Shown here one piece after another: positions 1 to 64,000 of a DNA stretch of 64,000 bases; within the stretch, counting starts at the first letter, position 1, and each line of letters begins with the position of its first letter. The stretch is from Streptosporangium amethystogenes. Lineage in GTDB: Bacteria > Actinomycetota > Actinomycetes > Streptosporangiales > Streptosporangiaceae. A program made the translations under genes and the position numbers. The notes beneath the pieces were generated by a model, which was given only the letters and a program-made list of their open reading frames with translations, made no database searches and was not told the DNA's origin. The stretch spans positions 77,232 through 141,231 of the forward strand of contig NZ_JOEQ01000022.1 in NCBI RefSeq assembly GCF_000721075.1. Direction: 5' to 3'.

Positions 1-269
1 GTGGTCAGGATGAGTATCTGCGGGGTACGAGACGCGTCGCCGTCGGCCAGGCTGTCGGCCAGGATGCGCTTGGTCGCGGCGATGCCGTCCATGCCGGGCA
101 TGCGGATGTCCATCAAGATCACATCAGGGTGAGTGGCGGCGGCGCACTGGACGGCCTCGTGACCGTCCGAGGCCTCACCGACTACTTCAAGGTCCGGGGC
201 GGCGCGCAGGAGGGCGGTCAGTCCGGCCCGGATGAGTTCCTGATCGTCGGCTACCAGAACCCTGATCAT
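1..269 (-). CDS. NarL-type response regulator, receiver part (cut by window edge)
   Basis: N-terminal receiver domain of a two-component response regulator. The reverse strand reads [10 protein letters not shown] at the start, giving the acidic pair near the N-terminus, and [13 protein letters not shown] around residue 50, where the phospho-accepting Asp sits. The C-terminal LuxR-type DNA-binding domain expected for this family would lie to the left of the window. The ATG at 269 follows the stop of the upstream histidine kinase by two bases, so the two are translated from one message. It should be the cognate partner of that kinase. Its target genes are not visible. Confidence 0.9.
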
Positions 270-271
270 CG

Positions 272-1504
272 TCACCTCTCGCTGGTTGGGGTGGAGGGTT
301 CCCGGCCGGGACGGGTGAGCAGGGGAAGGGTCGCCACGACCTGGAATCCGCCCGTAGGGCGAGGGCCGGTGGTGATCGTGCCCTGGTACAGCTTGACTCG
401 CTCGGTCATGCCGATCAATCCCTGGCCTGGTGTGTTCTGGATCACTTCGACCGGTTGGCCGATACCGAGGCGACCGTCATCACACACCTGTAATGTCAGG
501 ATGCTCACGTCGTAGATGAAGGTCACCCGCACCCGGGTAGGAGCAGCGTGTTTGACGACATTTGTCAGGCACTCCTGGATGATCCGATAGACGCACAGAT
601 CCAGCCCCTGGGGCAGGGGCTTCTCCTTGCCGGTCACGGTCACCTCCACCGTCACCCCGGCTGTGCGCACCCGTTCGATCAGTGTTCCCAGGTCCCCCAG
701 TCCCGGTGTCACGTCGTAGCGTGTCTCCCGCTCGTCGTCGGCCCCGATTCGCAGAATCAACAACAGCAGTCGCATCTCGTCCAGGGCCTCACGGGTGGTG
801 TCCGCGATGGTGGCCAGTGCCGTGCCGGCGGTGGTCGGATCGGTTGACAGCACGTACTGGCCCAGTTCGGCCTGGACCGCGACCACCGACAGATGATGGG
901 CGACCACGTCGTGCAGTTCGCGGGCGATCCGCGTTCGCTCCTGAGCCACCGCCAGCCGGGCCTTGTTCTCCTGCTCGTCACGCAACCGCTGAGTCAGTTC
1001 GGTGAGCAGCCGGTTGCTCTCGATGACCATTCGGGTGGCGCTACCGAAAGCCCAGGTGAAGCCGACGGCCATCAGCGGCCACACGACGGCCATCCAGAAC
1101 TTGGTGCCGGGGAACGCCATCGAGGAGCACCACCACAGGCCGAAGGTGAGCACCGCCCCGGCCAACGACACCGCCACGGAGCGCTGGACGGCCACGGCGT
1201 ACAGCACCAGCAGCGTCCCCATCTTGTTCACCTGGGAGTGGTAGCCGAGTGTCAGATGAACCAGGGACATCGCGCACGAGATCATCAGCACCGTGCACGG
1301 CATCCGCCGTCGCAGGGCCAACGGCATGTTCACCGCGATGGTGAGTGCGAGCGACAGGCCGTCCGGCGGACGCGTCCCGTACCTGATGTCGCTGAGTTCC
1401 CACATCCACATGATGACGGTCAGCGCCACCGCAATCACAGTGTCGACGAGCAGTGGACGCGCTGTGAGAAATCTCAACCAAGATGTCCTCGCATAGCTGT
1501 ACAT
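272..1504 (-). CDS. Sensor histidine kinase, NarL/DesK type (HisKA_3)
   Basis: Membrane histidine kinase of 410 residues. The first 155 residues hold about four to five hydrophobic segments with no recognisable extracytoplasmic sensor domain, so it probably senses through the membrane. A short coiled linker leads to the dimerisation/phosphoacceptor helix with [12 protein letters not shown], His198 being the likely autophosphorylation site. The C-terminal ATPase domain contains a [12 protein letters not shown]-box, CDDG and GQGLIGM glycine-rich motifs. It is upstream of and nearly abuts the response regulator, a standard bicistronic arrangement. The stimulus cannot be inferred. The ATG at 1504 has only a weak ribosome site, so the exact start is uncertain. 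Confidence 0.9.
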
Positions 1505-1745
1505 CAGCGCATGCTAGTCATATTCCCCCTGGCTGACACTCCTCTCCCTGCCATATACCGCAGGAGGTGTACAAGGCATAACACGGCAGGTGTAGAAGAA
1601 AACAAACTTTGCACAGTATGTGATGGGTATGCCACTCGGGTAGCTTTTTGAGTGAGGTTCCACCCCGTTGAAAGTTATCGCGATCCTCTTTTTGCGGAGG
1701 CAGAGAGGATTCGCGCCGACAATCCGTTCATGACCATGATCTGGA
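1505..1745. other. Intergenic, relatively AT-rich
   Basis: Contains the presumed promoter of the histidine kinase on the reverse strand. The stretch around 1550-1680 has runs of A and T unusual for this chromosome. An open frame from the GTG at 1652 runs rightward into the soxG 3' end, but it has no ribosome site and resembles no family I know. I see no confident gene. Confidence 0.4.
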
Positions 1746-1823
1746 CCACCTCAGACCCCGACCCCGGGGAAAGGCTCGAAAATGCTCTCGCATTCACGGG
1801 CCGGTGGGTCGGGGTCCAGGTGG
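1746..1823. terminator. Large interrupted stem just downstream of soxG
   Basis: CCACCT-2nt-GACCCCGACCC (1746-1764) pairs with GGGTCGGGGTC-1nt-AGGTGG (1806-1823), 17 pairs around a loop of about 41 bases. It starts 14 bases after the soxG stop, so it probably ends or stabilises the sox transcript. There is no U-tract. Confidence 0.5.
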
Positions 1824-1836
1824 GCCCAACCCGTTG

Positions 1837-2403
1837 TCAGGCGAACTCGGTCATCGCGTCGAGCAGCCACCGGGCGACGTAGTCGGCGAAGGAGGCGCGG
1901 GGCAGGATCAGGTACGTCGAGGGACCGGACTGCCAGAGCAGCACGGGCACCGGTCCGAGCGTGGTCGTCACCGCGTCGCCGGGACCGAACGACCGGGGAT
2001 GAAGGTCGGCTGGACAGCCCTTCTCCAGCACCTGACGCGCCGTGGCCCCGCTGAGCTCAAGAATCGTCCGGTTCGCCGACACGTCGACCACCGTGCCGGG
2101 GTCACCCGCCAGGGCCTCGACGAGGTCCGCCACCAGCGGGCCGGGTTCGGCCGACGAGACCACGAGCCATTCGTCCGGCCCCAGCCACAGGGCGGTGTGC
2201 GCTCCCGCCCGAGCGGTGTCCGCGACCCGCTCCGGCAGGCCGGCCCCCAAGGCCGCCCCGATCCGGTCGAAGGCCGCGGATCCGGGTGCCACCCGGACGG
2301 AGACCATGGTCGAGAACGGCAGCTCCCGCAGTGACCCGCCCCGGGCACCGCGCATCCGGTCCTCCAGATGCGCCAGCGGGCTGCGCCGTAGTTCAGCCGT
2401 CAC
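1837..2403 (-). CDS. soxG: Sarcosine oxidase gamma subunit
   Basis: 188-residue gamma subunit of heterotetrameric sarcosine oxidase, which oxidatively demethylates sarcosine to glycine, passing the C1 unit to tetrahydrofolate and making H2O2. Typical features are the N-terminal RSPL motif, the LGPDEWLV segment around residue 74 and the LSG...L..GCP..L stretch near 120-132, all characteristic of SoxG and distantly like the GcvT fold. It is the last gene of soxBDAG and its start overlaps the end of soxA by 11 bases, implying translational coupling. Subunit length is normal. Confidence 0.93.
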
Positions 2404-5287
2404 GCCTGTTCCCTTCGGGGTCGTACAGCACGGGCCCGGCGACCAGGACCTCGACCGGGGAGTCGCCCACCTGTGCGATGAGGGTCTCCCCGATCCGGTC
2501 CCGGCCGCCGGCGACGAGCGCGAGGGCGAACGGCCGGCCGAGCGCCTCGCTGTGGTAGCTGGAGGTGACGTGCCCGAGCATCGGGACGGGCCCCCGCTCC
2601 GGGGTGACCGGCGTGTCCGGCGCGATGATCTGCGTGCCCTCGGGCAGCCGGGTCACCCGGTCGACCGGCAGCAGGCCGATCAGGTGCCTGCGGTCGGCCC
2701 GCGCGGTGTCCGCCCTGGTGTAGGAGCGGTTGCCGATGAAGTCCTTGCGTTTCGAGACCACCCAGTCCATACCGGCGTCCTGCGGCGTGACGGTCCCGTC
2801 GGTGTCCTGCCCGACGATGGGATAACCCTTCTCCGCGCGGAGCACGTGCATCGTCTCGGTGCCGTAGGGCGTGATGTCGAGGTCCGCTCCGGCGGCGTAC
2901 AGCTGCTCCCAGACGGCGAGGCCGTACCAGCCCGACACGTTGATCTCGTAGGCGAGCTCGCCGGAGAAGGAGATCCGGCAGATCCTGGCGGGTACGCCGG
3001 AGGCCAGCGTGGTCTCGCGGAAGGTCATGAACGGGAACGCCTCGGCCGAGACGTCCAGGTCCGGGGCCACCCGCGCGACCACCTGCCGCGACTTCGGGCC
3101 CACCACCGCGATCGTCGTCCACTGCTCGGTCACCGAGGTGCAGTACACGTCCAGCTCGGGCCACTCGGTCTGCAGCCACTCCTCAAGCCAGTCGAGGACA
3201 CCGGCCGCACCGCCGGTGGTGGTGGTGAGCAGGAAGCGGTTCTCGTCGAGGCGCAGGTTCACGCCGTCGTCCAGGATCATGCCGTCGGGCTTGCACATGA
3301 CCCCGTACCTGGCGGAGCCGACCGGCAGTCTCCGGTGGGCGTTGGTGTAGACGCGGTCCAGGAACTCGCCCGCGTCGGCGCCGCAGACCTCGATCTTGCC
3401 CAGTGTGGAGGCGTCCATCATGGCGACGCCCCGCCGGGCGGCCCGGCTCTCGCGGGCGACCGCCGCGTCGATGTCCTCACCGTCCCTCGGGAAGTACCGG
3501 GGGCGCAGCCACTGCCCGACGATCTCGAACCTGGCGCCGTGCGCGACGTGCCAGGGGTGGATCGGGGTGGTCCGTTCGGGGTCGAAGAGGTCGCCCCGCT
3601 CGCGCCCGGCGAGGGCCGCGAAGGAGACCGGGGTGTAGGGCGCACGGTAGGACGTCGTGCCGATCTCTCCGGGGGTGCCGCCAAGAGCGGCGGCGAGCAC
3701 GCCGATCGCGTTGACGGCGGAGGTCCTGCCCTGGTCGTGCGCGGTGCCGATCGAGGTGTGACGCTTCACGTGTTCGATGCCGCGCAGGCCCGCACCGGTC
3801 GCCCGCCAGACGTCGGCGACGGTCTGGTCGCGCTGCAGGTCGACGAAGTGCTCGTGCCAGTCGGCCGGCTCCCCCCTCCGCCCCGGCACCAGCCAGAGCT
3901 GCCGGACCGGCCCGTACTCGCCGGTGGCCGCCCGCCCCACCGGGGCCTCGGCCTCGATCGGGAACCCGGCGGCCACGGCGGCCGCGACTCCGGCCTCGGT
4001 GCCCTCCTCAAGGCAGCCGCCGAGGTCGAAGGTGCCCCGGGCCGAACCGGCCACCCGCTGGCCGCGGACGGTCCCTTCGGGGACGAAGGCCGCGAGCACC
4101 TCGTCCCAGCGCAGCCTGCCCTGCCGCTGGCTGTGCAGGTGTACGACGGGGCTCCAGCCGCCGGAGACGGCGAGCAGGTCACACGCGATGGTCTCGACAT
4201 CGGCCTCGACGTCGCCGCCGAGCAGTCCGTCCTCGTCCAGCGCGCCGACCAGGACGCCGTCGACCCGCGAGGCGCCGGTCGTCTCGACGACCGCGCTGCC
4301 CGGCACGACACGCACCCCGGTCCCGGCGACCTCGGCCGCGCGCGGCGACAGGGTGGGACGGGCGTCGATCACGGCCGCCACCTCGACTCCGGCCGCGACC
4401 AGGTCGGTCACCGTGTCGTACGCGCTGTCGTTGGTGGTGCTCACCACGGCGCGGGAGCAGGGCGCCACCGCGTACCGGTTGAGGTAGCCGCGCACGGCCG
4501 AGGCCAGGAGGACCCCGGGACGGTCGTTGCCCGCGAAGACCAGCGGACGCTCGTGCGCGCCGGTGGCGATCACGACCCGCGCCGCCCGGATGTGCCAGAC
4601 CCGCCGGCGGGACATGCCCTCGGGGGCCGGGTGACCGAGATGGTCGGTGCGGTGCTGGACGGCGACGACGTAGTTGTCGTCGTAACTTCCGAAGGCGGTG
4701 GTGCGGCTGAGCACCGTCGCCTCGGGGGCGGATTCGAGTTCGGCCACGACTTCGCGTACCCAGTCCAGGGCGGGCGAGCCGTTCACCGTCTCCTCCCGGC
4801 AGGAGAGCAGCGATCCCCCCGGCTCGGACTGCTCGTCGAGGAGGATCACCCGGGCGCCCGACCTGGCGGCGGCCCAGGCCGCGGCGAGCCCCGCCGGGCC
4901 GGCACCGACGACCAGGACGTCGGTGTGCGCGAACTTCTTGTCGTAGACGGCCTCGTCACCGGTGGGGTCGAGCCGGCCCAGACCGGACAGCGTCCGCACG
5001 GCCAGCCCGTCGACGAGGGAGACCGTGGTGGCCGGGAGCATCGACTCCGAGCACCGCCCGAGAACCTCAAGCAGCGCGTTCGGCTCCTCGACGCCGGCCG
5101 CCACGATGCCGCGTGGGCGCCCTCGGTAGATCGAGGGGGCGACGTCGAGCCTGCCCGCGGCCAGCATCGCCGAGGCGACGGTGTCGCCCGGGTGGCCGGT
5201 CAGCTCCTGGCCGTCGACGGTGAGGCGGAGCACCGTGTCGCGGTCGATCCGGCCGCCGGACGGGAGCCGGTGGGGCTGGGCGCTCAT
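2393..5287 (-). CDS. soxA: Sarcosine oxidase alpha subunit
   Basis: 964-residue alpha subunit. An N-terminal ferredoxin-like fold without cluster cysteines is followed by an NAD-binding Rossmann domain with [14 protein letters not shown] near residue 120. The C-terminal third is a GcvT/aminomethyltransferase-like domain that binds tetrahydrofolate. I placed the start at the ATG whose ATGA overlaps the soxD stop (5284-5287). The same frame stays open 255 bases further upstream across soxD, but that extension is low-complexity and has no homologous look. Full length and no frame break. Known family role: binds NAD+ and folate and passes methylene to H4folate. Confidence 0.95.
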
Positions 5288-5565
5288 CGCGATCCTTCCG
5301 GGCGGGGGTCGGTGGGCCGGTAGACGGCGAGCACCCGGTAGCTGGTGGTGTCCCGCATGACGTTGAACCAGCGGCGGCAGCCGGTGCTGTGCACCCAGCG
5401 CTCGGCGAAGGGGCCCTCGGGGTTGTCGCGGAAGAAGAGGTACTCGGCCCACTCCTGGTCGGTCAGGTCGGCCGGGACCTGCGGGTAGCGGACGTGGGCC
5501 TGCCCGCCGTAGTGGTACTCGGTCTCGTCCCGCGGCCCGCACCAGGGACAGTCCAGCAAGAGCAT
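5284..5565 (-). CDS. soxD: Sarcosine oxidase delta subunit
   Basis: Small 93-residue zinc-binding subunit. The four ligands expected for the family are in place: Cys6 and Cys9 in CPWC, and His59 and Cys63 in HSTGC. The family also usually has the DPRPEG-like tail seen here. It overlaps soxA by four bases (ATGA) and follows soxB after 28 bases, in the standard B-D-A-G order. Role: structural Zn subunit at the interface of the SoxB and SoxA subunits. Confidence 0.95.
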
Positions 5566-5593
5566 TCGGTGGCTCCTTCGCGAGGTCGCGGGG

Positions 5594-6814
5594 TCAGTGG
5601 GCCACGGCCGCGGCGCCGTGCTCGTCGATGAGGGCGCCGGTGGTGAACCGCTCCAGGGAGAACGGCGCGTTCAGCGGGTGCGGCTCCCCGGTCGCCATGG
5701 TGTGGGCCATGGTCCATCCGGCCGACGGGGTGGCCTTGAAACCGCCGGTCCCCCAGCCGCAGTTGACGTAGAGGTTCTCCACGGGCGTCCTGCCGATGAT
5801 GGGCGAGGCGTCGGGGGAGACGTCGACGATGCCGCCCCAGGTACGGAGCACGTGCGCACGGGCGAAGATCGGGAACAGTTCGATCGCCGCCGCCATCTGC
5901 CTCTCGATGACGTGGAAGGAGCCGCGTCGGCCGTAGCCGTTGTAGGAGTCCACTCCGGCGCCCATGACCAGCTCGCCCTTGTGCGCCTGCGAGACGTAGA
6001 CGTGTACGTGGTTCGACATGACCACGGTGGGGTGGACCGGCTCGTACAGCTCGGAGACCAGTGCCTGCAGCGGTTGCGACCGGACCGGCAGCCGGAAGCC
6101 GGCCTGCTCCGCCAGGACGCCGCTGTGACCGGCGGCGGCCAGGCCGACCACCCCGGCGTTGACGGTGCCCCGGGTGGTGCGCACGCCGACGACCCGGTCG
6201 CCGTCCTTGACGAAACCGGTGACCGCGCAGTTCTGGATGAGGTCCACGCCCAGCGCGTCCGCGGCGCGGGCGAAGGCCCAGGCCACGTGGTCGTGCTTAG
6301 CGATGCCCGCCCGGGGCTGGAGGGTCGCGCCCAGCACCGGGTAGCGGACGTCCGGGGAGATGTTGACGATCGGGCACACCTCGGCCACCTCCTCGGCGTC
6401 GAGCCACTCCGCGTCGACGCCGTTGAGCCGGTTGGCGTCGACCCGGCGGCGGGCCTCGCGGACGTCCTGGAGGGTGTGGGCGAGGTTGAGCACACCCCGC
6501 TGGCTGAACAGGAAGTCGTAGTCCAGTTCCTCGGGCAGCCGCTCCCACTGCTTCAGCGCGAACTCGTAGATCCCGGCGCTCTCGTCCCACAGGTAGTTGG
6601 AGCGGATGATCGTGGTGTTGCGGGCCATGTTCCCACCGGCCAGCCAGCCCTTCTCCAGCACCGCCACGTTGCCGATGCCGTGGTTCCTGGCCAGGTAGTA
6701 GGCGGTGGCGAGCCCGTGCCCGCCGCCGCCCACGACGATCGCGTCGTACGACGGCTTCGGCTCCGGGTTGCGCCAGAGCAGGGCGGGGTGCTCGGGGAGC
6801 GGGTTCGTGGTCAC
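5594..6814 (-). CDS. soxB: Sarcosine oxidase beta subunit
   Basis: 406-residue FAD-dependent DAO-family subunit that carries out sarcosine dehydrogenation. The dinucleotide fold is at residues about 25-50 ([26 protein letters not shown]) and the conserved [13 protein letters not shown] stretch follows. The C-terminal [12 protein letters not shown] motif is typical of the beta subunit. In this family FMN is held covalently between the beta and alpha chains. It is the first gene of the operon, divergent from a GntR/FCD regulator, with a palindrome between them that is the likely control site. Confidence 0.95.
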
Positions 6815-6854
6815 GCCGAGGCTCCGTTCGGGTCGAGGCCACCTAGTAAACTAT

Positions 6855-6864
6855 TGATATATCA
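6855..6864. promoter_or_regulatory. Palindrome TGATATATCA, likely operator for the GntR regulator
   Basis: Perfect 10-bp palindrome in the 73-bp gap between soxB and the divergent regulator gene, in an AT-rich patch that probably holds both promoters. FCD-type GntR proteins usually bind short palindromes of this kind beside their own gene, so autorepression together with sox control is the natural reading. Confidence 0.6.
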
Positions 6865-6887
6865 GTTAATGGGGTAACCTACGTCAG

Positions 6888-7556
6888 GTGCGAGCGACGG
6901 TCAACGCAGGGGGCGACGGGGCACCGCTCTCGCTCTCCGAGCAGGCATACCGCGCCATCCGCGACAAGCTCGTCATGCTCGACATCCGCCCCGGGATGCC
7001 GATCAAGGAGGACCATCTCGCCGCCTCGCTCGACATGGGCAGGACGCCCGTCCGCGAGGCGCTGAAGCGGCTGGAGGGCGAACGGCTCGTGGTCGCCTAC
7101 CCGCGCCGCGGCACCTTCGCCACCGAGGTCAACATCACCGACCTCGCCCACATCTCCGAGGTCCGGCAGCAACTGGAGCCGGTGGCCGCGGCCAAGGCGG
7201 CCCTGCGCGCCACCCCGGCGGACCGGATCGCACTCGGCGAGCTCGGCGCGGAACTGGCCCCCGAGCGCATCTCCGCCCTGCCGCCGGAGAAGCTGATGCG
7301 TCTCGACCTGCGCGTGCACCGCGCCCTGTACGCCGCCACCGGAAACCCCTACCTTGAGGACACCCTGGTCCGCTACGACAACCTGGCCACCCGGATCTGG
7401 TGCCTGTTCGTCGACCGGCTTCCCGGCATGGCGGGCCACGTCGGAGAGCACGGCCCGCTGCTGCGCGCCGTCATCGACGGTGAGGAGGAGCAGGCCGCCC
7501 GGCTCGCCGCCGAACACGTCGCGGGCTTCGAACGCGAGGTCCGCGCCCTGCTCTGA
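6888..7556 (+). CDS. GntR-family regulator, FadR/FCD type
   Basis: 222 residues. The winged helix occupies roughly residues 15-75 and includes the family signature MGRTPVREALKRLEGERLV. A helical FCD ligand-binding domain follows, with the metal-binding acid and histidines of the family (DLRVHRALYAATGNPYL and further His residues near 183 and 208). The start is a GTG at 6888, possibly leaderless because no ribosome site precedes it. Divergent from soxBDAG, it probably responds to sarcosine, glycine or a related intermediate. The ligand is inference only. Confidence 0.9.
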   Translation: MRATVNAGGDGAPLSLSEQAYRAIRDKLVMLDIRPGMPIKEDHLAASLDMGRTPVREALKRLEGERLVVAYPRRGTFATEVNITDLAHISEVRQQLEPVAAAKAALRATPADRIALGELGAELAPERISALPPEKLMRLDLRVHRALYAATGNPYLEDTLVRYDNLATRIWCLFVDRLPGMAGHVGEHGPLLRAVIDGEEEQAARLAAEHVAGFEREVRALL

Positions 7557-7562
7557 TTCCCC

Positions 7563-7601
7563 GGTCAGGGCGGTGGCGGCGGGGCCGCCACCGCCCTGAC
7601 C
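7563..7601. terminator. Bidirectional terminator hairpin
   Basis: Perfect 18-bp arms (7563-7580 and 7584-7601) around a GGG loop, seven bases past the GntR stop and before the convergent methyltransferase gene. Confidence 0.85.
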
Positions 7602-7622
7602 TTCTCCTTCAACCCCCCGCGC

Positions 7623-8729
7623 TCATCCTCCCCGTGCTCGGCGCCGGGACGGCTGTCGTGGACGCCTCTCCCCCACCATGAGCCGGACGATGTACGACCT
7701 GGCGCCGGAGAGCCGGACCTGCTGGACGTGGACGGGGACCAGCCGGTGCCGGATGGCGGTGCCGAGGTCGTCGGTGTCGGGGATCAGCACCACCGCCGTT
7801 CCGTCGGGAGCGAGGACCCGGCGCAGCTCCGTCCACCACCGGGAGGGAGCCCCGGCGAGCAGGCCGTGCGCGGCGACCTGCGTACCCCAGGGCGGGTTGC
7901 ACACGACGCGGTCGACGCTGCCGTCGGCCAACGGCAGATCGCCGGCGTCGGCCGGGCGGACGGTGACGGCCGGGGAGTCCGCCGCGTTCGTACGCGCCGC
8001 CCGCAGCGCGTCCGGGTCCAGGTCGAAGCCACAGAAGCGGGCGTCCGGCCGCAGGTGTCCGGCCTCGATGAGCAGGGTTCCGGCACCGCAGCAGGGGTCG
8101 AGCACCCGGTGATCGGACCGGATGTCGGCCATCCGGGCCATCGCCGCGGCCAGCGGAGGATGCAGGGTGCCCGGGATCGTGCACCGCTTGTAGCTACGGC
8201 GGTGCAGCGGCCGGTCGGTGATCCTCAGCGTGAGCGTCGCCCAGGTGCCGTCCAGGATCAGCCGCCACGCGCTGTGGGCCGGCGGGGGCGCGGCGCCCCC
8301 GCGCCGCGAGTGGTAGCCGGCTCCCAGTCTCCGCGCCAGGGCCCGGCCGACGGCGTCCTCGGCGTCGTACCGGTTGAAGTTCCGCCTTCCCAGGAAGGAC
8401 GCCGACACCTCGACACCGGTGAGCTCGCCGGAGCCTCCACAGCCCAGCCGGTGCCGGAGCAGCGTGTCCACCTCGGTGACGGCCGCGAGCTCGGCGAGCG
8501 CGTCGACACCTGTTCTGGCCGCTCCGATGTCCGGCAGCCGGGCGGCGAGCAGGAACACGTCGTCCGCGGTGCGCAGCCGGACCACGCCGGGCTCCGGTCG
8601 AGGCGCACGGAAGTGCACCTCGCGGTGGCCCAGATGGGTGATCGGACCGAGTCCGAGCTGGAGGATCTCGGAGGCCACGATGGCCTCCAGTCCTCGGACG
8701 CACCGCGCCACCAGGCGCGCCGCCGTCAC
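7623..8729 (-). CDS. THUMP-type RNA (guanine-N2) methyltransferase, UPF0020 family
   Basis: About 368 residues. The N-terminal half is a THUMP-like RNA-binding region (CVRGLEAIVASEI at the start). The C-terminal half is a class I SAM methyltransferase with motif I DPCCGAGTLLIEAG, motif II around GFDLDPDA and catalytic motif NPPWGTQ. NPPW is typical of enzymes methylating exocyclic amines of tRNA or rRNA bases, and tRNA guanine-N2 is the usual activity of this architecture. I placed the start at a GTG (8729) directly before the conserved region. A TTG at 8810 would add 27 poorly conserved residues. Confidence 0.8.
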   Translation of the reverse strand: MTAARLVARCVRGLEAIVASEILQLGLGPITHLGHREVHFRAPRPEPGVVRLRTADDVFLLAARLPDIGAARTGVDALAELAAVTEVDTLLRHRLGCGGSGELTGVEVSASFLGRRNFNRYDAEDAVGRALARRLGAGYHSRRGGAAPPPAHSAWRLILDGTWATLTLRITDRPLHRRSYKRCTIPGTLHPPLAAAMARMADIRSDHRVLDPCCGAGTLLIEAGHLRPDARFCGFDLDPDALRAARTNAADSPAVTVRPADAGDLPLADGSVDRVVCNPPWGTQVAAHGLLAGAPSRWWTELRRVLAPDGTAVVLIPDTDDLGTAIRHRLVPVHVQQVRLSGARSYIVRLMVGERRPRQPSRRRARGG

Positions 8730-9039
8730 GAGACGGCGAGGGCGCTGGGACGCGGGGCGGTGAGAAAACGCGCGCGAGTGCGCATGATGATCGTTCTTCT
8801 CCCACGTCAAGGTTCGGGACGGCGCGACGCCGCCCCGCCTCGTCGACGACGGGGGTTCCTCGCCTCGCCGACGGACCCTTAACGCAGGCGGAAGAAGAAG
8901 ATCATGGAACGAATGCTAGCAGCCCGATCAGCGCCGTATCCGCTCAAGAGGGGCACATCACACTCGTGCGACACCGGCCCGGACCGGCCCGCCCGCGTCT
9001 CGGGTCCGGTCGCGACACCGTGACCGGCGGGAGGCCCGG
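8730..9039. other. Intergenic with no confident gene
   Basis: Lies between the methyltransferase and the acetyltransferase, both on the reverse strand. A nine-codon reverse frame at 8879-8905 reads MIFFFRLR and then stops. It has no ribosome site and I cannot assign it. The rest shows no coding signal. Confidence 0.4.
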
Positions 9040-9633
9040 TCAGAGGTTCGGCGGGCGCCACATCGGGAACATCGGCGGGCCGTCGGGCATGAATATCGGG
9101 TCGCCGAGGTCCTGATAGCCGTGGCGCAGGTAGAGCCTGCGACTGCGGGTGCTGCTGGCCTCCAGGTACGCGGGTATGCCCGCCTCGTCGAGCCCGCGGT
9201 GGTACCCCTCCAGCAGCCGGGTCCCCGTCCTCCGTCCCTGGTACCCGGGGAGCACGGCGAGGAACGCCAGGTAGTGGTGCGGGTCGTGGGGGTGGCGCTT
9301 GTCCATCTCCTCCCCCATCTGCCCGATGCGCTCCGCGTGGGGACCGGCGAACGCCTCCACCCGGGCGTCCCGGTCGAGGATCTCGGGAAGCGGCTCTGCG
9401 CCTTTGTGGAACCATACGGCCACGGCGGACATGTCGGCCGTCGCGTGGACCTCGCCGTGGATGAGGGCGCTCTCAGTGATCATGGAGAAGAAGGGGGGCA
9501 TCACCCGGCGGCGGTCGTCGTCCGGCGGGATCATCCAGGCCGAGATCTCCTGCTCGTGGAAGGAGGTGGCGATGATCGCACCGATGACCTCGGCGACCCC
9601 GGGAGCGTTCTGAACGTGAATGATCTCTGTCAT
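9040..9633 (-). CDS. GNAT-family N-acetyltransferase
   Basis: 197 residues. The acetyl-CoA loop is visible as LAVLPGYQGRRTGTRLL near residues 125-140, followed by the YLEASSTRSRRLYLRHGY region typical of GNAT C-terminal halves. The closest style is the 'acetyltransferase next to drug/amino-acid transporter' group. The ATG overlaps the permease stop by four bases (9630-9633), so it belongs to the same operon. The substrate is unknown. Given the linked permease, modification of the transported amine or amino acid is possible, but that is inference. Confidence 0.8.
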   Translation of the reverse strand: MTEIIHVQNAPGVAEVIGAIIATSFHEQEISAWMIPPDDDRRRVMPPFFSMITESALIHGEVHATADMSAVAVWFHKGAEPLPEILDRDARVEAFAGPHAERIGQMGEEMDKRHPHDPHHYLAFLAVLPGYQGRRTGTRLLEGYHRGLDEAGIPAYLEASSTRSRRLYLRHGYQDLGDPIFMPDGPPMFPMWRPPNL

Positions 9634-11102
9634 TCGGCCCCTCCCACGGCCGCCTGGGCGCCCCGCCCGATGTTCGCGTACACCTTCGGCCGGTTGGCCC
9701 GCAGGGCGAGTCCCCACATGACGCCGAGCCCCACGGCGACGAAGTAGACGGCGGGCATGATCCAGCGCAGCGGGGAGTCGGGGGCCACGCCGAGCACGAT
9801 GTCGAAGTTGGCCATGACGAGCACGATGACCACGATCAGCAGGACCGAGGAGACCCCCGGGGCGATCCTGGTCCGCCAGGCGTTCTCCTCGTTGGGGTTC
9901 TTGGCGAAGAAGACCAGCACGGAGATCGAGGTGGCCGCCAGCATCATGAGCAGTCCCAGGCCACCGAACGATCCGACGGTGAAGAACAGCTGGACGACCG
10001 GATCCAGGCCGAAGACCGCGTATACGACGATCGTGACCAGCCCGATGACACTCTGCGCCACCGAGCCGTTGACCGGGGCACCGGTCCGGGGGGAAGTACG
10101 ACCGAAGATCTCGGGCAGCACCCTCTCCCTGCCGAGGGCGAAGACATAGCGGGAGATCGTGTTGTGGAAGGCGATCAGCGCGGCGAAGAGGCTCGTCACG
10201 AAGAGGAGGGAACCGATGGTGGCGACGGTCGCCCCCAGGTGCTGCCCGGCCAGGTTGAACAGGAGGGCCGAACTCTGCTTGCGCGTGGCCTCGACGATCT
10301 TGTCCGAGCCGATCGGCACGGTCATCGCCCAGGACGACAGCGCATAGAGGCCGGAGATGACGGCGAGTGCGACGTAGGTCGCGATCGGCACCGTGCGCCT
10401 CGGGTCCTTGGTCTCCTCGGAGAACACCACCGACGACTCGAAGCCCGCGAAGGACGCGATGCAGATCGCGACCACCGCTCCGATCCCGGGGACGAAGAGG
10501 TTCGACGGGTCGAAGACGTCGAGGCTGTAGCCCGAGGCCGCCGGGTTGATCAGGTCCGCGATGTCGAACACGACGACGACGGCTATCTCCGTCAGCAGCA
10601 GGACCGAAAGGACCTTCCCGTTCACGTCGACCCGCATGAGGCCGAGCACCCCGGTCAGCACCCAGGCGACCAGTCCGATGACCCACCAGGGCGGAGAGCT
10701 TCCGAACCAGTCGGCGATCAGCGGCTGGGCGGCCGCACCGATCATGCCGTAGAGACCCACCTGGAGCGCGTTGTAGGCCAGCAACGCGACCCACGCGGTC
10801 GCCACACCCACCGGCCTGCCGAGCCCTTTCGCGGTGTACGCGTAGAACGCCCCGGCGTTGACGACGTAACGGGCCATCGTCACGTAGCCGACGGCGAACA
10901 GGCCCAGGATGGCTCCGAGCAGGATGAAGGCGAGCGGCACGCCGGTCACGCCGGTCGCTGCGTAGGCGGCGGTCACCGAGCCACCGATGACGGTCAGCGG
11001 CGCCGCCGCCGAGATGACGAAGAACACCACCGACGGCACACCGAGGCGGTCCTGGGCGAGCGCGGCGGAAACGGCGCTGACCCTTCGTTCTGTCACGGAC
11101 AT
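9630..11102 (-). CDS. APC-superfamily amino acid permease
   Basis: 490 residues with about twelve hydrophobic segments. The first helix carries the broken-helix glycine region of APC transporters and the FAGFESSVVFSEET stretch near residue 215 is diagnostic. It would import amino acids or polyamines across the cytoplasmic membrane. I chose the ATG at 11102, preceded by AAGGA. The frame is open 18 codons further upstream but without a ribosome site. It sits between the GPP34 gene (28 bases upstream) and the acetyltransferase, suggesting a three-gene operon. Confidence 0.88.
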   Translation of the reverse strand: MSVTERRVSAVSAALAQDRLGVPSVVFFVISAAAPLTVIGGSVTAAYAATGVTGVPLAFILLGAILGLFAVGYVTMARYVVNAGAFYAYTAKGLGRPVGVATAWVALLAYNALQVGLYGMIGAAAQPLIADWFGSSPPWWVIGLVAWVLTGVLGLMRVDVNGKVLSVLLLTEIAVVVVFDIADLINPAASGYSLDVFDPSNLFVPGIGAVVAICIASFAGFESSVVFSEETKDPRRTVPIATYVALAVISGLYALSSWAMTVPIGSDKIVEATRKQSSALLFNLAGQHLGATVATIGSLLFVTSLFAALIAFHNTISRYVFALGRERVLPEIFGRTSPRTGAPVNGSVAQSVIGLVTIVVYAVFGLDPVVQLFFTVGSFGGLGLLMMLAATSISVLVFFAKNPNEENAWRTRIAPGVSSVLLIVVIVLVMANFDIVLGVAPDSPLRWIMPAVYFVAVGLGVMWGLALRANRPKVYANIGRGAQAAVGGAE

Positions 11103-11130
11103 TGGGATCCTTGAAATGAGGGGGGTGGGT

Positions 11131-11766
11131 TCACCGGCGGCTGATGACGGAGTCACCTACGGCAGCCTCGGTCTGGGCGATCAGTTCCTGGAGCGGCGCC
11201 GGGAGGGCGGTGATCGAATCGGAGAGGTATCTCGGGTTCTGCTCCCACAGAACGAGTTGGTTGCCGCCGGTTGCGACGAGCAGCCCCAGCAGGACGCCGT
11301 CCTGGACGCTGAGTGGCTCACGGCGTTGGATCGCCAGGTTGACGCGTCCGCCGGGCCACGCCGCGATGTTCACGTCGACCGGCACCTGCCTCCGCGACGG
11401 GCGTCTGCCGGGCGGGCGCAGCAGCCCGTCGGCGGTCATCCGGGCCGCCACGTCGGCGAGTGCCGTACGGGCGAGGAACTGCAACCAGGTACGGAAGCGG
11501 TGTGCGGGTTCGGCGACGACGTGGTCCAGGGCGGTCCTGGTGAGCGCGTCTTCGGGCGGCGCCGCGTCGAGAACGACGAGCCGTATCTGCCCTGCCGCCA
11601 ATCCCACGGTTATCCGCCCGGCGAGCATCAGTTCTCCCAGGATGGCGGCGGCCAGCCCCAGACCGGTCAGGCGGGCATGAAGCCTCATCCGGCCGGTCGC
11701 ATTGTCATGCATGACAAAGAACAGGTCGTCAGCCAATCGGGGTCCCGAAAGATCAACTTCAGCCAC
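11131..11766 (-). CDS. GPP34 (GOLPH3/VPS74-like) family protein
   Basis: About 211 residues. The family signature LADDLFFVMHDNATGR followed by a helical LGLGLAAAILGELMLAGRI segment is clear near the N-terminus. GPP34 proteins are homologues of the eukaryotic Golgi phosphoprotein 3, which binds phosphatidylinositol 4-phosphate. Their role in actinobacteria is unsettled. The start is ambiguous: GTG at 11766 begins just before the conserved region and lies downstream of an AT-rich promoter-like patch, whereas an ATG at 11877 would add a 37-residue AT-rich leader unlike the family. It heads the permease-acetyltransferase operon. Confidence 0.8.
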   Translation of the reverse strand: MAEVDLSGPRLADDLFFVMHDNATGRMRLHARLTGLGLAAAILGELMLAGRITVGLAAGQIRLVVLDAAPPEDALTRTALDHVVAEPAHRFRTWLQFLARTALADVAARMTADGLLRPPGRRPSRRQVPVDVNIAAWPGGRVNLAIQRREPLSVQDGVLLGLLVATGGNQLVLWEQNPRYLSDSITALPAPLQELIAQTEAAVGDSVISRR

Positions 11767-12333
11767 GAACGGCGATCGTATAGGTAAATTGCTAAATCTG
11801 CCATTACGCGAATAAAATTCTGGCGCGTAGCGGATAGCTCCAAGCAGGAATCGGAGAAAACGAAGTCGCCCGCCCACGACCGAGGTGGCAATGGCCGGAA
11901 CCCCGGGCCCGAAAGCTCCCTGGAGGGTGCGGACGCCCCCTACCGGAGACCGGTGATCACCCGGGTGACCTGGTACGCAAAGAAGAAAACCCGCCTCACG
12001 CCGGCAGCGTGAAGCGGGCCTTCGAAGGTTTTTCCCCGCCGGGAGAATCCAGCCGAGCGAGCCGCGCGGAGCGGGAATCAGCGGGGCCTGGGTAATTAGT
12101 GTCTGTCTTTAATTCGGAAAGTTACACCGACCAGGGACCGGAATGGCGCGGTAACGGCTTCCGCACACCCGGTGTCGAATCACGGCCACGGGTTCAGGCG
12201 GCGCGAACGGGCTGCCGGAGTACGGTCAGCATCTTCTCCGGGTCGGTCTCCCCCGTATCGGACAGGTAGATCTCGTGGTGCAGGCCGTGCCGAACTCCAC
12301 CGCCTCGGGAACCTTCCGCGGCCGATTACCGGT
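11767..12333. other. Long intergenic region
   Basis: 567 bases between the MerR gene and the GPP34 gene. It holds a terminator for the MerR transcript (described separately), the AT-rich promoter area of the GPP34 operon around 11770-11830, and overlapping palindromes GGTGATCACC (11952-11961) and CACCCGGGTG (11959-11968). I see no gene. Confidence 0.5.
11990..12018 (-). terminator. Intrinsic terminator after the MerR gene
   Basis: 12-bp arms with one mismatch (11990-12001, 12007-12018) and a 5-base loop. On the reverse strand the stem is followed by TTTTCTTCTTT, a proper U-tract, which is unusual in this GC-rich sequence. Confidence 0.8.
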
Positions 12334-13107
12334 TCATTCCGGGTCCTCCAGTTTGATCATCAGATGGGTCACCAGTCGGTCCTGCGGCGTGGTGGCGGGG
12401 TTGGAGACGTACACCTCGCGCAGCGGGCCTTCGGGCGTGTGCCCGTGCTCGCCCACCCAGGCGAGCAGCGCGTGCGCGGTGAGCGGGATCTGGTCGTAGG
12501 GACCGACGTGCGTCACCGAGGCGTACAGACCGCCGGGCAGGACATCCGAGGACGTCCCCGGCACGTCCTCGGACGTCTCCACGGTGACGGCCACGGTGAG
12601 CTCCGGCGCGAGGTCGAGCGGGAACAGCCCGATCATCAGCCCCCTCGGATCGCCCGCCGCGGCGAGCAGCCGGGTCACGCACGCCGAGGTGACGGCACCG
12701 ATCCGGTCCGGTGTCGCGACGTCCCTGACGACGGCCACCCGCCGGGCGGGCTCACGGACCACCGTCACCTCCGGCCGGGGCAGGCCGTCGGCGAGGATGC
12801 GTTCGAGCGCGGCGAAGTTGCGCTCGCGGCGCGCCAGCTCGGCCTCCATCCGGTCACGTACGCCACCGAGCGCACCCGTGTCGCCGGACAGCACCCGCCC
12901 GATCGAGGGCAGGGGTACGTCGATGGACCGGAGCAGGCCGATCAGCATCGCGGCCCGTGCCTGGTCCGGCCGGTAGTAGCGGTAGCCGGTGTCCGGATCG
13001 ACGTAGTCCGGGGGCAGCAGGCCCAGCTCGTCGTAGTGACGCAGCTGCTTGACGCTGAGCCGGCAGAGCCTCGCGAACCGCCCGATCGGCAGGTGTCCCT
13101 CGTTCAC
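12334..13107 (-). CDS. MerR-family regulator with GyrI-like effector domain
   Basis: 257 residues. The MerR DNA-binding domain is at residues 1-70 (LPIGRFARLCRLSVKQLRHYDELGLL, DTGYRYYRPDQ, shown here in parts), then a coiled coil, then a GyrI-like ligand-binding domain with the GLYASVTHVGPYDQ stretch, as in BmrR-type multidrug sensors. I chose GTG 13107, since a MerR-type promoter ends seven bases upstream and the mRNA would start at or next to this codon, making it leaderless. An upstream frame extension overlaps that promoter. No divergent target gene is present, so autoregulation is the only visible control. Confidence 0.85.
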   Translation of the reverse strand: MNEGHLPIGRFARLCRLSVKQLRHYDELGLLPPDYVDPDTGYRYYRPDQARAAMLIGLLRSIDVPLPSIGRVLSGDTGALGGVRDRMEAELARRERNFAALERILADGLPRPEVTVVREPARRVAVVRDVATPDRIGAVTSACVTRLLAAAGDPRGLMIGLFPLDLAPELTVAVTVETSEDVPGTSSDVLPGGLYASVTHVGPYDQIPLTAHALLAWVGEHGHTPEGPLREVYVSNPATTPQDRLVTHLMIKLEDPE

Positions 13108-13113
13108 ACCATC

Positions 13114-13144
13114 AGCATGGAGGCTCCCGCAGTGGGAGGGTCCA
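13114..13144 (-). promoter_or_regulatory. MerR-type promoter with 19-bp spacer
   Basis: On the reverse strand, -35 TGGACC (13139-13144) and -10 CATGCT (13114-13119) are separated by exactly 19 bp, the overlong spacer typical of MerR-controlled promoters. CTCCC-5-GGGAG sits symmetrically inside the spacer as the operator dyad. Confidence 0.7.
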
Positions 13145-13284
13145 CCGGGCAAGGATCGATCGAGCGCGGAGAGGTCGGCTCAGCAGGGTCTGGCTCGGGA
13201 ACCGGCCGAGCCGGGAGGCCGGGGGGTCACACCTGCCTCCGCCGCTCCCCGAACGGAGCGGCTTCTCGCCAGGCCGCTCGTGGA

Positions 13285-13327
13285 CCGGCGCGGCCGGGAC
13301 CCGTGACACAGGTCCCGGCCGCGCCGG
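13285..13327. terminator. Terminator hairpin of the phytase-like gene
   Basis: Perfect 17-bp arms (13285-13301, 13311-13327) around a 9-base loop, downstream of the esterase-like gene on the reverse strand. Confidence 0.8.
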
Positions 13328-13388
13328 AGTCCTTCAGCGTCCGGGTAGGTGCCGACCGCCCTGTCCGGGCGGCCTCACCTCGCGGCGG

Positions 13389-14582
13389 TCAGCAGCCCCT
13401 GGCGGCGAAGGCCAGGAACTGGGTGACCTCCTGCTCGCTGAAGTTGTCGTCGGAACCGATCACCAGCGTGCACTCGCCGTTGCGCAGGCGCGGTCCCCAG
13501 GCGAGGCTCTCCAGGTTCTGCACCGGTGTCCGCACCGTGCTGAGGTCGGAGACCAGACGCTTGGAAACCGGGCGGTACGGGCGGCCGGTCGACAGGCTGT
13601 CCCTGTTCAGCACGTTCGTGGCACCGCGCAGGTCGATCTCGTACAGCTTGGCCTTGTAGTTGACGCCCTCGATCCAGGAGCGTTCGAGGGCGAGGTAGCG
13701 GTTGTCGTCGATCGCCAGGATCTCCGAGACGCCGCTGTCGGACTGACCGGTCGGCGGGATCGGTGCCGCCGGCAGCGGGTCGATCGGGTAGACGTACTGC
13801 CCGCGCGGCCTGCCGTCGCGGCTCCACACGGTGATGCGGGCCGGGGCGCCCTTGGTGGCGGTCGGCGGCTCGCCGTCCTCGTACCTGGGGCCCTCGGTGA
13901 CCGCCGTGATGGTGCGCTCCGTGGAGGTCAGGCCCTCGAAGCCGAAGTTGCGCCGGGGGCCGCTGTCGGTGCTGGTCATCTTCATGTTGCGGGGGGTCGT
14001 CAGCTCTCCGAGGTGGCGGCCCCGGGTGTTGGTCCAGCGGACGAACAGGTCGGAGACCGGGATCTCGGGATGCGTCGCGTCCGGCCGATCGCCCTCGTGG
14101 CCCCAGAGCAGCCGGTTGCTCCACCTGTCGTAGCGGATCGTCTCGGGATCGGCGGACCCGGCCCGGCCGTAGGCGGGATAGGGGGTCCCGTCGGGCCGCC
14201 GCAGGGTGGTGACCCCGGTGAGGTTCACCCCGGTGAAGGCTCCGGTGACCGGGTTGATGTCAAGGCGGCCGGTGTAGAAGCGGGCCGGGTTGTAGCGCCA
14301 CCGGTCGTCGGAGATGAGGTACCAGGTGCCGGTACGCGGGTCACGGTCGATGCCGGAGATGCCGCCGACCGTGGTCCCCCGGAACCGCATCTTGTTCGGC
14401 AGGCGCTGCTCACCGAGGAAACGGGTGATCCGGACCCCCCTCGTGGGCATCGCGGTCTCCGACCGGGCGTCCGCCGTCGACCGTCGGGCGTCCGCCGTCG
14501 ACGCCTGCGCGCCGACGGCCCCGAGGCTGACCGCCGTCGCGATCGCGGCCGTGATCGCCGCGATTCTTCGCGAATTGGCCAT
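13389..14582 (-). CDS. Secreted esterase-like/phytase-like protein
   Basis: 397 residues beginning with an n-region SRR and a hydrophobic stretch ending at AQAS, a secretory signal peptide. The mature protein has the pattern of the 'phytase-like' beta-propeller family: GGISGIDRDPRTGTWYLISDDR near residue 75 (quoted in part), the DPETIRYD and NFGFEGLT motifs, and LESLAWGP close to the end. Homologues are extracellular phosphoesterase-like proteins of uncertain substrate. A small direct repeat (STADAR twice) lies just after the signal peptide. It is single-gene, with its own terminator. Confidence 0.8.
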   Translation of the reverse strand: MANSRRIAAITAAIATAVSLGAVGAQASTADARRSTADARSETAMPTRGVRITRFLGEQRLPNKMRFRGTTVGGISGIDRDPRTGTWYLISDDRWRYNPARFYTGRLDINPVTGAFTGVNLTGVTTLRRPDGTPYPAYGRAGSADPETIRYDRWSNRLLWGHEGDRPDATHPEIPVSDLFVRWTNTRGRHLGELTTPRNMKMTSTDSGPRRNFGFEGLTSTERTITAVTEGPRYEDGEPPTATKGAPARITVWSRDGRPRGQYVYPIDPLPAAPIPPTGQSDSGVSEILAIDDNRYLALERSWIEGVNYKAKLYEIDLRGATNVLNRDSLSTGRPYRPVSKRLVSDLSTVRTPVQNLESLAWGPRLRNGECTLVIGSDDNFSEQEVTQFLAFAARGC

Positions 14583-14911
14583 ATGACTCTCCTCATCCCA
14601 GAAAAGATCCCGAAGGACTGGCGGGAATATGAGATCGCGGATTGCTGAAAATATCCACGAGAATCAGCACTTGAATGCTCATTGGCCGCTCAAGGACAAG
14701 GAAGAACCAGCCATTTTTCCGGTATTTTCAGTTTTGAAGTCGAGGATCATGACAATGCGCTCGAAAGCATGTGAGCGGGGCATCTCATCACTACCGGCCA
14801 GGGTGACCGGCCATCCGCCGGACGCGGGTTCGGGGGCGCGCGTACGGCGGGAGTACGCTCGAAGGGACGCCGACAACCCCGCCGGGTCTATTCCACACTG
14901 GACGGCGAACC
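14583..14911. other. Intergenic between divergent genes
   Basis: 329 bases with an AT-rich half (14630-14760) that should contain the promoter of the phytase-like gene on the reverse strand. No coding signal or clear palindrome was seen. Confidence 0.4.
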
Positions 14912-15163
14912 ATGGCGGACATCGAACCCACGTGCGAGCTACACCTGCGGATATCCGGTCAGCCCCACGACCTGATGTTGCGCCTGCACGGCCACCAACC
15001 CACCGAGGACGACGTGGCGAGCTGGATGCGGGCCGGTTCCGTGGTCAGGCTCCAGGTCACCGAGACGGCGGGCCGGACCCCGCACACCATGCTGGTGAAT
15101 TTCGGTAGCGTGGTCTTTGCCTGGATCTGTCCTTACCAGTCCGGCCTGGGGATGAGTCCATGA
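14912..15163 (+). CDS. Small hypothetical protein
   Basis: 83 residues, acidic and without a signal peptide or membrane segment. It reads as a beta-rich small domain (LHLRISGQ, VVRLQVTE, MLVNFGSVVFAW). I do not recognise the family. Codon use fits the chromosome, and a hairpin 17 bases after the stop supports a real transcript end. No convincing ribosome site precedes the ATG. Confidence 0.5.
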   Translation: MADIEPTCELHLRISGQPHDLMLRLHGHQPTEDDVASWMRAGSVVRLQVTETAGRTPHTMLVNFGSVVFAWICPYQSGLGMSP

Positions 15164-15180
15164 AGCCGGGCCGCCGCTCC

Positions 15181-15199
15181 CGGGCCTGACACAGGCCCG
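15181..15199. terminator. Short hairpin after the small gene
   Basis: CGGGCCTG-ACA-CAGGCCCG, perfect 8-bp stem, 17 bases after the preceding stop. Confidence 0.6.
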
Positions 15200-15220
15200 A
15201 ACAGACCCAATAATGACCGA

Positions 15221-15256
15221 CTATTTACTCATATATCTCGATATATGAGTAAATAG
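15221..15256. promoter_or_regulatory. 36-bp near-perfect palindrome (17-2-17)
   Basis: CTATTTACTCATATATC, spacer TC, then its exact complement. It is very AT-rich in a very GC-rich context. The two-base spacer matches the hyphenated 12-2-12 operators of ArsR/SmtB repressors, and the next gene is an SRPBCC protein, a common ArsR partner. No arsR-like gene lies beside it. Confidence 0.6.
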
Positions 15257-15263
15257 ACTCCTA

Positions 15264-15569
15264 ATGGGCGGCTTCGAGGTGGACGAGGCGCCGGGGAGGG
15301 TCGTCGCGATGGAGCCGGGCCGCAGGTTCTCCCTGGAGTGGCCGGGCTTCGGCGTCTCCAGCTGGGAGCCGGAGGGCTCGGACGGCGCGACGCGGCTCAC
15401 CTTCATGATGAGCGGCTTCGAGGAGGACAGCCCCCTGTACGCCGGGTGGATGGGCCGGCTCAGCGGCGTCGCCGAGCTGCGCCGCTTCCACGAGCCGAGC
15501 GACCGGCAGCCGATCTGGTTTGATTTCGAGCCCCCCGCCCTGCCCGAGGAGACCGCCGCGACCAGGTGA
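15264..15569 (+). pseudogene. SRPBCC (AHSA1-like) protein, N-terminally truncated
   Basis: 101 residues matching only the C-terminal part of an AHSA1/SRPBCC hydrophobic-ligand-binding protein (EPGRRFSLEWPG, SSWEPEG, GWMGRLSGVAELRRFHE). Full-length members are about 140-160 residues, so the first beta strands and helix are missing. In-frame stops lie just upstream, so no longer start is available. The gene begins right after the 36-bp palindrome, as if a deletion had joined an operator to the 3' half of its target. It may be a remnant. A short functional form cannot be excluded. Confidence 0.6.
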
Positions 15570-15667
15570 CCGCGCGCCCTCAGGGCCGCCTACCGGCGAA
15601 AGGGCCGGTATCCCCGGTTCACTCGGCTCCGCGTGTATCACCGGCGGGCGGCGCGCCTCATATCGCT

Positions 15668-17566
15668 GTGAGAAACCCACGGTCTCCCTGGCCGTTCACG
15701 GCCAGAGCTGAGGAGTTTGATCTCGTACGGCGAAACCTCTCCGCCGGTCGCCGGGGGATCGTCGTGACCGGTGCGGCGGGCAGCGGCCGGAGCCGCCTGA
15801 CCGCCGAGGCCGTGCCCGAGGCGATGCGTGACGCGGTGCTCGTCGTGGACGACGCCCATCTGCTCGACGACGCCTCGGCCGCGCTCGTCCACGAGCTGGC
15901 GCTCGGTGGGCGCACCCGCCTGCTCGTCACGGTCAGGGAGGGCGAGCCCGCGCCGAAGGATATCTCCAGGCTCTGGGAGGAGAACCTGCTGCCGCGCCTG
16001 GCACTGGCCCCCCTGACGGAGCACGCCTGCGCCGAGCTGCTGGCGCGGGCGGTGGGCGGCTATGTGGACGCCCTCACCGTCCGGCGCCTGTACCGGGCGA
16101 GCCGCGGCGACCTGCGGCTGCTGCGCGAGCTGGTCGTCGCCGTGCACGCCGGCGGAGACCTGAACCACGTGTCGGGCACCTGGACCTGGCGGGGCACGCC
16201 GCCGATCACCGCGCGCGTCCGGGAACTGGTGGAGGAGACGATCCGCGACCTCGACACCGAGGAGCGGGACGCGCTGGAGCTCATCGCGTCCGGCGAACCA
16301 CTGGGCGCGGGCGCGGATGCGCCGGGCGCCCTCGTGGCCCCCGCCGTCCTCGAACGCCTGCGGGCGAGGGGGCTCGTCACCGTGGACGACCGGCTCGTCC
16401 ACCCGCTGCACGGCCCGGTGCTGCGGGCCGCCGCGGCGGAGCCCTCCCTCTCGGGCGGGCCTTCCGGTAGGCGAAGGGCCCCGAGGGCCTCGGCGCTGGC
16501 GGCCGAGTGCGAGGAACTGGCCGCGCGCGCGTACACCGGAAGACTCGCGGAGATACCCCGGGGCGTCGGCGAGCGGATGGCCGAGGACGACACCGGCTGG
16601 GACGAGCCCGCGATGCCGGAGTTCTGCGCGCGGCGCGCCCGCGTCGCCCGGCTCCGCGGGGAGACCCGCGAGGCCATGGCCTGGAGTCGCGAGGGACTGC
16701 GCCGCTCTCCCCACCACCGCGACTGCCTGGCCGAACTCGCCCACGCCGCCGCCTACGTCGGCGACCTGGCGACGGCCTGGCAGGCCATCTCGCGCGGTCC
16801 CGCCCCCGCCGGGGATGCCTGGACGCGCCCGTGGCCGGTGAGCGGAGCACAGCCTCCGGCGCCTGCGGGGGACACCCGGTCGCCCGCGCCCGACACGGAC
16901 ACCTGGCGGCGGGCATCCGCCGCCGTACCGGCACGGACCTGGGCACTCGCCGCCGAGGGAGACCTCGACGGCGCCCTGCGGTCCGCGCTCGGCGTCGCCG
17001 GAGACGGCCTGTTCGGAGACGACCTGTTCGCCCTGCACGACGTGGTGCGGCTCGGCTCCCCCGAGCTGGTCGCCGATCGGCTCGGGGAACTGGCCGACCG
17101 CGCGGAGGGGGACCTCGCTCCCCTGCTGGCGCGGCACGCCCGCGCGCTGGCCCGGCGCGACGGGGACGCCCTGGACAAGGTGGCGCGGGGACTCGCCGAC
17201 CTCGGCCTGATGCTCCACGCCGCGGAGGCGTCCGCGCACGCCGCCCTCGTCCACCCCGACCGGCGCGCCTCGCAGGCATCCAGGAACCGGGCCTCGGCGC
17301 TGGCGGGCGCCTGCCAGGGGGCGCGCAGCTCCGCGCTGGTCAACCTCGCGCTGCCGAGGCTGACCGCCCGCCAGCGGCAGATCGTCAGCCTTGCCGCGGC
17401 GGGCCTGACCAACCGGCAGATCGCCGAGCAGCTCACGGTGTCGATCCGCACGGTCGCCAACCACCTGTGCGACGCCTACGCGCGTCTCGGCAGCAGCGAC
17501 CGCGCCGGCCTGGAAGGGCTCTTCACCGTTGGCCTGCGCGGCGACCGGACGGGCGGCCACCGATGA
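15668..17566 (+). CDS. LuxR-family regulator with N-terminal ATPase domain (LAL-like)
   Basis: About 632 residues. An STAND-type ATPase starts with GAAGSGRSRLTAEA (Walker A) and VLVVDDAHLLDD (Walker B). A helical, TPR-like middle follows, and the last 65 residues form a LuxR HTH (LTARQRQIVSLAAAGLTNRQ and IRTVANHLCDAYARLG). I chose GTG 15668, directly ahead of the conserved PWPFTARAEEF box. An earlier GTG at 15566 overlaps the SRPBCC stop and would add 34 unstructured residues. It converges with the CHAT-domain gene, 19 bases apart. Whether it controls that module is unknown. Confidence 0.85.
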   Translation: MRNPRSPWPFTARAEEFDLVRRNLSAGRRGIVVTGAAGSGRSRLTAEAVPEAMRDAVLVVDDAHLLDDASAALVHELALGGRTRLLVTVREGEPAPKDISRLWEENLLPRLALAPLTEHACAELLARAVGGYVDALTVRRLYRASRGDLRLLRELVVAVHAGGDLNHVSGTWTWRGTPPITARVRELVEETIRDLDTEERDALELIASGEPLGAGADAPGALVAPAVLERLRARGLVTVDDRLVHPLHGPVLRAAAAEPSLSGGPSGRRRAPRASALAAECEELAARAYTGRLAEIPRGVGERMAEDDTGWDEPAMPEFCARRARVARLRGETREAMAWSREGLRRSPHHRDCLAELAHAAAYVGDLATAWQAISRGPAPAGDAWTRPWPVSGAQPPAPAGDTRSPAPDTDTWRRASAAVPARTWALAAEGDLDGALRSALGVAGDGLFGDDLFALHDVVRLGSPELVADRLGELADRAEGDLAPLLARHARALARRDGDALDKVARGLADLGLMLHAAEASAHAALVHPDRRASQASRNRASALAGACQGARSSALVNLALPRLTARQRQIVSLAAAGLTNRQIAEQLTVSIRTVANHLCDAYARLGSSDRAGLEGLFTVGLRGDRTGGHR

Positions 17567-17585
17567 GACGATCCGGCGGGGCGGG

Positions 17586-20213
17586 TCAGGCCGCTCCGAT
17601 GGCGGAGAAGGACCAGCCCGTCGCACGGTGGAGCGCGTCGCCGGGCATCGACAACCTGGCGTCGCGCAGGGCCTCGGCCATGCTCAGGCCGCGCCGCAGC
17701 CCCTCGTGCAGGGCGAGCATCAGCGGTACCACGGCCTCGTCGTCGACCGGCACCGAGCTCGCCACGATCCCGGCCGTGCCCAGCGGCAGCAGCGCCGTGG
17801 CGAGGCCCAGCAGCTCGTTCGCGCCGACCGGCTGCAGCCTGCCGGAGTCGCAGCTGGACAGGAGGATCCGGTACGGAGCGCTGCGGAGTCGTTCGAGGTC
17901 GTGCACCGTGAGCGGGCCGTCGTCCATCCCCAGGGAGGAGAACATCGGGCTGTCGGAGCGGAAGGTGCCGTGCGCGGCGATGTGCGCGAGCCTGCTGCCG
18001 TCCAGCGCCGCGAGCACGGCCGAGGTGACCGCGGTGCCGTTCTCCAGCACCGTCGCCTCGCCGTACCTGGCTGCCAGGGGCGGGATCTCGGCACCGCCCG
18101 TCGCCAGCCCCGGGCCTCTGACCAGCACGACCCGATCCCGTGACGGCGACGGCTCGATCCGCCGGGCGTGGAGCCAGGCGCTCGCCGACGGCGACACGCT
18201 CAGCACCCGCGTACCCAGCGCGGGCAGCAGCGCCCAAGGCACGCCGTGCAGCCTGCCCGGCGGTACGACGACCACCGGCCCTTCCCCGAGGTGGCGCACC
18301 GCGGGGCCGAGCAGTGTCTCCTGGAGGCGGCGCCCGCCGGCTTCGAGGACGGGCAGCCTGGCCGCGGAGCCCCCGTACGCGATCCTGCTGAGACCCGCGC
18401 GGGCGTGGTCGGCGTCGATCGCCGCGTCGGCCAGCCGTCCCGCGGCGAACCTGCGCACCCGGCCCCGGCCGCAGAGCAGGACGTGCAGGTCGCCGTCGAC
18501 GGCGACGATCTCGATCAGCCACCCGTCACCGAGTTCGTCGAGCAGCAGGTCCACGTCGAAGCGGTGCCCGTCGGTGCCGCCCGCACCGCGCATCCGGAGC
18601 GTCCGGTCGCGGATCCCCTTCTCCAGCCGCCGCTGCTCGCGCTCCAGCGCGGGGGCCGGGCTGCCTTTCTGCCTCGCCGCCTCGATCCGGCTGCTGATCT
18701 CCCGGAAGGCCGTCACGTCGCGCAGCAGCTCGGGGTCGTCCGGCGGCCGGGTGGGCGGGACCGCCAGCACCGTGGCGCGCCAGCGCTCACTCCAGCCGAG
18801 GAACCGGCGGGGGCTCCCTCCTGCGAGGGTCGCCCGCTGCGCGAGCAGGGCCAGCTCCGCCCCCTGCGCGGTGGCCCGCGCTCGCAACTCCGAGGCGCCC
18901 AGTGTCATCCTGTACTCGTCCAGCAGGTCGAGACCCCGCCGGCAGGCGTCCAGCACGCCGCGGGTCCGCCCCGCGGCCGCAGCCCGCAGCGCCTGCGCCA
19001 CCCAACCGTCCACCCGGGCGAAGGCGGGACCGCGTGCCCTGCCCCTGGCCGCGGCGGCCAGGTGCCGTTCGGCGTCGGCGTCGGCGCCGAGGGCGAGGGC
19101 GGTGCGACCGGCCAGCAACGACGCCTGGACCGCCTCGGGGGCGCGCAGCTCCGCCAGCCGCAGCGCGACCGCGGCGGCGTCGCGTACCGAACGGCCGGAG
19201 ATCTCACCCGCCGCGAACCTGGCCTGGACCAGCACCAGCCGAGCGTGGGCCTGCCACCAGTCGCGGCGCTGACTGGAGAAGAGCCGGACGGCCGTGCCCG
19301 CGCGGACGATCGCCGCGTGCGGCTCGCCCACCGCGATCGCGGCCCGCGCGGCGATCAGGAGGAGTTCGGCGCCGCGGGTCGTCTGCCCTCCCGTACGGTT
19401 CAGCAGCTCCGTGGCGGCGTCGGCCTCCTCCAGCGCCTCGCGCGCCAGCCCGGCCGCCAGGAGCACCCCGCACCGCCGGATGTGCAGCACGAACATGGGC
19501 GTGCCGAGTGCCCGGTAACGGCTCGCGGCCTCGTCGAAGTGGTGCAGCGCCGCGGGGAGGTCACCGGACCTGAACGCCGCCAGCCCCCTGCTCTCCACCG
19601 CGTCGGCCTTGTCGTGCTCCTGGTCGGTGGTGTCCCACAGCAGCTCGGCGGCGACGAAGTCGGCCTCGGCCCGCTCCACGGCCCCCACGGCCAGGTGGAC
19701 CGTGGCCCTGAGGGTGAGCGCGCGGGCGGTCCAGATCGTGTCCTGTGCCCGGCGCAGGGCGGGGATGGCCCGGCGCAGGTCGTCGAGCGACTCACGGTGC
19801 CCGCCGAGGACCCACCAGGCGTAGCCGCGCCGAAACAGCGCGCGGGCGCCGGTGAGCCCGCCGCCCCTCTCGACCGCCGCCCCCAGCGCCGCCATCCCCT
19901 GCCTGGTGCGCCCCGCGTGGATGAGGGCGGCCCCCAGGGTCGACAGCACGTCCGTCTCGCGGTCCGCGGAGCCGGACCTGACCGCCAGCACACGGGCCCG
20001 CCGGAGATGGTCGATCGCCGTCGTGAGGTCGCCGAAGTCGCGCTGCCAGATGCCGATCACCTGGTGGGCGACGGAGGCGTCATGAAAGGAAGGGGCGCCC
20101 GCCAGCACGGCCCGCGCTCCGGCCAGCGCGTCGGCGGGACGGGCGAACAGCAGGGGCAACAGGTCGAGAGCATCTCCCACGGAAGGCGGGGTCCGCGGGC
20201 TTCCCCCGGTCAC
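17586..20213 (-). CDS. TPR-CHAT domain caspase-like protein
   Basis: 875 residues, cytosolic. Residues about 20-430 are helical tetratricopeptide-type repeats (for example DLTTAIDHLRRARVLA). The last 250 residues are a CHAT domain, a caspase-fold protease. The expected catalytic dyad is visible: His748 in IAAHGTF and Cys788 in SSCDSG. There is no signal peptide. Start is GTG 20213 with no ribosome site, probably leaderless. It is divergent from an operon of S8 protease, ECF sigma factor and small protein, a combination that recurs in actinobacteria and is regarded as a conflict or signalling module. Its substrate and trigger are not evident. Confidence 0.88.
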   Translation of the reverse strand: MTGGSPRTPPSVGDALDLLPLLFARPADALAGARAVLAGAPSFHDASVAHQVIGIWQRDFGDLTTAIDHLRRARVLAVRSGSADRETDVLSTLGAALIHAGRTRQGMAALGAAVERGGGLTGARALFRRGYAWWVLGGHRESLDDLRRAIPALRRAQDTIWTARALTLRATVHLAVGAVERAEADFVAAELLWDTTDQEHDKADAVESRGLAAFRSGDLPAALHHFDEAASRYRALGTPMFVLHIRRCGVLLAAGLAREALEEADAATELLNRTGGQTTRGAELLLIAARAAIAVGEPHAAIVRAGTAVRLFSSQRRDWWQAHARLVLVQARFAAGEISGRSVRDAAAVALRLAELRAPEAVQASLLAGRTALALGADADAERHLAAAARGRARGPAFARVDGWVAQALRAAAAGRTRGVLDACRRGLDLLDEYRMTLGASELRARATAQGAELALLAQRATLAGGSPRRFLGWSERWRATVLAVPPTRPPDDPELLRDVTAFREISSRIEAARQKGSPAPALEREQRRLEKGIRDRTLRMRGAGGTDGHRFDVDLLLDELGDGWLIEIVAVDGDLHVLLCGRGRVRRFAAGRLADAAIDADHARAGLSRIAYGGSAARLPVLEAGGRRLQETLLGPAVRHLGEGPVVVVPPGRLHGVPWALLPALGTRVLSVSPSASAWLHARRIEPSPSRDRVVLVRGPGLATGGAEIPPLAARYGEATVLENGTAVTSAVLAALDGSRLAHIAAHGTFRSDSPMFSSLGMDDGPLTVHDLERLRSAPYRILLSSCDSGRLQPVGANELLGLATALLPLGTAGIVASSVPVDDEAVVPLMLALHEGLRRGLSMAEALRDARLSMPGDALHRATGWSFSAIGAA

Positions 20214-20344
20214 GGATCGATGTTAGACGTGATGTGTTCGGAGCGTCCATGCCGCTGTGCTCGTACGCAGGGGTGTATCAACCGGGCGCCCCGCGGCTCC
20301 TAACCCATGGCGACGTGAGGAATCTCCGAGACAGGACAGTGAAC
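20214..20344. promoter_or_regulatory. Divergent promoter region of the CHAT/protease module
   Basis: 131 bp between the two divergent starts. On the reverse strand TAACAT lies 12 bp before the CHAT GTG, fitting a -10 box of a leaderless transcript. The rightward side has AGGA eight bases before the protease ATG. No clear palindrome was seen. Confidence 0.4.
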
Positions 20345-21793
20345 ATGGCACCAGACAGGTTCCAGGAACAGTTCGACCAGATCCAGGCGGCCATGGGAGA
20401 GGGGGTCGTGCTCGCGGCGGGCCCGGATGACTCGTCCAGTTTTCTCTATGAGAAGGGCTGTGTCCTCGCCAGGCGGGATGACGCCCCCGAGGTCACCCGG
20501 GCGATCCGGAGGGCGTTCCGCCGGGATCGCGGCAGTGACCGTGGCGTGGAGCTGCAGGAGGAGGAGAGCCCGAGCGGCGTGTTCAAGATCCTGGTCGGGC
20601 CTGTGGACCGTGCGGAGCGCTGGAGCGACCGGGACGTGTCGGACGCGTTGCGGGCCGTCGAGGAGCTGGAGCAGGCCAACGGCCGCCGGATGGTGTCCAG
20701 GAACCACATCGTGTCCATCGCGGTGAACTGCTGCCCCGGCGACGAGCCGGTACCCGTGGCCCGATACGGGCCGCCCAACCCGGCGGTGGTCAAGCGGGTC
20801 GCCGGCGCGACGGCCGGCCCGGTGTCCGTCCTGGTGATCGACACGGGACTGGTGGAGAACTACAGGTCGCACCCGTGGATGAGCCTCGTCGAGGGCGAGG
20901 GCAAGGAGATCGAGCTGGACTCCGAGGGGATACTCAAGCAGTACGTCGGTCACGGCACCTTCATCGCCGGGCTGATCAGCGCCGTCGCACCCAGCGCCGC
21001 CATCACGGTGAACGGGGCGCTCGTCAACGCGGGCGCCATCTCCGAGAAGTGCCTGGGTGACCTCCTGCTCGGGGAGATGCGGCCGTTGAACAGGTGGCCG
21101 GACATCATCAACCTGTCCGCGGGAACCCTGAGCACGGACTGCCAGGCGCTCATGGGGCTTGAGGACTTCATGCGGGAGCTGGTGACCAACCACCCGGAGA
21201 CACTGCTGGTGGCCGCGGCGGGGAACAACGGCAGCGACAAGCGGTTCTATCCCGCGGCCTACGCCGACGACCCCGACTACGCCGGCGCCGTCGTGTCGGT
21301 GGGCGCGCTGAGGAAGGACGGCCAGGACCGGGCCTGCTTCAGCGGTCACGGGCCGTGGGTGACGGCGTACGCTCCCGGGGAGCACCTGGTGAGCGCCTTC
21401 ACCGCGGTGGACGACACCCCGGTGCCCTACGACTACCAGCATTCGACCTACGACCACTGCCGGTACGGCTCCACCTACGACTGCACCTGCCAGTTCCCTC
21501 CGCACCGGGGCGAGCTCAGCGAGAAGATGGCGGCGTCGCCGAACGCGATCCGCGAACGCGTCAGGTTCGACGGGCTGGCGCAGTGGAGCGGCACCTCCTT
21601 CTCCGCGCCCCTGGTCGTCGGCATGATCGTCAATCACATGGTGCGGAACAACGTGACCGACTCCCGGCAGGCCGCCGCCGAGCTGCTGACCGCCCCCCTG
21701 TCCGGCAGGGGGGTGCAGGGCCTGACCGCCCCCACCCTCATCCCCTCCACCTGGACGCCGTCGAGCGTGCAAAGTGTCCCGGTCGCGCTCTGA
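20345..21793 (+). CDS. Cytosolic S8 (subtilisin-like) serine protease of the CHAT module
   Basis: 482 residues with no signal peptide. A 155-residue N-terminal region of unknown fold precedes the peptidase. The triad is intact: Asp166 (VLVIDTG), His203 (GHGTFIAG) and Ser418 (GTSFSAP), with the oxyanion Asn at 294/295 (AAGNNG). An insertion before the serine is rich in Cys and His (H366, H371, C372, C380, C382) and could bind metal or form disulfides. The ATG at 20345 follows AGGA by eight bases; earlier in-frame starts lack a ribosome site. First gene of a protease-sigma-small protein operon, divergent from the CHAT gene. Confidence 0.9.
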   Translation: MAPDRFQEQFDQIQAAMGEGVVLAAGPDDSSSFLYEKGCVLARRDDAPEVTRAIRRAFRRDRGSDRGVELQEEESPSGVFKILVGPVDRAERWSDRDVSDALRAVEELEQANGRRMVSRNHIVSIAVNCCPGDEPVPVARYGPPNPAVVKRVAGATAGPVSVLVIDTGLVENYRSHPWMSLVEGEGKEIELDSEGILKQYVGHGTFIAGLISAVAPSAAITVNGALVNAGAISEKCLGDLLLGEMRPLNRWPDIINLSAGTLSTDCQALMGLEDFMRELVTNHPETLLVAAAGNNGSDKRFYPAAYADDPDYAGAVVSVGALRKDGQDRACFSGHGPWVTAYAPGEHLVSAFTAVDDTPVPYDYQHSTYDHCRYGSTYDCTCQFPPHRGELSEKMAASPNAIRERVRFDGLAQWSGTSFSAPLVVGMIVNHMVRNNVTDSRQAAAELLTAPLSGRGVQGLTAPTLIPSTWTPSSVQSVPVAL

Positions 21794-21859
21794 AAACCGG
21801 TGCGGCCGCATCGGCCCTCCGTCGTACGATGACAGTCCCGAATGCAAGGGGACGTCACC

Positions 21860-22435
21860 GTGGATCGAGACTCGACCGGCACTCTCTTCCGCGCCGCGGT
21901 GGATGGGGAGACCGCGGCGTGGAAATCCCTGGTGGAGGGCCTCAGCCCGCTCGTGTGGTCCGTCGTGCGCGCCCACGGGCTGAGAGACGCGGACGCCCAG
22001 GAGGTCTACCAGACGACCTGGTTCCGGCTCGCGCAGAACCTCGCGCGGATCCGTGAGCCGGACCGGGTCGGGGCCTGGCTGGCCAGCACGGCGCGGAACG
22101 AGTGCGTCAAGGTGATCAGAACCGCTCGGCGGGTCTCGCCGAGCGACGACCCCGAGGTGTTCGACCGCGCCGCCGACGGTCGTACGCCCGAGCAGGCGGT
22201 GGTCGACGCCGAGGAGGCGTCGATGGAGCGGGAGCGGATGCGGGCCATGTGGCAGGCGTTCCAGGAACTGGGAGAGAACTGCCGGCGGCTGCTGCGCCTG
22301 CTCATGGCCTCGCCGCCGGTCAGCTACCAGGAGGTGTCGGCGACGCTCGGCATCGCCGTCGGGAGCATCGGGCCGATCAGACAGCGCTGCCTGCGGCGGC
22401 TGCGCGTCCTCCTCACGGAACGGGGCTTCCGATGA
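21860..22435 (+). CDS. ECF sigma factor of the CHAT/protease module
   Basis: 191 residues. Region 2 is at the N-terminal third (AWKSLVEGLSPLVWSVVR, DAQEVYQTTWFRLAQNL) and region 4 at the end (SYQEVSATLGIAVGSIGPIR), a standard two-domain ECF sigma. The GTG at 21860 follows AAGGGGA. It starts 66 bases after the protease stop and ends overlapping the next ATG, so it is co-transcribed with both. No anti-sigma factor is adjacent, so activity is probably controlled by one of the module's proteins or by transcription. Confidence 0.88.
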   Translation: MDRDSTGTLFRAAVDGETAAWKSLVEGLSPLVWSVVRAHGLRDADAQEVYQTTWFRLAQNLARIREPDRVGAWLASTARNECVKVIRTARRVSPSDDPEVFDRAADGRTPEQAVVDAEEASMERERMRAMWQAFQELGENCRRLLRLLMASPPVSYQEVSATLGIAVGSIGPIRQRCLRRLRVLLTERGFR

Positions 22436-22866
22436 GCGACGACGCGCTTGAGGCGGAGCTGCGCCGCGCCGTCGAGTTGTTCGATCCCGTTCCCTCCGAG
22501 CTCCTGCAGGTCGCCGTCGAGGCCTACGCGCTCCGCGCGCTCGACGCCGAGCTGGCCGAGCTGGTCTTCGACTCCCTCAGCGGGCCCTCACGGGTGCGGG
22601 GTGACAGGGCGCCGCGGATGCTGACCTTCCAGGTGGCGGAGCTGACCGTCGACCTGGAGGTCACCGTGACCGCCGACGGCGGGCGTGTGGTGGGCCAGCT
22701 GATGCCGCCGGGTCCCGCGGAGGTCGAGGTCCTCGGGCACCGTCCGGTGACGCTGGCCACCGACGAGCTGGGCAGGTTCGTCTACGACGACGTCCCCGCC
22801 GGGCCTTTCAGCCTCCGCTGTCACCTCGCGGGCGCGACCGTCGTCACCGAGTGGATCACCGTCTGA
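22432..22866 (+). CDS. Small protein with carboxypeptidase-regulatory-like beta-sandwich
   Basis: 144 residues, no signal peptide. A helical N-terminal part (ELLQVAVEAYALRALDAEL) leads into a beta-sandwich with the pattern GQLMPPG...DELGRFVYDDVPAGPFSL, close to the carboxypeptidase regulatory-like/SdrD-type fold. The ATG overlaps the sigma stop (ATGA). Proteins of this type accompany ECF sigma factors in CHAT/S8 neighbourhoods, where a regulator role toward the sigma factor is plausible but unproven. Confidence 0.7.
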   Translation: MSDDALEAELRRAVELFDPVPSELLQVAVEAYALRALDAELAELVFDSLSGPSRVRGDRAPRMLTFQVAELTVDLEVTVTADGGRVVGQLMPPGPAEVEVLGHRPVTLATDELGRFVYDDVPAGPFSLRCHLAGATVVTEWITV

Positions 22867-22983
22867 CCGCGGCTTCACGCGGGCGTCTGCGGGTACGCGG
22901 TCACCGGCGTGCGGCCCGCGCCGGGTCACCCCGGGTTTCGGTGCCCGGATGGGGGTAAGCGTCCTAATGACAAGGGGGGACCT

Positions 22984-23574
22984 ATGAGTGACCGCAAGGA
23001 CGTACCCGAACTGATGGGTGAGAACGACGTCGTGGACCTGCTGGTACGCCAGCACGTGATGATCAGGGATCTGTTCGACGAGGTGGAGAACGCTCCCGCG
23101 GGGCACCGGCGTGCCGAGGCGTTCCAGCGCCTGGTGCGGATGCTGGCCGTGCACGAGACCGCCGAGGAGGAGGTCGTGCATCCCTATGCGCGCCTCAAGA
23201 TCGAGGGCGGGGACAGCGTGGTCGACGAGCGCCTCAGTGAGGAGCGGGAGGCCAAGCAGATGCTCTCCGACCTGGAGAAGCTGGGCGCCGACCATCCCGA
23301 CTTCTCCGGACACCTGCAGGTCCTGCGGGCGGCGGTGCTGGCCCACGCCCACGCCGAGGAGCGCCACGAGTTTCCCCGGTTCCGCGCCCAGACGAGCGAG
23401 GCCGAACGCCGGGCCCTGGCCGCCGGGGTGAAGGCGGCCGAGGCGCTGGCGCCGACCCACCCGCATCCGGGCACCGAATCGGCGGTCAGGAACCTGCTGC
23501 TCGGGACACCGCTGGCGCTCGTGGACCGGACCCGCGACGTGATCCGCCAGGCCATGGGCGGGCACGGAAACTGA
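22984..23574 (+). CDS. Hemerythrin-domain (HHE) protein
   Basis: 196 residues of four-helix hemerythrin type. Metal ligands are visible as His24 (RQHVMIRDLFDEV), His57 with the HETAEEEVVHP helix, and the HAHAEERHEFPRF helix. Members bind a diiron centre and act in oxygen, NO or iron handling. The ATG follows a strong AAGGGGGGA ribosome site. It converges with the diiron-type enzyme gene 40 bases away, which may be a functional link or chance. Confidence 0.85.
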   Translation: MSDRKDVPELMGENDVVDLLVRQHVMIRDLFDEVENAPAGHRRAEAFQRLVRMLAVHETAEEEVVHPYARLKIEGGDSVVDERLSEEREAKQMLSDLEKLGADHPDFSGHLQVLRAAVLAHAHAEERHEFPRFRAQTSEAERRALAAGVKAAEALAPTHPHPGTESAVRNLLLGTPLALVDRTRDVIRQAMGGHGN

Positions 23575-23614
23575 GGTACGGGCCTCCCCCCGCCGGTACC
23601 ACCTGGTTCGGTCG

Positions 23615-24973
23615 TCACGGCCTCGCCGCGCCCACCTCCCGCAGTGACGGGACGCCGCGCCGCCACCGGCTCATGACGTGCTCGGCGAAGAGCCGATCCA
23701 GGGTCAGCGCGCAGGCCGCCCCGTACAGGACGTCACCGGCCCGCGAGGGGTGCTGCCGTACGAACCCGCCGCACATGTCGTGCGCGGCGGTCTGCGCGGG
23801 TACGGCGTCGGCCCGCACCTGCTCGTCGTAGAAACGGCTCGCCGCCTCGCCCGCCCCCAGCCTCCGCAGGCCCCTGGAGTAGCGGCGGTTGGGGACCGAG
23901 GAGGTCATCTCGGTGGCCGCCAGGTGACCGAGCAGCGCTCCGAGGTGGCGCCGGTGGAGCCCGAACAGCGACATCGTGTTGGAGACGGCCAGCGTGATCG
24001 CCGGGACTTGGTCGAGGTAGGCGCCGTAGGAGTCGTCCATGCCCAGCCGGCGCATGGTGGTCCGGAAAAGCGCGGAGTGCGTCCGCTCGACGCGCCCGCC
24101 GCCGTACCGGTCCATCTGGATCTCCACCAGCGCCGCCTTGGGGCGCCCGCTCAGCCGGGGGATCGCCCAGGTGTGCGGATCGGCCCCCTTCAGGTGGTGG
24201 ATCGACCGGTGCGCGACGAACTCGCGGAACTGCGCGAGGTCGGCCTGCCGCTGGAGGAATCCCGGCAGGTCGGGGCCGTCGACGGCGGCGGCCACCAGAT
24301 CGGTCAGGGCCTGGCTCAGGTGCTCGGGCCGCTGGGTGGGCGGACATGACACGGCCCGCGCCAGCCCCTCCTCGAACCGTGCCTCCAGGATCTCCCGCAC
24401 CTCCAGCAGCGAGGGGTTCCACTCCCACCGCTCGTCCACGCCCTCGAAGCCCCGGTGGTGCAGCTCGTAGCAGACGAAGAGCGCCAGCTGCACGTCCTCG
24501 TCCACGAGGACCGGGCCCGCGAAACGGGCGGGGAACGACAGCAGCGGGAGCGACAGGAGGCCGAAGCGGTGCGGTGGGTGTACCAGCCGTTCGAAGAGCA
24601 GGGCGCTGATCGGGCCCCGCGCGGCGGGCAGCGCCGGCAGGTCCAACGGGTCCGGGCGCTCGGCGGGCTTCGAGCGCTCCGGAGACTTCGCGGGCTTCAG
24701 GGATCCCGCGGGCTTCAGGGACCTCGGGGAGCCCGGGGGCTTCGTGGCACGTGACGGTCCGGGCCCGGGAGAGCTCAGCAGTCCGGGGAGACGCGGCTGC
24801 CCAGGAGACCTCGGCGGCTCCGGAGCCACCGAGAGATCCGGGTCCGCCGGGAACCCTGAAGCCGTCAGGGGCCCGCACGCGCCCCCGGGTGAGTCGTTCA
24901 CCGTGATGCCGCCGTCGTGAACGTCGGCGATGCGCCGCCCGTAGTGAGCGGACGCGTCAAACCCACGCGCCAT
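23615..24973 (-). CDS. Iron-containing redox enzyme family (haem-oxygenase-like) protein
   Basis: About 452 residues. The C-terminal 320 residues match the haem-oxygenase-like diiron 'iron-containing redox enzyme' pattern: FVCYELHHRGFEGVDE, EIQMDRYGGGRVERTHSALF and FYDEQVRADAVPAQTAAHDM supply the Glu/His/Asp ligands. The first 130 residues are low complexity and rich in Pro, Lys and Ser, with SLKPAGSLKPAKSPERSKPA. Start is tentatively the ATG at 24973, after GGGGGA. Related enzymes act in natural-product or lipid oxidation, but no biosynthetic genes surround it. Confidence 0.75.
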   Translation of the reverse strand: MARGFDASAHYGRRIADVHDGGITVNDSPGGACGPLTASGFPADPDLSVAPEPPRSPGQPRLPGLLSSPGPGPSRATKPPGSPRSLKPAGSLKPAKSPERSKPAERPDPLDLPALPAARGPISALLFERLVHPPHRFGLLSLPLLSFPARFAGPVLVDEDVQLALFVCYELHHRGFEGVDERWEWNPSLLEVREILEARFEEGLARAVSCPPTQRPEHLSQALTDLVAAAVDGPDLPGFLQRQADLAQFREFVAHRSIHHLKGADPHTWAIPRLSGRPKAALVEIQMDRYGGGRVERTHSALFRTTMRRLGMDDSYGAYLDQVPAITLAVSNTMSLFGLHRRHLGALLGHLAATEMTSSVPNRRYSRGLRRLGAGEAASRFYDEQVRADAVPAQTAAHDMCGGFVRQHPSRAGDVLYGAACALTLDRLFAEHVMSRWRRGVPSLREVGAARP

Positions 24974-25255
24974 GCGTCCCCCGTTCGATGCCCCTCGATC
25001 GGTCCGATGCCCACACCGAAGCCCTCGAAACACTCCCAAGATCACTCCTTCCTCTCGATGACCTGCAGAAACCACGAAATACATGGATATTTCGCGGGCG
25101 CACTCGCGAGAGCGGACGAGTACCGGGGCCGGAAACGGGCAGGCGACAACACCGAGACGGCACGACGCCGGGGCCATCCGGCGGAAAACCCGATGCCCCG
25201 GCGCGGGGGGACGGCGAAACGCCGGTCTCTCCGCACGGGAAGGTACGGTCAGCTC

Positions 25256-25711
25256 ATGTCCGAGCGCAGCATGCCGCACGACCTCGCCGCCTGGGCGTGC
25301 CCCCACGGGCAGGACGCTCGCCGGGGTTGCACGACCTGCTACGAGGAGTCGACCGACGGCGACCAGGCCCAGCCCTTCTGGGAGGTCGCCGCGTGGTTCA
25401 CCACCTCGCGGCCGATCCCGATAAGAACGCTCCAGGACGCGCACCACCACGACCGCCACTTCGCCCTCGACCAGCCGTCCACGCCGCTGGTCTACCTCCT
25501 GACCGGCCACGCCCGCGCGGGGGACAGCGTGCAGGCGATCGCGGGCGTCGTCGGTTTCCTGTTGCACAACCGGCACGTGGTGGCCGACTTCACCGTGACC
25601 GAGACCCGCGCCACCCGCCGCTCGCCCGGCACCCCCGGCGCGCCCAACGCGACCCGCCAGACCGACAAGTGGCTCCAGGACCCGCGCCGCCCCGACGGGC
25701 GCCTGCGGTGA
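25256..25711 (+). CDS. Hypothetical protein with Cys/His N-terminus
   Basis: 151 residues, no membrane segment. The first 40 residues contain CPHG and CTTC, a possible zinc site, followed by a histidine cluster (DAHHHDRHF). The C-terminal tail is basic and disordered. I do not recognise the family. The stop codon lies inside a perfect hairpin that probably terminates the transcript. It is divergent from the diiron-type enzyme gene. Confidence 0.6.
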   Translation: MSERSMPHDLAAWACPHGQDARRGCTTCYEESTDGDQAQPFWEVAAWFTTSRPIPIRTLQDAHHHDRHFALDQPSTPLVYLLTGHARAGDSVQAIAGVVGFLLHNRHVVADFTVTETRATRRSPGTPGAPNATRQTDKWLQDPRRPDGRLR

Positions 25712-25732
25712 AGGTGACCCTTCACCGCAGGC
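25701..25732 (+). terminator. Terminator overlapping the stop codon
   Basis: Perfect 14-bp arms (25701-25714, 25719-25732) around TGAC. The preceding gene's TGA (25709-25711) lies in the left arm. Confidence 0.75.
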
Positions 25733-25805
25733 GGTGCGCACGTGGGGTGAGCGATCCGTCCGGCTGCCACCCCGTGGATGACAGGTACGGAGAGAGTCCC
25801 TAAGC

Positions 25806-25824
25806 TCGACAACACCATTGTCGA
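25806..25824. promoter_or_regulatory. Operator-like dyad ahead of the MarR gene
   Basis: TCGACAA-5-TTGTCGA, a perfect 7-5-7 inverted repeat 21 bases before the start codon, placed to allow autorepression by the MarR protein. Confidence 0.65.
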
Positions 25825-25845
25825 AACAGTGAGGCGGAGACGATC

Positions 25846-26316
25846 GTGCCGGCCGACCCTCCGGGCTTCGAACTCCCGCTCAGGCTCTTCCTCGGCTTCC
25901 GGATGCTCATCGACGAGCTCCACGTGGAGCTCGCCCGCCAGGGACACCCCGACATGCGTCCGATGCATGGATTCGTCCTGCAGGCGATCGGCCCCGAGGG
26001 CACCACCGCCGTGGAGCTCGGCCGACGGCTGGGCGTCTCCAAGCAGGCGGCGGGCAAGACCGTGGACACCCTGGAGCACCTGGGCTACGTCGAGCGGCGC
26101 TCCGACCCGGGCGACGCCCGCCGCAAGATCGTGCGGCTCACCGAGCGGGGCGTCGACAGCCTCGCCCGGTCCGCGCGCATCTTCGAGGACCTGCGCGCCG
26201 GCTGGGCGAGGACCCTCGGTGAGGACCGCCTGCGCGCCCTGGAGTCCGACCTGCGCGCCATGACCGCGGGGGACGTCTTCCGGCTCGACGTCCCCGGCTG
26301 GTTCGGCGGCTACTGA
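25846..26316 (+). CDS. MarR-family regulator
   Basis: 156 residues. A winged helix (ELGRRLGVSKQAAGKTVDTL, EHLGYVERRSDPGDARRKIV) is flanked by dimerisation helices, a complete MarR fold. The GTG at 25846 follows GGAG. The inverted repeat upstream is its likely own site. No divergent or downstream target is obvious, because the next gene is convergent. Confidence 0.88.
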   Translation: MPADPPGFELPLRLFLGFRMLIDELHVELARQGHPDMRPMHGFVLQAIGPEGTTAVELGRRLGVSKQAAGKTVDTLEHLGYVERRSDPGDARRKIVRLTERGVDSLARSARIFEDLRAGWARTLGEDRLRALESDLRAMTAGDVFRLDVPGWFGGY

Positions 26317-26373
26317 CCGCCGCTCACCGGCCGGGAGGCCGAGTTGCCGGCCCGCTGGTCGGCGCGCCCGAGG

Positions 26374-26724
26374 TCAGCCCCGGAGCCGGGACGGCCGGAG
26401 CGGATTGTGCCCGACCTCCAGCAGCGCCCGCCGCCGGTCGTCGTCGTCATCGCCGACCCTCCCCTCGGCCAGCGTGTCCTCGACGCGGTCGACGGCCTGC
26501 CGCATCGTCTCGATGTCGTCCGCGGTCAGGTCGTCCTTCCGCTTGCCGAGGACCCCGAGCACCTGGCGTCCGAGCGGCGGCATGACCAACTCGGGGCTTC
26601 CGGCGACGCCCCCGTCCGCCGAGGCCGACGCCAGCAGGAAGGCGCGCAGCTCCTCCGACGTCATGTTCACGACCTCGTGGAACTCCTGCCACACCAGGTC
26701 GAGGATCAGATCCGATTCGGCCAC
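26374..26724 (-). CDS. DUF3140 family protein
   Basis: 116 residues, mostly helical and acidic. It matches the DUF3140 pattern: LVWQEFHEVVNMTSEELRAF at the N-terminus, LGRQVLGVLGKRKDDL in the middle, VGHNPL near the C-terminus. The family is sometimes annotated as DNA-binding, but function is not established. It is a single gene with a GAGGAGAG-like ribosome site. Confidence 0.75.
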   Translation of the reverse strand: MAESDLILDLVWQEFHEVVNMTSEELRAFLLASASADGGVAGSPELVMPPLGRQVLGVLGKRKDDLTADDIETMRQAVDRVEDTLAEGRVGDDDDDRRRALLEVGHNPLRPSRLRG

Positions 26725-26907
26725 CGTGCTCTCCTCTCACACCGGGCCCTGCGGCCACGCCCCGGACAAGGACCGGCCGCCGGCGGATCGGATCTCCCCT
26801 GGCGGGGACGCGCGACGGCGAGCGCACGGCCGCCCTACCCCGGCTTCCACGCCGCTAACACGGGAGCCGGGTACGGGCGGATTTCAGCACAGCGCGGCGT
26901 ATGCCCC

Positions 26908-28245
26908 TCAGGAGGGGTTGTCCACCGTGAAACGCACGCCGGAGAAGCGGCTCCGCCACTCGGTGACCTCCGGCGCCACGGTACCCGGGTCGACGTTCTC
27001 GTCCAGGCCGCGGGCGATGAACGAGGCCAGCTCCGGCATGTCCGCCTCGGTCATCCCGAGCCTGGCGATCTCCGGCGTACCGATCCGCAGGCCGTTCACG
27101 TCCCCCTCGACCGCCTCCACCGGCAGGCCGATGCCGCTGCTGAGCAGGTTCGCCTCGCGCAGCCGCCGGGCGGCCCGCTGCCCGCCGCCGTAGCGGTGGG
27201 CCAGCACGGAGAACTGGTGGGAACGGGTGCACCCCCGGTCCGCGGCGAAGATCGGCACGCCGAGGGCGAGCAGCTCGTCGGCCAGCCGCCGCGCGGTCGC
27301 GATCATCTCCTGCGCGTAGGCGGGCCCCGCCGCCTTCCAGTCGAGCATGGTCATGGCGAGCGCGGCGGTCTTGCCCGCGTCGAAGTTGGCGGTCAGTCCC
27401 GGGTAGGCGATCGCGTCGAGCCGCTCGGCCAGTTCGGCGTCGTTGGTCACGATGAGCCCGCCCGCCGGCCCGCCCAGGCTCTTGTACGTGCTCATGGTGA
27501 TCAGGTGGGCGCCCTCCGCCAGCGGCTGCGGCCACGCCTTTCCGGCGATCATGCCGCAGAGGTGGGCGGCGTCGAAGAGCACGCGGGCGCCGACCGCGTC
27601 GGCGATCTCGCGGATGTGCGCCACCGGGTGGTGGAACAGGTTGAGGCTGCCGCCGATGGTGATCAGCTTCGGCCGGACCCGCTCGGCGAGCTCGCGCAGG
27701 GCGTCGACGTCCACCGTGTAGCCGTCCGGCGTGACGGGGGCGGGAACGATGTTCAGCCCGTACAGGCCGGCCGCGCCGGGCTCGTGGTGCGTGACGTGGC
27801 CGCCGATGCTCGCCGGCGGGGCGATGATCGTGTCACCGGGCTCGCAGGTGGCCATGAAGGTGTAGAGGTTCGCCAGCGCTCCCGAGCCGACGCGTACCTC
27901 GGCGTAGCCGGCGCCGAAGACCTCGGCGGCCAGCTCGGCGGCGATGATCTCGATCTGCTCGATCGCCTCCAGACCCATCTCGTACTTCTCGCCCGGGTAC
28001 CCCAGTGACGGCCGCGACCCGAGGCGGGCCGAGAGCAGCGCCTCGGCCCGGGGGTTCATGATGTTCGTGGCCGGGTTCAGGTTGACCGACTCGATGTCGT
28101 GGATGCGGTGGTTGCCGGCCACCAGCCGTTCGATCTCGTTCTGGATCGAGGAGGCGGTCTGGTCCGTCACGGCCTTCAGTACGGACTGGACGCGATCCTC
28201 GGTGACGGTGGGCACCCACGGACGGTGGGCGAGGGCACGGGGCAT
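26908..28245 (-). CDS. Serine hydroxymethyltransferase-like PLP enzyme, atypical
   Basis: 445 residues, fold-type I PLP enzyme. The PLP lysine is Lys255 in TMSTYKSLGGP, Asp225/His228 stand in FDAAHLCGMIAG, and the N-terminal SRPSLGYPGEKY matches the SHMT motif. Long N-terminal and internal differences from housekeeping GlyA indicate a paralogue, perhaps acting on a different beta-hydroxy amino acid or C1 donor. Start ATG 28245 follows AGGAG; an in-frame ATG at 28305 has no such site. It could complement sarcosine oxidase by moving the glycine and methylene-folate it produces, but the genes are 20 kb apart. Confidence 0.85.
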   Translation of the reverse strand: MPRALAHRPWVPTVTEDRVQSVLKAVTDQTASSIQNEIERLVAGNHRIHDIESVNLNPATNIMNPRAEALLSARLGSRPSLGYPGEKYEMGLEAIEQIEIIAAELAAEVFGAGYAEVRVGSGALANLYTFMATCEPGDTIIAPPASIGGHVTHHEPGAAGLYGLNIVPAPVTPDGYTVDVDALRELAERVRPKLITIGGSLNLFHHPVAHIREIADAVGARVLFDAAHLCGMIAGKAWPQPLAEGAHLITMSTYKSLGGPAGGLIVTNDAELAERLDAIAYPGLTANFDAGKTAALAMTMLDWKAAGPAYAQEMIATARRLADELLALGVPIFAADRGCTRSHQFSVLAHRYGGGQRAARRLREANLLSSGIGLPVEAVEGDVNGLRIGTPEIARLGMTEADMPELASFIARGLDENVDPGTVAPEVTEWRSRFSGVRFTVDNPS

Positions 28246-28715
28246 CAGGTGATCTCCTGGCCGACAGGCAGACGGCTGTCGTGGTGATGTCAGGTTGTCT
28301 GCCACACGACGTTAGATCGCAGATGATGCCCACCGCATCGGGTGAAAGATGGGGTTTTTCACGCTGTTTTCCTACATTTGCTGGAAAAAGATTCCGCACC
28401 TCGCCGGAAACGATCACTTCTTTCACCGGGGCCCCGTCCGTCCCTCCGGTCCCCCGAACGCCACATACGGCTGAACCGCAATAAATGGGTGAGCGCTCTG
28501 TCCACTTGCTTTGTAGGATGACCGACGTGCCAGGGCTCCCTCATCCGGCAGGTGCTCACCGGCCCGATCGAGCCCCCACGACCGGCCACGCCATGGCCGC
28601 CGCCTGTCGCGCGCGACCATCGGGAGTTCGTCGAAAGCGACCCGCTGCCGCTCTCGGAGATCGCTTCCAGGCCACCGGTCGGGCTCCGCACCTGTCCCCA
28701 CCTCGGCCCGTTCCC
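28246..28715. other. Intergenic region, possible gene relic
   Basis: 470 bases. The left part is AT-rich and should carry the promoter of the SHMT-like gene. At 28480-28530 TTTGTAGGATGACC looks like a -10 followed by an ATG, opening a rightward frame to 28748 of low-quality composition, but I do not recognise it. It may be the decayed remnant of a gene. Confidence 0.35.
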
Positions 28716-28746
28716 TTGACCTCAACCGAAGTTCAGGTCGCAGGCT
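28716..28746 (+). promoter_or_regulatory. MerR-type promoter, copy 1 (19-bp spacer)
   Basis: TTGACC (28716-28721), 19-bp spacer with the dyad TCAAC-CGAA-GTTcA, and CAGGCT (28741-28746). It matches the second copy at 33775-33805 in both boxes and spacing. It would drive the ABC exporter pair through the short relic frame that follows. Confidence 0.7.
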
Positions 28747-28779
28747 GAGTCCGACACTCCCCCGCTGGAGGAAATCCTC

Positions 28780-28881
28780 ATGATCCCGGCTACCGGGACG
28801 ACGGACGAGACCGGCCGACGGCCGGTCCTCCGGCACGACGCCCCTCTCCCGGCCACCCCACCTAAAGAGATCCCATGCTGA
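28780..28881 (+). pseudogene. Relic of an NAD(P)H-binding protein gene start / leader frame
   Basis: Frame of 33 codons starting MIPATGTTDETG. Together with its upstream leader it parallels the first bases of the intact NAD(P)H-binding gene at 33840 (MILVTGATGKVG), including a GGAGGAAA ribosome site. After about ten codons the similarity fades, and the stop (28879-28881) overlaps the ABC gene start by seven bases. It is either a degenerated duplicate or a leader peptide coupling translation to the exporter. Confidence 0.5.
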
Positions 28882-30608
28882 CCCGCCTGCTCCGCACCTA
28901 CCTGCGCCCCTACTCGGCGGTACTGACCGCCGTGGTGGTGCTGCAACTGGTCGGCACCATCGCCTCGCTCTATCTGCCCAGCCTGAACGCCGACATCATC
29001 GACCAGGGCGTGGCCACCGGCGACACCGGCTACATCCTCACCGCGGGAGGCTGGATGCTGGCCGTCTCCCTCGTGCAGATCGCCTGCTCGATCGCGGCGG
29101 TCTACTACGGCTCCCATGCGGCCATGGGCTTCGGGCGCGACGTCCGCTCGGCGATCTTCCACCAGGTCGGCGGCTTCTCCGCCAGGGAGGTCTCCCACTT
29201 CGGCGCCCCCTCCCTGATCACCCGCGGGACCAACGACGTGCAGCAGGTCCAGATGCTCGTCGTGATGACCTGCACGATGCTGGTCGCGGCCCCCATCATG
29301 GGCGTCGGCGGCATCATCATGGCGCTGCGCCAGGACCTCGGCCTGTCCTGGCTCATGCTGGTCTGCGTCCCCGCGCTGCTGGTCTCGATCGGCCTGATCA
29401 TCGTCCGCATGGTCCCCCAGTTCCGCGCGATGCAGGAGCGCATCGACCGGGTGAACCAGGTGCTGCGCGAGCAGCTCACCGGCATCCGCGTGGTGCGCGC
29501 CTTCGTCCGCGAGCGTGAGGAGACCCGCCGGTTCGCCGAGGCCAACGGCGAGCTGACCGACACCGCGCTGCGGGTGGGACGGCTGACCGCGCTCATCTTC
29601 CCCACCGTGATGCTGATCCTCAACATCTCCAGTATCGCCGTGCTCTGGTTCGGCTCCGGGCGGGTGGACAGCGGCGAGATGCAGATCGGCGCCCTGACCG
29701 CGTTCCTGATGTACCTGATGCAGATCCTCATGTCGGTGATGATGGCCAGCTTCATCTCGATGATGATCCCGCGCGCCGCGGTCTGCGCCGAGCGCATCAC
29801 CGAGGTGCTCGACACCGAGTCGTCGGTGACGCCGCCCAGCGACCCGGTACGACAGGTGAGCGGCCGCGCCGAACTGGAGATGCGCGACGTCGAGTTCCGC
29901 TACCCGGGCGCGGAGGCACCCGTGCTGTCCGGCATCTCCTTCCGCGTGGCGGCGGGACAGACCACCGCCGTGATCGGCAGCACCGGCTCCGGCAAGACGA
30001 CACTGGTCTCGCTGGTGCCCAGGCTGTTCGACGCCACCTCGGGCACGGTCTCGGTCAACGGCGTCGACGTCCGCGACCTCGACCCCCAGGTGCTCTGGTC
30101 GCGCATCGGCCTGGTGCCGCAGAAGCCGTACCTGTTCAGCGGCACCGTCGCCAGCAACCTGCGCTACGGCAACCCGGACGCCGACGACGAGGAGCTGTGG
30201 GAGGCGCTGGAGGTGGCCCAGGCACGCGACTTCGTCGAGGCGATGCCCGAGGGCCTGGAGGCGCCCATCACCCAGGGCGGCACGAACGTGTCCGGCGGGC
30301 AGCGACAGCGGCTGTCCATCGCCAGGGCACTGGTCAGCAAGCCCGAGATCTACCTGTTCGACGACTCGTTCTCGGCCCTGGACCTGGCCACCGACGCGCG
30401 GCTGCGCGCCGCCCTGCGCCCGCACACCGCCGAGGCCGCCGTCATCATCGTCGGCCAGCGGGTCTCCACCATCGCCGACGCCGATCAGATCATCGTCCTG
30501 GACGACGGCGTGATCGTCGGCCTGGGAACCCATGACGAGCTGCTGGATTCCTGCCCGACGTACATCGAGATCGTCGAGTCCCAACTAGCCGCGGAGACCG
30601 CAGCATGA
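28875..30608 (+). CDS. ABC exporter half-transporter, subunit 1 (degenerate site)
   Basis: 577 residues: six membrane helices (to about 310) then a nucleotide-binding domain. Walker A is GSTGSGKTT and the signature is intact (VSGGQRQR). The Walker B segment reads [10 protein letters not shown], with Asp where the catalytic Glu is expected. This is the hallmark of the degenerate subunit in heterodimeric exporters such as BmrCD or TM287/288. It overlaps the partner gene by four bases (30605-30608). Likely role: export of a drug, lipid or peptide. The MerR-type promoter upstream suggests induction by a toxic compound. Confidence 0.9.
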
Positions 30609-32620
30609 GTGACAGTCCCACGACGACCGCGCGACCGCGACCACCCGTCGGAGGCGGAGGCTTCGGCCGGGGCCCCATGGGCGGGGCCGGGATGCCCGTG
30701 GAGAAGTCGATGAACTTCGGGCCCTCCGCCCGACGGCTGGTCCGGCGGATGAACCCCGATCGCCCGAAGCTGCTGGCCGTGATCGGTCTCGCCGTGATCA
30801 GCGTGGTGTTCTCCGTCGTCGGGCCGAAGATCCTCGGGTACGCGACGGACCTGATCTTCACCGGGGTGATCGGCAAGCAGTTGCCCGCCGGGATGAGCAC
30901 GCAGCAGGCGATCGAGGCGGCCCGCGCCTCCGGCAACGACAACTTCGCCAACCTGCTCGCGGGGATGGACGTCGTACCCGGTCAGGGCATCGACTTCGGC
31001 GCGCTGGGCACGGTCCTGCTCTGGGTACTGGGGCTCTACGTCGCGTCGTCGCTTTTCGCCTGGTACCAGGGTTACCTGCTCAACGACGTGGTGCAGCGCA
31101 CCGTCTACCGGCTGCGGGAGGAGGTCGAGGAGAAGCTGAACCGGCTTCCGCTCAGGTTCTTCGACGGCCAGCCGCGCGGCGAGCTGCTCAGCCGGGTCAC
31201 CAACGACATCGACAACGTCTCGCAGACCCTGCAGCAGACCATGAGCCAGCTGCTGAACTCGCTGCTGCTGGTGATCGGCGTGCTCGCGATGATGTTCGTG
31301 ATCTCACCGCTGCTCGCGCTGATCGCCCTGGTGACCATCCCGTTGACGATGGTCGCCACCGGGATGATCGCCAAGCGCTCACAGCGGCACTTCGTCGCGC
31401 AGTGGAAGCACACCGGCAGCCTGAACGCCCACATCGAGGAGGCGTTCACCGGCCACGAGCTGGTGAAGGTGTTCGGCCGCCGCCCCGAGGTCGAGGAGGT
31501 GTTCAGGGAGCGGAACGAGGAGCTGTTCAAGGCCAGCTTCGGCGCCCAGTTCATCTCCGGGATCATCATGCCGATGATGATGTTCATCGGGAACCTCAAC
31601 TACGTCGCCATCGCCGTCGTCGGTGGCCTGCGGGTCGCCACCGGGGCGATGAGCCTGGGTGACGTGCAGGCGTTCATCCAGTACTCCCGGCAGTTCACCC
31701 AGCCGCTGACCCAGGTCGCCTCGATGGCCAACCTGCTGCAGTCGGGGGTGGCCTCGGCCGAGCGGGTCTTCGAGCTGCTCGACGCCGCGGAGCAGGAGCC
31801 CGACCCGGCCGACCCGGTGGTGCCCACCGCCAGGCGGGGCCGCGTCGAGTTCGAGCACGTGTCCTTCAGCTACGACCCGGAGCAGCCCCTCATCGAGGAC
31901 CTGTCCCTGGTGGCCGACCCCGGGCACACCGTCGCGATCGTCGGCCCGACCGGCGCGGGCAAGACCACCCTGGTCAACCTCGTCATGCGCTTCTACGAGC
32001 TGAACTCGGGCCGGATCACCCTCGACGGCATCGACATCACCGCGATGCGCCGCGACGACCTGCGCTCGCACATCGGCATGGTGCTCCAGGACACCTGGCT
32101 GTTCGGCGGCACCATCCGCGAGAACATCGCCTACGGCAACCCCCGGGCCACCGAGGAGCAGATCCTCGCCGCCGCGCGGGCCACCTTCGTCGACCGTTTC
32201 GTACGCACCCTGCCGGACGGCTACGACACGGTGGTCGACGAGGAGGGGAGCAACGTCAGCGCCGGCGAGAAGCAGCTGCTGACCATCGCCCGCGCCTTCC
32301 TCGCCGACCCGTCGCTGCTCATCCTCGACGAGGCCACCAGCTCGGTCGACACCCGCACCGAGGTCCTGGTGCAGCACGCCATGGCCGCGCTGCGCTCGGA
32401 CCGCACCAGCTTCGTCATCGCCCACCGGCTGTCGACCATCCGCGACGCCGACCTGATCCTGGTGATGGAGGAGGGAAGCATCGTCGAGCACGGCACCCAC
32501 GACGAGCTGCTCGCCGCCCGCGGCGCCTACCACCGCCTGTACTCCGCGCAGTTCAGCGGCGCGGCGATCGAGGACGACGAGACGGCCGCGGAGGAGGTGC
32601 CCACGCCGGTCTCACCGTGA
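30605..32620 (+). CDS. ABC exporter half-transporter, subunit 2 (catalytic)
   Basis: 671 residues with an N-terminal Gly/Pro-rich cytosolic tail of about 40 residues, then six membrane helices and a nucleotide-binding domain. Walker A is GPTGAGKTT and Walker B is complete ([12 protein letters not shown]), but the signature reads VSAGEKQL instead of SGGQ. The complementary defects in the two subunits predict one active and one degenerate ATP site in the heterodimer. Transcription ends at the 23-bp hairpin 82 bases downstream. Confidence 0.92.
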
Positions 32621-32701
32621 TCCGTCCGGCTCGGCCACGGATCGGCGCGGCTGCGACGCGGTCACCGGGAACGATCGACGCCCGGCCCCTCGAACCCGCC
32701 C

Positions 32702-32750
32702 GAGCCGGTCGTCACCGGTGAGCGCCGCGCTCACCGGTGACGACCGGCTC
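32702..32750. terminator. Very strong bidirectional terminator hairpin
   Basis: Perfect 23-bp arms (32702-32724, 32728-32750) around CCG, between the converging ABC gene and the phosphatase-family gene. Confidence 0.9.
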
Positions 32751-32759
32751 CCGCGGGGA

Positions 32760-33752
32760 TCAGAGCCTGACGCGGGCCATGACCGGCAGGTGGTCGCTGC
32801 CGGTGGCGGGCAGGGTCCAGGTGCTGACGGGGGTCACCGCGCGGGTCATGACATGGTCGATCCTGGCGACGGGGAAGGCGACGGGCCAGCTGAAGTCGAA
32901 GCCCTCCCGCGCCGGGATCAGCCGTGAGGTGAGGGGGGCCAGGCCCCGGTCGTCGAGGGTGCCGTTGAGATCGCCCAGCAGGACGACCCGCTCCAGCCTC
33001 TCCGCGGCGAGGGCCGCACCCAGCGCGACGGCGCTCTCGTCCCTCCGGCCGGAGCCGAAGCCGTCCGGCAGCCGGACGCGGAGCGAGGGAAGATGGGCGA
33101 CGTAGACGGCCACGTCGCCGTACGGGGTCCGCGCGGTGGTCCGCAACCCCCGGTTCCAGTCGCCCTCGATGTCCTTCGGCCTGATGTCCACCGGCCGGGA
33201 GTCCGTGAGGGGGTACCTGGACCAGAGCCCGACGGTGCCCACGACGGCGCGGTGGGGATGGTCCGGCGCGAGGGCGGCCCCGTAGACGGGCAGCGCCTCG
33301 GGGGTCAGCTCCTCCAGAGCGACAAGATCCGCACCGGCTGCCGCCAGGACCCGCGCGGTCCCGGCGGGATCGGGGTTGTCGTCCGCGACGTTGTGCTGGA
33401 GCACCGTCAGCCGGGACACCGTCAGGTCGGATGCCACTCCCCGCTCGGCGGGCGGCAGCCGGTCGCCGAAGAGCGCGACCCAGACCGTCATGGGAAGCAG
33501 CAGGGCCACCGCCGCGAGAGCCGACCGCCGCAGCAGCGCCAGAACCGCCAGTAGGGGAACCGCCAGGCCGACCCAGGGCAGGAACGTCTCCAGCAGGCTG
33601 CCGAGGTTGCCCACGGCGTTCGGCACGGCGTCGTGGAACACCAGCAGCCCGGCGACCAGCACGGCGAGCGACGCGAGAGCCCGCCCCCGCGTCCACGGCG
33701 TCCCGGCCTTCCCGCCCTCACCTCCGGGGGACGGTTGGTGCCCTGCGGACAA
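32760..33752 (-). CDS. Membrane-anchored endonuclease/exonuclease/phosphatase family protein
   Basis: About 330 residues. Three hydrophobic segments occupy residues 20-110 (LASLAVLVAGLLVF and following), then an EEP domain with LQHNVADDN, the acid EELTPEA, GDLNGTLDD and the terminal GSDHLPVMARV. These supply the metal and catalytic His/Asp/Asn residues of the DNase I-like fold, probably on the outer face. The start is doubtful: the frame lacks ATG and GTG near here, and TTG 33752 has GGAGG just upstream. It is divergent from the NAD(P)H-binding gene. Confidence 0.8.
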   Translation of the reverse strand: MSAGHQPSPGGEGGKAGTPWTRGRALASLAVLVAGLLVFHDAVPNAVGNLGSLLETFLPWVGLAVPLLAVLALLRRSALAAVALLLPMTVWVALFGDRLPPAERGVASDLTVSRLTVLQHNVADDNPDPAGTARVLAAAGADLVALEELTPEALPVYGAALAPDHPHRAVVGTVGLWSRYPLTDSRPVDIRPKDIEGDWNRGLRTTARTPYGDVAVYVAHLPSLRVRLPDGFGSGRRDESAVALGAALAAERLERVVLLGDLNGTLDDRGLAPLTSRLIPAREGFDFSWPVAFPVARIDHVMTRAVTPVSTWTLPATGSDHLPVMARVRL

Positions 33753-33774
33753 CGGTCCTCCCCTCCCTGCCTCA

Positions 33775-33805
33775 TTGACATCAACCAAAGTTGAGGTTGC
33801 AGGCT
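33775..33805 (+). promoter_or_regulatory. MerR-type promoter, copy 2 (19-bp spacer)
   Basis: TTGACA (33775-33780), 19-bp spacer containing TCAAC-CAAA-GTTGA, CAGGCT (33800-33805). The overlong spacer with centred dyad is the signature of activation by a MerR protein. It leads into the NAD(P)H-binding gene 34 bases on. Confidence 0.75.
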
Positions 33806-33839
33806 GATCACGACGTTCCCACTGACGAAGGAGATCATC

Positions 33840-34688
33840 ATGATTCTGGTTACCGGGGCCACAGGCAAGGTCGGCGGTCAGGCCGTGACCCGGCTTCTCG
33901 GCGCGGGCGCCGCCGTGCGCGCGCTGGTCCGCGATCCCGCGTCCGCCAGGCTCCCGGAGGGCGCCGAGGTGGTGCGCGGCGACCTGGCCGACCCCGGCAG
34001 CCTGGACGCCGCCCTGGACGGGGTCGACTCGGTGTTCCTCGTCTGGCCGACCCTCGCGGCCGACCACGCGGCGCCCGCGACCATCGAGAGGATCACCAAG
34101 CACGCCCGCCGCGTCGTCTACCTCTCCGCACGCGGCACATCCGACGCCCCCGGCCAGGACCCGAACTCGATCCTCGGCTCGCACGCCCTCATCGAGGGGC
34201 TGATCGAGCGGTCCGGAGCGGAGTGGACGTTCCTGCGGCCCGGCGGATTCGCCGCCAACACCCTGATGTGGGCCGCCCAGATCCGGGGGACCGGCGTCGT
34301 CCGCTGGGTGCACGGTGCGGCCACCAGGGCACTGATCCACGAGCGCGACATCGCCGCCGCGGGGGTGAGCGTGCTCACCGGCACCGGCCACGCCGGGGCG
34401 AAGTACGTGCTGACCGGCCCCGAGGCGCTGACCCAGGTGGAGCAGGTGGCCGCCATCGGCGCGGCGATCGGCCGGCCGACGCGCTGGGAGGAGCTCGCGC
34501 CGGAGATCGCGCTGCGCGAGCTGCTCGACCAGGGCTGGCCGCCCGCCGCGGCGGAGGGAATCATCGACGCGCACGCGCTGATGGTGGCCGCCCCGGAGAC
34601 GACCACCTCCGTCGTGGAGGAACTCACCGGAGCACCGGCCACCCCGTTCCACCGGTGGGCGGCCGACCACGCCGACGACTTCCGCTGA
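33840..34688 (+). CDS. NAD(P)H-binding protein, NmrA/atypical SDR type
   Basis: 282 residues. The nucleotide-binding loop VTGATGKVGG is at residues 4-13, followed by RDPASARLPEGAEVVRGD with the Arg that usually selects NADP. There is no canonical YxxxK pair, as in NmrA-like SDR proteins that act as redox sensors or quinone reductases. GAAGGAG precedes the ATG. Regulated by the MerR-type promoter upstream, so a response to quinones or electrophiles is plausible. Confidence 0.88.
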   Translation: MILVTGATGKVGGQAVTRLLGAGAAVRALVRDPASARLPEGAEVVRGDLADPGSLDAALDGVDSVFLVWPTLAADHAAPATIERITKHARRVVYLSARGTSDAPGQDPNSILGSHALIEGLIERSGAEWTFLRPGGFAANTLMWAAQIRGTGVVRWVHGAATRALIHERDIAAAGVSVLTGTGHAGAKYVLTGPEALTQVEQVAAIGAAIGRPTRWEELAPEIALRELLDQGWPPAAAEGIIDAHALMVAAPETTTSVVEELTGAPATPFHRWAADHADDFR

Positions 34689-34757
34689 CCTTGGAAGGCA
34701 TCCGGAGAGGATGTGCCCGGGTCCGGCTGGGTATGCGGGGTGGGTCAGTATGGGAGG

Positions 34758-35615
34758 GTGAGCGAGGATACGAGGGCGCTGGCGAAGCTGGTGGCCGCGG
34801 GCGGTGTCGCGGTGCTGAGCGGGGCCGGGATATCGACGGAGTCGGGGATTCCCGACTACCGGGGGCCGCGTGGCTCCCTGGTCCGGCACACCCCGATGAC
34901 CTACCAGACGTTCACCGGCGACCCGGCTGCCAGACGGCGCTACTGGGCGCGGAGCTACCTCGGGTGGCGGGCGATGACCGGGGCGAGGCCGAACAGCGGC
35001 CACCAGGCGGTCGCGCGGCTCCAGCGGCACGGCCTGGTGGCCGGCATCGTGACGCAGAACGTGGACGGCCTGCACCAGGCGGGCGGCGCCGAGGCGGTCG
35101 TCGAGCTGCACGGCAGCCTGCATCAGGTGATCTGCCTGGACTGCGGTGATTCGAGCTCGCGAGAGGAGCTGGATCACCGCCTGACGCTGGCGAACCCCCG
35201 GTTCGGTGCCCGAGCGAGTGCGATCAACCCGGACGGCGACGTCGAGCTGGCGGACGAGGAGGTCGACGGGTTCCAGCTGGTCGGCTGCCGGGCGTGTGAC
35301 CGGGGGGTGCTCAAGCCCGACGTCGTCTTCTTCGGGGAGACCGTCCCGCCGGAGCGGGTCCGCGAGTGCTACGCCCTGGTGGAACGAGCACGCCTGCTGC
35401 TGGTGCTCGGATCGTCGCTGACGGTGATGTCCGGCCGCCGGTTCGTGCTGCGCGCCGCGAAGCTCGGCATCCCCGTGGCGATCGTCAACCAGGGCCCGAC
35501 CCGCGGCGACGGCTACGCGACGCTCGCCGTCGACGCCCCGCTGGGCACGGTCCTTCCGGAACTGGTCAGGCTCGTCGACGCACGGACCATGACCGCCGGT
35601 CCGCCCTCAGGGTAG
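34758..35615 (+). CDS. Sir2-family NAD-dependent protein deacylase
   Basis: About 285 residues. GAGISTESGIPDYRG near residue 20 forms the NAD site, TQNVDGLH and the catalytic His in ELHGSLHQ follow, and a CLDC...CRAC pair makes the zinc site. It removes acyl groups from lysines with NAD. Two starts compete: GTG 34758 begins at the conserved region but has SD-like GGGAGG directly abutting, while GTG 34713 has GGAGAGG and adds 15 residues. The stop is 93 bases before a hairpin shared with the convergent HAD gene. Confidence 0.9.
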   Translation: MSEDTRALAKLVAAGGVAVLSGAGISTESGIPDYRGPRGSLVRHTPMTYQTFTGDPAARRRYWARSYLGWRAMTGARPNSGHQAVARLQRHGLVAGIVTQNVDGLHQAGGAEAVVELHGSLHQVICLDCGDSSSREELDHRLTLANPRFGARASAINPDGDVELADEEVDGFQLVGCRACDRGVLKPDVVFFGETVPPERVRECYALVERARLLLVLGSSLTVMSGRRFVLRAAKLGIPVAIVNQGPTRGDGYATLAVDAPLGTVLPELVRLVDARTMTAGPPSG

Positions 35616-35707
35616 GGCGACCGCCTCTCGCCTGAGGCCGCGAACGCGCGGCCGTCCCGCCCCCGGCGTCCCGCGACCCCGGGGAATCCGTGCACGACAC
35701 GCCCTGA

Positions 35708-35731
35708 CCGGTCGCGCGGCCCGGCGACCGG
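35708..35731. terminator. Hairpin between convergent genes
   Basis: Perfect 8-bp stem CCGGTCGC/GCGACCGG with an 8-base loop, between the sirtuin and HAD genes. Confidence 0.6.
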
Positions 35732-35748
35732 GGACGGCCGGGACCGCC

Positions 35749-36462
35749 CTACAGATCCGACGCTCCCAACAGGGCCCGTACCACGGCGGCGGTGTCGGCG
35801 AGATCCTCCAGCACCAGCTCCGCGCCGGCCTCCTTCAGGGCCTGGACGTCGCTGGAACCGGTGGCGACGGCCACCACCCGCGCCCCACCCTCAAGCCCGG
35901 CTAGAACGTCGTTCGGTGTGTCCCCGACCAGCACCGTGTTCCGCGCGGTGAAGGACTCCTCGTACTTCCGCGCGGCACGTTCCTGCGCCAGGCCCACCAG
36001 CACCGCGCGGTCCTCGTGGTCCATCCCGTAGGCACCCACCTCGAAGTCCACAAAACCCTCCAGCTCGAACGCCCTGAGCTTGCCGATCGCCAGCGGCTCC
36101 ATGTTCCCGGTGAGCAGCGACTGGATCACGTCGGCCCGGCCCGCCAGTACGTCGAGCACCTCGCGCACCCCCGCCAGGACCCTGCCCCGCTGTGAGATCT
36201 CCGCCTCGTAGACGACGAACGCCTCGGCGAGGGCCGCGACGAAGGAGCTCAGCAGTTCCTCCGACACCTCGACGTCGTGCATCCGGAGCGTCTCCGCCGT
36301 GATCGCCCAGTCGGTCCGCCCCGCCATGGCCGCGACCTGCCGCATGGGCTGCCCGGTCACCACCTGGAACGCCTCGGCGTAGATGTCCCTGCCGACCCCG
36401 TCGATGCTGACCAGCGTGTGATCGATATCCCACAGCACAAGTGTTCTAGGAGAGCCCATCAT
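35749..36462 (-). CDS. HAD-superfamily hydrolase (phosphatase)
   Basis: 237 residues. The nucleophile motif reads LWDIDHTLVS instead of the usual DxDGT: DID is retained with His after it, giving Asp12 and Asp14. Motif II is LLTGN, and motif III/IV is VGDTPNDVLAG. The alpha-helical cap between them is of phosphoglycolate phosphatase type. Cytosolic, substrate unknown. Two adjacent ATGs mark the start. It converges with the sirtuin gene. Confidence 0.85.
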   Translation of the reverse strand: MMGSPRTLVLWDIDHTLVSIDGVGRDIYAEAFQVVTGQPMRQVAAMAGRTDWAITAETLRMHDVEVSEELLSSFVAALAEAFVVYEAEISQRGRVLAGVREVLDVLAGRADVIQSLLTGNMEPLAIGKLRAFELEGFVDFEVGAYGMDHEDRAVLVGLAQERAARKYEESFTARNTVLVGDTPNDVLAGLEGGARVVAVATGSSDVQALKEAGAELVLEDLADTAAVVRALLGASDL

Positions 36463-36751
36463 CCGAGCCTAGCGAACCCCTCCAAGGGCCTCTCCCGCCG
36501 GAAATCCGCTGGAAGCCTGCGCTCCGCGCCGGCTTCGGGCGGCCGCTGCCCCCGGAGGGCTTCGGCCGCCACGTAGTGGAGCGGGCGTTCGCGTTCGAGG
36601 ACACCGTCCGTGCTCACACCGGTCGTGGGCTCGGCTGTCTCGTCGTCGTCGAATTGACACTATGCACACGCATTTACCAGACGGAACCTCCTGGCCTGCT
36701 GCTCGACAGAGGCCGGTGACCCCGTCGGCGCGGATGAGGTCACCGGATGCT
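36463..36751. other. Intergenic
   Basis: 289 bases between two reverse-strand genes. A rightward TTGACAC at 36653 resembles a -35 box but no -10 or gene follows. Nothing else was seen. Confidence 0.4.
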
Positions 36752-36778
36752 CCACGCCGCCGACGCCGGCGGCCGTGG
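36752..36778 (-). terminator. Hairpin at the stop of the oxidoreductase gene
   Basis: CCACG-CCGCCG / CGGCGG-c-CGTGG with a one-base bulge and 4-base loop, adjacent to the stop codon. No U-tract. Confidence 0.5.
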
Positions 36779-39700
36779 TCAGCGCAGGAGCCGCAACACC
36801 TCGGCGTCGAGCGGGACGGCGAGCTCGTCGCGCCGCTCGCGGTAGCGCTCGACACTGGCCAGCTTGACCCCCTCGTAGCCGCGTACCAGCTCCGCGGCCT
36901 CGGCGGCCCGCACCGCGCGGTCGTAGCCGGCCGCGTCGAGGGTCCGGGCCAGCTCGGCGACCATGTCCCGGTAGTCGGCCGCCAGCGCGCGCTCAAGCCG
37001 GCGGACGTGCGCGAACCCGAACGGGTCCAGCGGGGTGCCTCTCAGCACCCGTCCCCTGGCGAGCCCGCGCAGCACCGGCCGGAACCAGGGACCGAGCTTG
37101 AGCTTCCTGCTCATTCCCATCGACCGCAGCATCGGCGGGTGCAGGTTGTAGGTGACCTTCGCGGCCCCGGCGACCTGCCCGGCGACCGGGTCGGCGGCGG
37201 GGTCGGTGAGCAGGCGGGCCACCTCGTACTCGTCCTTGTAGGCCCAGAGCCGGTGCGCGCCACGGGCCACCGCCTCACTGAAGTCCGTCGCCTCGCCCAC
37301 GGCCCGCTCAGCGGTCCACGCGGTCTCGACGAGGTCGACGTAGCGCCGGGCCAGGTCCGCGCCCGAGTGCGCCCGCAGCTCCACGGCCCGCAGGCCCGCC
37401 AGCCGGGCGGTCTCGCCCCCCATCGACCGGCCGGCCAGGAACTCGGAGCCGTCCGGGCCGTCACCGGCGGCCGACCGACCCCCGTCGCCCGAGACGGCCC
37501 GAGCGAACGCGGCCGGGTCGGCGACGCTGACCCGGCCCCAGCGGAAGGCGGCGGTGTTGAGGTCGGCCTTCACCCCGTTGAGCGCTATCGCCCGCTCGAT
37601 GGCCCGCGCGGTCAGCGGCAGCGCACCGGCCTGGAACGCGGCCCCCACGACCAGCAGGTTCGCCACGTCCGTGGAGCCGAACAGCGCCTCGGCGGCACCG
37701 AGCGCGTCCAGTTCGTGCAGCCTGGACGTCGAGTTTCGCAGACGCGCGAGCATCGGCTCGGCGTCCGGGTAGGTGAGGCCGGCGTCGTAGACCATCTCTC
37801 CGGTCGGTGTCCGGCTCGTCGAGGCGATCGCGACGGTGCGCCCGGGGCTCGCCAGCGCCAGGTGCCTGGCGTCGGTGCCTACCAGCAGGTCGAACGCCAG
37901 CACGGTGTCGGCACCGGCGGCGCTGACCCGGTTGGCCGGCTCGCCGCCGTCGACCGAGATCCGCAGGTGCGACGTCACCGGGCCCGCCTTCTGCGACAGG
38001 CCGGTCTGGTCGAGGCCGGCGCTGCGCAGGCCGTCGTGCAGGGCGGCGGTGGCCAGCACCGCGTTGACCGTCACGATGCCCGTGCCGCCGATCCCGGCCA
38101 GGAACACGTCGTACGTCGGGCTCGCCACCGGGATGACCGGATCCGCCACCGAGGGGGGCTCGGGTCGTGAGGTGGCCGCGGGCTTGCGGGAGGGGTCGAC
38201 CCGTACCGTGACGAACGACGGGCAGTCCCCCTGCAGGCAGGTGTAGTCGGTGTTGCAGGAGGTCTGGTCGATCCTGGTCTTGCGGCCGAGTTCGGTCTCC
38301 ACCGGCTGCACCGACAGGCAGTTGCTCTTCACCCCGCAGTCGCCGCACCCCTCGCAGACGCTCTCGTTGATGACGACCCGCTGCGTCCGCTCGGCGAGCC
38401 GGCCGCGCTTGCGGAGCCGCCTGGCCTCGGCCGCGCACTGCTGGTCGTAGATGAGCACGGTGACGCCCGGCACGTCGCGAAGGAGTCGCTGCGCCTCGTC
38501 GAGCCGGTCACGGTGCCAGACGAGCGTCCCCGGCGCGAATCGGGCCCGCCTGCCGTAGCCGCGGGGCGTCTCGGAGCAGACGATGATCCTGGCCACGCCC
38601 TCGGCATGGAGCTTGCGCGTCAGCGCCGGAACGCTCAGGGCACCCTGGGGGTCCTGCGCACCGGTCATCGCGACGACCTGGTTGTAGAGGATCTTGTAGG
38701 TGATGTTCACCCCGGCCGCCACGCACGCCTGCAGTGCCAGCTGGCCGGAGTGGAAGAAGGTGCCGTCGCCGACGTTCTGAAAGATGTGCGGCACGTCGGT
38801 GAACTGCGACTGTCCCAGCCACTGCGTCCCCTCGCCGCCCATCTGGGTCAGCGACGTGACCTGCGCGCTTCGGCGGTCGGCGATCGTCACCATGGTGTGG
38901 CACCCGATGCCGCCGGCCCCCAGCGACCCTTCGGGGAGCACGGTCGACCGGTTGTGCGGGCAGCCGCTGCAGAAGTACGGGGTGCGGCTCGCCACCGGTG
39001 TCAGGGTGAGTGCCATCCGAGGTGCCCTCGGCGGCGGGGCGAGCTCGACCCGGTCGGAGAGCAGCCTGCGCAGCGGCCCGGTCAGCCGGTCGGCGTTCAG
39101 CAGTCCCCCGGCGGGCACCAGCGGCCGACCGTCCGCGTCCCGCTTTCCCAGCACCGCCGGAGCGTCGGCCGAGCCGTACAGCAGGTCGCGCACCTGACTC
39201 TCGACGAAGGACGTCTTCTCCTCCACGACCAGGATCTGGCGGAGCCCGCGCGCGAACCGCCGCAGGGTGCCGGCCCCGAGCGGGTAGGGCATCCCGATCC
39301 GCATCAGCCTGATCCCGGCCCGCTCAAGACCCCGCTGGTCGAGGCCCAGGTCGAGCAGGGCCTGGCGCACCGCGTCGTACGTCACGCCGGGCGCCGCGAT
39401 GCCGAGCCGGGCGTCGGCGGGGTCGACCTCGACGACGTCCAGCGGGTTGGCGGCGCCGAACGCCTCGACCATCGCCCACCGGGGGCCGAACAGGTCGGCC
39501 TCGGCGAGCAGGCTGTCGGTCGGGGAGGACATGGTGCGCTGCCGGTAGGTCCACGGCCGCCCCTCCCACTCGATTTCGGGAACCTCTATGTGCATGCCGG
39601 CGAAGTCGCGGTCGACCGTGAAGAGCCCGTCGGCCACCGCGGTGACCACCTTGACGCCGACCCAGCAGCCGGACGCCCGGGACAGGGCGATGCCGTACAG

Positions 39701-40264
39701 CCCGAGGGCGACCATCTCCTCGGCGTCGCGCGGGTACAGCACGGGCAGCCCCATCGCGGCCAGCGTGCGCTCGCTGACGCACGGCAGCGTGGACGACGAC
39801 GCGCCGGGGTCGTCACCGGCGAGGGCCAGCACCCCGCCGCGCGGGTCGACGCCGTACGTGGACGCGTGCCGGATCGCGTCGCCCGACCTGTCGACGCCGG
39901 GTCCCTTGCCGTACCAGAGACCCACCACGCCGTCGTGGGTACGCCGCCCGCTGGGCAGGGCGCTCTGGCTGCCCCAGACGGCGGTGGCGCCGAGCTCCTC
40001 GTTGAGACCGGGCAGCAGGCGCAGGTCGTCGGACCGCAGACCGGCGAGCGTCTTGTCGAGACCGGCCAGCGGGCTGCCCTGGTATCCCGACACGAACGTG
40101 GCGGTGCGCAGACCGGCCCGCTCGTCGCGCGCACGCTGCTCGGCGACCAACCGGCCGACGGCCTGGACTCCCGTCAGCAGCACCGGGCCGGAACCCGGCC
40201 GGTAGCGATCGGCGAGGTCGATGCGGGCACCCGCCCCGACCACAGGATCGGCGGTCTGGGCCAT
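36779..40264 (-). CDS. Indolepyruvate:ferredoxin oxidoreductase family, single-chain
   Basis: 1161 residues, all domains on one chain. Order: pyrimidine-binding region, then a TPP domain (CSGCPHNRST, GGEGTQW, GDGTFFHSG), a ferredoxin-like cluster region with CEGCGDCGVKSNC and further cysteines (SCNTDYTCLQGDC), and the gamma-type domain (GIGGTGIVTVNAVLA). It oxidatively decarboxylates aromatic or branched 2-oxoacids to acyl-CoA, reducing ferredoxin, in amino-acid breakdown. ATG 40264 is preceded by GGAGG. Divergent from an Lrp regulator, fitting amino-acid-responsive control. Oxygen-sensitive in anaerobes but common in aerobic actinobacteria. Confidence 0.92.
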   Translation of the reverse strand: MAQTADPVVGAGARIDLADRYRPGSGPVLLTGVQAVGRLVAEQRARDERAGLRTATFVSGYQGSPLAGLDKTLAGLRSDDLRLLPGLNEELGATAVWGSQSALPSGRRTHDGVVGLWYGKGPGVDRSGDAIRHASTYGVDPRGGVLALAGDDPGASSSTLPCVSERTLAAMGLPVLYPRDAEEMVALGLYGIALSRASGCWVGVKVVTAVADGLFTVDRDFAGMHIEVPEIEWEGRPWTYRQRTMSSPTDSLLAEADLFGPRWAMVEAFGAANPLDVVEVDPADARLGIAAPGVTYDAVRQALLDLGLDQRGLERAGIRLMRIGMPYPLGAGTLRRFARGLRQILVVEEKTSFVESQVRDLLYGSADAPAVLGKRDADGRPLVPAGGLLNADRLTGPLRRLLSDRVELAPPPRAPRMALTLTPVASRTPYFCSGCPHNRSTVLPEGSLGAGGIGCHTMVTIADRRSAQVTSLTQMGGEGTQWLGQSQFTDVPHIFQNVGDGTFFHSGQLALQACVAAGVNITYKILYNQVVAMTGAQDPQGALSVPALTRKLHAEGVARIIVCSETPRGYGRRARFAPGTLVWHRDRLDEAQRLLRDVPGVTVLIYDQQCAAEARRLRKRGRLAERTQRVVINESVCEGCGDCGVKSNCLSVQPVETELGRKTRIDQTSCNTDYTCLQGDCPSFVTVRVDPSRKPAATSRPEPPSVADPVIPVASPTYDVFLAGIGGTGIVTVNAVLATAALHDGLRSAGLDQTGLSQKAGPVTSHLRISVDGGEPANRVSAAGADTVLAFDLLVGTDARHLALASPGRTVAIASTSRTPTGEMVYDAGLTYPDAEPMLARLRNSTSRLHELDALGAAEALFGSTDVANLLVVGAAFQAGALPLTARAIERAIALNGVKADLNTAAFRWGRVSVADPAAFARAVSGDGGRSAAGDGPDGSEFLAGRSMGGETARLAGLRAVELRAHSGADLARRYVDLVETAWTAERAVGEATDFSEAVARGAHRLWAYKDEYEVARLLTDPAADPVAGQVAGAAKVTYNLHPPMLRSMGMSRKLKLGPWFRPVLRGLARGRVLRGTPLDPFGFAHVRRLERALAADYRDMVAELARTLDAAGYDRAVRAAEAAELVRGYEGVKLASVERYRERRDELAVPLDAEVLRLLR

Positions 40265-40348
40265 GTGTGCCTCCTTCACCAGAGCTGACGCATATGTCGG
40301 TAAATTTGAGGTTAGAGTGGCTGCCACGTCAAGGTTCTGCAGAAATAT

Positions 40349-40363
40349 TGAGCGTCCTGCTCA
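40349..40363. promoter_or_regulatory. Lrp-type operator candidate
   Basis: TGAGC-5-GCTCA, a perfect 15-bp dyad in the 126-bp gap between the oxidoreductase and the divergent Lrp gene. Its size and form resemble Lrp/AsnC sites. Confidence 0.6.
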
Positions 40364-40390
40364 GTTAACACCCGCCACAAACAACGACAG

Positions 40391-40903
40391 GTGAGCACTG
40401 TGACCAGCATTGACCGGCTCGACGCGGAGCTGCTGACCGCCCTGTCCGAAGACCCCCGGGCCGGGACCAGCGAGCTCGCGGCCCGGCTGGGGGTCGCGCG
40501 GAACACGGTCCAGGCGCGCTACCAGCGGCTCGTCGAGTCGGGGGTGCTGACGGGCTTCAGCGCCCGCGTCGACCTGGAGCGCCTCGGCCTGCCGGTGACC
40601 GCGTTCCTGCACCTGCAGCTCGCCCAGGGCACTCTGGGCGAGGTCACCGACACGCTCGGGCGGCTGAGCCAGGTCCTTGAGGTCTGCATCACCACCGGCA
40701 CCAGCGACGTCATGGTCCGGGTGGCCTCCCGCAGCCACGCCGAGCTGCAGTCGCTGATCCAGGAGGTCCTGGCGCTCCGCGGCGTCGTCCGGTCCACCAC
40801 CGAGATCGCCCTGACGACCCCGGTGGAGTACCGCCTCGGCCCGCTGCTCGCGACCCTGACCAGCGACCGGGGCCGCGGCCGCAGCGGCGACCAGCGCCGC
40901 TGA
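40391..40903 (+). CDS. Lrp/AsnC-family regulator
   Basis: 170 residues: an N-terminal HTH (RLDAELLTALSEDPRAGTSE, ELAARLGVARNTVQARYQRL) and a C-terminal RAM/ligand domain (FLHLQLAQ, TGTSDVMVRVASRSHAELQ). It likely senses an amino acid and controls the divergent 2-oxoacid oxidoreductase. GTG 40391 or GTG 40400 could start it; both are near the promoter, so the transcript may be nearly leaderless. The C-terminal tail is basic and Gly/Arg-rich. Confidence 0.9.
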   Translation: MSTVTSIDRLDAELLTALSEDPRAGTSELAARLGVARNTVQARYQRLVESGVLTGFSARVDLERLGLPVTAFLHLQLAQGTLGEVTDTLGRLSQVLEVCITTGTSDVMVRVASRSHAELQSLIQEVLALRGVVRSTTEIALTTPVEYRLGPLLATLTSDRGRGRSGDQRR

Positions 40904-41069
40904 CCGGTCGGTCGGCAGGCCGCGGGGGCGTCCGGGGCGAGGTCCACCGCAGGCCTCAGCGGGCCTCAGCGGGTTCGACGGCCCGTGGAGGTGATGGCCG
41001 ACCGGCCCGGGTTCCACCCCGCCCACGAGCCCTGATTCTGCCCCGCCGCGACGAGCCTGGAAAAAGCGC

Positions 41070-41118
41070 ACCGGGGCGGGCGCGACCTGTGGGACACAGG
41101 CTCCGCGCTCGCCCCGGT
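41070..41118 (-). terminator. Terminator of the secreted subtilase
   Basis: 14-bp outer stem with one mismatch enclosing a second hairpin CCTGTG-GGA-CACAGG. On the reverse strand it is followed by GCGCTTTTT. Confidence 0.75.
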
Positions 41119-41137
41119 CAGCGGGGGACGGTGTCCG

Positions 41138-44098
41138 TCAGTTGAGGGTCACCACCGTGCCGGTTCCGTTCGGGTACTCGATGAAGGCGGTGGAGCGTAC
41201 GCCGGTGGACACCTTGGACCACGAGCCGGTGACCGTCAGGGGAACGCCCACGGTGACCTTGGGCTTCTTGGGGGACACGGTGAACTCCCCCTTGCCGCCC
41301 TTGCCGTCGATCAGGTTCGTCTGGACGGTGAACGGCGTCGACGTGGTCCCCTCGACCTCACCGAGTGACACGACCACCAGGAGGTATCTGCCGGCCGCCG
41401 GGTTGGGGACGCTGACCCTCAGATCCGCCGGGGAGGTGAGGACGTCGACCAGGTGGATCCCGCCTTCGATCTCGTACCCCAGGATCACTCCCAGTTGTGC
41501 CTGAGGGTTGTCGGCGCGCACGTTGAACTCGACGGCTTTGGCGCCCTCGGTCACCGTGGTCCAGAATTCCTGGAAGTCAGGGCCGGAGGTGGAGACCGAG
41601 CCCGCCTGCGGCGGTGCGGAGACCGGCCGGTGGGCGGTGATCGGGAACCTGGTCACGCCGGGGGTGACCGGGAACGAGACGCTGCCGACCTTTCCGGTGC
41701 CGCTGACCTGCTTCGGCGCCCGCACGCTCTGCGGCGTCAGCACGATGGGGCTGCGCGTGGTGGTGCCGGCCCCGGTCCACGTCAGCGAACCGTTCGCGAG
41801 GGTCTCCGCCTGCGCGTCCTTCAGTTCGAAGGTGACCGTGAACTCCTTGGTCTCCCCGGCCGCGTCGAAGCGCAGGGTGGACGGGCGGACGGTGGTCTTC
41901 ACCCCGGGCAGGTCGATCTTGCCCCGGTAGACGCCCGGGGCGACCGCGGTGACCCTGCGGGTGATGGTCTGCGAGCCGAACAGATCGCCGATCGCGATGG
42001 AGGGGTAGTTCAGGTCGCTGGAGTCGATTCCCGGCACGCCCGTGCCGGTCTCGATCCCGAGACCTTCGAGGTAGCCCAGCCAGTCCTGCTCCGCGGAGTC
42101 GTACACCAGGCCGGGGTTGAACATCCGGTCCGGGGTGACGTTGCCGGCGCCCTGCGCGAACCGGTCGGTGCTCGCCGCGCCGCTGTCGGTCTTGAGGTCG
42201 GTCGCGGTGGTCATCATCGCCGACTTGATCTGCATCGGCGACCAGTTCGGATACCTACCGAGGTAGAGCGCGGCCAGTCCGGCGATGTGCGGTGCGGCCA
42301 TGGAGGTGCCGGACATCACGTCGTACTCGCGTCCGGCCGCTCCCGGCGGGGCCACCGCCGCGAGGATCGCCACACCGGGAGCGGCGATGTCCGGCTTCAG
42401 CAGATCACCGTGGTTCGTCGTCGACGGGCCGCGCGAGGAGAATCCGGCGACCTGCGGGTAGGGCGTGTCCGTCCCACCGGGAACCAGCGTGACCTGCGCG
42501 CCCTCGGTCGCCGCGTACTCCTTCACGGTCAGCGAGTCGGGTGCGTCGAGGTGCACGGTCGGCACCGAGTGCACGTCCGCCTCGGCACCGAGGGCGGTCA
42601 GGTTGACCAGCACCATGCCCGCTCCGCCGGCGCGGGCGACCTCGGCGGACTTGATCGGCCGCTGGATGACGCCCCGGTCACAGACGACGACCTTGCCGGC
42701 CACCTTGGCCGGGTCGAGGCTGTTCGTCTGGCAGAGCGACGCGTCGGCGTCGCTGACGTCCGCGTTCTTCACCGAGGTGGCCGGCACCAGCGGCTTCGGC
42801 CCGACGCTCGCGGCGACCGACGAACTCTGGCCGGTGTACCTCGCACCGTTGCCCAACACCACGCCGGCCGTGTACGGAGCGACCGTGCTGGCCGCCACCG
42901 TGGTCACCCAGGGAGCGGTGTTGTCCAGGCTGGCCGGGTCCGGTCCGTTGTTGCCTCCGGCGGCGGCCACGAAGACACCCGTCGACGCCGCGCTGAGGAA
43001 GGCGCGCTGGACCGGGTCGTCGGCCGCCGATTCCCGTGACGACCCGATCGAGTAGTTGATCACGTCCACGCCGTCGGCCACGGCCTGGTCGACGGCCGCG
43101 ACGAGGTCACTGACGTACCCGCTGCCCTCGGCGCTCTTGCTCGACCAGAGTGCCTTATAGACCGCGATCTTCGCGGCCGGGGCGACTCCGGAGATCTCCC
43201 CGAAGGCCAGGCCGTTCACGGTGACGTCGACCCCGGCGTTACCGGCGGCCGTGGTCGCGGTGTGGGTGCCGTGGCCGTGGCGGTCACGCGGGGAGAGATA
43301 GTCGGCGCGCTGATCGGGGGGAGTGAGCTCCGCCCAGGTGTCCCCGAAGTAGCGGGCGCTGATGAGCTTCTCGTTGCAGAGGCCGCCGTCGAACTCCTCG
43401 CCGACCTGGCAGGTCCCGGTGAACGTGCCGCCGTCCGCCTTGCGCATGACGGTGGTCGTACCGTCCAGATACGGCCGGTAGGGGTCCTCCGTGGTGGGCG
43501 CGGCCGAGCCCAGTGCCGGTGCGGCGAGCGAACGGCTCTCCGGCCACACGCCGGTGTCGATGACGCCGACCACGACACCCTTGCCCGCGTTCTCGGCGCC
43601 GCCCAGCGAGGACCAGACCCCGGCGGGGCCGGACAACTTCAGGAAGTCGGTGGACTTCCTGTCGTCGGCCACCGTGCGCAGCTCGTCCCGGACGACGGAG
43701 GTCACCCCGGCCGTGCCCATCAGCCGCGCCACCTGAACGGCCGACAGGTCGGCCACGAAGGCGTTGGAGGCGACGGAGTAGTGGCGCGCGGGAGTGGCGC
43801 CGACGGCCTTGGCCGCCTTGGTGTGCCGGTCGGTGAGGTGGTCGCGGTAGCGCTTCGCCTCCGGCGTGGTGACGTCGACCCGCTTCCCCTTCGGCGGCTT
43901 GGTACGCGCCAGGCCGGACACGCCGCCCTCGTAGCCGGCGAGCGGCTGCTCGGCCAGCGTGACGATGTACCGGCCGGCGAGAAACGATCCGGGGGTGGGG
44001 TCCGCCAGCGACGCCCGGGCCGGGAGCGCCGTCACGGACAGCGCGAAGGCCACGACCACACTGGCGAGAAGTCGTCCGTTGCGTGACTGATATGTCAC
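41138..44098 (-). CDS. Secreted S8 subtilase, plant-type with PA and Fn3-like domains
   Basis: 986 residues. A signal peptide ends near residue 30 (TALPARAS), followed by an inhibitor I9-type prodomain. The catalytic residues are Asp181 (GVIDTG), His276 (RHGHGTHT), Asn383/384 and Ser599 (MSGTSMAAPHIAG). A PA-domain insert lies between His and Ser. The C-terminal 340 residues are beta-rich, with Fn3-like/PPC-like modules. This architecture resembles cucumisin-type subtilases. GTG 44098 follows GGAGGAAC. Divergent from the TrmB/LuxR-like regulator, which probably controls it. Confidence 0.93.
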   Translation of the reverse strand: MTYQSRNGRLLASVVVAFALSVTALPARASLADPTPGSFLAGRYIVTLAEQPLAGYEGGVSGLARTKPPKGKRVDVTTPEAKRYRDHLTDRHTKAAKAVGATPARHYSVASNAFVADLSAVQVARLMGTAGVTSVVRDELRTVADDRKSTDFLKLSGPAGVWSSLGGAENAGKGVVVGVIDTGVWPESRSLAAPALGSAAPTTEDPYRPYLDGTTTVMRKADGGTFTGTCQVGEEFDGGLCNEKLISARYFGDTWAELTPPDQRADYLSPRDRHGHGTHTATTAAGNAGVDVTVNGLAFGEISGVAPAAKIAVYKALWSSKSAEGSGYVSDLVAAVDQAVADGVDVINYSIGSSRESAADDPVQRAFLSAASTGVFVAAAGGNNGPDPASLDNTAPWVTTVAASTVAPYTAGVVLGNGARYTGQSSSVAASVGPKPLVPATSVKNADVSDADASLCQTNSLDPAKVAGKVVVCDRGVIQRPIKSAEVARAGGAGMVLVNLTALGAEADVHSVPTVHLDAPDSLTVKEYAATEGAQVTLVPGGTDTPYPQVAGFSSRGPSTTNHGDLLKPDIAAPGVAILAAVAPPGAAGREYDVMSGTSMAAPHIAGLAALYLGRYPNWSPMQIKSAMMTTATDLKTDSGAASTDRFAQGAGNVTPDRMFNPGLVYDSAEQDWLGYLEGLGIETGTGVPGIDSSDLNYPSIAIGDLFGSQTITRRVTAVAPGVYRGKIDLPGVKTTVRPSTLRFDAAGETKEFTVTFELKDAQAETLANGSLTWTGAGTTTRSPIVLTPQSVRAPKQVSGTGKVGSVSFPVTPGVTRFPITAHRPVSAPPQAGSVSTSGPDFQEFWTTVTEGAKAVEFNVRADNPQAQLGVILGYEIEGGIHLVDVLTSPADLRVSVPNPAAGRYLLVVVSLGEVEGTTSTPFTVQTNLIDGKGGKGEFTVSPKKPKVTVGVPLTVTGSWSKVSTGVRSTAFIEYPNGTGTVVTLN

Positions 44099-44224
44099 GT
44101 TTGTTCCTCCGAGGGGGGGAGAAGGGAGGCAAGAGCGAATTCGCCGCTCATGTGATTGTTCGGTGTGAAGTGAACTTTGTGAGACCAATGGTTGTCCAGG
44201 TAAAGTTGTGGCGTCTTCCGCCAT

Positions 44225-45250
44225 ATGGCGAAAGACGTCACGCTTCGGCACCTTTGGGAGCGACCTGTGCTGGACACGCTCGGCGTCGGCGAGTTCGACG
44301 AGCAGGTGTACCGCGCACTCCTCAACCGGCCCGACCAGAGGCTCTCCGAGATCGCCACGCTGCTCGACACCACTCCCGGCCGGGTCAGGAACGCCGCCGT
44401 CCGGCTCACCGAGCTCGGCCTGGTCCGCAGGATCAAGCCCGGCGAGTACCTGCCGGTCGGCCCGGACACGGCCCTGACCGCGCTGCTCCACCAGCGCCGG
44501 ATGGAGGCCGAGTCGGCGTTCAGCAGGGTGCGGACGGTCGTGGACGACTTCGCGCGGCTCTACCACACCGGTCGGCTGCAGACCGATCTCGCCTCCCTGG
44601 TGGAGGTGCTGTCCGGCCGGGAGATGGTCGACCGGAAGGTGGACGAGCTGACCAAGTCGATCCGCACCCACATGTGGGTGCTGGACAAGCCGCCCTACCT
44701 GCAGTGGGCGAAGGCCCGGCCGGAGACCAACGAGAAGGAACTGGAGGACACCCTGGCGATGATCGACCGGGGGGTCGAGATCCGCACGGTGTACTGCCCG
44801 GAGGCCATGGAACGACCCGGCAGGTTCGAGACCGTGGCCAAACTGGCCACCCTCGGCGAGCAGGCCCGGATGCTGCCCGACCTGCCGTTCAAACTACGGA
44901 TCATGGACCGGAAGGTCGCGCTCGTACCGCTGGTCGGCGAGATCTACGACACCCTCGCCGTGGTGCACCCGTCCGGCCTGCTCGACGCGCTCATCAAACT
45001 CTTCGAGCTCTACTGGGAGCGGGCCGAACCGATCGTCGGCGCGCACCCGCCACCCGGCGACGGTCCCGGCGAGGAGGACCTGCTCCTGCTGCACATGCTC
45101 AGGGCCGGGCTGAAGGACCAGGCGATCGCCCGGCAACTCGGGGTCAGCGCCCGGACCGCCACCCGGCGGATCGCGGGCCTGATGACCACCCTCGGCGCCG
45201 CCAACCGCTTCCAGGCCGGCGTCGAGGCGGCGGCCCGTGGCTGGCTCTGA
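44225..45250 (+). CDS. TrmB/LuxR-like transcriptional regulator
   Basis: 341 residues. An N-terminal winged HTH of TrmB type (FDEQVYRALLNRP, LSEIATLLDTTPGRVRNAAV) is followed by a PLD-like sensing middle, and a second C-terminal HTH of LuxR type (LKDQAIARQLGVSARTATRR). This two-HTH form is typical of actinobacterial regulators next to secreted proteases. Start ATG 44225; the region to the divergent protease is 126 bp. Its signal is unknown. Confidence 0.85.
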   Translation: MAKDVTLRHLWERPVLDTLGVGEFDEQVYRALLNRPDQRLSEIATLLDTTPGRVRNAAVRLTELGLVRRIKPGEYLPVGPDTALTALLHQRRMEAESAFSRVRTVVDDFARLYHTGRLQTDLASLVEVLSGREMVDRKVDELTKSIRTHMWVLDKPPYLQWAKARPETNEKELEDTLAMIDRGVEIRTVYCPEAMERPGRFETVAKLATLGEQARMLPDLPFKLRIMDRKVALVPLVGEIYDTLAVVHPSGLLDALIKLFELYWERAEPIVGAHPPPGDGPGEEDLLLLHMLRAGLKDQAIARQLGVSARTATRRIAGLMTTLGAANRFQAGVEAAARGWL

Positions 45251-45330
45251 CCATCCGGCTGCGGATCCTGCCCCCAGAGGGCGGACTCCGGCGTCGGCGT
45301 AATCGCAGGCCGCGCGACAGTACAGCGGGT

Positions 45331-45951
45331 TCAGCTCTGGCCGGCCTCCTGGGCCACCCGCTCCAGCCGGTCGCGGTACTCCTCCCACCACGACCGGTCG
45401 CCCGGTGCCAGGTTGTCGTTGTCCTCCCGCACCCCGGCGGCCCCGTCGATGAGCTCCCGGACGATGTCGGCGTGCCCGGCATGCCGCTGGATCTCGGCGA
45501 TCAGGTGGGCCAGGACCCGGTGCAGCGTCGGCTTGTTCTGCCCTTCGGCCCACCACGGCACGTGGCCGGTCTCGTCCAGTCCCAGCGCCTCGATGGTGGC
45601 GTCCGCGTGCTCCCACGCCCGCCGGTACAGCCCGACGATGTACTCGCGGGACTCCTCGGCGGTGGCCCACATGTCGGCGTTGGGGACCTCGGCGGCGGGG
45701 TCCATGTCCTCCAGGCGACCGGTGGGGCCGAACCAGGGCACCTTCTCCTCGAAGTGCCGCCCGAACACGTATCCCAGATAGAGCAACTCGACGCCGATCA
45801 GGTGTTTGACCAGCCCCAGCAGGTTGGTGCCGGTCGGCGTCATCGGGCGGCGGACGTCGTACTCCGAGAGCCCGTCGAGCTTCCACAGCAGCGCCTCACG
45901 CGCCCGCTGCAGATACCGATGCATATCGGCTTTCAGTTCTTTTTCGGTCAT
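45331..45951 (-). CDS. DinB-family (DUF664) protein
   Basis: 206 residues of helical DinB fold. The likely metal-binding His residues are in LLGLVKHLIGVE and in HRVLAHLIAEIQRHAGHADI, as in mycothiol/bacillithiol transferases. It sits 32 bases downstream of the VOC gene on the same strand and close to a divergent sigma factor gene, a set often seen together as an ECF-controlled group. Substrate unknown. A truncated paralogue lies at 53.8 kb. Confidence 0.85.
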   Translation of the reverse strand: MTEKELKADMHRYLQRAREALLWKLDGLSEYDVRRPMTPTGTNLLGLVKHLIGVELLYLGYVFGRHFEEKVPWFGPTGRLEDMDPAAEVPNADMWATAEESREYIVGLYRRAWEHADATIEALGLDETGHVPWWAEGQNKPTLHRVLAHLIAEIQRHAGHADIVRELIDGAAGVREDNDNLAPGDRSWWEEYRDRLERVAQEAGQS

Positions 45952-45983
45952 GTCAGCCCATTTTCTTTGATCGGGGACGAATG

Positions 45984-46337
45984 TCAGGGGCTCAGTAGGC
46001 CGACGGCGTTGCCGTCGGGATCGGTGAACACGGCTATCCGCCCCATCCCGGGCACGCTCTGCGGCTCCAGCCTCCGGCTGCCACCGAGCTTCTCCGCCCG
46101 CTCAAGGGCGGTGTCCACGTCGTCGACCGGGAAGTAGACGACGATCCCGGTGTAGGGACTGTCCGGACCGGCCTGGCCGATCCCGCCCGCCGGCCGGCCG
46201 CCCTCCCCGCCCACCAGCGCGTAGGTCTCGTCCAGCACGTTCATCGACCAGCCGAACATCTCCCGGTAGAAGTGTCGCGCTCGCGGTGCGTCGGGGGTGG
46301 AGATGTCGAACCAGCCGGGCACGGGATGGTGGGTCAT
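45984..46337 (-). CDS. VOC-family (glyoxalase/bleomycin resistance-like) protein
   Basis: 117 residues, one paired beta-alpha-beta-beta-beta unit set: PGWFDISTPDAPRARHFYRE at the start and FTDPDGNAVGLL at the end. Such proteins bind a metal and act in detoxification. ATG 46337 follows AGGAGG. Divergent from the ECF sigma-SnoaL gene by 74 bp, so it is a probable target of that factor. Confidence 0.85.
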   Translation of the reverse strand: MTHHPVPGWFDISTPDAPRARHFYREMFGWSMNVLDETYALVGGEGGRPAGGIGQAGPDSPYTGIVVYFPVDDVDTALERAEKLGGSRRLEPQSVPGMGRIAVFTDPDGNAVGLLSP

Positions 46338-46411
46338 GGGAATCCTCCTGGTGGGTGCGGCGGTACTGCCGTCGAAAAGGAGACCGCCACCGTGCGGCAG
46401 AATCATCGCCT

Positions 46412-47461
46412 GTGAGCGAAGTTTCTTCCGCACGGACCGAGGACCCCGACCTGGCGCGGGCACGCGACGGCGACGACGCGGCCTTCACCCGCCTCGTGGA
46501 GCCACTCCGCCGGGAGCTGCACGCCCACTGCTACCGCATGCTCGGCTCCACCCATGACGCCGACGACGCCCTGCAGGACGCCCTGCTGCGGGCGTGGCGA
46601 GGGCTCGCGCGCTTCGAGGGCCGTAGCTCGCTGCGCTCGTGGCTTTACACCGTGGCCACCCACACCTGCCTGGACACCGTCGAACGCCGCGGCAGGCGGG
46701 CGATGCCCGTCGACCTCGGCCCGTCCAGCGACCACGCCATGGTCGGCGAGGCCCCGCTCGCCGACGTCGCCTGGCTGGGCCCCTACCCCGACGCGGGCCT
46801 CGCCGAAGGGCCGGCCGCCCCGGACGCACGCTACGAGCAGCGCGAAGCCGTCGAGCTGGCCTTCGTCGCCGCCCTGCAGCACCTGCCGGGCAACCAGCGG
46901 GCGGCGCTGCTGCTCTTCGAGGTCCTCGGCTTCTCCGCCGCCGAGATCGCCACCACGATGGACACCAGCGTCGCATCGGTGAACAGTGCCCTGCAGCGAG
47001 CCCGCCGGATCGTCGCGGAGAAGGTCCCCTCCCGCAGCCAGCAGCGGACACTGCGGAAGGTCGGCGACGCGCGCCTGCGAGAGATCGTCGCCGGGTACTC
47101 CTCCGCGTTGGAAAGCGGCGACGCCGACGCCCTGGTCGCGCTGCTGACCGAGGACGTCACCTGGTCGATGCCGCCGCTGGCGCACTGGTACCACGGCCTG
47201 GCGGCCGTCACCGACTTCGCCGTACGGGTCCCGCTGACCGACTGTCCTGGCTGGCGGAACCTCCCGACCAGCGCGAACGGCCAGCCCACGGTGGCCTCCT
47301 ACGTCTGGCACGACGAGTTCGGCGGGTACCTCGCCTGGGCGCTCAACGTGCTGACCCTGCGCGGCGACCGGATCTGTGAGATCACCTCGTTCATCGGCCC
47401 CGACCACTTCGTACCCTTCGGACTGCCCGCCTCGCTGCCCCTCAAAGAGCGCGATACATGA
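46412..47461 (+). CDS. ECF sigma factor with C-terminal SnoaL-like domain
   Basis: 349 residues. Region 2 (HAHCYRMLGSTHDADDALQD, ALLRAWRGLARFEGRSSLRS) and region 4 (LPGNQRAALLLFEVLGFSAA) are followed from about residue 215 by a SnoaL-like domain (VAGYSSALESGDADALVALL, EDVTWSMPP). In this group the extra domain acts as a built-in regulator in place of an anti-sigma. GTG 46412 is the start. Next to DinB and VOC genes that probably belong to its regulon. Its 3' end overlaps the convergent acetyltransferase gene by 20 bp. Confidence 0.9.
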   Translation: MSEVSSARTEDPDLARARDGDDAAFTRLVEPLRRELHAHCYRMLGSTHDADDALQDALLRAWRGLARFEGRSSLRSWLYTVATHTCLDTVERRGRRAMPVDLGPSSDHAMVGEAPLADVAWLGPYPDAGLAEGPAAPDARYEQREAVELAFVAALQHLPGNQRAALLLFEVLGFSAAEIATTMDTSVASVNSALQRARRIVAEKVPSRSQQRTLRKVGDARLREIVAGYSSALESGDADALVALLTEDVTWSMPPLAHWYHGLAAVTDFAVRVPLTDCPGWRNLPTSANGQPTVASYVWHDEFGGYLAWALNVLTLRGDRICEITSFIGPDHFVPFGLPASLPLKERDT

Positions 47462-47930
47462 CGTGCAACCCGACATAGCCCTTCGTCGGGTGCAGAAAAC
47501 CCTCCGGCACCGTGCCCAGCACCTCGAAGCCGAGCGACTCGTACAGTTTCACCGCGTGCGCGTTGGTCTCCACGACCGCGTTGAACTGCATCGCGCGAAA
47601 GCCGGCCGCCCGTGCCCACTCCAGCGTGTACGCGCAGAGCGCCCGGCCCACGCCCTGCCCGGAACGCGCTGGATCGACCATGTAGCTGGCGCTCGCGACA
47701 TGCGAGCCGTTGCCCGACTGGTTGTTGTTCATCTTCGCCGTGCCCAGGACCTCCCCCGCGTCGTCGACGGCGACGACCGTACGGTTCGGCGGCGGCAACA
47801 GCCACCAGTCGCGCCCGGTGTCCCGCCCGAGGTCGGTCGGGTAGGTGAAGGTCTCACCGGCGGTGACGATCTCATGAAAGAACGGCCAGATGGCGGGCCA
47901 GTCCTCAGCGGTGGCTTCCCTGATCAGCAT
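47442..47930 (-). CDS. GNAT-family N-acetyltransferase
   Basis: 162 residues. The acetyl-CoA loop is SASYMVDPARSGQGVGRALC with FNAVVETNAHAVKLYESLGF after it, a full GNAT core. It begins MLIREATAEDWPAI, a typical amine/amino-acid acetyltransferase N-terminus. The last 20 bp overlap the 3' end of the sigma gene on the other strand. Substrate unknown. Confidence 0.88.
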   Translation of the reverse strand: MLIREATAEDWPAIWPFFHEIVTAGETFTYPTDLGRDTGRDWWLLPPPNRTVVAVDDAGEVLGTAKMNNNQSGNGSHVASASYMVDPARSGQGVGRALCAYTLEWARAAGFRAMQFNAVVETNAHAVKLYESLGFEVLGTVPEGFLHPTKGYVGLHVMYRAL

Positions 47931-48107
47931 CCGCACATGGTGCCGGTTGGGACGCGAAGCCCGCCAACCCTTTTCGCCCGCACCTCGGGCCGGGAGCGAC
48001 GGTTTCCGCTGGCCGACCACCGTCGTCAGCCGGGTCTGCCCGGAAACGCTTCGCGTCGCTCGGTCCAAGTAGAGGTGTAAGGGCGAACGACGAAGGGAGC
48101 GAGGCCA

Positions 48108-48653
48108 GTGCGCCTCAGTGAGGATCCCGAGGCCTTCGAGGCCTTCTACCGCCGCCACGTCGACGCTGTCATGCGGTTCGTCGTACGCCGGGTGAGCGAC
48201 CCTCATCTGGCCGCCGACCTGACCGCTGACACCTTCCTGGCGGCCCTGGACTCGGCGAACACCTACCGGCCCGGCCGGGGCAGTGAGATCGCGTGGCTGT
48301 ACGGCGTGGCACGCAACGTCGTATCGGCCCACCATCGCAGGGCGGCGCGCGAGGTGCGGGCGACCGGCCGCGTCGCGGGCAGACGAATGATGGACGACAA
48401 CGATCTCACCCGGATGGAGGAGCGGATCGACGCCGAGCGCCGGATGCGGCGCGCGCTGGAGGCGATGGCGGGCCTGCCCGAGGGCGAGCGGGCCGTGCTG
48501 GAGCTCGTGGCGATCGACCAGCTCACCGTCACGGAAGCCGCCACGGCCCTGGGCATCGGCAAGGTCACCGCACGAGTCCGGTTACATCGGGCCAGACGCG
48601 CCCTGGAAAACGTCGCTTCGCCGTCGGCTGTGTACGTGAAGGGAGAGGCGTGA
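48108..48653 (+). CDS. ECF sigma factor
   Basis: 181 residues, regions 2 and 4 only: FEAFYRRHVDAVMRFVVRRV and TADTFLAALDSANTYRPG in region 2, LPEGERAVLELVAIDQLTVT and TARVRLHRARRAL in region 4. GTG 48108 follows GGGAG-GCGAGGCC. Overlaps the next gene (GTGA at 48650-48653), which codes for a single-pass membrane protein and is its likely functional partner. Confidence 0.9.
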   Translation: MRLSEDPEAFEAFYRRHVDAVMRFVVRRVSDPHLAADLTADTFLAALDSANTYRPGRGSEIAWLYGVARNVVSAHHRRAAREVRATGRVAGRRMMDDNDLTRMEERIDAERRMRRALEAMAGLPEGERAVLELVAIDQLTVTEAATALGIGKVTARVRLHRARRALENVASPSAVYVKGEA

Positions 48654-49330
48654 GCGGCAACTTCGAAGAGCGCCTGCTCAGTGCACTCAAGGCAGAGATC
48701 ACTACAAGGATGGAGGAAGAGGACATGGCTGTTCGGACACCGGTGCGACGCGGCCCGGACCGTCGCTTCCTGAGCCTGTCCGCCGCGGTGGCGGGGGCCG
48801 CGGCGGCCGCCACGGTGGCGCTCACCCTGTTCGTCGGAGCCGGCACGCCGGCCTATGCGGTGGACAAGGGCGCGGACGGATCGGTCGAGGTGCGGATCAA
48901 CGAGTTCCGCGACCCCGGCGAGCTGCAGGCCGAGCTCGCCGGCGCGGGTGTCAGGGCGGTGGTCGACTACCTCCCCGCGGGCCAGACCTGCCGGCCCTCC
49001 CGGGGCGAGCCGGCGGGCGCGGGCGGGCAGATGCAGGTCGGCATCGGCAAGGAGGGCAAGGGAATCGCGTTCAAGATCGAAAAGGGGCAGGTCGGTGCGG
49101 ACCAGACGCTGGTCCTGGCGATCACCGTCGACCAGGCCGGAGCGGACAGGCCACCCATGGCGACCTCGCTGCAGGTGGTCAAGGGGACGGTCGCGCCCTG
49201 CGAGGCGACCCCCCTGCCCCTCCCCACCGACTCGTCCACCGGCGAGAACAAGGGCGAGGAGGGACCCGGTCACCACACTGAGAGCGGCGGCAAGGACGGC
49301 GGTCCCAGCCTGAACACCAGCACCGGCTGA
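48650..49330 (+). CDS. Single-pass membrane protein coupled to ECF sigma
   Basis: 226 residues: a cytosolic N-terminal part of about 40 residues, one membrane helix (SLSAAVAGAAAAATVALTLF) and a Pro/Gly-rich extracytoplasmic region with a conserved-looking pair of cysteines. No zinc-binding anti-sigma motif is present in the cytosolic part. The overlapping start and topology suggest a membrane-linked modulator of the sigma factor, not yet assigned to a family. Confidence 0.7.
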   Translation: MSGNFEERLLSALKAEITTRMEEEDMAVRTPVRRGPDRRFLSLSAAVAGAAAAATVALTLFVGAGTPAYAVDKGADGSVEVRINEFRDPGELQAELAGAGVRAVVDYLPAGQTCRPSRGEPAGAGGQMQVGIGKEGKGIAFKIEKGQVGADQTLVLAITVDQAGADRPPMATSLQVVKGTVAPCEATPLPLPTDSSTGENKGEEGPGHHTESGGKDGGPSLNTSTG

Positions 49331-49343
49331 CGCCGTTGGACCA

Positions 49344-49381
49344 GGCCCGGCGGCCTCCCCGAGCAGCGGGGCCGCCGGGCC
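49344..49381. terminator. Terminator between convergent genes
   Basis: Perfect 12-bp arms GGCCCGGCGGCC/GGCCGCCGGGCC around a 14-base loop, 14 bases past the membrane-protein stop. Confidence 0.75.
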
Positions 49382-49458
49382 GACGCCATGCGCCGGGCGG
49401 ACTCCTCCCCCTGCGCGCCGCATCTGGAACCCCACCGGGCCCGCGCCAGGACGGCCGG

Positions 49459-50607
49459 CTATCGCGGTCGTACTGTCCGGAAGAACTGCCGGATGTCCGA
49501 GACCAGCAGGTCCGGGGCCTGGAGTGAGGCGAAGTGGCCGCCGCGGGAGTGCCGCGACCAGTGAGTGATCGTGTTCGACAACTCCGCCAGCCCGCGGATC
49601 GCCCGGTCTCCGGGGAAGTTCGCCACACCCGTCGGGACCGGTGCGGGCTCGGGACGTGGGCCCCACGACTCCGGTCCGGCCTCACGGTAGAGCCGAGCTG
49701 CTGATCCCGCGGTCGCGGTCAGCCAGAAGATCGTGACGTCGGTCAGGATGACGTCGCGGTCGACGGGGGTCTGCTCGGTCCGGGCGGGGTCCCAGTCCAC
49801 GAACCATTCCAGGTTCCACGCGAGCTGACCGGCCGGGGAGTCGTTGAGCGCGTACGCCAGGGTCTGCGGCCGGTTGGCCATCTGGGTGGCGTAGCCGGAG
49901 CGGCCGTACCACCACCGCTGGTTCTGCTCGGCCTGCTCCCGGTCCGCCGCGGAGAGCGTGTCCAGTTCGCTGGGATCGGCCGCTGTCGCGGCGTTGGCCG
50001 GCGCGTTGACATGGACGCCGATGACGTGCTCGGAGTCCACCCGGCCGATCGCCGGGGAGATGATGCTGCCCCAGTCGCCGCCCTGAGTGCCGTAACGCCG
50101 GTATCCCAGACGTCGCATCAGCTCGGCCCAGGCCCGCGCGGTGCGGTTGATCCCCCAGCCGGTCTCCCGCGTCGGCCCGGAGAACGCGAAGCCCGGCAGC
50201 GAGGGGACGACGAGGTGGAAGGCGTCCGCCGGGTCCCCGCCGTGTGACCGCGGATCGGTCAGCGGCCCGAGGATGTCCAGGAAGTCGTACACCGTGCTCG
50301 GCCACCCGTGAGTGATGATCAGCGGGGTGGCGTCCGGCTCGGGCGAGCGTACGTGCAGGAAATGGATGTTCTGCTCGTCGATCTCCGTGGTGAACTGCGG
50401 GACCTTGTTGAGGCGGGCCTCGTGCTCCCGCCAGTCGTAGCCGGTGCGCCAGTAGTCGACCAGTTCGACGAGGTGGTCCCTGTTCACCCCGTAGGACCAG
50501 CCGACGCCGGGCAGTTCGTCCGGCCAGCGGGTACGGGCCAGCCGGTCCCGCAGGTCGTCGAGGTCGGCCTGCGGGACATCGATGCGGAAGGGCGTTTCTG
50601 TGCTCAT
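49459..50607 (-). CDS. Epoxide hydrolase, EHN/alpha-beta-hydrolase type
   Basis: 382 residues. The N-terminal EHN domain ([30 protein letters not shown]) precedes an alpha/beta-hydrolase: oxyanion motif [10 protein letters not shown], nucleophile Asp in GGDWGS, and a terminal His in [11 protein letters not shown]. This matches soluble epoxide hydrolases that open epoxides to diols. ATG 50607. Divergent from the WYL regulator across a strong operator, so probably repressed or activated by it. Confidence 0.92.
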
Positions 50608-50623
50608 GCCGCCCACCCTCCGC

Positions 50624-50654
50624 CCTGTGTAGGACAGCTCCGTTCCTACACAGG
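50624..50654. promoter_or_regulatory. Operator for the WYL regulator
   Basis: CCTGTGTAGGA-9-TCCTACACAGG, a perfect 11-bp inverted repeat centred in the 62-bp divergent gap. The position suits joint control of both genes. Confidence 0.75.
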
Positions 50655-50669
50655 AGCGATAGTGGAGGA

Positions 50670-51629
50670 ATGTTGGAAACACCCGCCCGGCTGCTGCGGC
50701 TGCTGTCGTTGCTGCAGACGCACCGCGACTGGACCGGTACGGAACTCGCCGAGCGGCTGGGGGTCACCACCAGGACGGTGCGGCGCGATGTCGACAGGCT
50801 CCGCGAGCTGGGGTACTCGATCCACGCCTCGATGGGCCCGGTCGGCGGCTACCGGCTTGGCGCCGGTACTTCGCTGCCCCCGCTGCTGCTGGACGACGAG
50901 GAGGCGGTGGCGGTCACGGTCGGGCTGCACGGTGTGGCGGGGATCGAGGAGGCTTCGCTGCGCGCCCTGACCAAGGTCGAGCAGCTGCTGCCGTCCCGGT
51001 TGCGGCACCGGGTCACCGCGCTGAGAAGCGCGGTGGTCGCGATGCCGTCCAAGGGCGGGCCCACCGTGCGGGCGACGGTGCTCACCGCGATCTCGGCCGC
51101 GATCCGGGCCGCCGAGACGCTGCGTTTCGACTACGTCGGCCACCACGGGGCCGAGTCCCGCCGCGACGTCGAGCCACATCGCCTCGTCTGCTGGGGGCGG
51201 AGGTGGTACCTGGTCGGCTGGGACGTCGAACGGACGGACTGGCGCACCTTCCGGGTCGACCGGATGTCCCCGCGAACGCCCAACGGTCCCCGGTTCACCC
51301 ATCGTGAACCACCCGACGGTGACGTGGCGGCCTACCTGTGCAGAACGATGGGCTTCGAGATGTGGCCGCTCCGCGCCCGGTTGCGGGTGCACGCCTCCGC
51401 GACGGACGTCGCCGGGCGCGTCAGCGGACTGGTGACCCCCGTCGACGACCACACCTGCCTGCTGGAGATGGCCTCGGACTCGTTCGACCTCATCGTGTTC
51501 ACGGTGGGCATGCTCGACGTCGACTTCGAGGTCGAGTCACCCCCGGAACTCGCCCGGCACCTCCGCAAACTGTCCACCCGCCTCGCCAACGCGGCCACCG
51601 GAACCGGCCAGCGCTCCGTGACGAGGTGA
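50670..51629 (+). CDS. YafY/WYL-domain transcriptional regulator
   Basis: 319 residues: an N-terminal DeoR-like HTH ([36 protein letters not shown]) then a WYL domain ([38 protein letters not shown]) and a C-terminal WCX region. WYL proteins bind ligands such as nucleotides or small metabolites. Divergent from the epoxide hydrolase over a clear operator, so autoregulation with control of detoxification is likely. Confidence 0.9.
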
Positions 51630-52109
51630 GGGCTCCCCCGTCACCGGAATCGACCCGACGGCGATGTTCGGTGTCGGCCAGGTCAGTGGGGTGAGTCCAG
51701 CAGAAGGTCTCGGCGGGGCTCGCCGTCACGCGTACCCTTTCACCCTGCTGATGGCCGACATACTCGGAAGTATGTCGCTCACCGGTACGGCGAGGGCGAT
51801 GACCGGCGTAATCCCGCGTTTGCGCGGGTGACGACAGCGGAGGGTTGCCGGGGCGAGGATCGTCGAGGCTTCGAGGACCTCCCCGCGGACGCCTATCCGC
51901 CATGACCGCGGGATCGTTCGAGGTTCCGGCGGCGGGAGTCCTGGGTGTCAGACCTGTTCGTCGCCGAGACCGGCCTGACATTCGAGTCATGGCAGACATC
52001 TGGTCAGAGCCACAACTCCCCGGCTGTAATACGGGCGACGCTTCCAGCGATGTCGTGGCAGGGACACACGAGAAACTCCATCCACAGGCCCCTCCGGCGA
52101 GAGCAGCAC
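51630..52109. other. Intergenic
   Basis: 480 bases. It contains a palindrome at 51756-51777 and a short CCCGCG-TTTG-CGCGGG hairpin at 51813-51828, otherwise nothing resembling a gene. In-frame upstream starts of the next protein exist from 51945 but lack ribosome sites. Confidence 0.4.
51756..51777. promoter_or_regulatory. Orphan palindrome (9-4-9)
   Basis: CGACATACT-CGGA-AGTATGTCG. A perfect dyad of regulator-site size with no adjacent regulator on the downstream side. It could belong to the next gene's promoter or to a lost gene. Confidence 0.4.
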
Positions 52110-52943
52110 ATGTCGAAATCAAAGAGGAAGAGTGCTGCTCGCCCGAATGTGCAACAGGTCCGCCAGGAGGCTCCACCCGACGACCCGCCACCGAAGAGCC
52201 TGGGCGCGAAACTGCTTTCCGGCCCTCGTTTCATCCTTGTCACCGTACTGACCGTGGCGATCGGCGCGGCCATTCCCAAGATAGTGGAGATATCCTCGGA
52301 GCGGCTTCTCCCTGAGATCCATGCCGTGGCCAAAGAGGATGACGACGTCATCGACGACTGGTCCCAGGCGACCGCGGACACCATCGACTTCGGAACGGCG
52401 CGACAACTGTCCAAGGGCGGTCAGATCTTCGGTGACCCCGCCATAAAGGCACGCCTGGTCAAGACCAACCTCCAGGGGGTGAAGCTGATCATAGAGGGAT
52501 CTCGAACGGAAGCCGTCAGGATCATAGGCATGCGGGCCAGAGTCCTGAAGGTCACGCCGGTCGTCTCGGGGACACTGTTCCGGTACGGCCCCCAGGGAGG
52601 GGAAAAGAGTGTAAAGGTGGGCTTCGACCTGAAGTCACCGAATCCCATTGCCCGAGAAGTGCTGGAGCCCTCCTCGCCAGACATCAAACTCGGCTCCTAT
52701 TACTTCGCCTCGCAGAGCGAACTACTCAAAAAGGGCGAGTCCAAGGTGTTTGAGATAACCACCGTCGCAGGACCCTATACGTATGAGTGGGATATCCAGA
52801 TAGACCTGGCGGCACAGGGCAGAACGTGGTCGATATACCGCCCGGACAAACCTTTCCGGGTTTCCGGGGTGTCCCGGAAGTACGTTCACCAGTACGAGTT
52901 CGACCTGGGCCCCAACCGCTGGGATCGCGCCAAAGGTAAGTGA
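52110..52943 (+). CDS. Hypothetical single-pass membrane protein
   Basis: 277 residues. A basic, Pro-rich cytosolic tail (50 residues) leads to one membrane helix (RFILVTVLTVAIGAAIPKIV), then an extracytoplasmic beta-rich region. No family recognised. The DNA uses more A/T in third positions than neighbouring genes. Paired with the next gene nine bases downstream, so probably co-transcribed. The combination of lower GC and lack of homologues hints at acquisition. Confidence 0.65.
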   Translation: MSKSKRKSAARPNVQQVRQEAPPDDPPPKSLGAKLLSGPRFILVTVLTVAIGAAIPKIVEISSERLLPEIHAVAKEDDDVIDDWSQATADTIDFGTARQLSKGGQIFGDPAIKARLVKTNLQGVKLIIEGSRTEAVRIIGMRARVLKVTPVVSGTLFRYGPQGGEKSVKVGFDLKSPNPIAREVLEPSSPDIKLGSYYFASQSELLKKGESKVFEITTVAGPYTYEWDIQIDLAAQGRTWSIYRPDKPFRVSGVSRKYVHQYEFDLGPNRWDRAKGK

Positions 52944-52952
52944 GGCGGGGAT

Positions 52953-53642
52953 ATGAAGATGAGCACCGGCCTCCGCGTGGCCGCAGTTGTTCTGTCGGGG
53001 CTGATCGCCTTTACCCTGTCGCAGTACCTGCTGCGCGAGACGACGCCGGAAATCGTGGAGAGCGGCCCGCGCGTCAACATACACTCGAAAGCCGAGCTGC
53101 TCCAACTGCTCCCCGGACTGGGAGACGTCGCTGGACTGTCCGGAACGTCGGCCGAAGATTGGATAGACGGTTTCGGCCGCGTGAACTTCTACGACTGCCT
53201 GCCGGCTCTGGACACCAACGCCGTCGATATCGCCCCACCGTACATCGAGGCGAAGTTCACCATGGAGAATAACGCCGTGGTGGTCGTCACATTTGGCCGT
53301 ATCGCACCGTCCGACGTCCAGAAGGCTCAGGACTCGCTCCACAGGGCGAAAAATTCCTGCTCCGAAAGAGGCTCGCCCGTTAAAAATTCCGAAACCGAGG
53401 GCCTCTGGACGTTCACCCGGTACTCTCCCGCACCTTTGGGTAACGCTTCGCTCGCATACACGTACAGCTATAAACCAGACTCGGGGCTTGACAGCAGCGC
53501 GGGGAGAATAATATACGCGATCTCAAACGGCTGGGGTCTGACCGCGGCCACCGATGAGGCCTCCGGCGCGGCATTGAATTCGTTGCTGCCCCGGATACTG
53601 GCTCGCCTGGACGAGGCGGTCGACACGAAATTCTTGCGATGA
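52953..53642 (+). CDS. Hypothetical secreted or membrane-anchored protein
   Basis: 229 residues with an N-terminal hydrophobic stretch (VAAVVLSGLIAFTLSQYLL) that may be a signal anchor. The rest is a globular domain with two cysteines (DCLPALD, KNSCSE) and no recognised motif. It shares the less GC-biased codon use of the previous gene. Start is an ATG nine bases after its stop (two ATGs close together, 52953 and 52959). Confidence 0.65.
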   Translation: MKMSTGLRVAAVVLSGLIAFTLSQYLLRETTPEIVESGPRVNIHSKAELLQLLPGLGDVAGLSGTSAEDWIDGFGRVNFYDCLPALDTNAVDIAPPYIEAKFTMENNAVVVVTFGRIAPSDVQKAQDSLHRAKNSCSERGSPVKNSETEGLWTFTRYSPAPLGNASLAYTYSYKPDSGLDSSAGRIIYAISNGWGLTAATDEASGAALNSLLPRILARLDEAVDTKFLR

Positions 53643-53767
53643 GCCCACTCTTGGGGCACCCGATGACCGCTCCGGATTTCGCAGGCGGGAGAATTGTGGG
53701 CAATGACTGACAGCCGGGTTTCCGCTCCCTTTCTTGGCGATGAGCGCACAACGATCTCTCGGCCGAG

Positions 53768-53917
53768 ATGCCGCCGGACGCCGCCGGAAAGCGGCGGCGC
53801 CATGGGCGGGACCGCTCCCACCGCTGGATCCTGGTCCACATGATCGAGGAGTACGCCCGGCACAACGGCCACGCCGACCTGCTGCGCGAGCGGATCGACG
53901 GCGTCACCGGCGAATAG
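53768..53917 (+). pseudogene. DinB/DUF664 gene, C-terminal remnant
   Basis: Open frame ending [31 protein letters not shown], the highly conserved last 35 residues of the DUF664 branch of DinB proteins. The rest of the ~170-residue protein is absent: only about 13 unrelated residues follow the ATG at 53768. A 3' fragment left after deletion, near the recent-looking pair of orphan genes. Confidence 0.75.
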
Positions 53918-54009
53918 CCCGATCCCCCGCCGTGCTCACGCGCAGGCTCCCGTCCGTCGGGAGGGCACGCTCATCATCCCGGCCGGCGAGAGATTGACCG
54001 GAACCAGGG

Positions 54010-55704
54010 CTACCAGAACACCCAGGGACTTTCGCCGCCCCCGCCGAAGGCGGAGGTGCCGGTCCTGCGCCAGCGTTGCCGGACGTTGAGTTTCGCACCC
54101 ACGTGCTGAGCGGTGATGGTGAACGGGCCGCAGGTGGCGACCGCGCCGTCGCCGACCGGTGACAGACCGGTGCAGATCATGGGCGGGGACACGTTGCTGT
54201 CGGCGTCGGTGTTGTACAGCTGGACGTGTACGTCCGAGCGCACATCGGCGACGCCCCGGATACGGCCGAGGAGATGGAAGACGTCGCCGACCAGGGCGAT
54301 GCAGGGGGACATCTGCGTGCCGGTGCCATCTCCGGTGGATATCCACGACCTGCACCGCCACTGGGGTTGCGGCTGTTCGGAAGCGGGGGCGTCCGCCGGT
54401 CCTTCGGTTTCCGGTGCGACCTCCGTCTTCGGTCGTGTCGGTTTCGGCGACGGTCTGGCGGTGACCTTGTCCTTCTTGGCGGGCTCAGCGGCGGTGATCG
54501 GCGAGGTGCCGGGCACCGTCTTGGGTTTGGGCTTGGGCTTGGGTGAAGGGGACTCTTCCGAGGAGGTGGCGTCTGTGTGCGGGGTCGGCGGTGTGTTCCG
54601 GACCGTCATGGGAGGAGCCAGGGCGGGCGCGGTCCCGGCACGCTCTGCTGACACGGTGAGACCGGTCTCGCCGGAGGAGTTCGCCACCAGGGCCACCGCG
54701 GCCGAGGCGGCCAGCGCGGTCGTGACCGCCGCCGCGCCGATCAGGCGCCCCCTGAGCCGCGATCGTGACTCGGGACGGGAACGAGGCGAGGTGGCGGCCA
54801 TATCGGTGGGCACGTCGGGGGCCAGAGGTTCGCGGGTGATCGCGGGGTCGGCCGACCGGCTGATCGGGGGAAGCGCGGGCAAGCCGGCCAGGGCCGGCAC
54901 CAGGGCGTGAGCGGTCGCGGCCACGTGATCGATGGAGGGCCGCTGCGCCGGATCTTTCGCGACACAGGTGATGATCATCGACCAGACGGCATCGGGCATC
55001 CCGGCCAGCCTGCGTGGGGCCGAGATCGCGTGCTGGCGCAACACGGCCATCGGATGGTCGCCGACGAAGGGCGGACGTCCGGCCAGCAGCTCGTACAGCA
55101 CCAGACCTGTCGCGTAGACGTCCACGGCAGGGGTGGCAGGTTGCCCGTCGGCCACTTCGGGCGCCAGGTAGGAAGGAGTACCGAGGATCAGGCTGGTCTG
55201 GGTCAGACCGGGGCCGTGCGCGAGACGCGCCACGCCGAAGTCGGTCAGCCGTGCCTGTCCGGCGGCATCGATCAGGACGTTCTCCGGTTTGACGTCACGG
55301 TGAACCACGCCGTGGGCGTGGGCGTGCGTCAGCGCGTCGGCGATCTGACCGATCAGGCGTACGGCCTCGGCGGGAGGTAACGAGCCACGCTCACGCAGCA
55401 ACGCCCGTAGATCCCTGCCGTCGACGAGATCCATCACCAGGGCGAGCTGGTCGCCCCCCATGACGAAGTCGCGCACCGCGACAATGTGGGAATGGCGCAG
55501 CGCGCGCAGCACATTGCGCTCCTGCACGAACCGCAGCACCACACCGTCGTCGGTGCTGAGATTCTTGTGGAGAACCTTCACCGCCACCGGCTCGCCGGTG
55601 GCCACCGAGCGGGCTCTCCACACCGTGCCCATTCCCCCGGTGCCGATCTCTCCCAGCAGCTCGTACCGGCCGACGAGTAGCTCCTCAAGACCGTCAGCCG
55701 TCAC
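54010..55704 (-). CDS. Membrane Ser/Thr protein kinase (Hanks type)
   Basis: 564 residues. The kinase domain starts at GRYELLGEIGTGGMGTVWRA, with Lys43 (AVKVL), the catalytic loop HRDVKPEN (Asp137) and DFG (Asp155). A Pro-rich linker then one membrane helix near residue 330 (AAAVTTALAASAAVALVA), and a Pro/Lys-rich extracytoplasmic stretch ending in a small beta domain. PASTA repeats are absent. Likely sensor of an envelope signal through its C-terminal domain. GTG 55704 follows AAGGGGG. Confidence 0.92.
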   Translation of the reverse strand: MTADGLEELLVGRYELLGEIGTGGMGTVWRARSVATGEPVAVKVLHKNLSTDDGVVLRFVQERNVLRALRHSHIVAVRDFVMGGDQLALVMDLVDGRDLRALLRERGSLPPAEAVRLIGQIADALTHAHAHGVVHRDVKPENVLIDAAGQARLTDFGVARLAHGPGLTQTSLILGTPSYLAPEVADGQPATPAVDVYATGLVLYELLAGRPPFVGDHPMAVLRQHAISAPRRLAGMPDAVWSMIITCVAKDPAQRPSIDHVAATAHALVPALAGLPALPPISRSADPAITREPLAPDVPTDMAATSPRSRPESRSRLRGRLIGAAAVTTALAASAAVALVANSSGETGLTVSAERAGTAPALAPPMTVRNTPPTPHTDATSSEESPSPKPKPKPKTVPGTSPITAAEPAKKDKVTARPSPKPTRPKTEVAPETEGPADAPASEQPQPQWRCRSWISTGDGTGTQMSPCIALVGDVFHLLGRIRGVADVRSDVHVQLYNTDADSNVSPPMICTGLSPVGDGAVATCGPFTITAQHVGAKLNVRQRWRRTGTSAFGGGGESPWVFW

Positions 55705-55967
55705 GTGTGCCCCCTTCGCCTCACCGGGCGAGCTATCAAATTAATGAATCCCTCAAAAATAGAAGAAATGACGATGTATTGCTGGGTTCCTTCGTAAGAC
55801 CAGCTCATCGGGCCGATCGATCCACTCACGATGAACGGCAGCCCAGGTGATGGAGAAGCGCCTGCGAGAGGACGCACTCCGCCGAGTCAAGATCATAGAG
55901 TCCGATGGCGGGTAAATGAACACGGAGTTTTCGCTTCTTGACCGGTCAGTGGGTGGTCCGGTGCTCT

Positions 55968-56311
55968 TCAGGGAAGCCACTCCTGCAGTCCGGGAAGATG
56001 TCCGAGTTCCGACTCGATGCGCTGCCGGTCGTCGGTGCTGAGCTCCAGACCGCGCAGATCGGTGGCCCATGGATCGGTGGGCTCACCGAGGACCGTGGCC
56101 AGGTCGATGAGGTTGCACAGGGCGATGCCCCGCTCGACCACCGGGGCGTCCGCGCCGTGCCTGCGCACCGCGGACTTGAGCGCACGAAAAGCCTGCAGAT
56201 CGTCGTTCTTGAACTCGCGCAGAATCCGGACGTTGTCCAGCGCCCTGGCCAGCCCCGTCAGCTCCTTCGAGCCGCCGTACTCCAGTTCGGCCGAAGCGCA
56301 GTCTCACTCAC
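55968..56311 (-). pseudogene. Small gene with early frameshift
   Basis: The reverse-strand frame ending at 55968 reads ELEYGGSKELTGLARALDNV and on to a Trp/Pro terminus (LQEWLP), with coherent codon use over about 105 codons, but it has no start codon: a TGA precedes it in frame. A GTG at 56311 with GGAAGG upstream begins MSETALR and would join that frame after insertion of one base near 56289. So either a one-base deletion has broken the gene or the sequence has an error. The family is not recognised; the protein would be ~114 residues and mostly helical. Confidence 0.6.
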
Positions 56312-56455
56312 GTCATTCCGCCTTCCAGGTCGTCCGACGAGGCTTGCACCCTTCGGCGAAACTCGCACATGGATCGTTCCCGGCCGGTGTGCGCCAGTCC
56401 CGAAGCACACCTGGGACATCACGGAAGGCTCATCGCGCGGCCCAGACCGGTGGGG

Positions 56456-56482
56456 CGCCGGCCGGGTGACGACCGGCCGGCG
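56456..56482 (-). terminator. Hairpin after the RibD-type reductase gene
   Basis: CGCCGGCCGG-7-CCGGCCGGCG, perfect 10-bp stem, 74 bases past the stop on the reverse strand. Confidence 0.55.
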
Positions 56483-56556
56483 GCTCGGATGGCCTCGACG
56501 GTCGCCCCGGCCTCCGCCCCCGTGGTTGGAGGCCTGGCGACTCTCATATCGGAGGG

Positions 56557-57252
56557 CTAGAGGACGTCCACCCCCCTGCCGCGGTCGTCGAGGACGAGGG
56601 CGGCCCGCCCGTTGACGCTGTAGCGGATGTGCGTGACCTCGGGGGTGTGGATCACCCTGGTGGGCGTGAGCTCGATCGCCTCCTTCTCGGCGAGGTCGAG
56701 GTCGGCGTCCAGCAGGCGCATCCCCGTGCCGAGCACGGCCGGCACGATGTGCAGTTCCAGCTCGTCCAGCAGGCCGGCCTTGAGCACCTGGCGCAGCAGA
56801 CTCCCCCCTCCGGCGACGGCCACGTTCTTACCCCCCGCGGCGGCGCGCGCCTGCTCCACGGCACTGGCGACGCCGTCGGTCACGTAGGTGAAGCTCGTCC
56901 CGCCCTGACGCACCAGGGTCTCGCGAGGGCGGTGGGTCACCACGAACACCGGCGCGCGAAACGGCGGCTCGTCACCCCAGGGAACCTCACCGCCGTCCGC
57001 CATGTTCCGCCCCATGACATAGGCACCGGCGGCCTCGAACGACTCGGCGATGACGTCGGAGCTGACGTCCTGCTCACCGCCCGCGAAGCCCTGTCGTTCG
57101 CGCCAGGCCATGGCGGCGGTCGCCCATCGGGTGACCCGGAAGAAGCCCGCGGCCTCCGCCGACTCCAGCCAGTCCCTCGCCGCACCACTGTGTCGCGGGC
57201 CGGCGTAGTGGCCGTCGAGTGACACCGACATCTGTGCCGTCACCTTGGTCAT
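56557..57252 (-). CDS. Dihydrofolate reductase/RibD C-terminal family protein
   Basis: 231 residues. MSVSLDGHYAGP at the N-terminus, a GGSLLRQVLKAGLLDELELH stretch (in VAGGGSLLRQ) and IVPAVLGTG in the C-terminal part mark the RibD_C domain, which binds NADPH. It reduces an unknown substrate. ATG 57252 follows AGGAGCGAT. It lies 109 bases after the sigma factor gene on the same strand and may share its transcript. Confidence 0.88.
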   Translation of the reverse strand: MTKVTAQMSVSLDGHYAGPRHSGAARDWLESAEAAGFFRVTRWATAAMAWRERQGFAGGEQDVSSDVIAESFEAAGAYVMGRNMADGGEVPWGDEPPFRAPVFVVTHRPRETLVRQGGTSFTYVTDGVASAVEQARAAAGGKNVAVAGGGSLLRQVLKAGLLDELELHIVPAVLGTGMRLLDADLDLAEKEAIELTPTRVIHTPEVTHIRYSVNGRAALVLDDRGRGVDVL

Positions 57253-57361
57253 ATCGCTTCGCTCCTGTTCCTGCGGCCCCCGGTGGGGCCCGCTCAGGAG
57301 AGGATCGGAGCCGCGGACCGGATTTCTACCTGCCCGCCCAGATATTTTTCCGCGACTCGGT

Positions 57362-58639
57362 TCACCTCGCGCAACGGGCCGCCCGCTGCAGAAGAAACCG
57401 CTGCTCAGGGCGGCTACCGGCCAGCCGTGCCGCCTCCTGGTACGCCAGGGCCGCGGCGGCGGTCTCCCCGGCCTGGTCGAGCAGGTGGGCGCGGACGGCC
57501 AGCAGTCGATGGTGGCCGGCGAGCACCCCGGATTCCAGCTCGCGCAACAGCGCCAGTCCGGCGTGCGGTCCGCGCGCCATCGCCAGCGCGACCGCCCGGT
57601 TGAGGGTGGTGACGGGGTTGGGGTGCAGGCGCTCCAGGATCTCGTACAGCGCCAGGATCTGCCGCCAGTCGGTGGCCTCGGCCGATGGTGCCTCGTCGTG
57701 TACCGCCACGATGGCGGCCTGAACCTGATACGGACCGAGCGGGCGAGTCGCCAGCGTACGGGTGATGAGGTCGGTTCCCTCCGCGATGGCCTCGGCGTCC
57801 CAGCGGGACCGGTCCTGCTCGGCCAGCGGCACGAGCACACCGTCAGGGCCGGTACGCGCCGCGCCGCGCGCCTCGGTCAGCAGCATCAACGCCAGCAGGC
57901 CCGCCGTCTCACCGGATTCGGGCAGCCGCGCGTACAGCCGGCGCACCAGACGCAGGGCCTGTCCGGTGAGGTCGGGCCGACGCAGCTGTGCGCCGGCGCT
58001 GACGCTGTAGCCCTCGTTGAACATCAGGTACAGCACGTGCAGCACGACCTGCAGCCGAGGTCCGTGCTCGGGATCCGGCGGCAGCTCGAACCGCGCTCCG
58101 GCCTCCCGCAGGCGCTGCTTGGCCCGGGAGACGCGCTGTCCCATCGTCTTCTCGGGCACCAGGAAGGCCGCCGCTATCTCACCGGTGGTCAGTCCGGCGA
58201 CCGCCCGCAGCGTGAGCGCCAGCTGCGACGGGGCGGTCAACGCCGGGTGGCAGCACAGGAACAGCAGTTCCAGCAGGTCGTCACGGACCTCCTCGGCGTC
58301 CGGCGGTGGTGCGACCAGCGCGTCGCGCGGCAGAGCGTCGAGAGCGGCCCGCTCCCGGCGCTCCCGGGCGCTGTCGGCCCGAACCCGGTCGATGTACCGG
58401 TTCACCGCGACCTTTTTGAGCCAGCCCAGCGGGTGGTCCGGGACACCGCCATCCGGCCAGGTGTCCGCCGCGGCGATCAGCGCCTCCTGCACCGCGTCCT
58501 CGCATCGGCCGAAGTCCCCGTACCGGCGCACCAGCGAACCGAGCACCTGGGACGCCAGCGACCTCAGCAGTTCCTCGACCGACTCGACCGACTCGACCGG
58601 CTCGACCGGCTCGTCAGACTTCGGCACTCGCCCAGCCAC
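57362..58639 (-). CDS. ECF sigma factor with C-terminal TPR-like domain (ECF42 type)
   Basis: 425 residues. Region 2 (LVRRYGDFGRCEDAVQEALI, HPLGWLKKVAVNRYIDRVRA) and region 4 (LTLRAVAGLTTGEIAAAFLV, QRVSRAKQRLRE) are followed by a helical TPR-like DUF6596 domain of 200 residues. This architecture pairs with YCII/DGPF proteins, as here. The N-terminus carries an acidic PVEPVESVESVEE stretch from a 9-base tandem repeat. GTG 58639 overlaps the YCII stop by 26 bases; GTG 58627 is an alternative. Confidence 0.9.
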   Translation of the reverse strand: MAGRVPKSDEPVEPVESVESVEELLRSLASQVLGSLVRRYGDFGRCEDAVQEALIAAADTWPDGGVPDHPLGWLKKVAVNRYIDRVRADSARERRERAALDALPRDALVAPPPDAEEVRDDLLELLFLCCHPALTAPSQLALTLRAVAGLTTGEIAAAFLVPEKTMGQRVSRAKQRLREAGARFELPPDPEHGPRLQVVLHVLYLMFNEGYSVSAGAQLRRPDLTGQALRLVRRLYARLPESGETAGLLALMLLTEARGAARTGPDGVLVPLAEQDRSRWDAEAIAEGTDLITRTLATRPLGPYQVQAAIVAVHDEAPSAEATDWRQILALYEILERLHPNPVTTLNRAVALAMARGPHAGLALLRELESGVLAGHHRLLAVRAHLLDQAGETAAAALAYQEAARLAGSRPEQRFLLQRAARCAR

Positions 58640-58979
58640 GTCCCATCAGCGGCCATACCTCCAGGCCACCGCCACTCGGCAGCGCCGGATAGGCCCGTGC
58701 GATCTCCAGCGCCCGCCGCTCATCCTCGACCTCGACCACGAAGTAGGAGCCGACGAACTCCTTCGCCTCGACGTACGGGCCGTCGGTGACGACCGCGTCA
58801 CCGGCCACCCACTGAACCGACCGCGGCCGGGGCATCAGCCCCTCGGACTCAAGCAGCTCTCCCGACTCGCGCAACGCGTTGTTGAACCCGTCGACCTCGG
58901 TGATCAGGTTCGCCATCTCCTCCGGCGCCAGCGCGTTCCAGATCTCCTCGTTGCCGTAGATCAGCATCAGATACTTCAT
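58614..58979 (-). CDS. YCII (DGPF) family protein, partner of the sigma factor
   Basis: 121 residues: MKYLMLIYGNE at the start, DGPYVEAKEFVGSYFVVE in the middle with the DGP motif, and EVWPLMG near the end. Such proteins almost always neighbour ECF42 sigma factors and probably act in the same oxidative or envelope response. It precedes the sigma gene and overlaps it, so the two are coupled. Confidence 0.92.
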   Translation of the reverse strand: MKYLMLIYGNEEIWNALAPEEMANLITEVDGFNNALRESGELLESEGLMPRPRSVQWVAGDAVVTDGPYVEAKEFVGSYFVVEVEDERRALEIARAYPALPSGGGLEVWPLMGRGWASAEV

Positions 58980-59147
58980 CGCGCCGTCCTTCTCCTCGCT
59001 GTCGGGCCACGTCCCCCTGAATTCTGCCCGAGGTACGGAGGCGGCTGCCGCTCAGCATGACGACAACACCGACCGGGACCGTCCCCTCACGTCGAGCAGG
59101 ACCGGGTGAGACGGGACAGCTTTTTCGCGGTGGCTGGAAATGATGCC

Positions 59148-60194
59148 TCATTCAGGTATGCCCGCGGCGCGAGGACGCCCGGCATGGCGGACGGCCCCGG
59201 CGAAGAAGACCAGGATCGCCCCCGCGAGGTAGAGGAGCCCGGCCGCCGCCGCCAGCCACGGGACCATGTCCGAGTACCACCCCACCTGCTCCTCCCGTGT
59301 CCGCAGGCCGGTTCTCGGCGCCAGCAGGCCGAAGAGAAGATAGAGCACCGTGTACGGCCCGAGCCCCAGCACCACGACGGCCCGCGCTCCCGCGCTCCCG
59401 GCCCGCCACCACGCCAGGACCGCCACGGCCAGCGTGACCACACCGGCCACGGCGTAGCTCCACACGTACCACTGCAGACTGCTCACCACTGTCTCCAGGG
59501 AGGTGTCCACGCCGTGGCCGGGCCGGTAGCCGGCCGCCAGCTCCCGCCGAAGGGGCGGCAGCAGAACGAGGGCGATCGCCGCGATCACCAGCTTGCACCC
59601 GGACGCCGCCGCCAGCAGGCACACGACGGCACGTCCCGCACCCGCTCTCCGCCATCCCCGCACCACCGCCCCGCCATCCCGTACGTCAACGACGGCGTCC
59701 GGTGTCCCAGCCGCGCGGTCTTCGTCTCCCCGGAGGTTCGGTGCGGCGAGAAAGAGCAGGGCCGCTCCCGCGAGGTAGAGGAGCCCGGCCGCGCCCGCCA
59801 GCGACAGAACCACGTTCTGATACCAGCCCACGTACCAGTAGTCGTCCACGGACGCCACCAGCAGGCCGAAGAGAAGGTAGAACACCGTGTACGGCACGAG
59901 AACCAGCGCCGCGACGGCCTGCACCCCCGCGGTCCCACCTCGCCGCCACGCCAGGGCCGCCACGGCCAGCGTGACCACACCGGCCGCGAGGTAGCCCCAC
60001 ACGTACCACGGGAGAACGCCCTCCACCATCCTCTCCAGGTAGTGGCTCACCCCGTCGTCGCCCTCCTGCTGGGCCGTCAGCTCCCGCCGCAGGAGGATCA
60101 GGAGAACGAGGCCGACCGCCGCGATCACCAGCTCACACCCGGACGCCGCCAGCAGGCACCTGACCGCACGCCGCGTCTTCCATCCCCTCTTCAC
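59148..60194 (-). CDS. Membrane protein with internal duplication
   Basis: 348 residues forming two similar halves of about 150 residues, each with a short arginine-rich start (RRAVRCLL/AGRAVVCLL), then helices sharing PWYVWGYLAAGVVTLAVAAL / QWYVWSYAVAGVVTLAVAVL and PYTVFYLLFGLL / PYTVLYLLFGLL, and a terminal helix LLYLAGA. Eight membrane segments in total. Similarity extends to DNA level, so the duplication is fairly young. Family and function unknown. Confidence 0.75.
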   Translation of the reverse strand: MKRGWKTRRAVRCLLAASGCELVIAAVGLVLLILLRRELTAQQEGDDGVSHYLERMVEGVLPWYVWGYLAAGVVTLAVAALAWRRGGTAGVQAVAALVLVPYTVFYLLFGLLVASVDDYWYVGWYQNVVLSLAGAAGLLYLAGAALLFLAAPNLRGDEDRAAGTPDAVVDVRDGGAVVRGWRRAGAGRAVVCLLAAASGCKLVIAAIALVLLPPLRRELAAGYRPGHGVDTSLETVVSSLQWYVWSYAVAGVVTLAVAVLAWWRAGSAGARAVVVLGLGPYTVLYLLFGLLAPRTGLRTREEQVGWYSDMVPWLAAAAGLLYLAGAILVFFAGAVRHAGRPRAAGIPE

Positions 60195-60242
60195 AGAGCG
60201 AGCATGGAAGAGCTCTCTTGGAAGCCGCTTGCGGATCGCTGC

Positions 60243-60295
60243 CTCGGCCGCCCGCGGGAGGAGTTCGCGAAGAACTCCTCCCGCGGGTGGCCGAG
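60243..60295. repeat. 24-bp inverted repeat hairpin
   Basis: Arms 60243-60266 and 60272-60295 with one mismatch, 5-base loop GCGAA. Located in the gap between two divergent genes, so no terminator role is obvious. It may be the terminator of a deleted gene or a cruciform. Confidence 0.7.
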
Positions 60296-60472
60296 TTCAC
60301 CGTCGAGAAGCGTGCCGTTGCCGCCATGGGGTCCGATCCTGCCCGGAGGCCCACCCGACGCGGCCACGCTCCGAAGCTGTTCGCCTCCGGCGGGTTGCTC
60401 GGCCCGGGCGGGCAGAAGGTGATGCAGGCACCTTCAAGTCAACCTCAAGCGTGATCTTCTATACCTAAGGGG

Positions 60473-60772
60473 GTGAATACGACCCCTTCGGGGCAGCGCC
60501 GGTCACTATCCCGCCGCACCCTGCTCCTGGGCGGGCTCGGCATCCTGGCCATCGGCGCACCGACCACGGTCGCCTGCACCACCGTCATACCGATCCCCTC
60601 CGATCCCATACCGATCACCCCCGACCCCACACCGAGCGCCACTGACCTCGCACCGAGCGCCACCCTCACCGGCCACACCAGCTGGATCTCCTCGGTGGCC
60701 TTCAGCCCGGACGGTAAACTCCTCGCCACCGGCAGCCTCGACAACAACGTGAAGTTGTGGCCGACCCGCTGA
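60473..60772 (+). pseudogene. WD40-repeat lipoprotein-like gene, truncated
   Basis: 99 residues: a Ser-Arg-Arg signal ([17 protein letters not shown]) with a downstream Cys, a Pro/Thr-rich linker, then exactly one WD40 blade ([20 protein letters not shown]...NNVKLW) before a stop. WD40 beta-propellers need several blades, so the protein is a 5' remnant of a longer lipoprotein unless it acts as a signal-anchored peptide. GTG 60473 follows AAGGGG. Confidence 0.6.
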
Positions 60773-61298
60773 CCCGGTAGCTCATCACCGCTTCAGCCCT
60801 GCCGCCAAAGTCCCGGGGTCGAGGAACGCGGGGACAGCCATTAGCGGTGAGATGGATCATGGCGCGGATGGTCACCACGACCTGCGGAAACACTAAGGAT
60901 CGTGTTATCGCGCCGGACTGTCCCGCCATGTTCGGGCCGAAAAGCCGACTCGACACCGTTGGTCGTGCACCGCCCTGGACCCGCTCGAACAGCCCGTACC
61001 GCTAATGCCTGTCCCGTTGTTCCTCGACCCCGGAAACGGCCGGACCGCCCCATGGCGAGTGGCCACCTCGCCGGCCGAATCGTCGGGCGCCGGCTCCTCC
61101 ACTCGCTCGGCCGCAGCCCGCACCAGCTCGTGCGGCGCGACCTGCTCCACCGCCCGCCGTGCCGCGGCCACCTCCAGCGTCCCGGCCTGCGTGCCCGCAT
61201 CGTCACCGGCCCGCTCCAGCACGCCCATGACCGCCCGCGGCCGTCCTGCACACCTACCACGCTGTGCGCCCCGCAGGTCCGGATCACCGCTCATTATC
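60773..61298. other. Gene-poor region, possibly decayed
   Basis: 526 bases with several overlapping reverse frames of unconvincing composition (for example 60905-61324). I cannot tie any to a family. Likely degraded sequence continuing from the truncated WD40 gene. Confidence 0.4.
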
Positions 61299-61313
61299 GA
61301 GAGCGGTGCTCTT
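61299..61313. promoter_or_regulatory. Operator copy 1 upstream of the SRPBCC gene
   Basis: GAGAGC-GGT-GCTCTT, a near-dyad with AGAGC/GCTCT arms, overlapping a TTGACT box (61312-61317). Confidence 0.5.
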
Positions 61314-61332
61314 GACTCGAACACACCAATGC

Positions 61333-61347
61333 GAGAGCATTGCTCTC
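61333..61347. promoter_or_regulatory. Operator copy 2 upstream of the SRPBCC gene
   Basis: GAGAGCA-T-TGCTCTC, perfect 7-1-7 dyad, 34 bp (centre to centre) from the first copy, 30 bases before the start codon. The size suggests a TetR-type regulator. Confidence 0.6.
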
Positions 61348-61376
61348 ATAGAAGAACATCGCTCTGAAGGAGAGTC

Positions 61377-61865
61377 ATGAAGGTTCTCTACGCCGGCCCG
61401 TCGATCGAGCGCCTGCACGAGGAGTACGCCAAGAAGGGGCGGCTCGACGAGGACGCACCCGTCAAGTCCTCGGCCTCGATCGTCATCGACGCCCCCGCCG
61501 AAAAGGTGTGGAAGCTGCTCGCCGACATGAACGACTGGCCGAAGTGGCGCTCGGACGCGTACGTCGTCGAGCTCGGCGAGATGAAGCCGGACGCGACCTT
61601 CCGCTGGAACATCCGGGGATCGGCGATCAGGTCGACCTTCGCCGTGGTGGAGCCGGAGCGGGAACTCACCTGGACCGGTGTCGCGATGGGCTACGTCAAG
61701 GCCATCGACCGGATGCGGCTGGAGGCGACCGAGAACGGGCGGACGCGCGTGACCATCGAGGAGTCCATGTCCGGCCCCCTGCTGACGCTCTTCTACAGCA
61801 GCGCCAAGCTCCGCCAGGGCCACGATGACCTGCTCCGCATGCTGAAGACGGCGGCCGAAGGCTAG
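61377..61865 (+). CDS. SRPBCC-family protein
   Basis: 162 residues with the START/AHSA1-like pattern: SASIVIDAPAEKVWKLLADM-NDWPKW near residues 32-57, TFRWNIRG and ELTWTG strands, and a long C-terminal helix. Members bind hydrophobic ligands or polyketides. ATG 61377 follows AAGGAG. The two operators upstream indicate repression by a regulator encoded elsewhere. Confidence 0.85.
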   Translation: MKVLYAGPSIERLHEEYAKKGRLDEDAPVKSSASIVIDAPAEKVWKLLADMNDWPKWRSDAYVVELGEMKPDATFRWNIRGSAIRSTFAVVEPERELTWTGVAMGYVKAIDRMRLEATENGRTRVTIEESMSGPLLTLFYSSAKLRQGHDDLLRMLKTAAEG

Positions 61866-61965
61866 CCCCGCATTCCGCACATAACCCCGATCGACCTGGG
61901 GCGACTACCCGCCGTACTGAATCAGGTATAGCCGCTGACCTGCGACGACGCGGCACGCGACGGCC

Positions 61966-62625
61966 TCACCCGCCGGTGACCGGCGCCGACGCGGCCGGGT
62001 AGGCCGTTCCCCGGATGAAGAAGGACACCGGCGTGCGCACCGCGGGCAGCAAGAAGCGCTCCAGGGCGGTGATGGTGAACCCGGCCTGCTGGATCGCCAG
62101 CGCGCTGTCACGGCCGGTGTGACAGCCACCGGCCAGGTGCGGCCAGACGGTGGCGTCCAGCAGATCCTGCACTCGCCTCAGCGCGGCCGAGTCGGCGCGC
62201 ACGTGCTCCAGGAACCGCAGTTGCCCACCCGGACCCAGCACCCGGCGCATCTGGCTCAGCGCCGCGTGCGGATCGGGCAGCGAACACAGCACCAGCGAGG
62301 CCACTGCGGCGTCGAAAGTGCCATCGGCGGCCGGCAGGTGCTCGGCCAGGCCGTCGCGAACCTCGATCAGGACCGGCGCCCGCGCGGCCGCGGCACGGGC
62401 CAGGCGACGCAGCCGCGGCTCCGGCTCGATCGCGAGCACGCGCGTGACGGTGGACGGGTAGTGGGCGAAATTCAGCCCGTTTCCGGCGCCCACCTCGATC
62501 ACCTGCCCAGACAGGCCCTCCAGCAGCGCCTGGCGGTGTCCGGCCAGCCCCCGCTCCTCCACAACCCGGCTGATGCGGGCATAGAAGCGGGCGAAGACCG
62601 GATGGTTGACACCCGTAGCAGCCAT
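61966..62625 (-). CDS. Class I SAM-dependent methyltransferase
   Basis: 219 residues. Motif I is [16 protein letters not shown], motif II AIEPEP, then [15 protein letters not shown] (motif IV) and [11 protein letters not shown], similar to the TMT1A/UbiE group. I chose ATG 62625, after AAGGAC; an upstream ATG at 62649 lacks a site. Acceptor unknown, thiols or small molecules being usual in this group. Confidence 0.85.
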
Positions 62626-62675
62626 GATGTCCTTCTTCCCGCTCATCACCGCCTCACCGGGGGAAGGCGTCGTGT

Positions 62676-62942
62676 TTAGTGGATCCCGGAGAGTTTGTCG
62701 GGATTGGTGACCGAGTAGATGCCGGCGACCCGGTCGCCGCCGGGCGTGAGATCCACGACGACCACGGCGAGCGGGCTGTCACCGAAGAAGACGAGCGCGC
62801 ACGGGTCGCGGGCCATACGCCGGTAACGGATGTCCGGCGTCCCGCCAGCCCCGTTTTCCGCACGTGACTGATCTTCAGCGGAGATCTGACGCCACTGGCC
62901 GACCGGTCGCCGCTCAAGGGCCGAATAGGCTCGGGCGCGTCA
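62676..62942 (-). pseudogene. Sigma factor SnoaL domain, 3' fragment
   Basis: The frame ending at 62676 reads ALVFFGDSPLAVVVVDLTPG then GDRVAGIYSVTNPDKLSGIH, the characteristic C-terminus of SigJ-type ECF sigma factors (NPDKL motif). Upstream are about 50 residues of doubtful sequence and no start or sigma domains. A 3' remnant of a lost sigma gene. Confidence 0.7.
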
Positions 62943-63199
62943 CTGTACGCCGAGCACATCAGGGAGCCCCATAAGTGGTGGTCATCGCTCCGGAGACGTC
63001 GTTCGACGAGGCCGAGATAACGGCGTGGCGTCGATACTCCACTGCCAGCCCGTCGACACCGTCGATCAGCAGCCCGGGACGGGGCCTCTCGTCGACCGCT
63101 TCACCGGCGGCGCCTTCGCCGATGCCGAACTCCCCGCATGAGCGGTAAGGCGGTCGGCGAATCAGCGTCTGCCGTGCCGTGGTCGGCTCGCCCGGCGCT
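62943..63199. other. Intergenic, possible decayed reading frame
   Basis: A reverse frame through 62970-63130 ends in SSNDVSGAMTTTYGAP and a TGA and looks protein-like, but it has no start and I do not recognise it. Probably more gene debris. Confidence 0.3.
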
Positions 63200-63403
63200 T
63201 TAAAGTCCGGTGGACGCGCTGCTCGTGGAGGCCGTACGGCCTGAAAGTCCCTTGATGACTCTCGCCGCCCAGAGTGCTACGCCGATGTAGAGAACCTGCT
63301 CGGGGATGCGCTGCCACAGCGACGTCGCCGTCTCTCCCGCGAAGGACACCCCGGCCAGTGCGGCGTGGATGTTGGCCGGAATCTGCCTGGCCCTGCTGTT
63401 CGG
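63200..63403 (-). pseudogene. Membrane protein gene, fragment
   Basis: Startless reverse frame of 67 codons reading RQIPANIHAALAGVSFAGET then SLWQRIPEQVLYIGVALWAA with a membrane-like last helix and a stop at 63200. An in-frame stop precedes it. Codon use is good, so it is probably the 3' part of a small integral membrane protein. Family not recognised. Confidence 0.5.
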
Positions 63404-63491
63404 TCACGTTCGCGCGGACGCGCCGTAGGAACGGAGTGCCGATGAGTATGTCGGCTGCTTCAGGGCGACTGATCAATTATGGTGACCGGCC

Positions 63492-64000
63492 ATGAGGTTC
63501 CTCATCGTCGGTGGCAGTGGTTTTCTCGGCAGCGAACTCGTCCGGCAGTGTTCGGTGGCCGAGCATGAGGTGGCCGCGACCTACCTGACCCGATCGGGAG
63601 AGACCGCAGGTGTCGAGTGGTCGCCGCTCGACGTACGCCGACGAGAGGACGTCCATGCGCTGATCGACGTGTTTCGGCCAGAGGTGGTCATCAACGCGGC
63701 GTACCGGCAGACAGACTGGGCGACCACGGCGACTGGAGCCGTGAACGTGGCTCTCGCTGTCGCCGCGGCAGGTGGGCGCCTGGTCCATGTGTCCAGCGAC
63801 ACGGTCTTCTCCGGTGCCGCGATTCGCTACGACGAGACGTGCGTTCCCGACCCGATCACCCCGTACGGTGCGGCCAAGGCCGCCGCCGAGACAGCGGTGA
63901 GCGCGATCGTGCCGACTGCGGTGACAGCCCGGACGTCCCTGATCATTGGCGACGGTGACTCCCCGCACGAGGCGCTGGTGCGTTCACTGGCCACCGGCAG
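63492..64000 (+). CDS. SDR-type sugar-nucleotide reductase, RmlD-like (cut by window edge)
   Basis: 169 residues visible. The Rossmann loop GGSGFLGSE is at residues 7-15, then VVINAAYRQTDWA, SSDTVFSG and the catalytic YGAAK at about residue 128. This fits dTDP-4-dehydrorhamnose reductase-like SDRs (NAD(P)H-dependent). The C-terminal substrate domain lies beyond the window. ATG 63492 with GGTGA upstream. Confidence 0.85.
   Translation, partial: MRFLIVGGSGFLGSELVRQCSVAEHEVAATYLTRSGETAGVEWSPLDVRRREDVHALIDVFRPEVVINAAYRQTDWATTATGAVNVALAVAAAGGRLVHVSSDTVFSGAAIRYDETCVPDPITPYGAAKAAAETAVSAIVPTAVTARTSLIIGDGDSPHEALVRSLATG

Follow-up and report, generated by a model that had tools for sequence, protein, structure and literature searches.

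A conserved actinobacterial module of a TPR-CHAT protease, a predicted pro-subtilisin and an ECF sigma factor, with a control site common to the protease gene and an AbsR2-like regulator gene

Introduction

What is controlled by a locus in which two proteases of different folds stand beside an ECF sigma factor? The question is raised by a stretch of 64,000 nucleotides from Streptosporangium amethystogenes (hereafter the window), in which a TPR-CHAT gene is divergent from genes for an S8 protease, an ECF sigma factor and a small protein. The first-pass annotation had read these genes as a proteolytic cascade tied to a transcription switch, ending in cell death or phage defence. In type III-E CRISPR systems, an ECF-like sigma factor with binding motifs in its own locus is inhibited by Csx30, which in turn is cleaved by the TPR-CHAT protease Csx29 (PMC10028731). 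The ECF54 context, in which an ECF sigma factor occurs with subtilase, CHAT and 'carboxypeptidase'-annotated proteins in Actinobacteria, has already been named, and proteolytic control has been proposed for it (PMC8999054, section 3.3, citing Casas-Pastor 2021 and Huang 2015). The gene set itself is therefore not new. A literature search with literal terms found no experiment on the four-gene unit, and nothing on the module was found in the available parts of PMC5994538, PMC6295645, PMC7406223, PMC8103513 and PMC7159879. What is new against published work is a bipartite control site common to the S8 gene and a neighbouring LuxR gene.

The four-gene module and its conservation

The features are listed by their positions in the window.

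15634 to 15659, plus strand: TGTATCA-N15-CCTC upstream of the LuxR gene, a candidate promoter for sigma, ending 8 nt before the LuxR GTG start (motif search)
15668 to 17566, plus strand: AbsR2-like LuxR-type regulator, 632 aa, convergent with the CHAT gene (NF050132)
17586 to 20213, minus strand: TPR-CHAT caspase-like protease, 875 aa (PF12770, alignment, profile matches)
20220 to 20225, minus strand: TAACAT, resembling a -10 element, 6 nt ahead of the GTG start of CHAT; candidate leaderless housekeeping promoter (TANNNT survey)
20274 to 20299, plus strand: TGTATCA-N15-GCTC upstream of the S8 gene, a candidate promoter for sigma (motif search)
20345 to 21793, plus strand: predicted cytosolic pro-subtilisin (S8), 482 aa (PF00082, alignment, predicted fold)
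21825 to 21830, plus strand: TACGAT, -10-like element between the S8 stop and the sigma start (gap survey)
21860 to 22435, plus strand: ECF sigma factor, 191 aa (Sigma70_r2, TIGR02937)
22432 to 22866, plus strand: small protein, 144 aa, candidate sigma inhibitor and protease target (predicted structure, alignment)

All four genes are in place and intact. Loci were collected by a genome scan with one peptide pattern, the best 80 of 115 being kept. By domain coordinates, the TPR-CHAT, S8, ECF sigma and small-protein genes are all present in 72 of these 80, and 67 of the 72 keep the gene order of the window. Synteny beyond close relatives was also found in a phylum-wide sample (18/27 neighbourhoods), and the S. 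amethystogenes genome contains a second copy of the module. Two genome scans scored at most 15 and at most 37 candidates per genome, and their absences are lower bounds. In three Planotetraspora genomes, the CHAT, S8 and one small-protein gene lie together and apart from the sigma gene, which is accompanied there by a small-protein gene of its own. The four genes form a conserved actinobacterial module. The view of two proteases and a sigma factor as one unit is borne out by the synteny and the Planotetraspora loci, and on the same grounds a link between proteolysis and transcription is likely, as both the annotation and the earlier ECF54 proposal (PMC8999054) had it.

The description of the S8, sigma and small-protein genes as a tightly coupled operon is a good fit for the last two only, which overlap (ATGA), because the S8 and sigma genes are separated by a gap of 66 nt containing a -10-like element. 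TANNATGA occurs in 53 of 70 such gaps.

The proteins of the module

The CHAT domain is matched by PF12770 over residues 627-873 (E 1.8e-29), and TPR matches stay under the Pfam cut-off. The annotated catalytic residues are correct: in a 74-row alignment, His748 (codon 17970-17972) is identical in all 67 rows that are not gapped at that position, as is Cys788 (codon 17850-17852) in 66 of 67. Kinship to Csx29 appears through a profile match only, in that a profile of CHAT relatives (A3) reaches Csx29 in the PDB (chain 7y9x_B, E 3.9e-7) as well as further CHAT chains, while the single sequence gave no PDB match at E 0.01.

The second protease is matched by PF00082 (E 2.1e-18), and its Asp/His/Ser triad is intact as claimed, Asp166, His203, Asn294 and Ser418 each reaching 95% identity or more across an alignment of 74 rows. 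Its start was taken as the ATG at 20345 and not 20234, because the closest relative has 482 aa and nearly all of the 120 matches listed have 470-497 aa. No membrane-span-like segment was found (highest 19-residue hydropathy 1.77), so the label 'cytosolic' is reasonable. The predicted structure has an N-terminal beta-alpha-beta-beta-alpha-beta prodomain (about residues 33-124, 20441-20716) joined to the Asp/His/Ser domain, as in I9-type pro-subtilisins, and matches unprocessed pro-subtilisin E and pro-Tk-subtilisin over its whole length. It differs from these in lacking a membrane-like segment and a Pfam match to the prodomain, and in its genetic tie to a sigma factor and CHAT. Judging from the modelled fold, the protease would be made as an inhibited zymogen. 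A conserved P-G-D-E-P-V-P stretch occupies the linker between prodomain and catalytic domain in the window's branch. Distant branches have a second protease (S8, once trypsin-like) with arrays of a short repeat, often Pro-x-aromatic, located at the activation linker or in an insertion.

The sigma factor carries region 2 (Sigma70_r2, E 5.5e-12) and, weakly in Pfam, region 4 (E 0.016), as does an ECF sigma of the ECF54 kind, and is matched by TIGR02937 (E 3.8e-22); its start was taken as the GTG at 21860 because a ribosome-binding-like stretch lies directly before it. The small protein, annotated as a beta-sandwich protein, does have a predicted beta-sandwich (62-138), but two N-terminal helices (3-16 and 22-46) precede it, followed by a low-confidence linker in which Arg56 (codon 22597-22599) is invariant in 82 of 82 aligned sequences. 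Foldseek returned no match to this fold at E 0.001, and no sequence kinship to Csx30 was detected at E up to 1. A carboxypeptidase was rejected; its sole support is a match to the regulatory beta-domain CarboxypepD_reg (E 0.0043, under cut-off), and the fold is generic.

The neighbouring LuxR-type protein is matched by NF050132 (E 1.6e-151; 506 bits, under the 850-bit cut-off). Its longest frame, from 15566, begins too far upstream. Relatives were found in 51 of 84 sequences.

A control site common to the S8 and LuxR genes

The pattern TGTATCA-N15-N(C/G)TC has only two matches on both strands of the window, one before each of these genes. Upstream of S8 it occurs in 67 of 71 stretches (72 divergent loci minus one outside 80-600 nt; the window and L124-L127 are included), against 106 of 14,200 random 200-nt windows. 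Upstream of LuxR, with any base allowed before (C/G)TC, it occurs in all 47 loci anchored on a conserved W-P-F-T-G-R-like motif, against 76 of 14,100 random windows; all random windows come from these loci themselves, with real sites among them. Anchoring on the search envelope instead gave 10 of 52. Seven of 54 LuxR loci were not anchorable (L002, L006, L007, L009, L012, L034 and L038); the envelope-based count, which leaves out L038, finds the site in four of them and not in L002 or L034. At 41 of the 47 sites the LuxR start codon follows at 8 nt, a distance in keeping with a -10 element and a leaderless transcript. On the CHAT side of the 71 stretches, TANNNT was found 5-8 nt before an ATG or GTG within 140 nt in 69 (shuffled control, 211/3550).

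The site is kept where about 37 kb separate LuxR from the S8 site (G005, L179), where LuxR was not found (G031, G190), where a SARP-type gene replaces it (L180) and at the S8 genes of the three Planotetraspora CHAT-S8 loci. It is absent from all six colinear module-B S8 genes (L001, L087-L091), and distant relatives mostly lack it. Among 101 genomes of the genus of G031, probably Streptomyces because the two sites of G272 are identical to the sites of L013 (S. blattellae), at least two sites occur in 28 of 28 genomes with the small protein and in 8 of 73 without it (Fisher 4e-18, the species being non-independent; at most 37 candidates were scored per genome, so that absences are lower bounds). 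The carriers hold 81 sites against 44 control sites, and the other 73 genomes 39 against 103. In nine genomes, counted with a stricter pattern than for LuxR, the site was found 26 times and its reversed control 37 times; therefore, the proposed regulon is confined to S8, LuxR/SARP and possibly one more site. Rfam gave no match in the window at gathering scores, and two anti-hemB matches below threshold, found in L149 and L153, were taken as chance.

The S8 and LuxR genes share the site, which may well be the promoter read by the module's sigma factor; this suggests an antibiotic-linked regulator and S8 as its targets. SCO6993-SCO6997 of Streptomyces coelicolor (AbsR2, possibly CHAT, the serine protease SCO6995, the sigma factor SCO6996 and possibly the small protein) appear to have a like order, judging by the loci of Streptomyces and by the gene names in print; SCO6994 as CHAT and SCO6997 as the small protein are putative. 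Deletion of SCO6993 gives more pigment (PMC9628970).

Comparison with known systems

Craspase/CASP (type III-E: Csx29, Csx30 and CASP-sigma) is alike in its TPR-CHAT protease, ECF sigma factor, adjacent small protein and candidate sigma sites in the locus. Here, by contrast, there is no RAMP-family match (PF03787) in the genome, no direct-repeat family in positions 9000-31000 of the window and no detectable Csx30 kinship, and a second protease is the predicted target gene. The locus agrees with the ECF54 context as defined in PMC8999054, with the reservation that the carboxypeptidase label corresponds here to the sub-cut-off CarboxypepD_reg match; the likely 'carboxypeptidase' is the two-helix and beta-sandwich protein. 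The review proposes proteolytic control without an anti-sigma factor, whereas here a control site ties S8 and LuxR together.

Proposed mechanism and alternatives

The best explanation, to which we give a probability of about one half, is an ECF54-type module (by context) that would act in the manner of Craspase, though without CRISPR. Its standing parts would be CHAT, sigma and the small protein, made from housekeeping-type promoters, as the -10-like elements suggest, and the small protein would hold the sigma factor, perhaps via its N-terminal helices. When the TPR domain senses a signal, CHAT would cut the small protein, perhaps at the conserved V-R-G of the linker, and the freed sigma factor would transcribe the S8 pro-subtilisin and AbsR2-like LuxR genes through TGTATCA-N15-N(C/G)TC. 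The zymogen would mature later and either clear leftover inhibitor in a feed-forward step or shut the response off; antibiotic production in Streptomyces would fall as a result of the output. This reading is preferred because of the synteny, the frequency and 8-nt spacing of the site, its persistence without a nearby LuxR, its tracking of the small protein and its absence at module-B S8 genes, together with the split Planotetraspora loci, the invariant Arg56, the pro-subtilisin fold, the Csx29/Csx30 precedent and the SCO6993 pigment effect.

A reversed order, in which CHAT or autocatalysis matures the pro-subtilisin, S8 instead of CHAT releases sigma by cleaving the small protein, and positive feedback comes from the S8 promoter, is possible at less than even odds. 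The modelled zymogen fold and the P-G-D-E-P-V-P stretch, which could be a processing site, agree with it, as do the three Planotetraspora loci, where S8 adjoins a small-protein gene without sigma and keeps the site; yet the closer precedent belongs to CHAT (PMC10028731), and S8 itself seems a product of the output promoter. That both proteases, conserved beside sigma, instead degrade it and keep it low, with no anti-sigma factor and the small protein as an adaptor or delivery factor, was the published ECF54 proposal (PMC8999054, section 3.3). It appears unlikely here: the small protein stays with sigma where no module protease is nearby, and S8 looks induced with the output rather than standing, because its gene bears the control site of LuxR. 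Somewhat less probable again is that the site is an operator of AdpA, the LuxR protein or another factor, with sigma acting on other targets. AdpA is reported to control SCO6995, whose putative promoter has an AdpA-like motif (PMC2936110). Against this, the constant 15 nt between the two blocks and the 8 nt to the start codon at 41 of 47 LuxR sites are promoter-like, and the site persists without a detected LuxR and tracks the small protein within one genus. The AdpA consensus does not seem to match TGTATCA.

The anti-phage or abortive-infection role of the first-pass annotation is very improbable. In its favour, TPR-CHAT with a sigma factor belongs to type III-E CRISPR defence (PMC10028731), and pairs of caspase and ECF sigma occur in proposed immunity systems (PMC8195603). 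However, phage records yielded no match to the small protein and no viral contig encoded a relative of it, and the single plasmid match belongs to a Nonomuraea record of 11.85 Mb, evidently a misfiled chromosome. PADLOC gave no match for CHAT, sigma or the small protein; for S8 it gave three models of the subtilase type, the best being 'subtilase' (E 9.6e-08), probably through the general S8 fold, and the other two weak IetS models. Three of six neighbours were matched over DNA-binding regions (MerR-, LuxR- and MarR-like against mad1, CARF3/Csa3-type and MkoB), read as shared HTH domains. The missing RAMP family, the recurrent LuxR neighbour, the site at LuxR and S8 and the small protein as single match in 28 of 28 carriers also speak against it; neither phage defence nor a mobile element is supported by the PADLOC, viral, RAMP and repeat searches, and cell death lacks support as well.

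Significance

To our knowledge, control of a sigma factor by TPR-CHAT proteases is established experimentally only in type III-E CRISPR. It is tentatively conceivable, though rather doubtful as a whole, that filamentous actinobacteria control their secondary metabolism by a caspase-sigma-subtilisin relay independent of CRISPR, in which CHAT would cut the sigma inhibitor at the linker Arg, sigma would induce a zymogen protease and an antibiotic regulator via one promoter, and the repeats of distant branches would be exchangeable recognition or cleavage tags. If the module works like Craspase, CHAT-sigma logic would exist without CRISPR, in bacterial developmental regulation, and SCO6993, SCO6995 and SCO6996, treated apart in the available parts of the literature, would belong to a single pathway. 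With its promoter and targets predicted, the model is open to direct test in S. coelicolor.

Gene set of the window

The four genes proposed by the first-pass annotation, encoding a TPR-CHAT caspase-like protease, an S8 protease, an ECF sigma factor and a small protein, were confirmed at the positions it gave, and the catalytic residues it cited (CHAT His748/Cys788 and the S8 Asp/His/Ser triad) are intact and nearly invariant among relatives. Gene set, control site, domain folds and residue conservation were computed directly. An AbsR2-like LuxR regulator gene belongs to the set as its fifth member; its relatives occur in 51 of 84 sequences examined (window counted), several loci ending at contig edges.

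Features of the window
15668-17566, convergent with CHAT: AbsR2-like LuxR regulator gene
17586-20213, minus strand: CHAT gene, His748 and Cys788 retained
From 20345 (corrected start): S8 gene, with Asp166, His203, Asn294 and Ser418 retained and nearly invariant in relatives
From 21860 (corrected start): sigma gene, overlapping the small-protein gene by ATGA and not overlapping the S8 gene
15634-15659 and 20274-20299: control sites, exactly two matches

S8 residues 372-382 (window 21458-21490) hold conserved cysteines C372, C380 and C382 (CRYG..YxCTC) inside an insertion; they are at least 95% identical in rows with a residue there and absent from distant relatives, and a metal or redox site is possible. 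Separately, positions 15221-15256 form a perfect, AT-rich inverted repeat of 16 bp around a 4-nt loop (ctatttactcatatat-ctcg-atatatgagtaaatag); it precedes a small frame at 15264 and is probably the operator of a regulator.

Conservation and rearrangement

Synteny, the check suggested with the original annotation, was examined with a small-protein profile against one genome per species (84,980 species). Among the best 80 of 115 loci, which were fetched, all four genes are present in 72, and CHAT is divergent from S8-sigma-small in 67 of these; some of the other eight (L006, L007, L009, L048, L062, L077, L079, L081) end at contig edges. A phylum-wide draw of limited sensitivity found 25 small-protein carriers among 246 genomes of 19 genera, and the complete set in 18 of 27 neighbourhoods from 24 of those 25 genomes, the window's own being left out (one locus, L129, is the identical stretch to L077).

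Other arrangements were also found. The window's genome carries a second, colinear S8-sigma-small-CHAT module (contig C27, L001:4490-9144) lacking the TGTATCA site, and loci L087-L091 share this gene order. Three Planotetraspora genomes (L006, L007, L009 and L084-L086) have the module in two parts: one comprises LuxR, sigma and small protein, and the other, about 30 kb away and with no sigma detected beside it, comprises CHAT, S8 and a further small-protein gene. The small protein thus accompanies each of the two parts, consistent with a link between proteases and sigma. At L070:210-4184 an extra sigma gene and its small-protein-like partner, with a CHAT gene of their own in divergent orientation, adjoin the main module.

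Candidate control site

TGTATCA is common to 68 of 71 CHAT-S8 intergenic stretches, mostly about 60 nt upstream of S8, and is followed by N15 and N(C/G)TC in 67 of 71 (106 of 14200 random windows from the same loci). All 47 loci that could be anchored (seven more could not) also have the full site upstream of LuxR, against 76 of 14100 random windows; the first in-frame start codon follows exactly 8 nt downstream at 41 of these 47. In G005, where some 37 kb separate LuxR from the S8 site, LuxR keeps a site of its own, and in G006 a SARP-type gene (Trans_reg_C + BTAD) lies downstream of a site adjoining CHAT. No LuxR relative was found in G031 and G190 (E 1e-25); the S8 site is nevertheless kept. 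LuxR is present in two of four genomes with the small protein and none of four without.

Beyond the main branch most S8 genes lack the site: 24 of 30 inspected have none within 400 nt, several of these inspections being anchored inside the gene. Six of the 24 are the S8 genes of colinear modules (L001, L087-L091), for which a different sigma would fit. In 69 of 71 stretches TANNNT stands on the CHAT side, 5-8 nt upstream of a start codon (211 of 3550 shuffled controls), and TANNATGA occurs in the S8-sigma gap in 53 of 70; CHAT and sigma units therefore look constitutive, and S8 and LuxR induced.

Among 101 genomes from G031's genus (inferred to be Streptomyces), 28 carry the small protein; 81 sites were counted across these carriers versus 39 across the other 73 genomes. 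At least two sites occur in 28 of 28 carriers versus 8 of 73 non-carriers (Fisher 4e-18, which overstates independence because the species are related). The reversed pattern gave 44 matches in carriers and 103 in non-carriers, so chance matches per genome are similar in order in both groups. Five loci of this genus (L149, L153, L167, L168, L203) have a third site, TGTATCA-N15-(A/G)CTC, in apparently non-coding DNA, followed within 260 nt by 4-7 CGGGGGA repeats; possibly this is a small RNA.

Proteases of distant relatives

A repeat screen flagged 10 of 96 S8-like frames, of which nine were kept after a likely non-coding run (L047) was left out. In these, 3-11 near-perfect hexapeptides stand in tandem in the linker that joins the prodomain to the catalytic domain.

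Hexapeptide-bearing S8 loci and motifs
Loci: L132, L133, L142, L143, L144 (two), L145, L146, L147
Motifs: NPAYQG, NPGYQG, GTPYPG, HPFWGG, HPFWVG, GPFTSG, HPMYDG, VGYGDG, NPFTRS

The L132 DNA array (12939-13083) has period 18, 8.1 copies and 98% matches. No S8 was detected in L130; CHAT there adjoins a trypsin-like protein (11337-12905, minus strand; GDSGS and SNWHV motifs, weak NAL1_N match) with repeats around EPHYQ, so the second protease of the module may be exchangeable. Other frames of at least 60 aa in the same locus contained none of these repeat motifs.

Proposed mechanism and biological role

The suggestion of phage defence is unsupported and has a low probability. Phage and viral sequences gave no match to the small protein; of the module's four proteins only S8 had PADLOC matches, to three subtilase-type models (best 'subtilase', E 9.6e-08), and three of six neighbour genes matched across DNA-binding regions. 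No RAMP family match was obtained anywhere in the window's genome.

We favour a relay in which the small protein would hold sigma in check, the TPR part would activate CHAT to cut the small protein, and sigma, reading the control site, would then drive S8 and LuxR; a target of S8 is, like these steps, predicted. The closest precedent is Csx29-Csx30-CASP-sigma (PMC10028731). For ECF54, a review (PMC8999054, section 3.3) relates that proteolytic control without an anti-sigma factor has been proposed from carboxypeptidase, subtilase and CHAT context, so the gene set is already known by context. Literal-term literature searches returned no experiment on the module, no promoter for its sigma and no AbsR2 link.

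In S. coelicolor, SCO6996 is named a sigma factor in PMC9739823, and gene order would make SCO6994 the CHAT gene and SCO6997 that of the small protein. In PMC9628970, a published primer at the start of SCO6993 contains TGTATCAGGGATGAGT directly 5' of the annotated ATG, matching the Streptomyces form of the control site (cf. loci L030 and L044); if it is that site, the annotated translation start may fall inside the promoter. The same paper reports increased pigment production on SCO6993 deletion, and from the published phenotypes, this one included, both predicted targets would act on antibiotic output in one direction.
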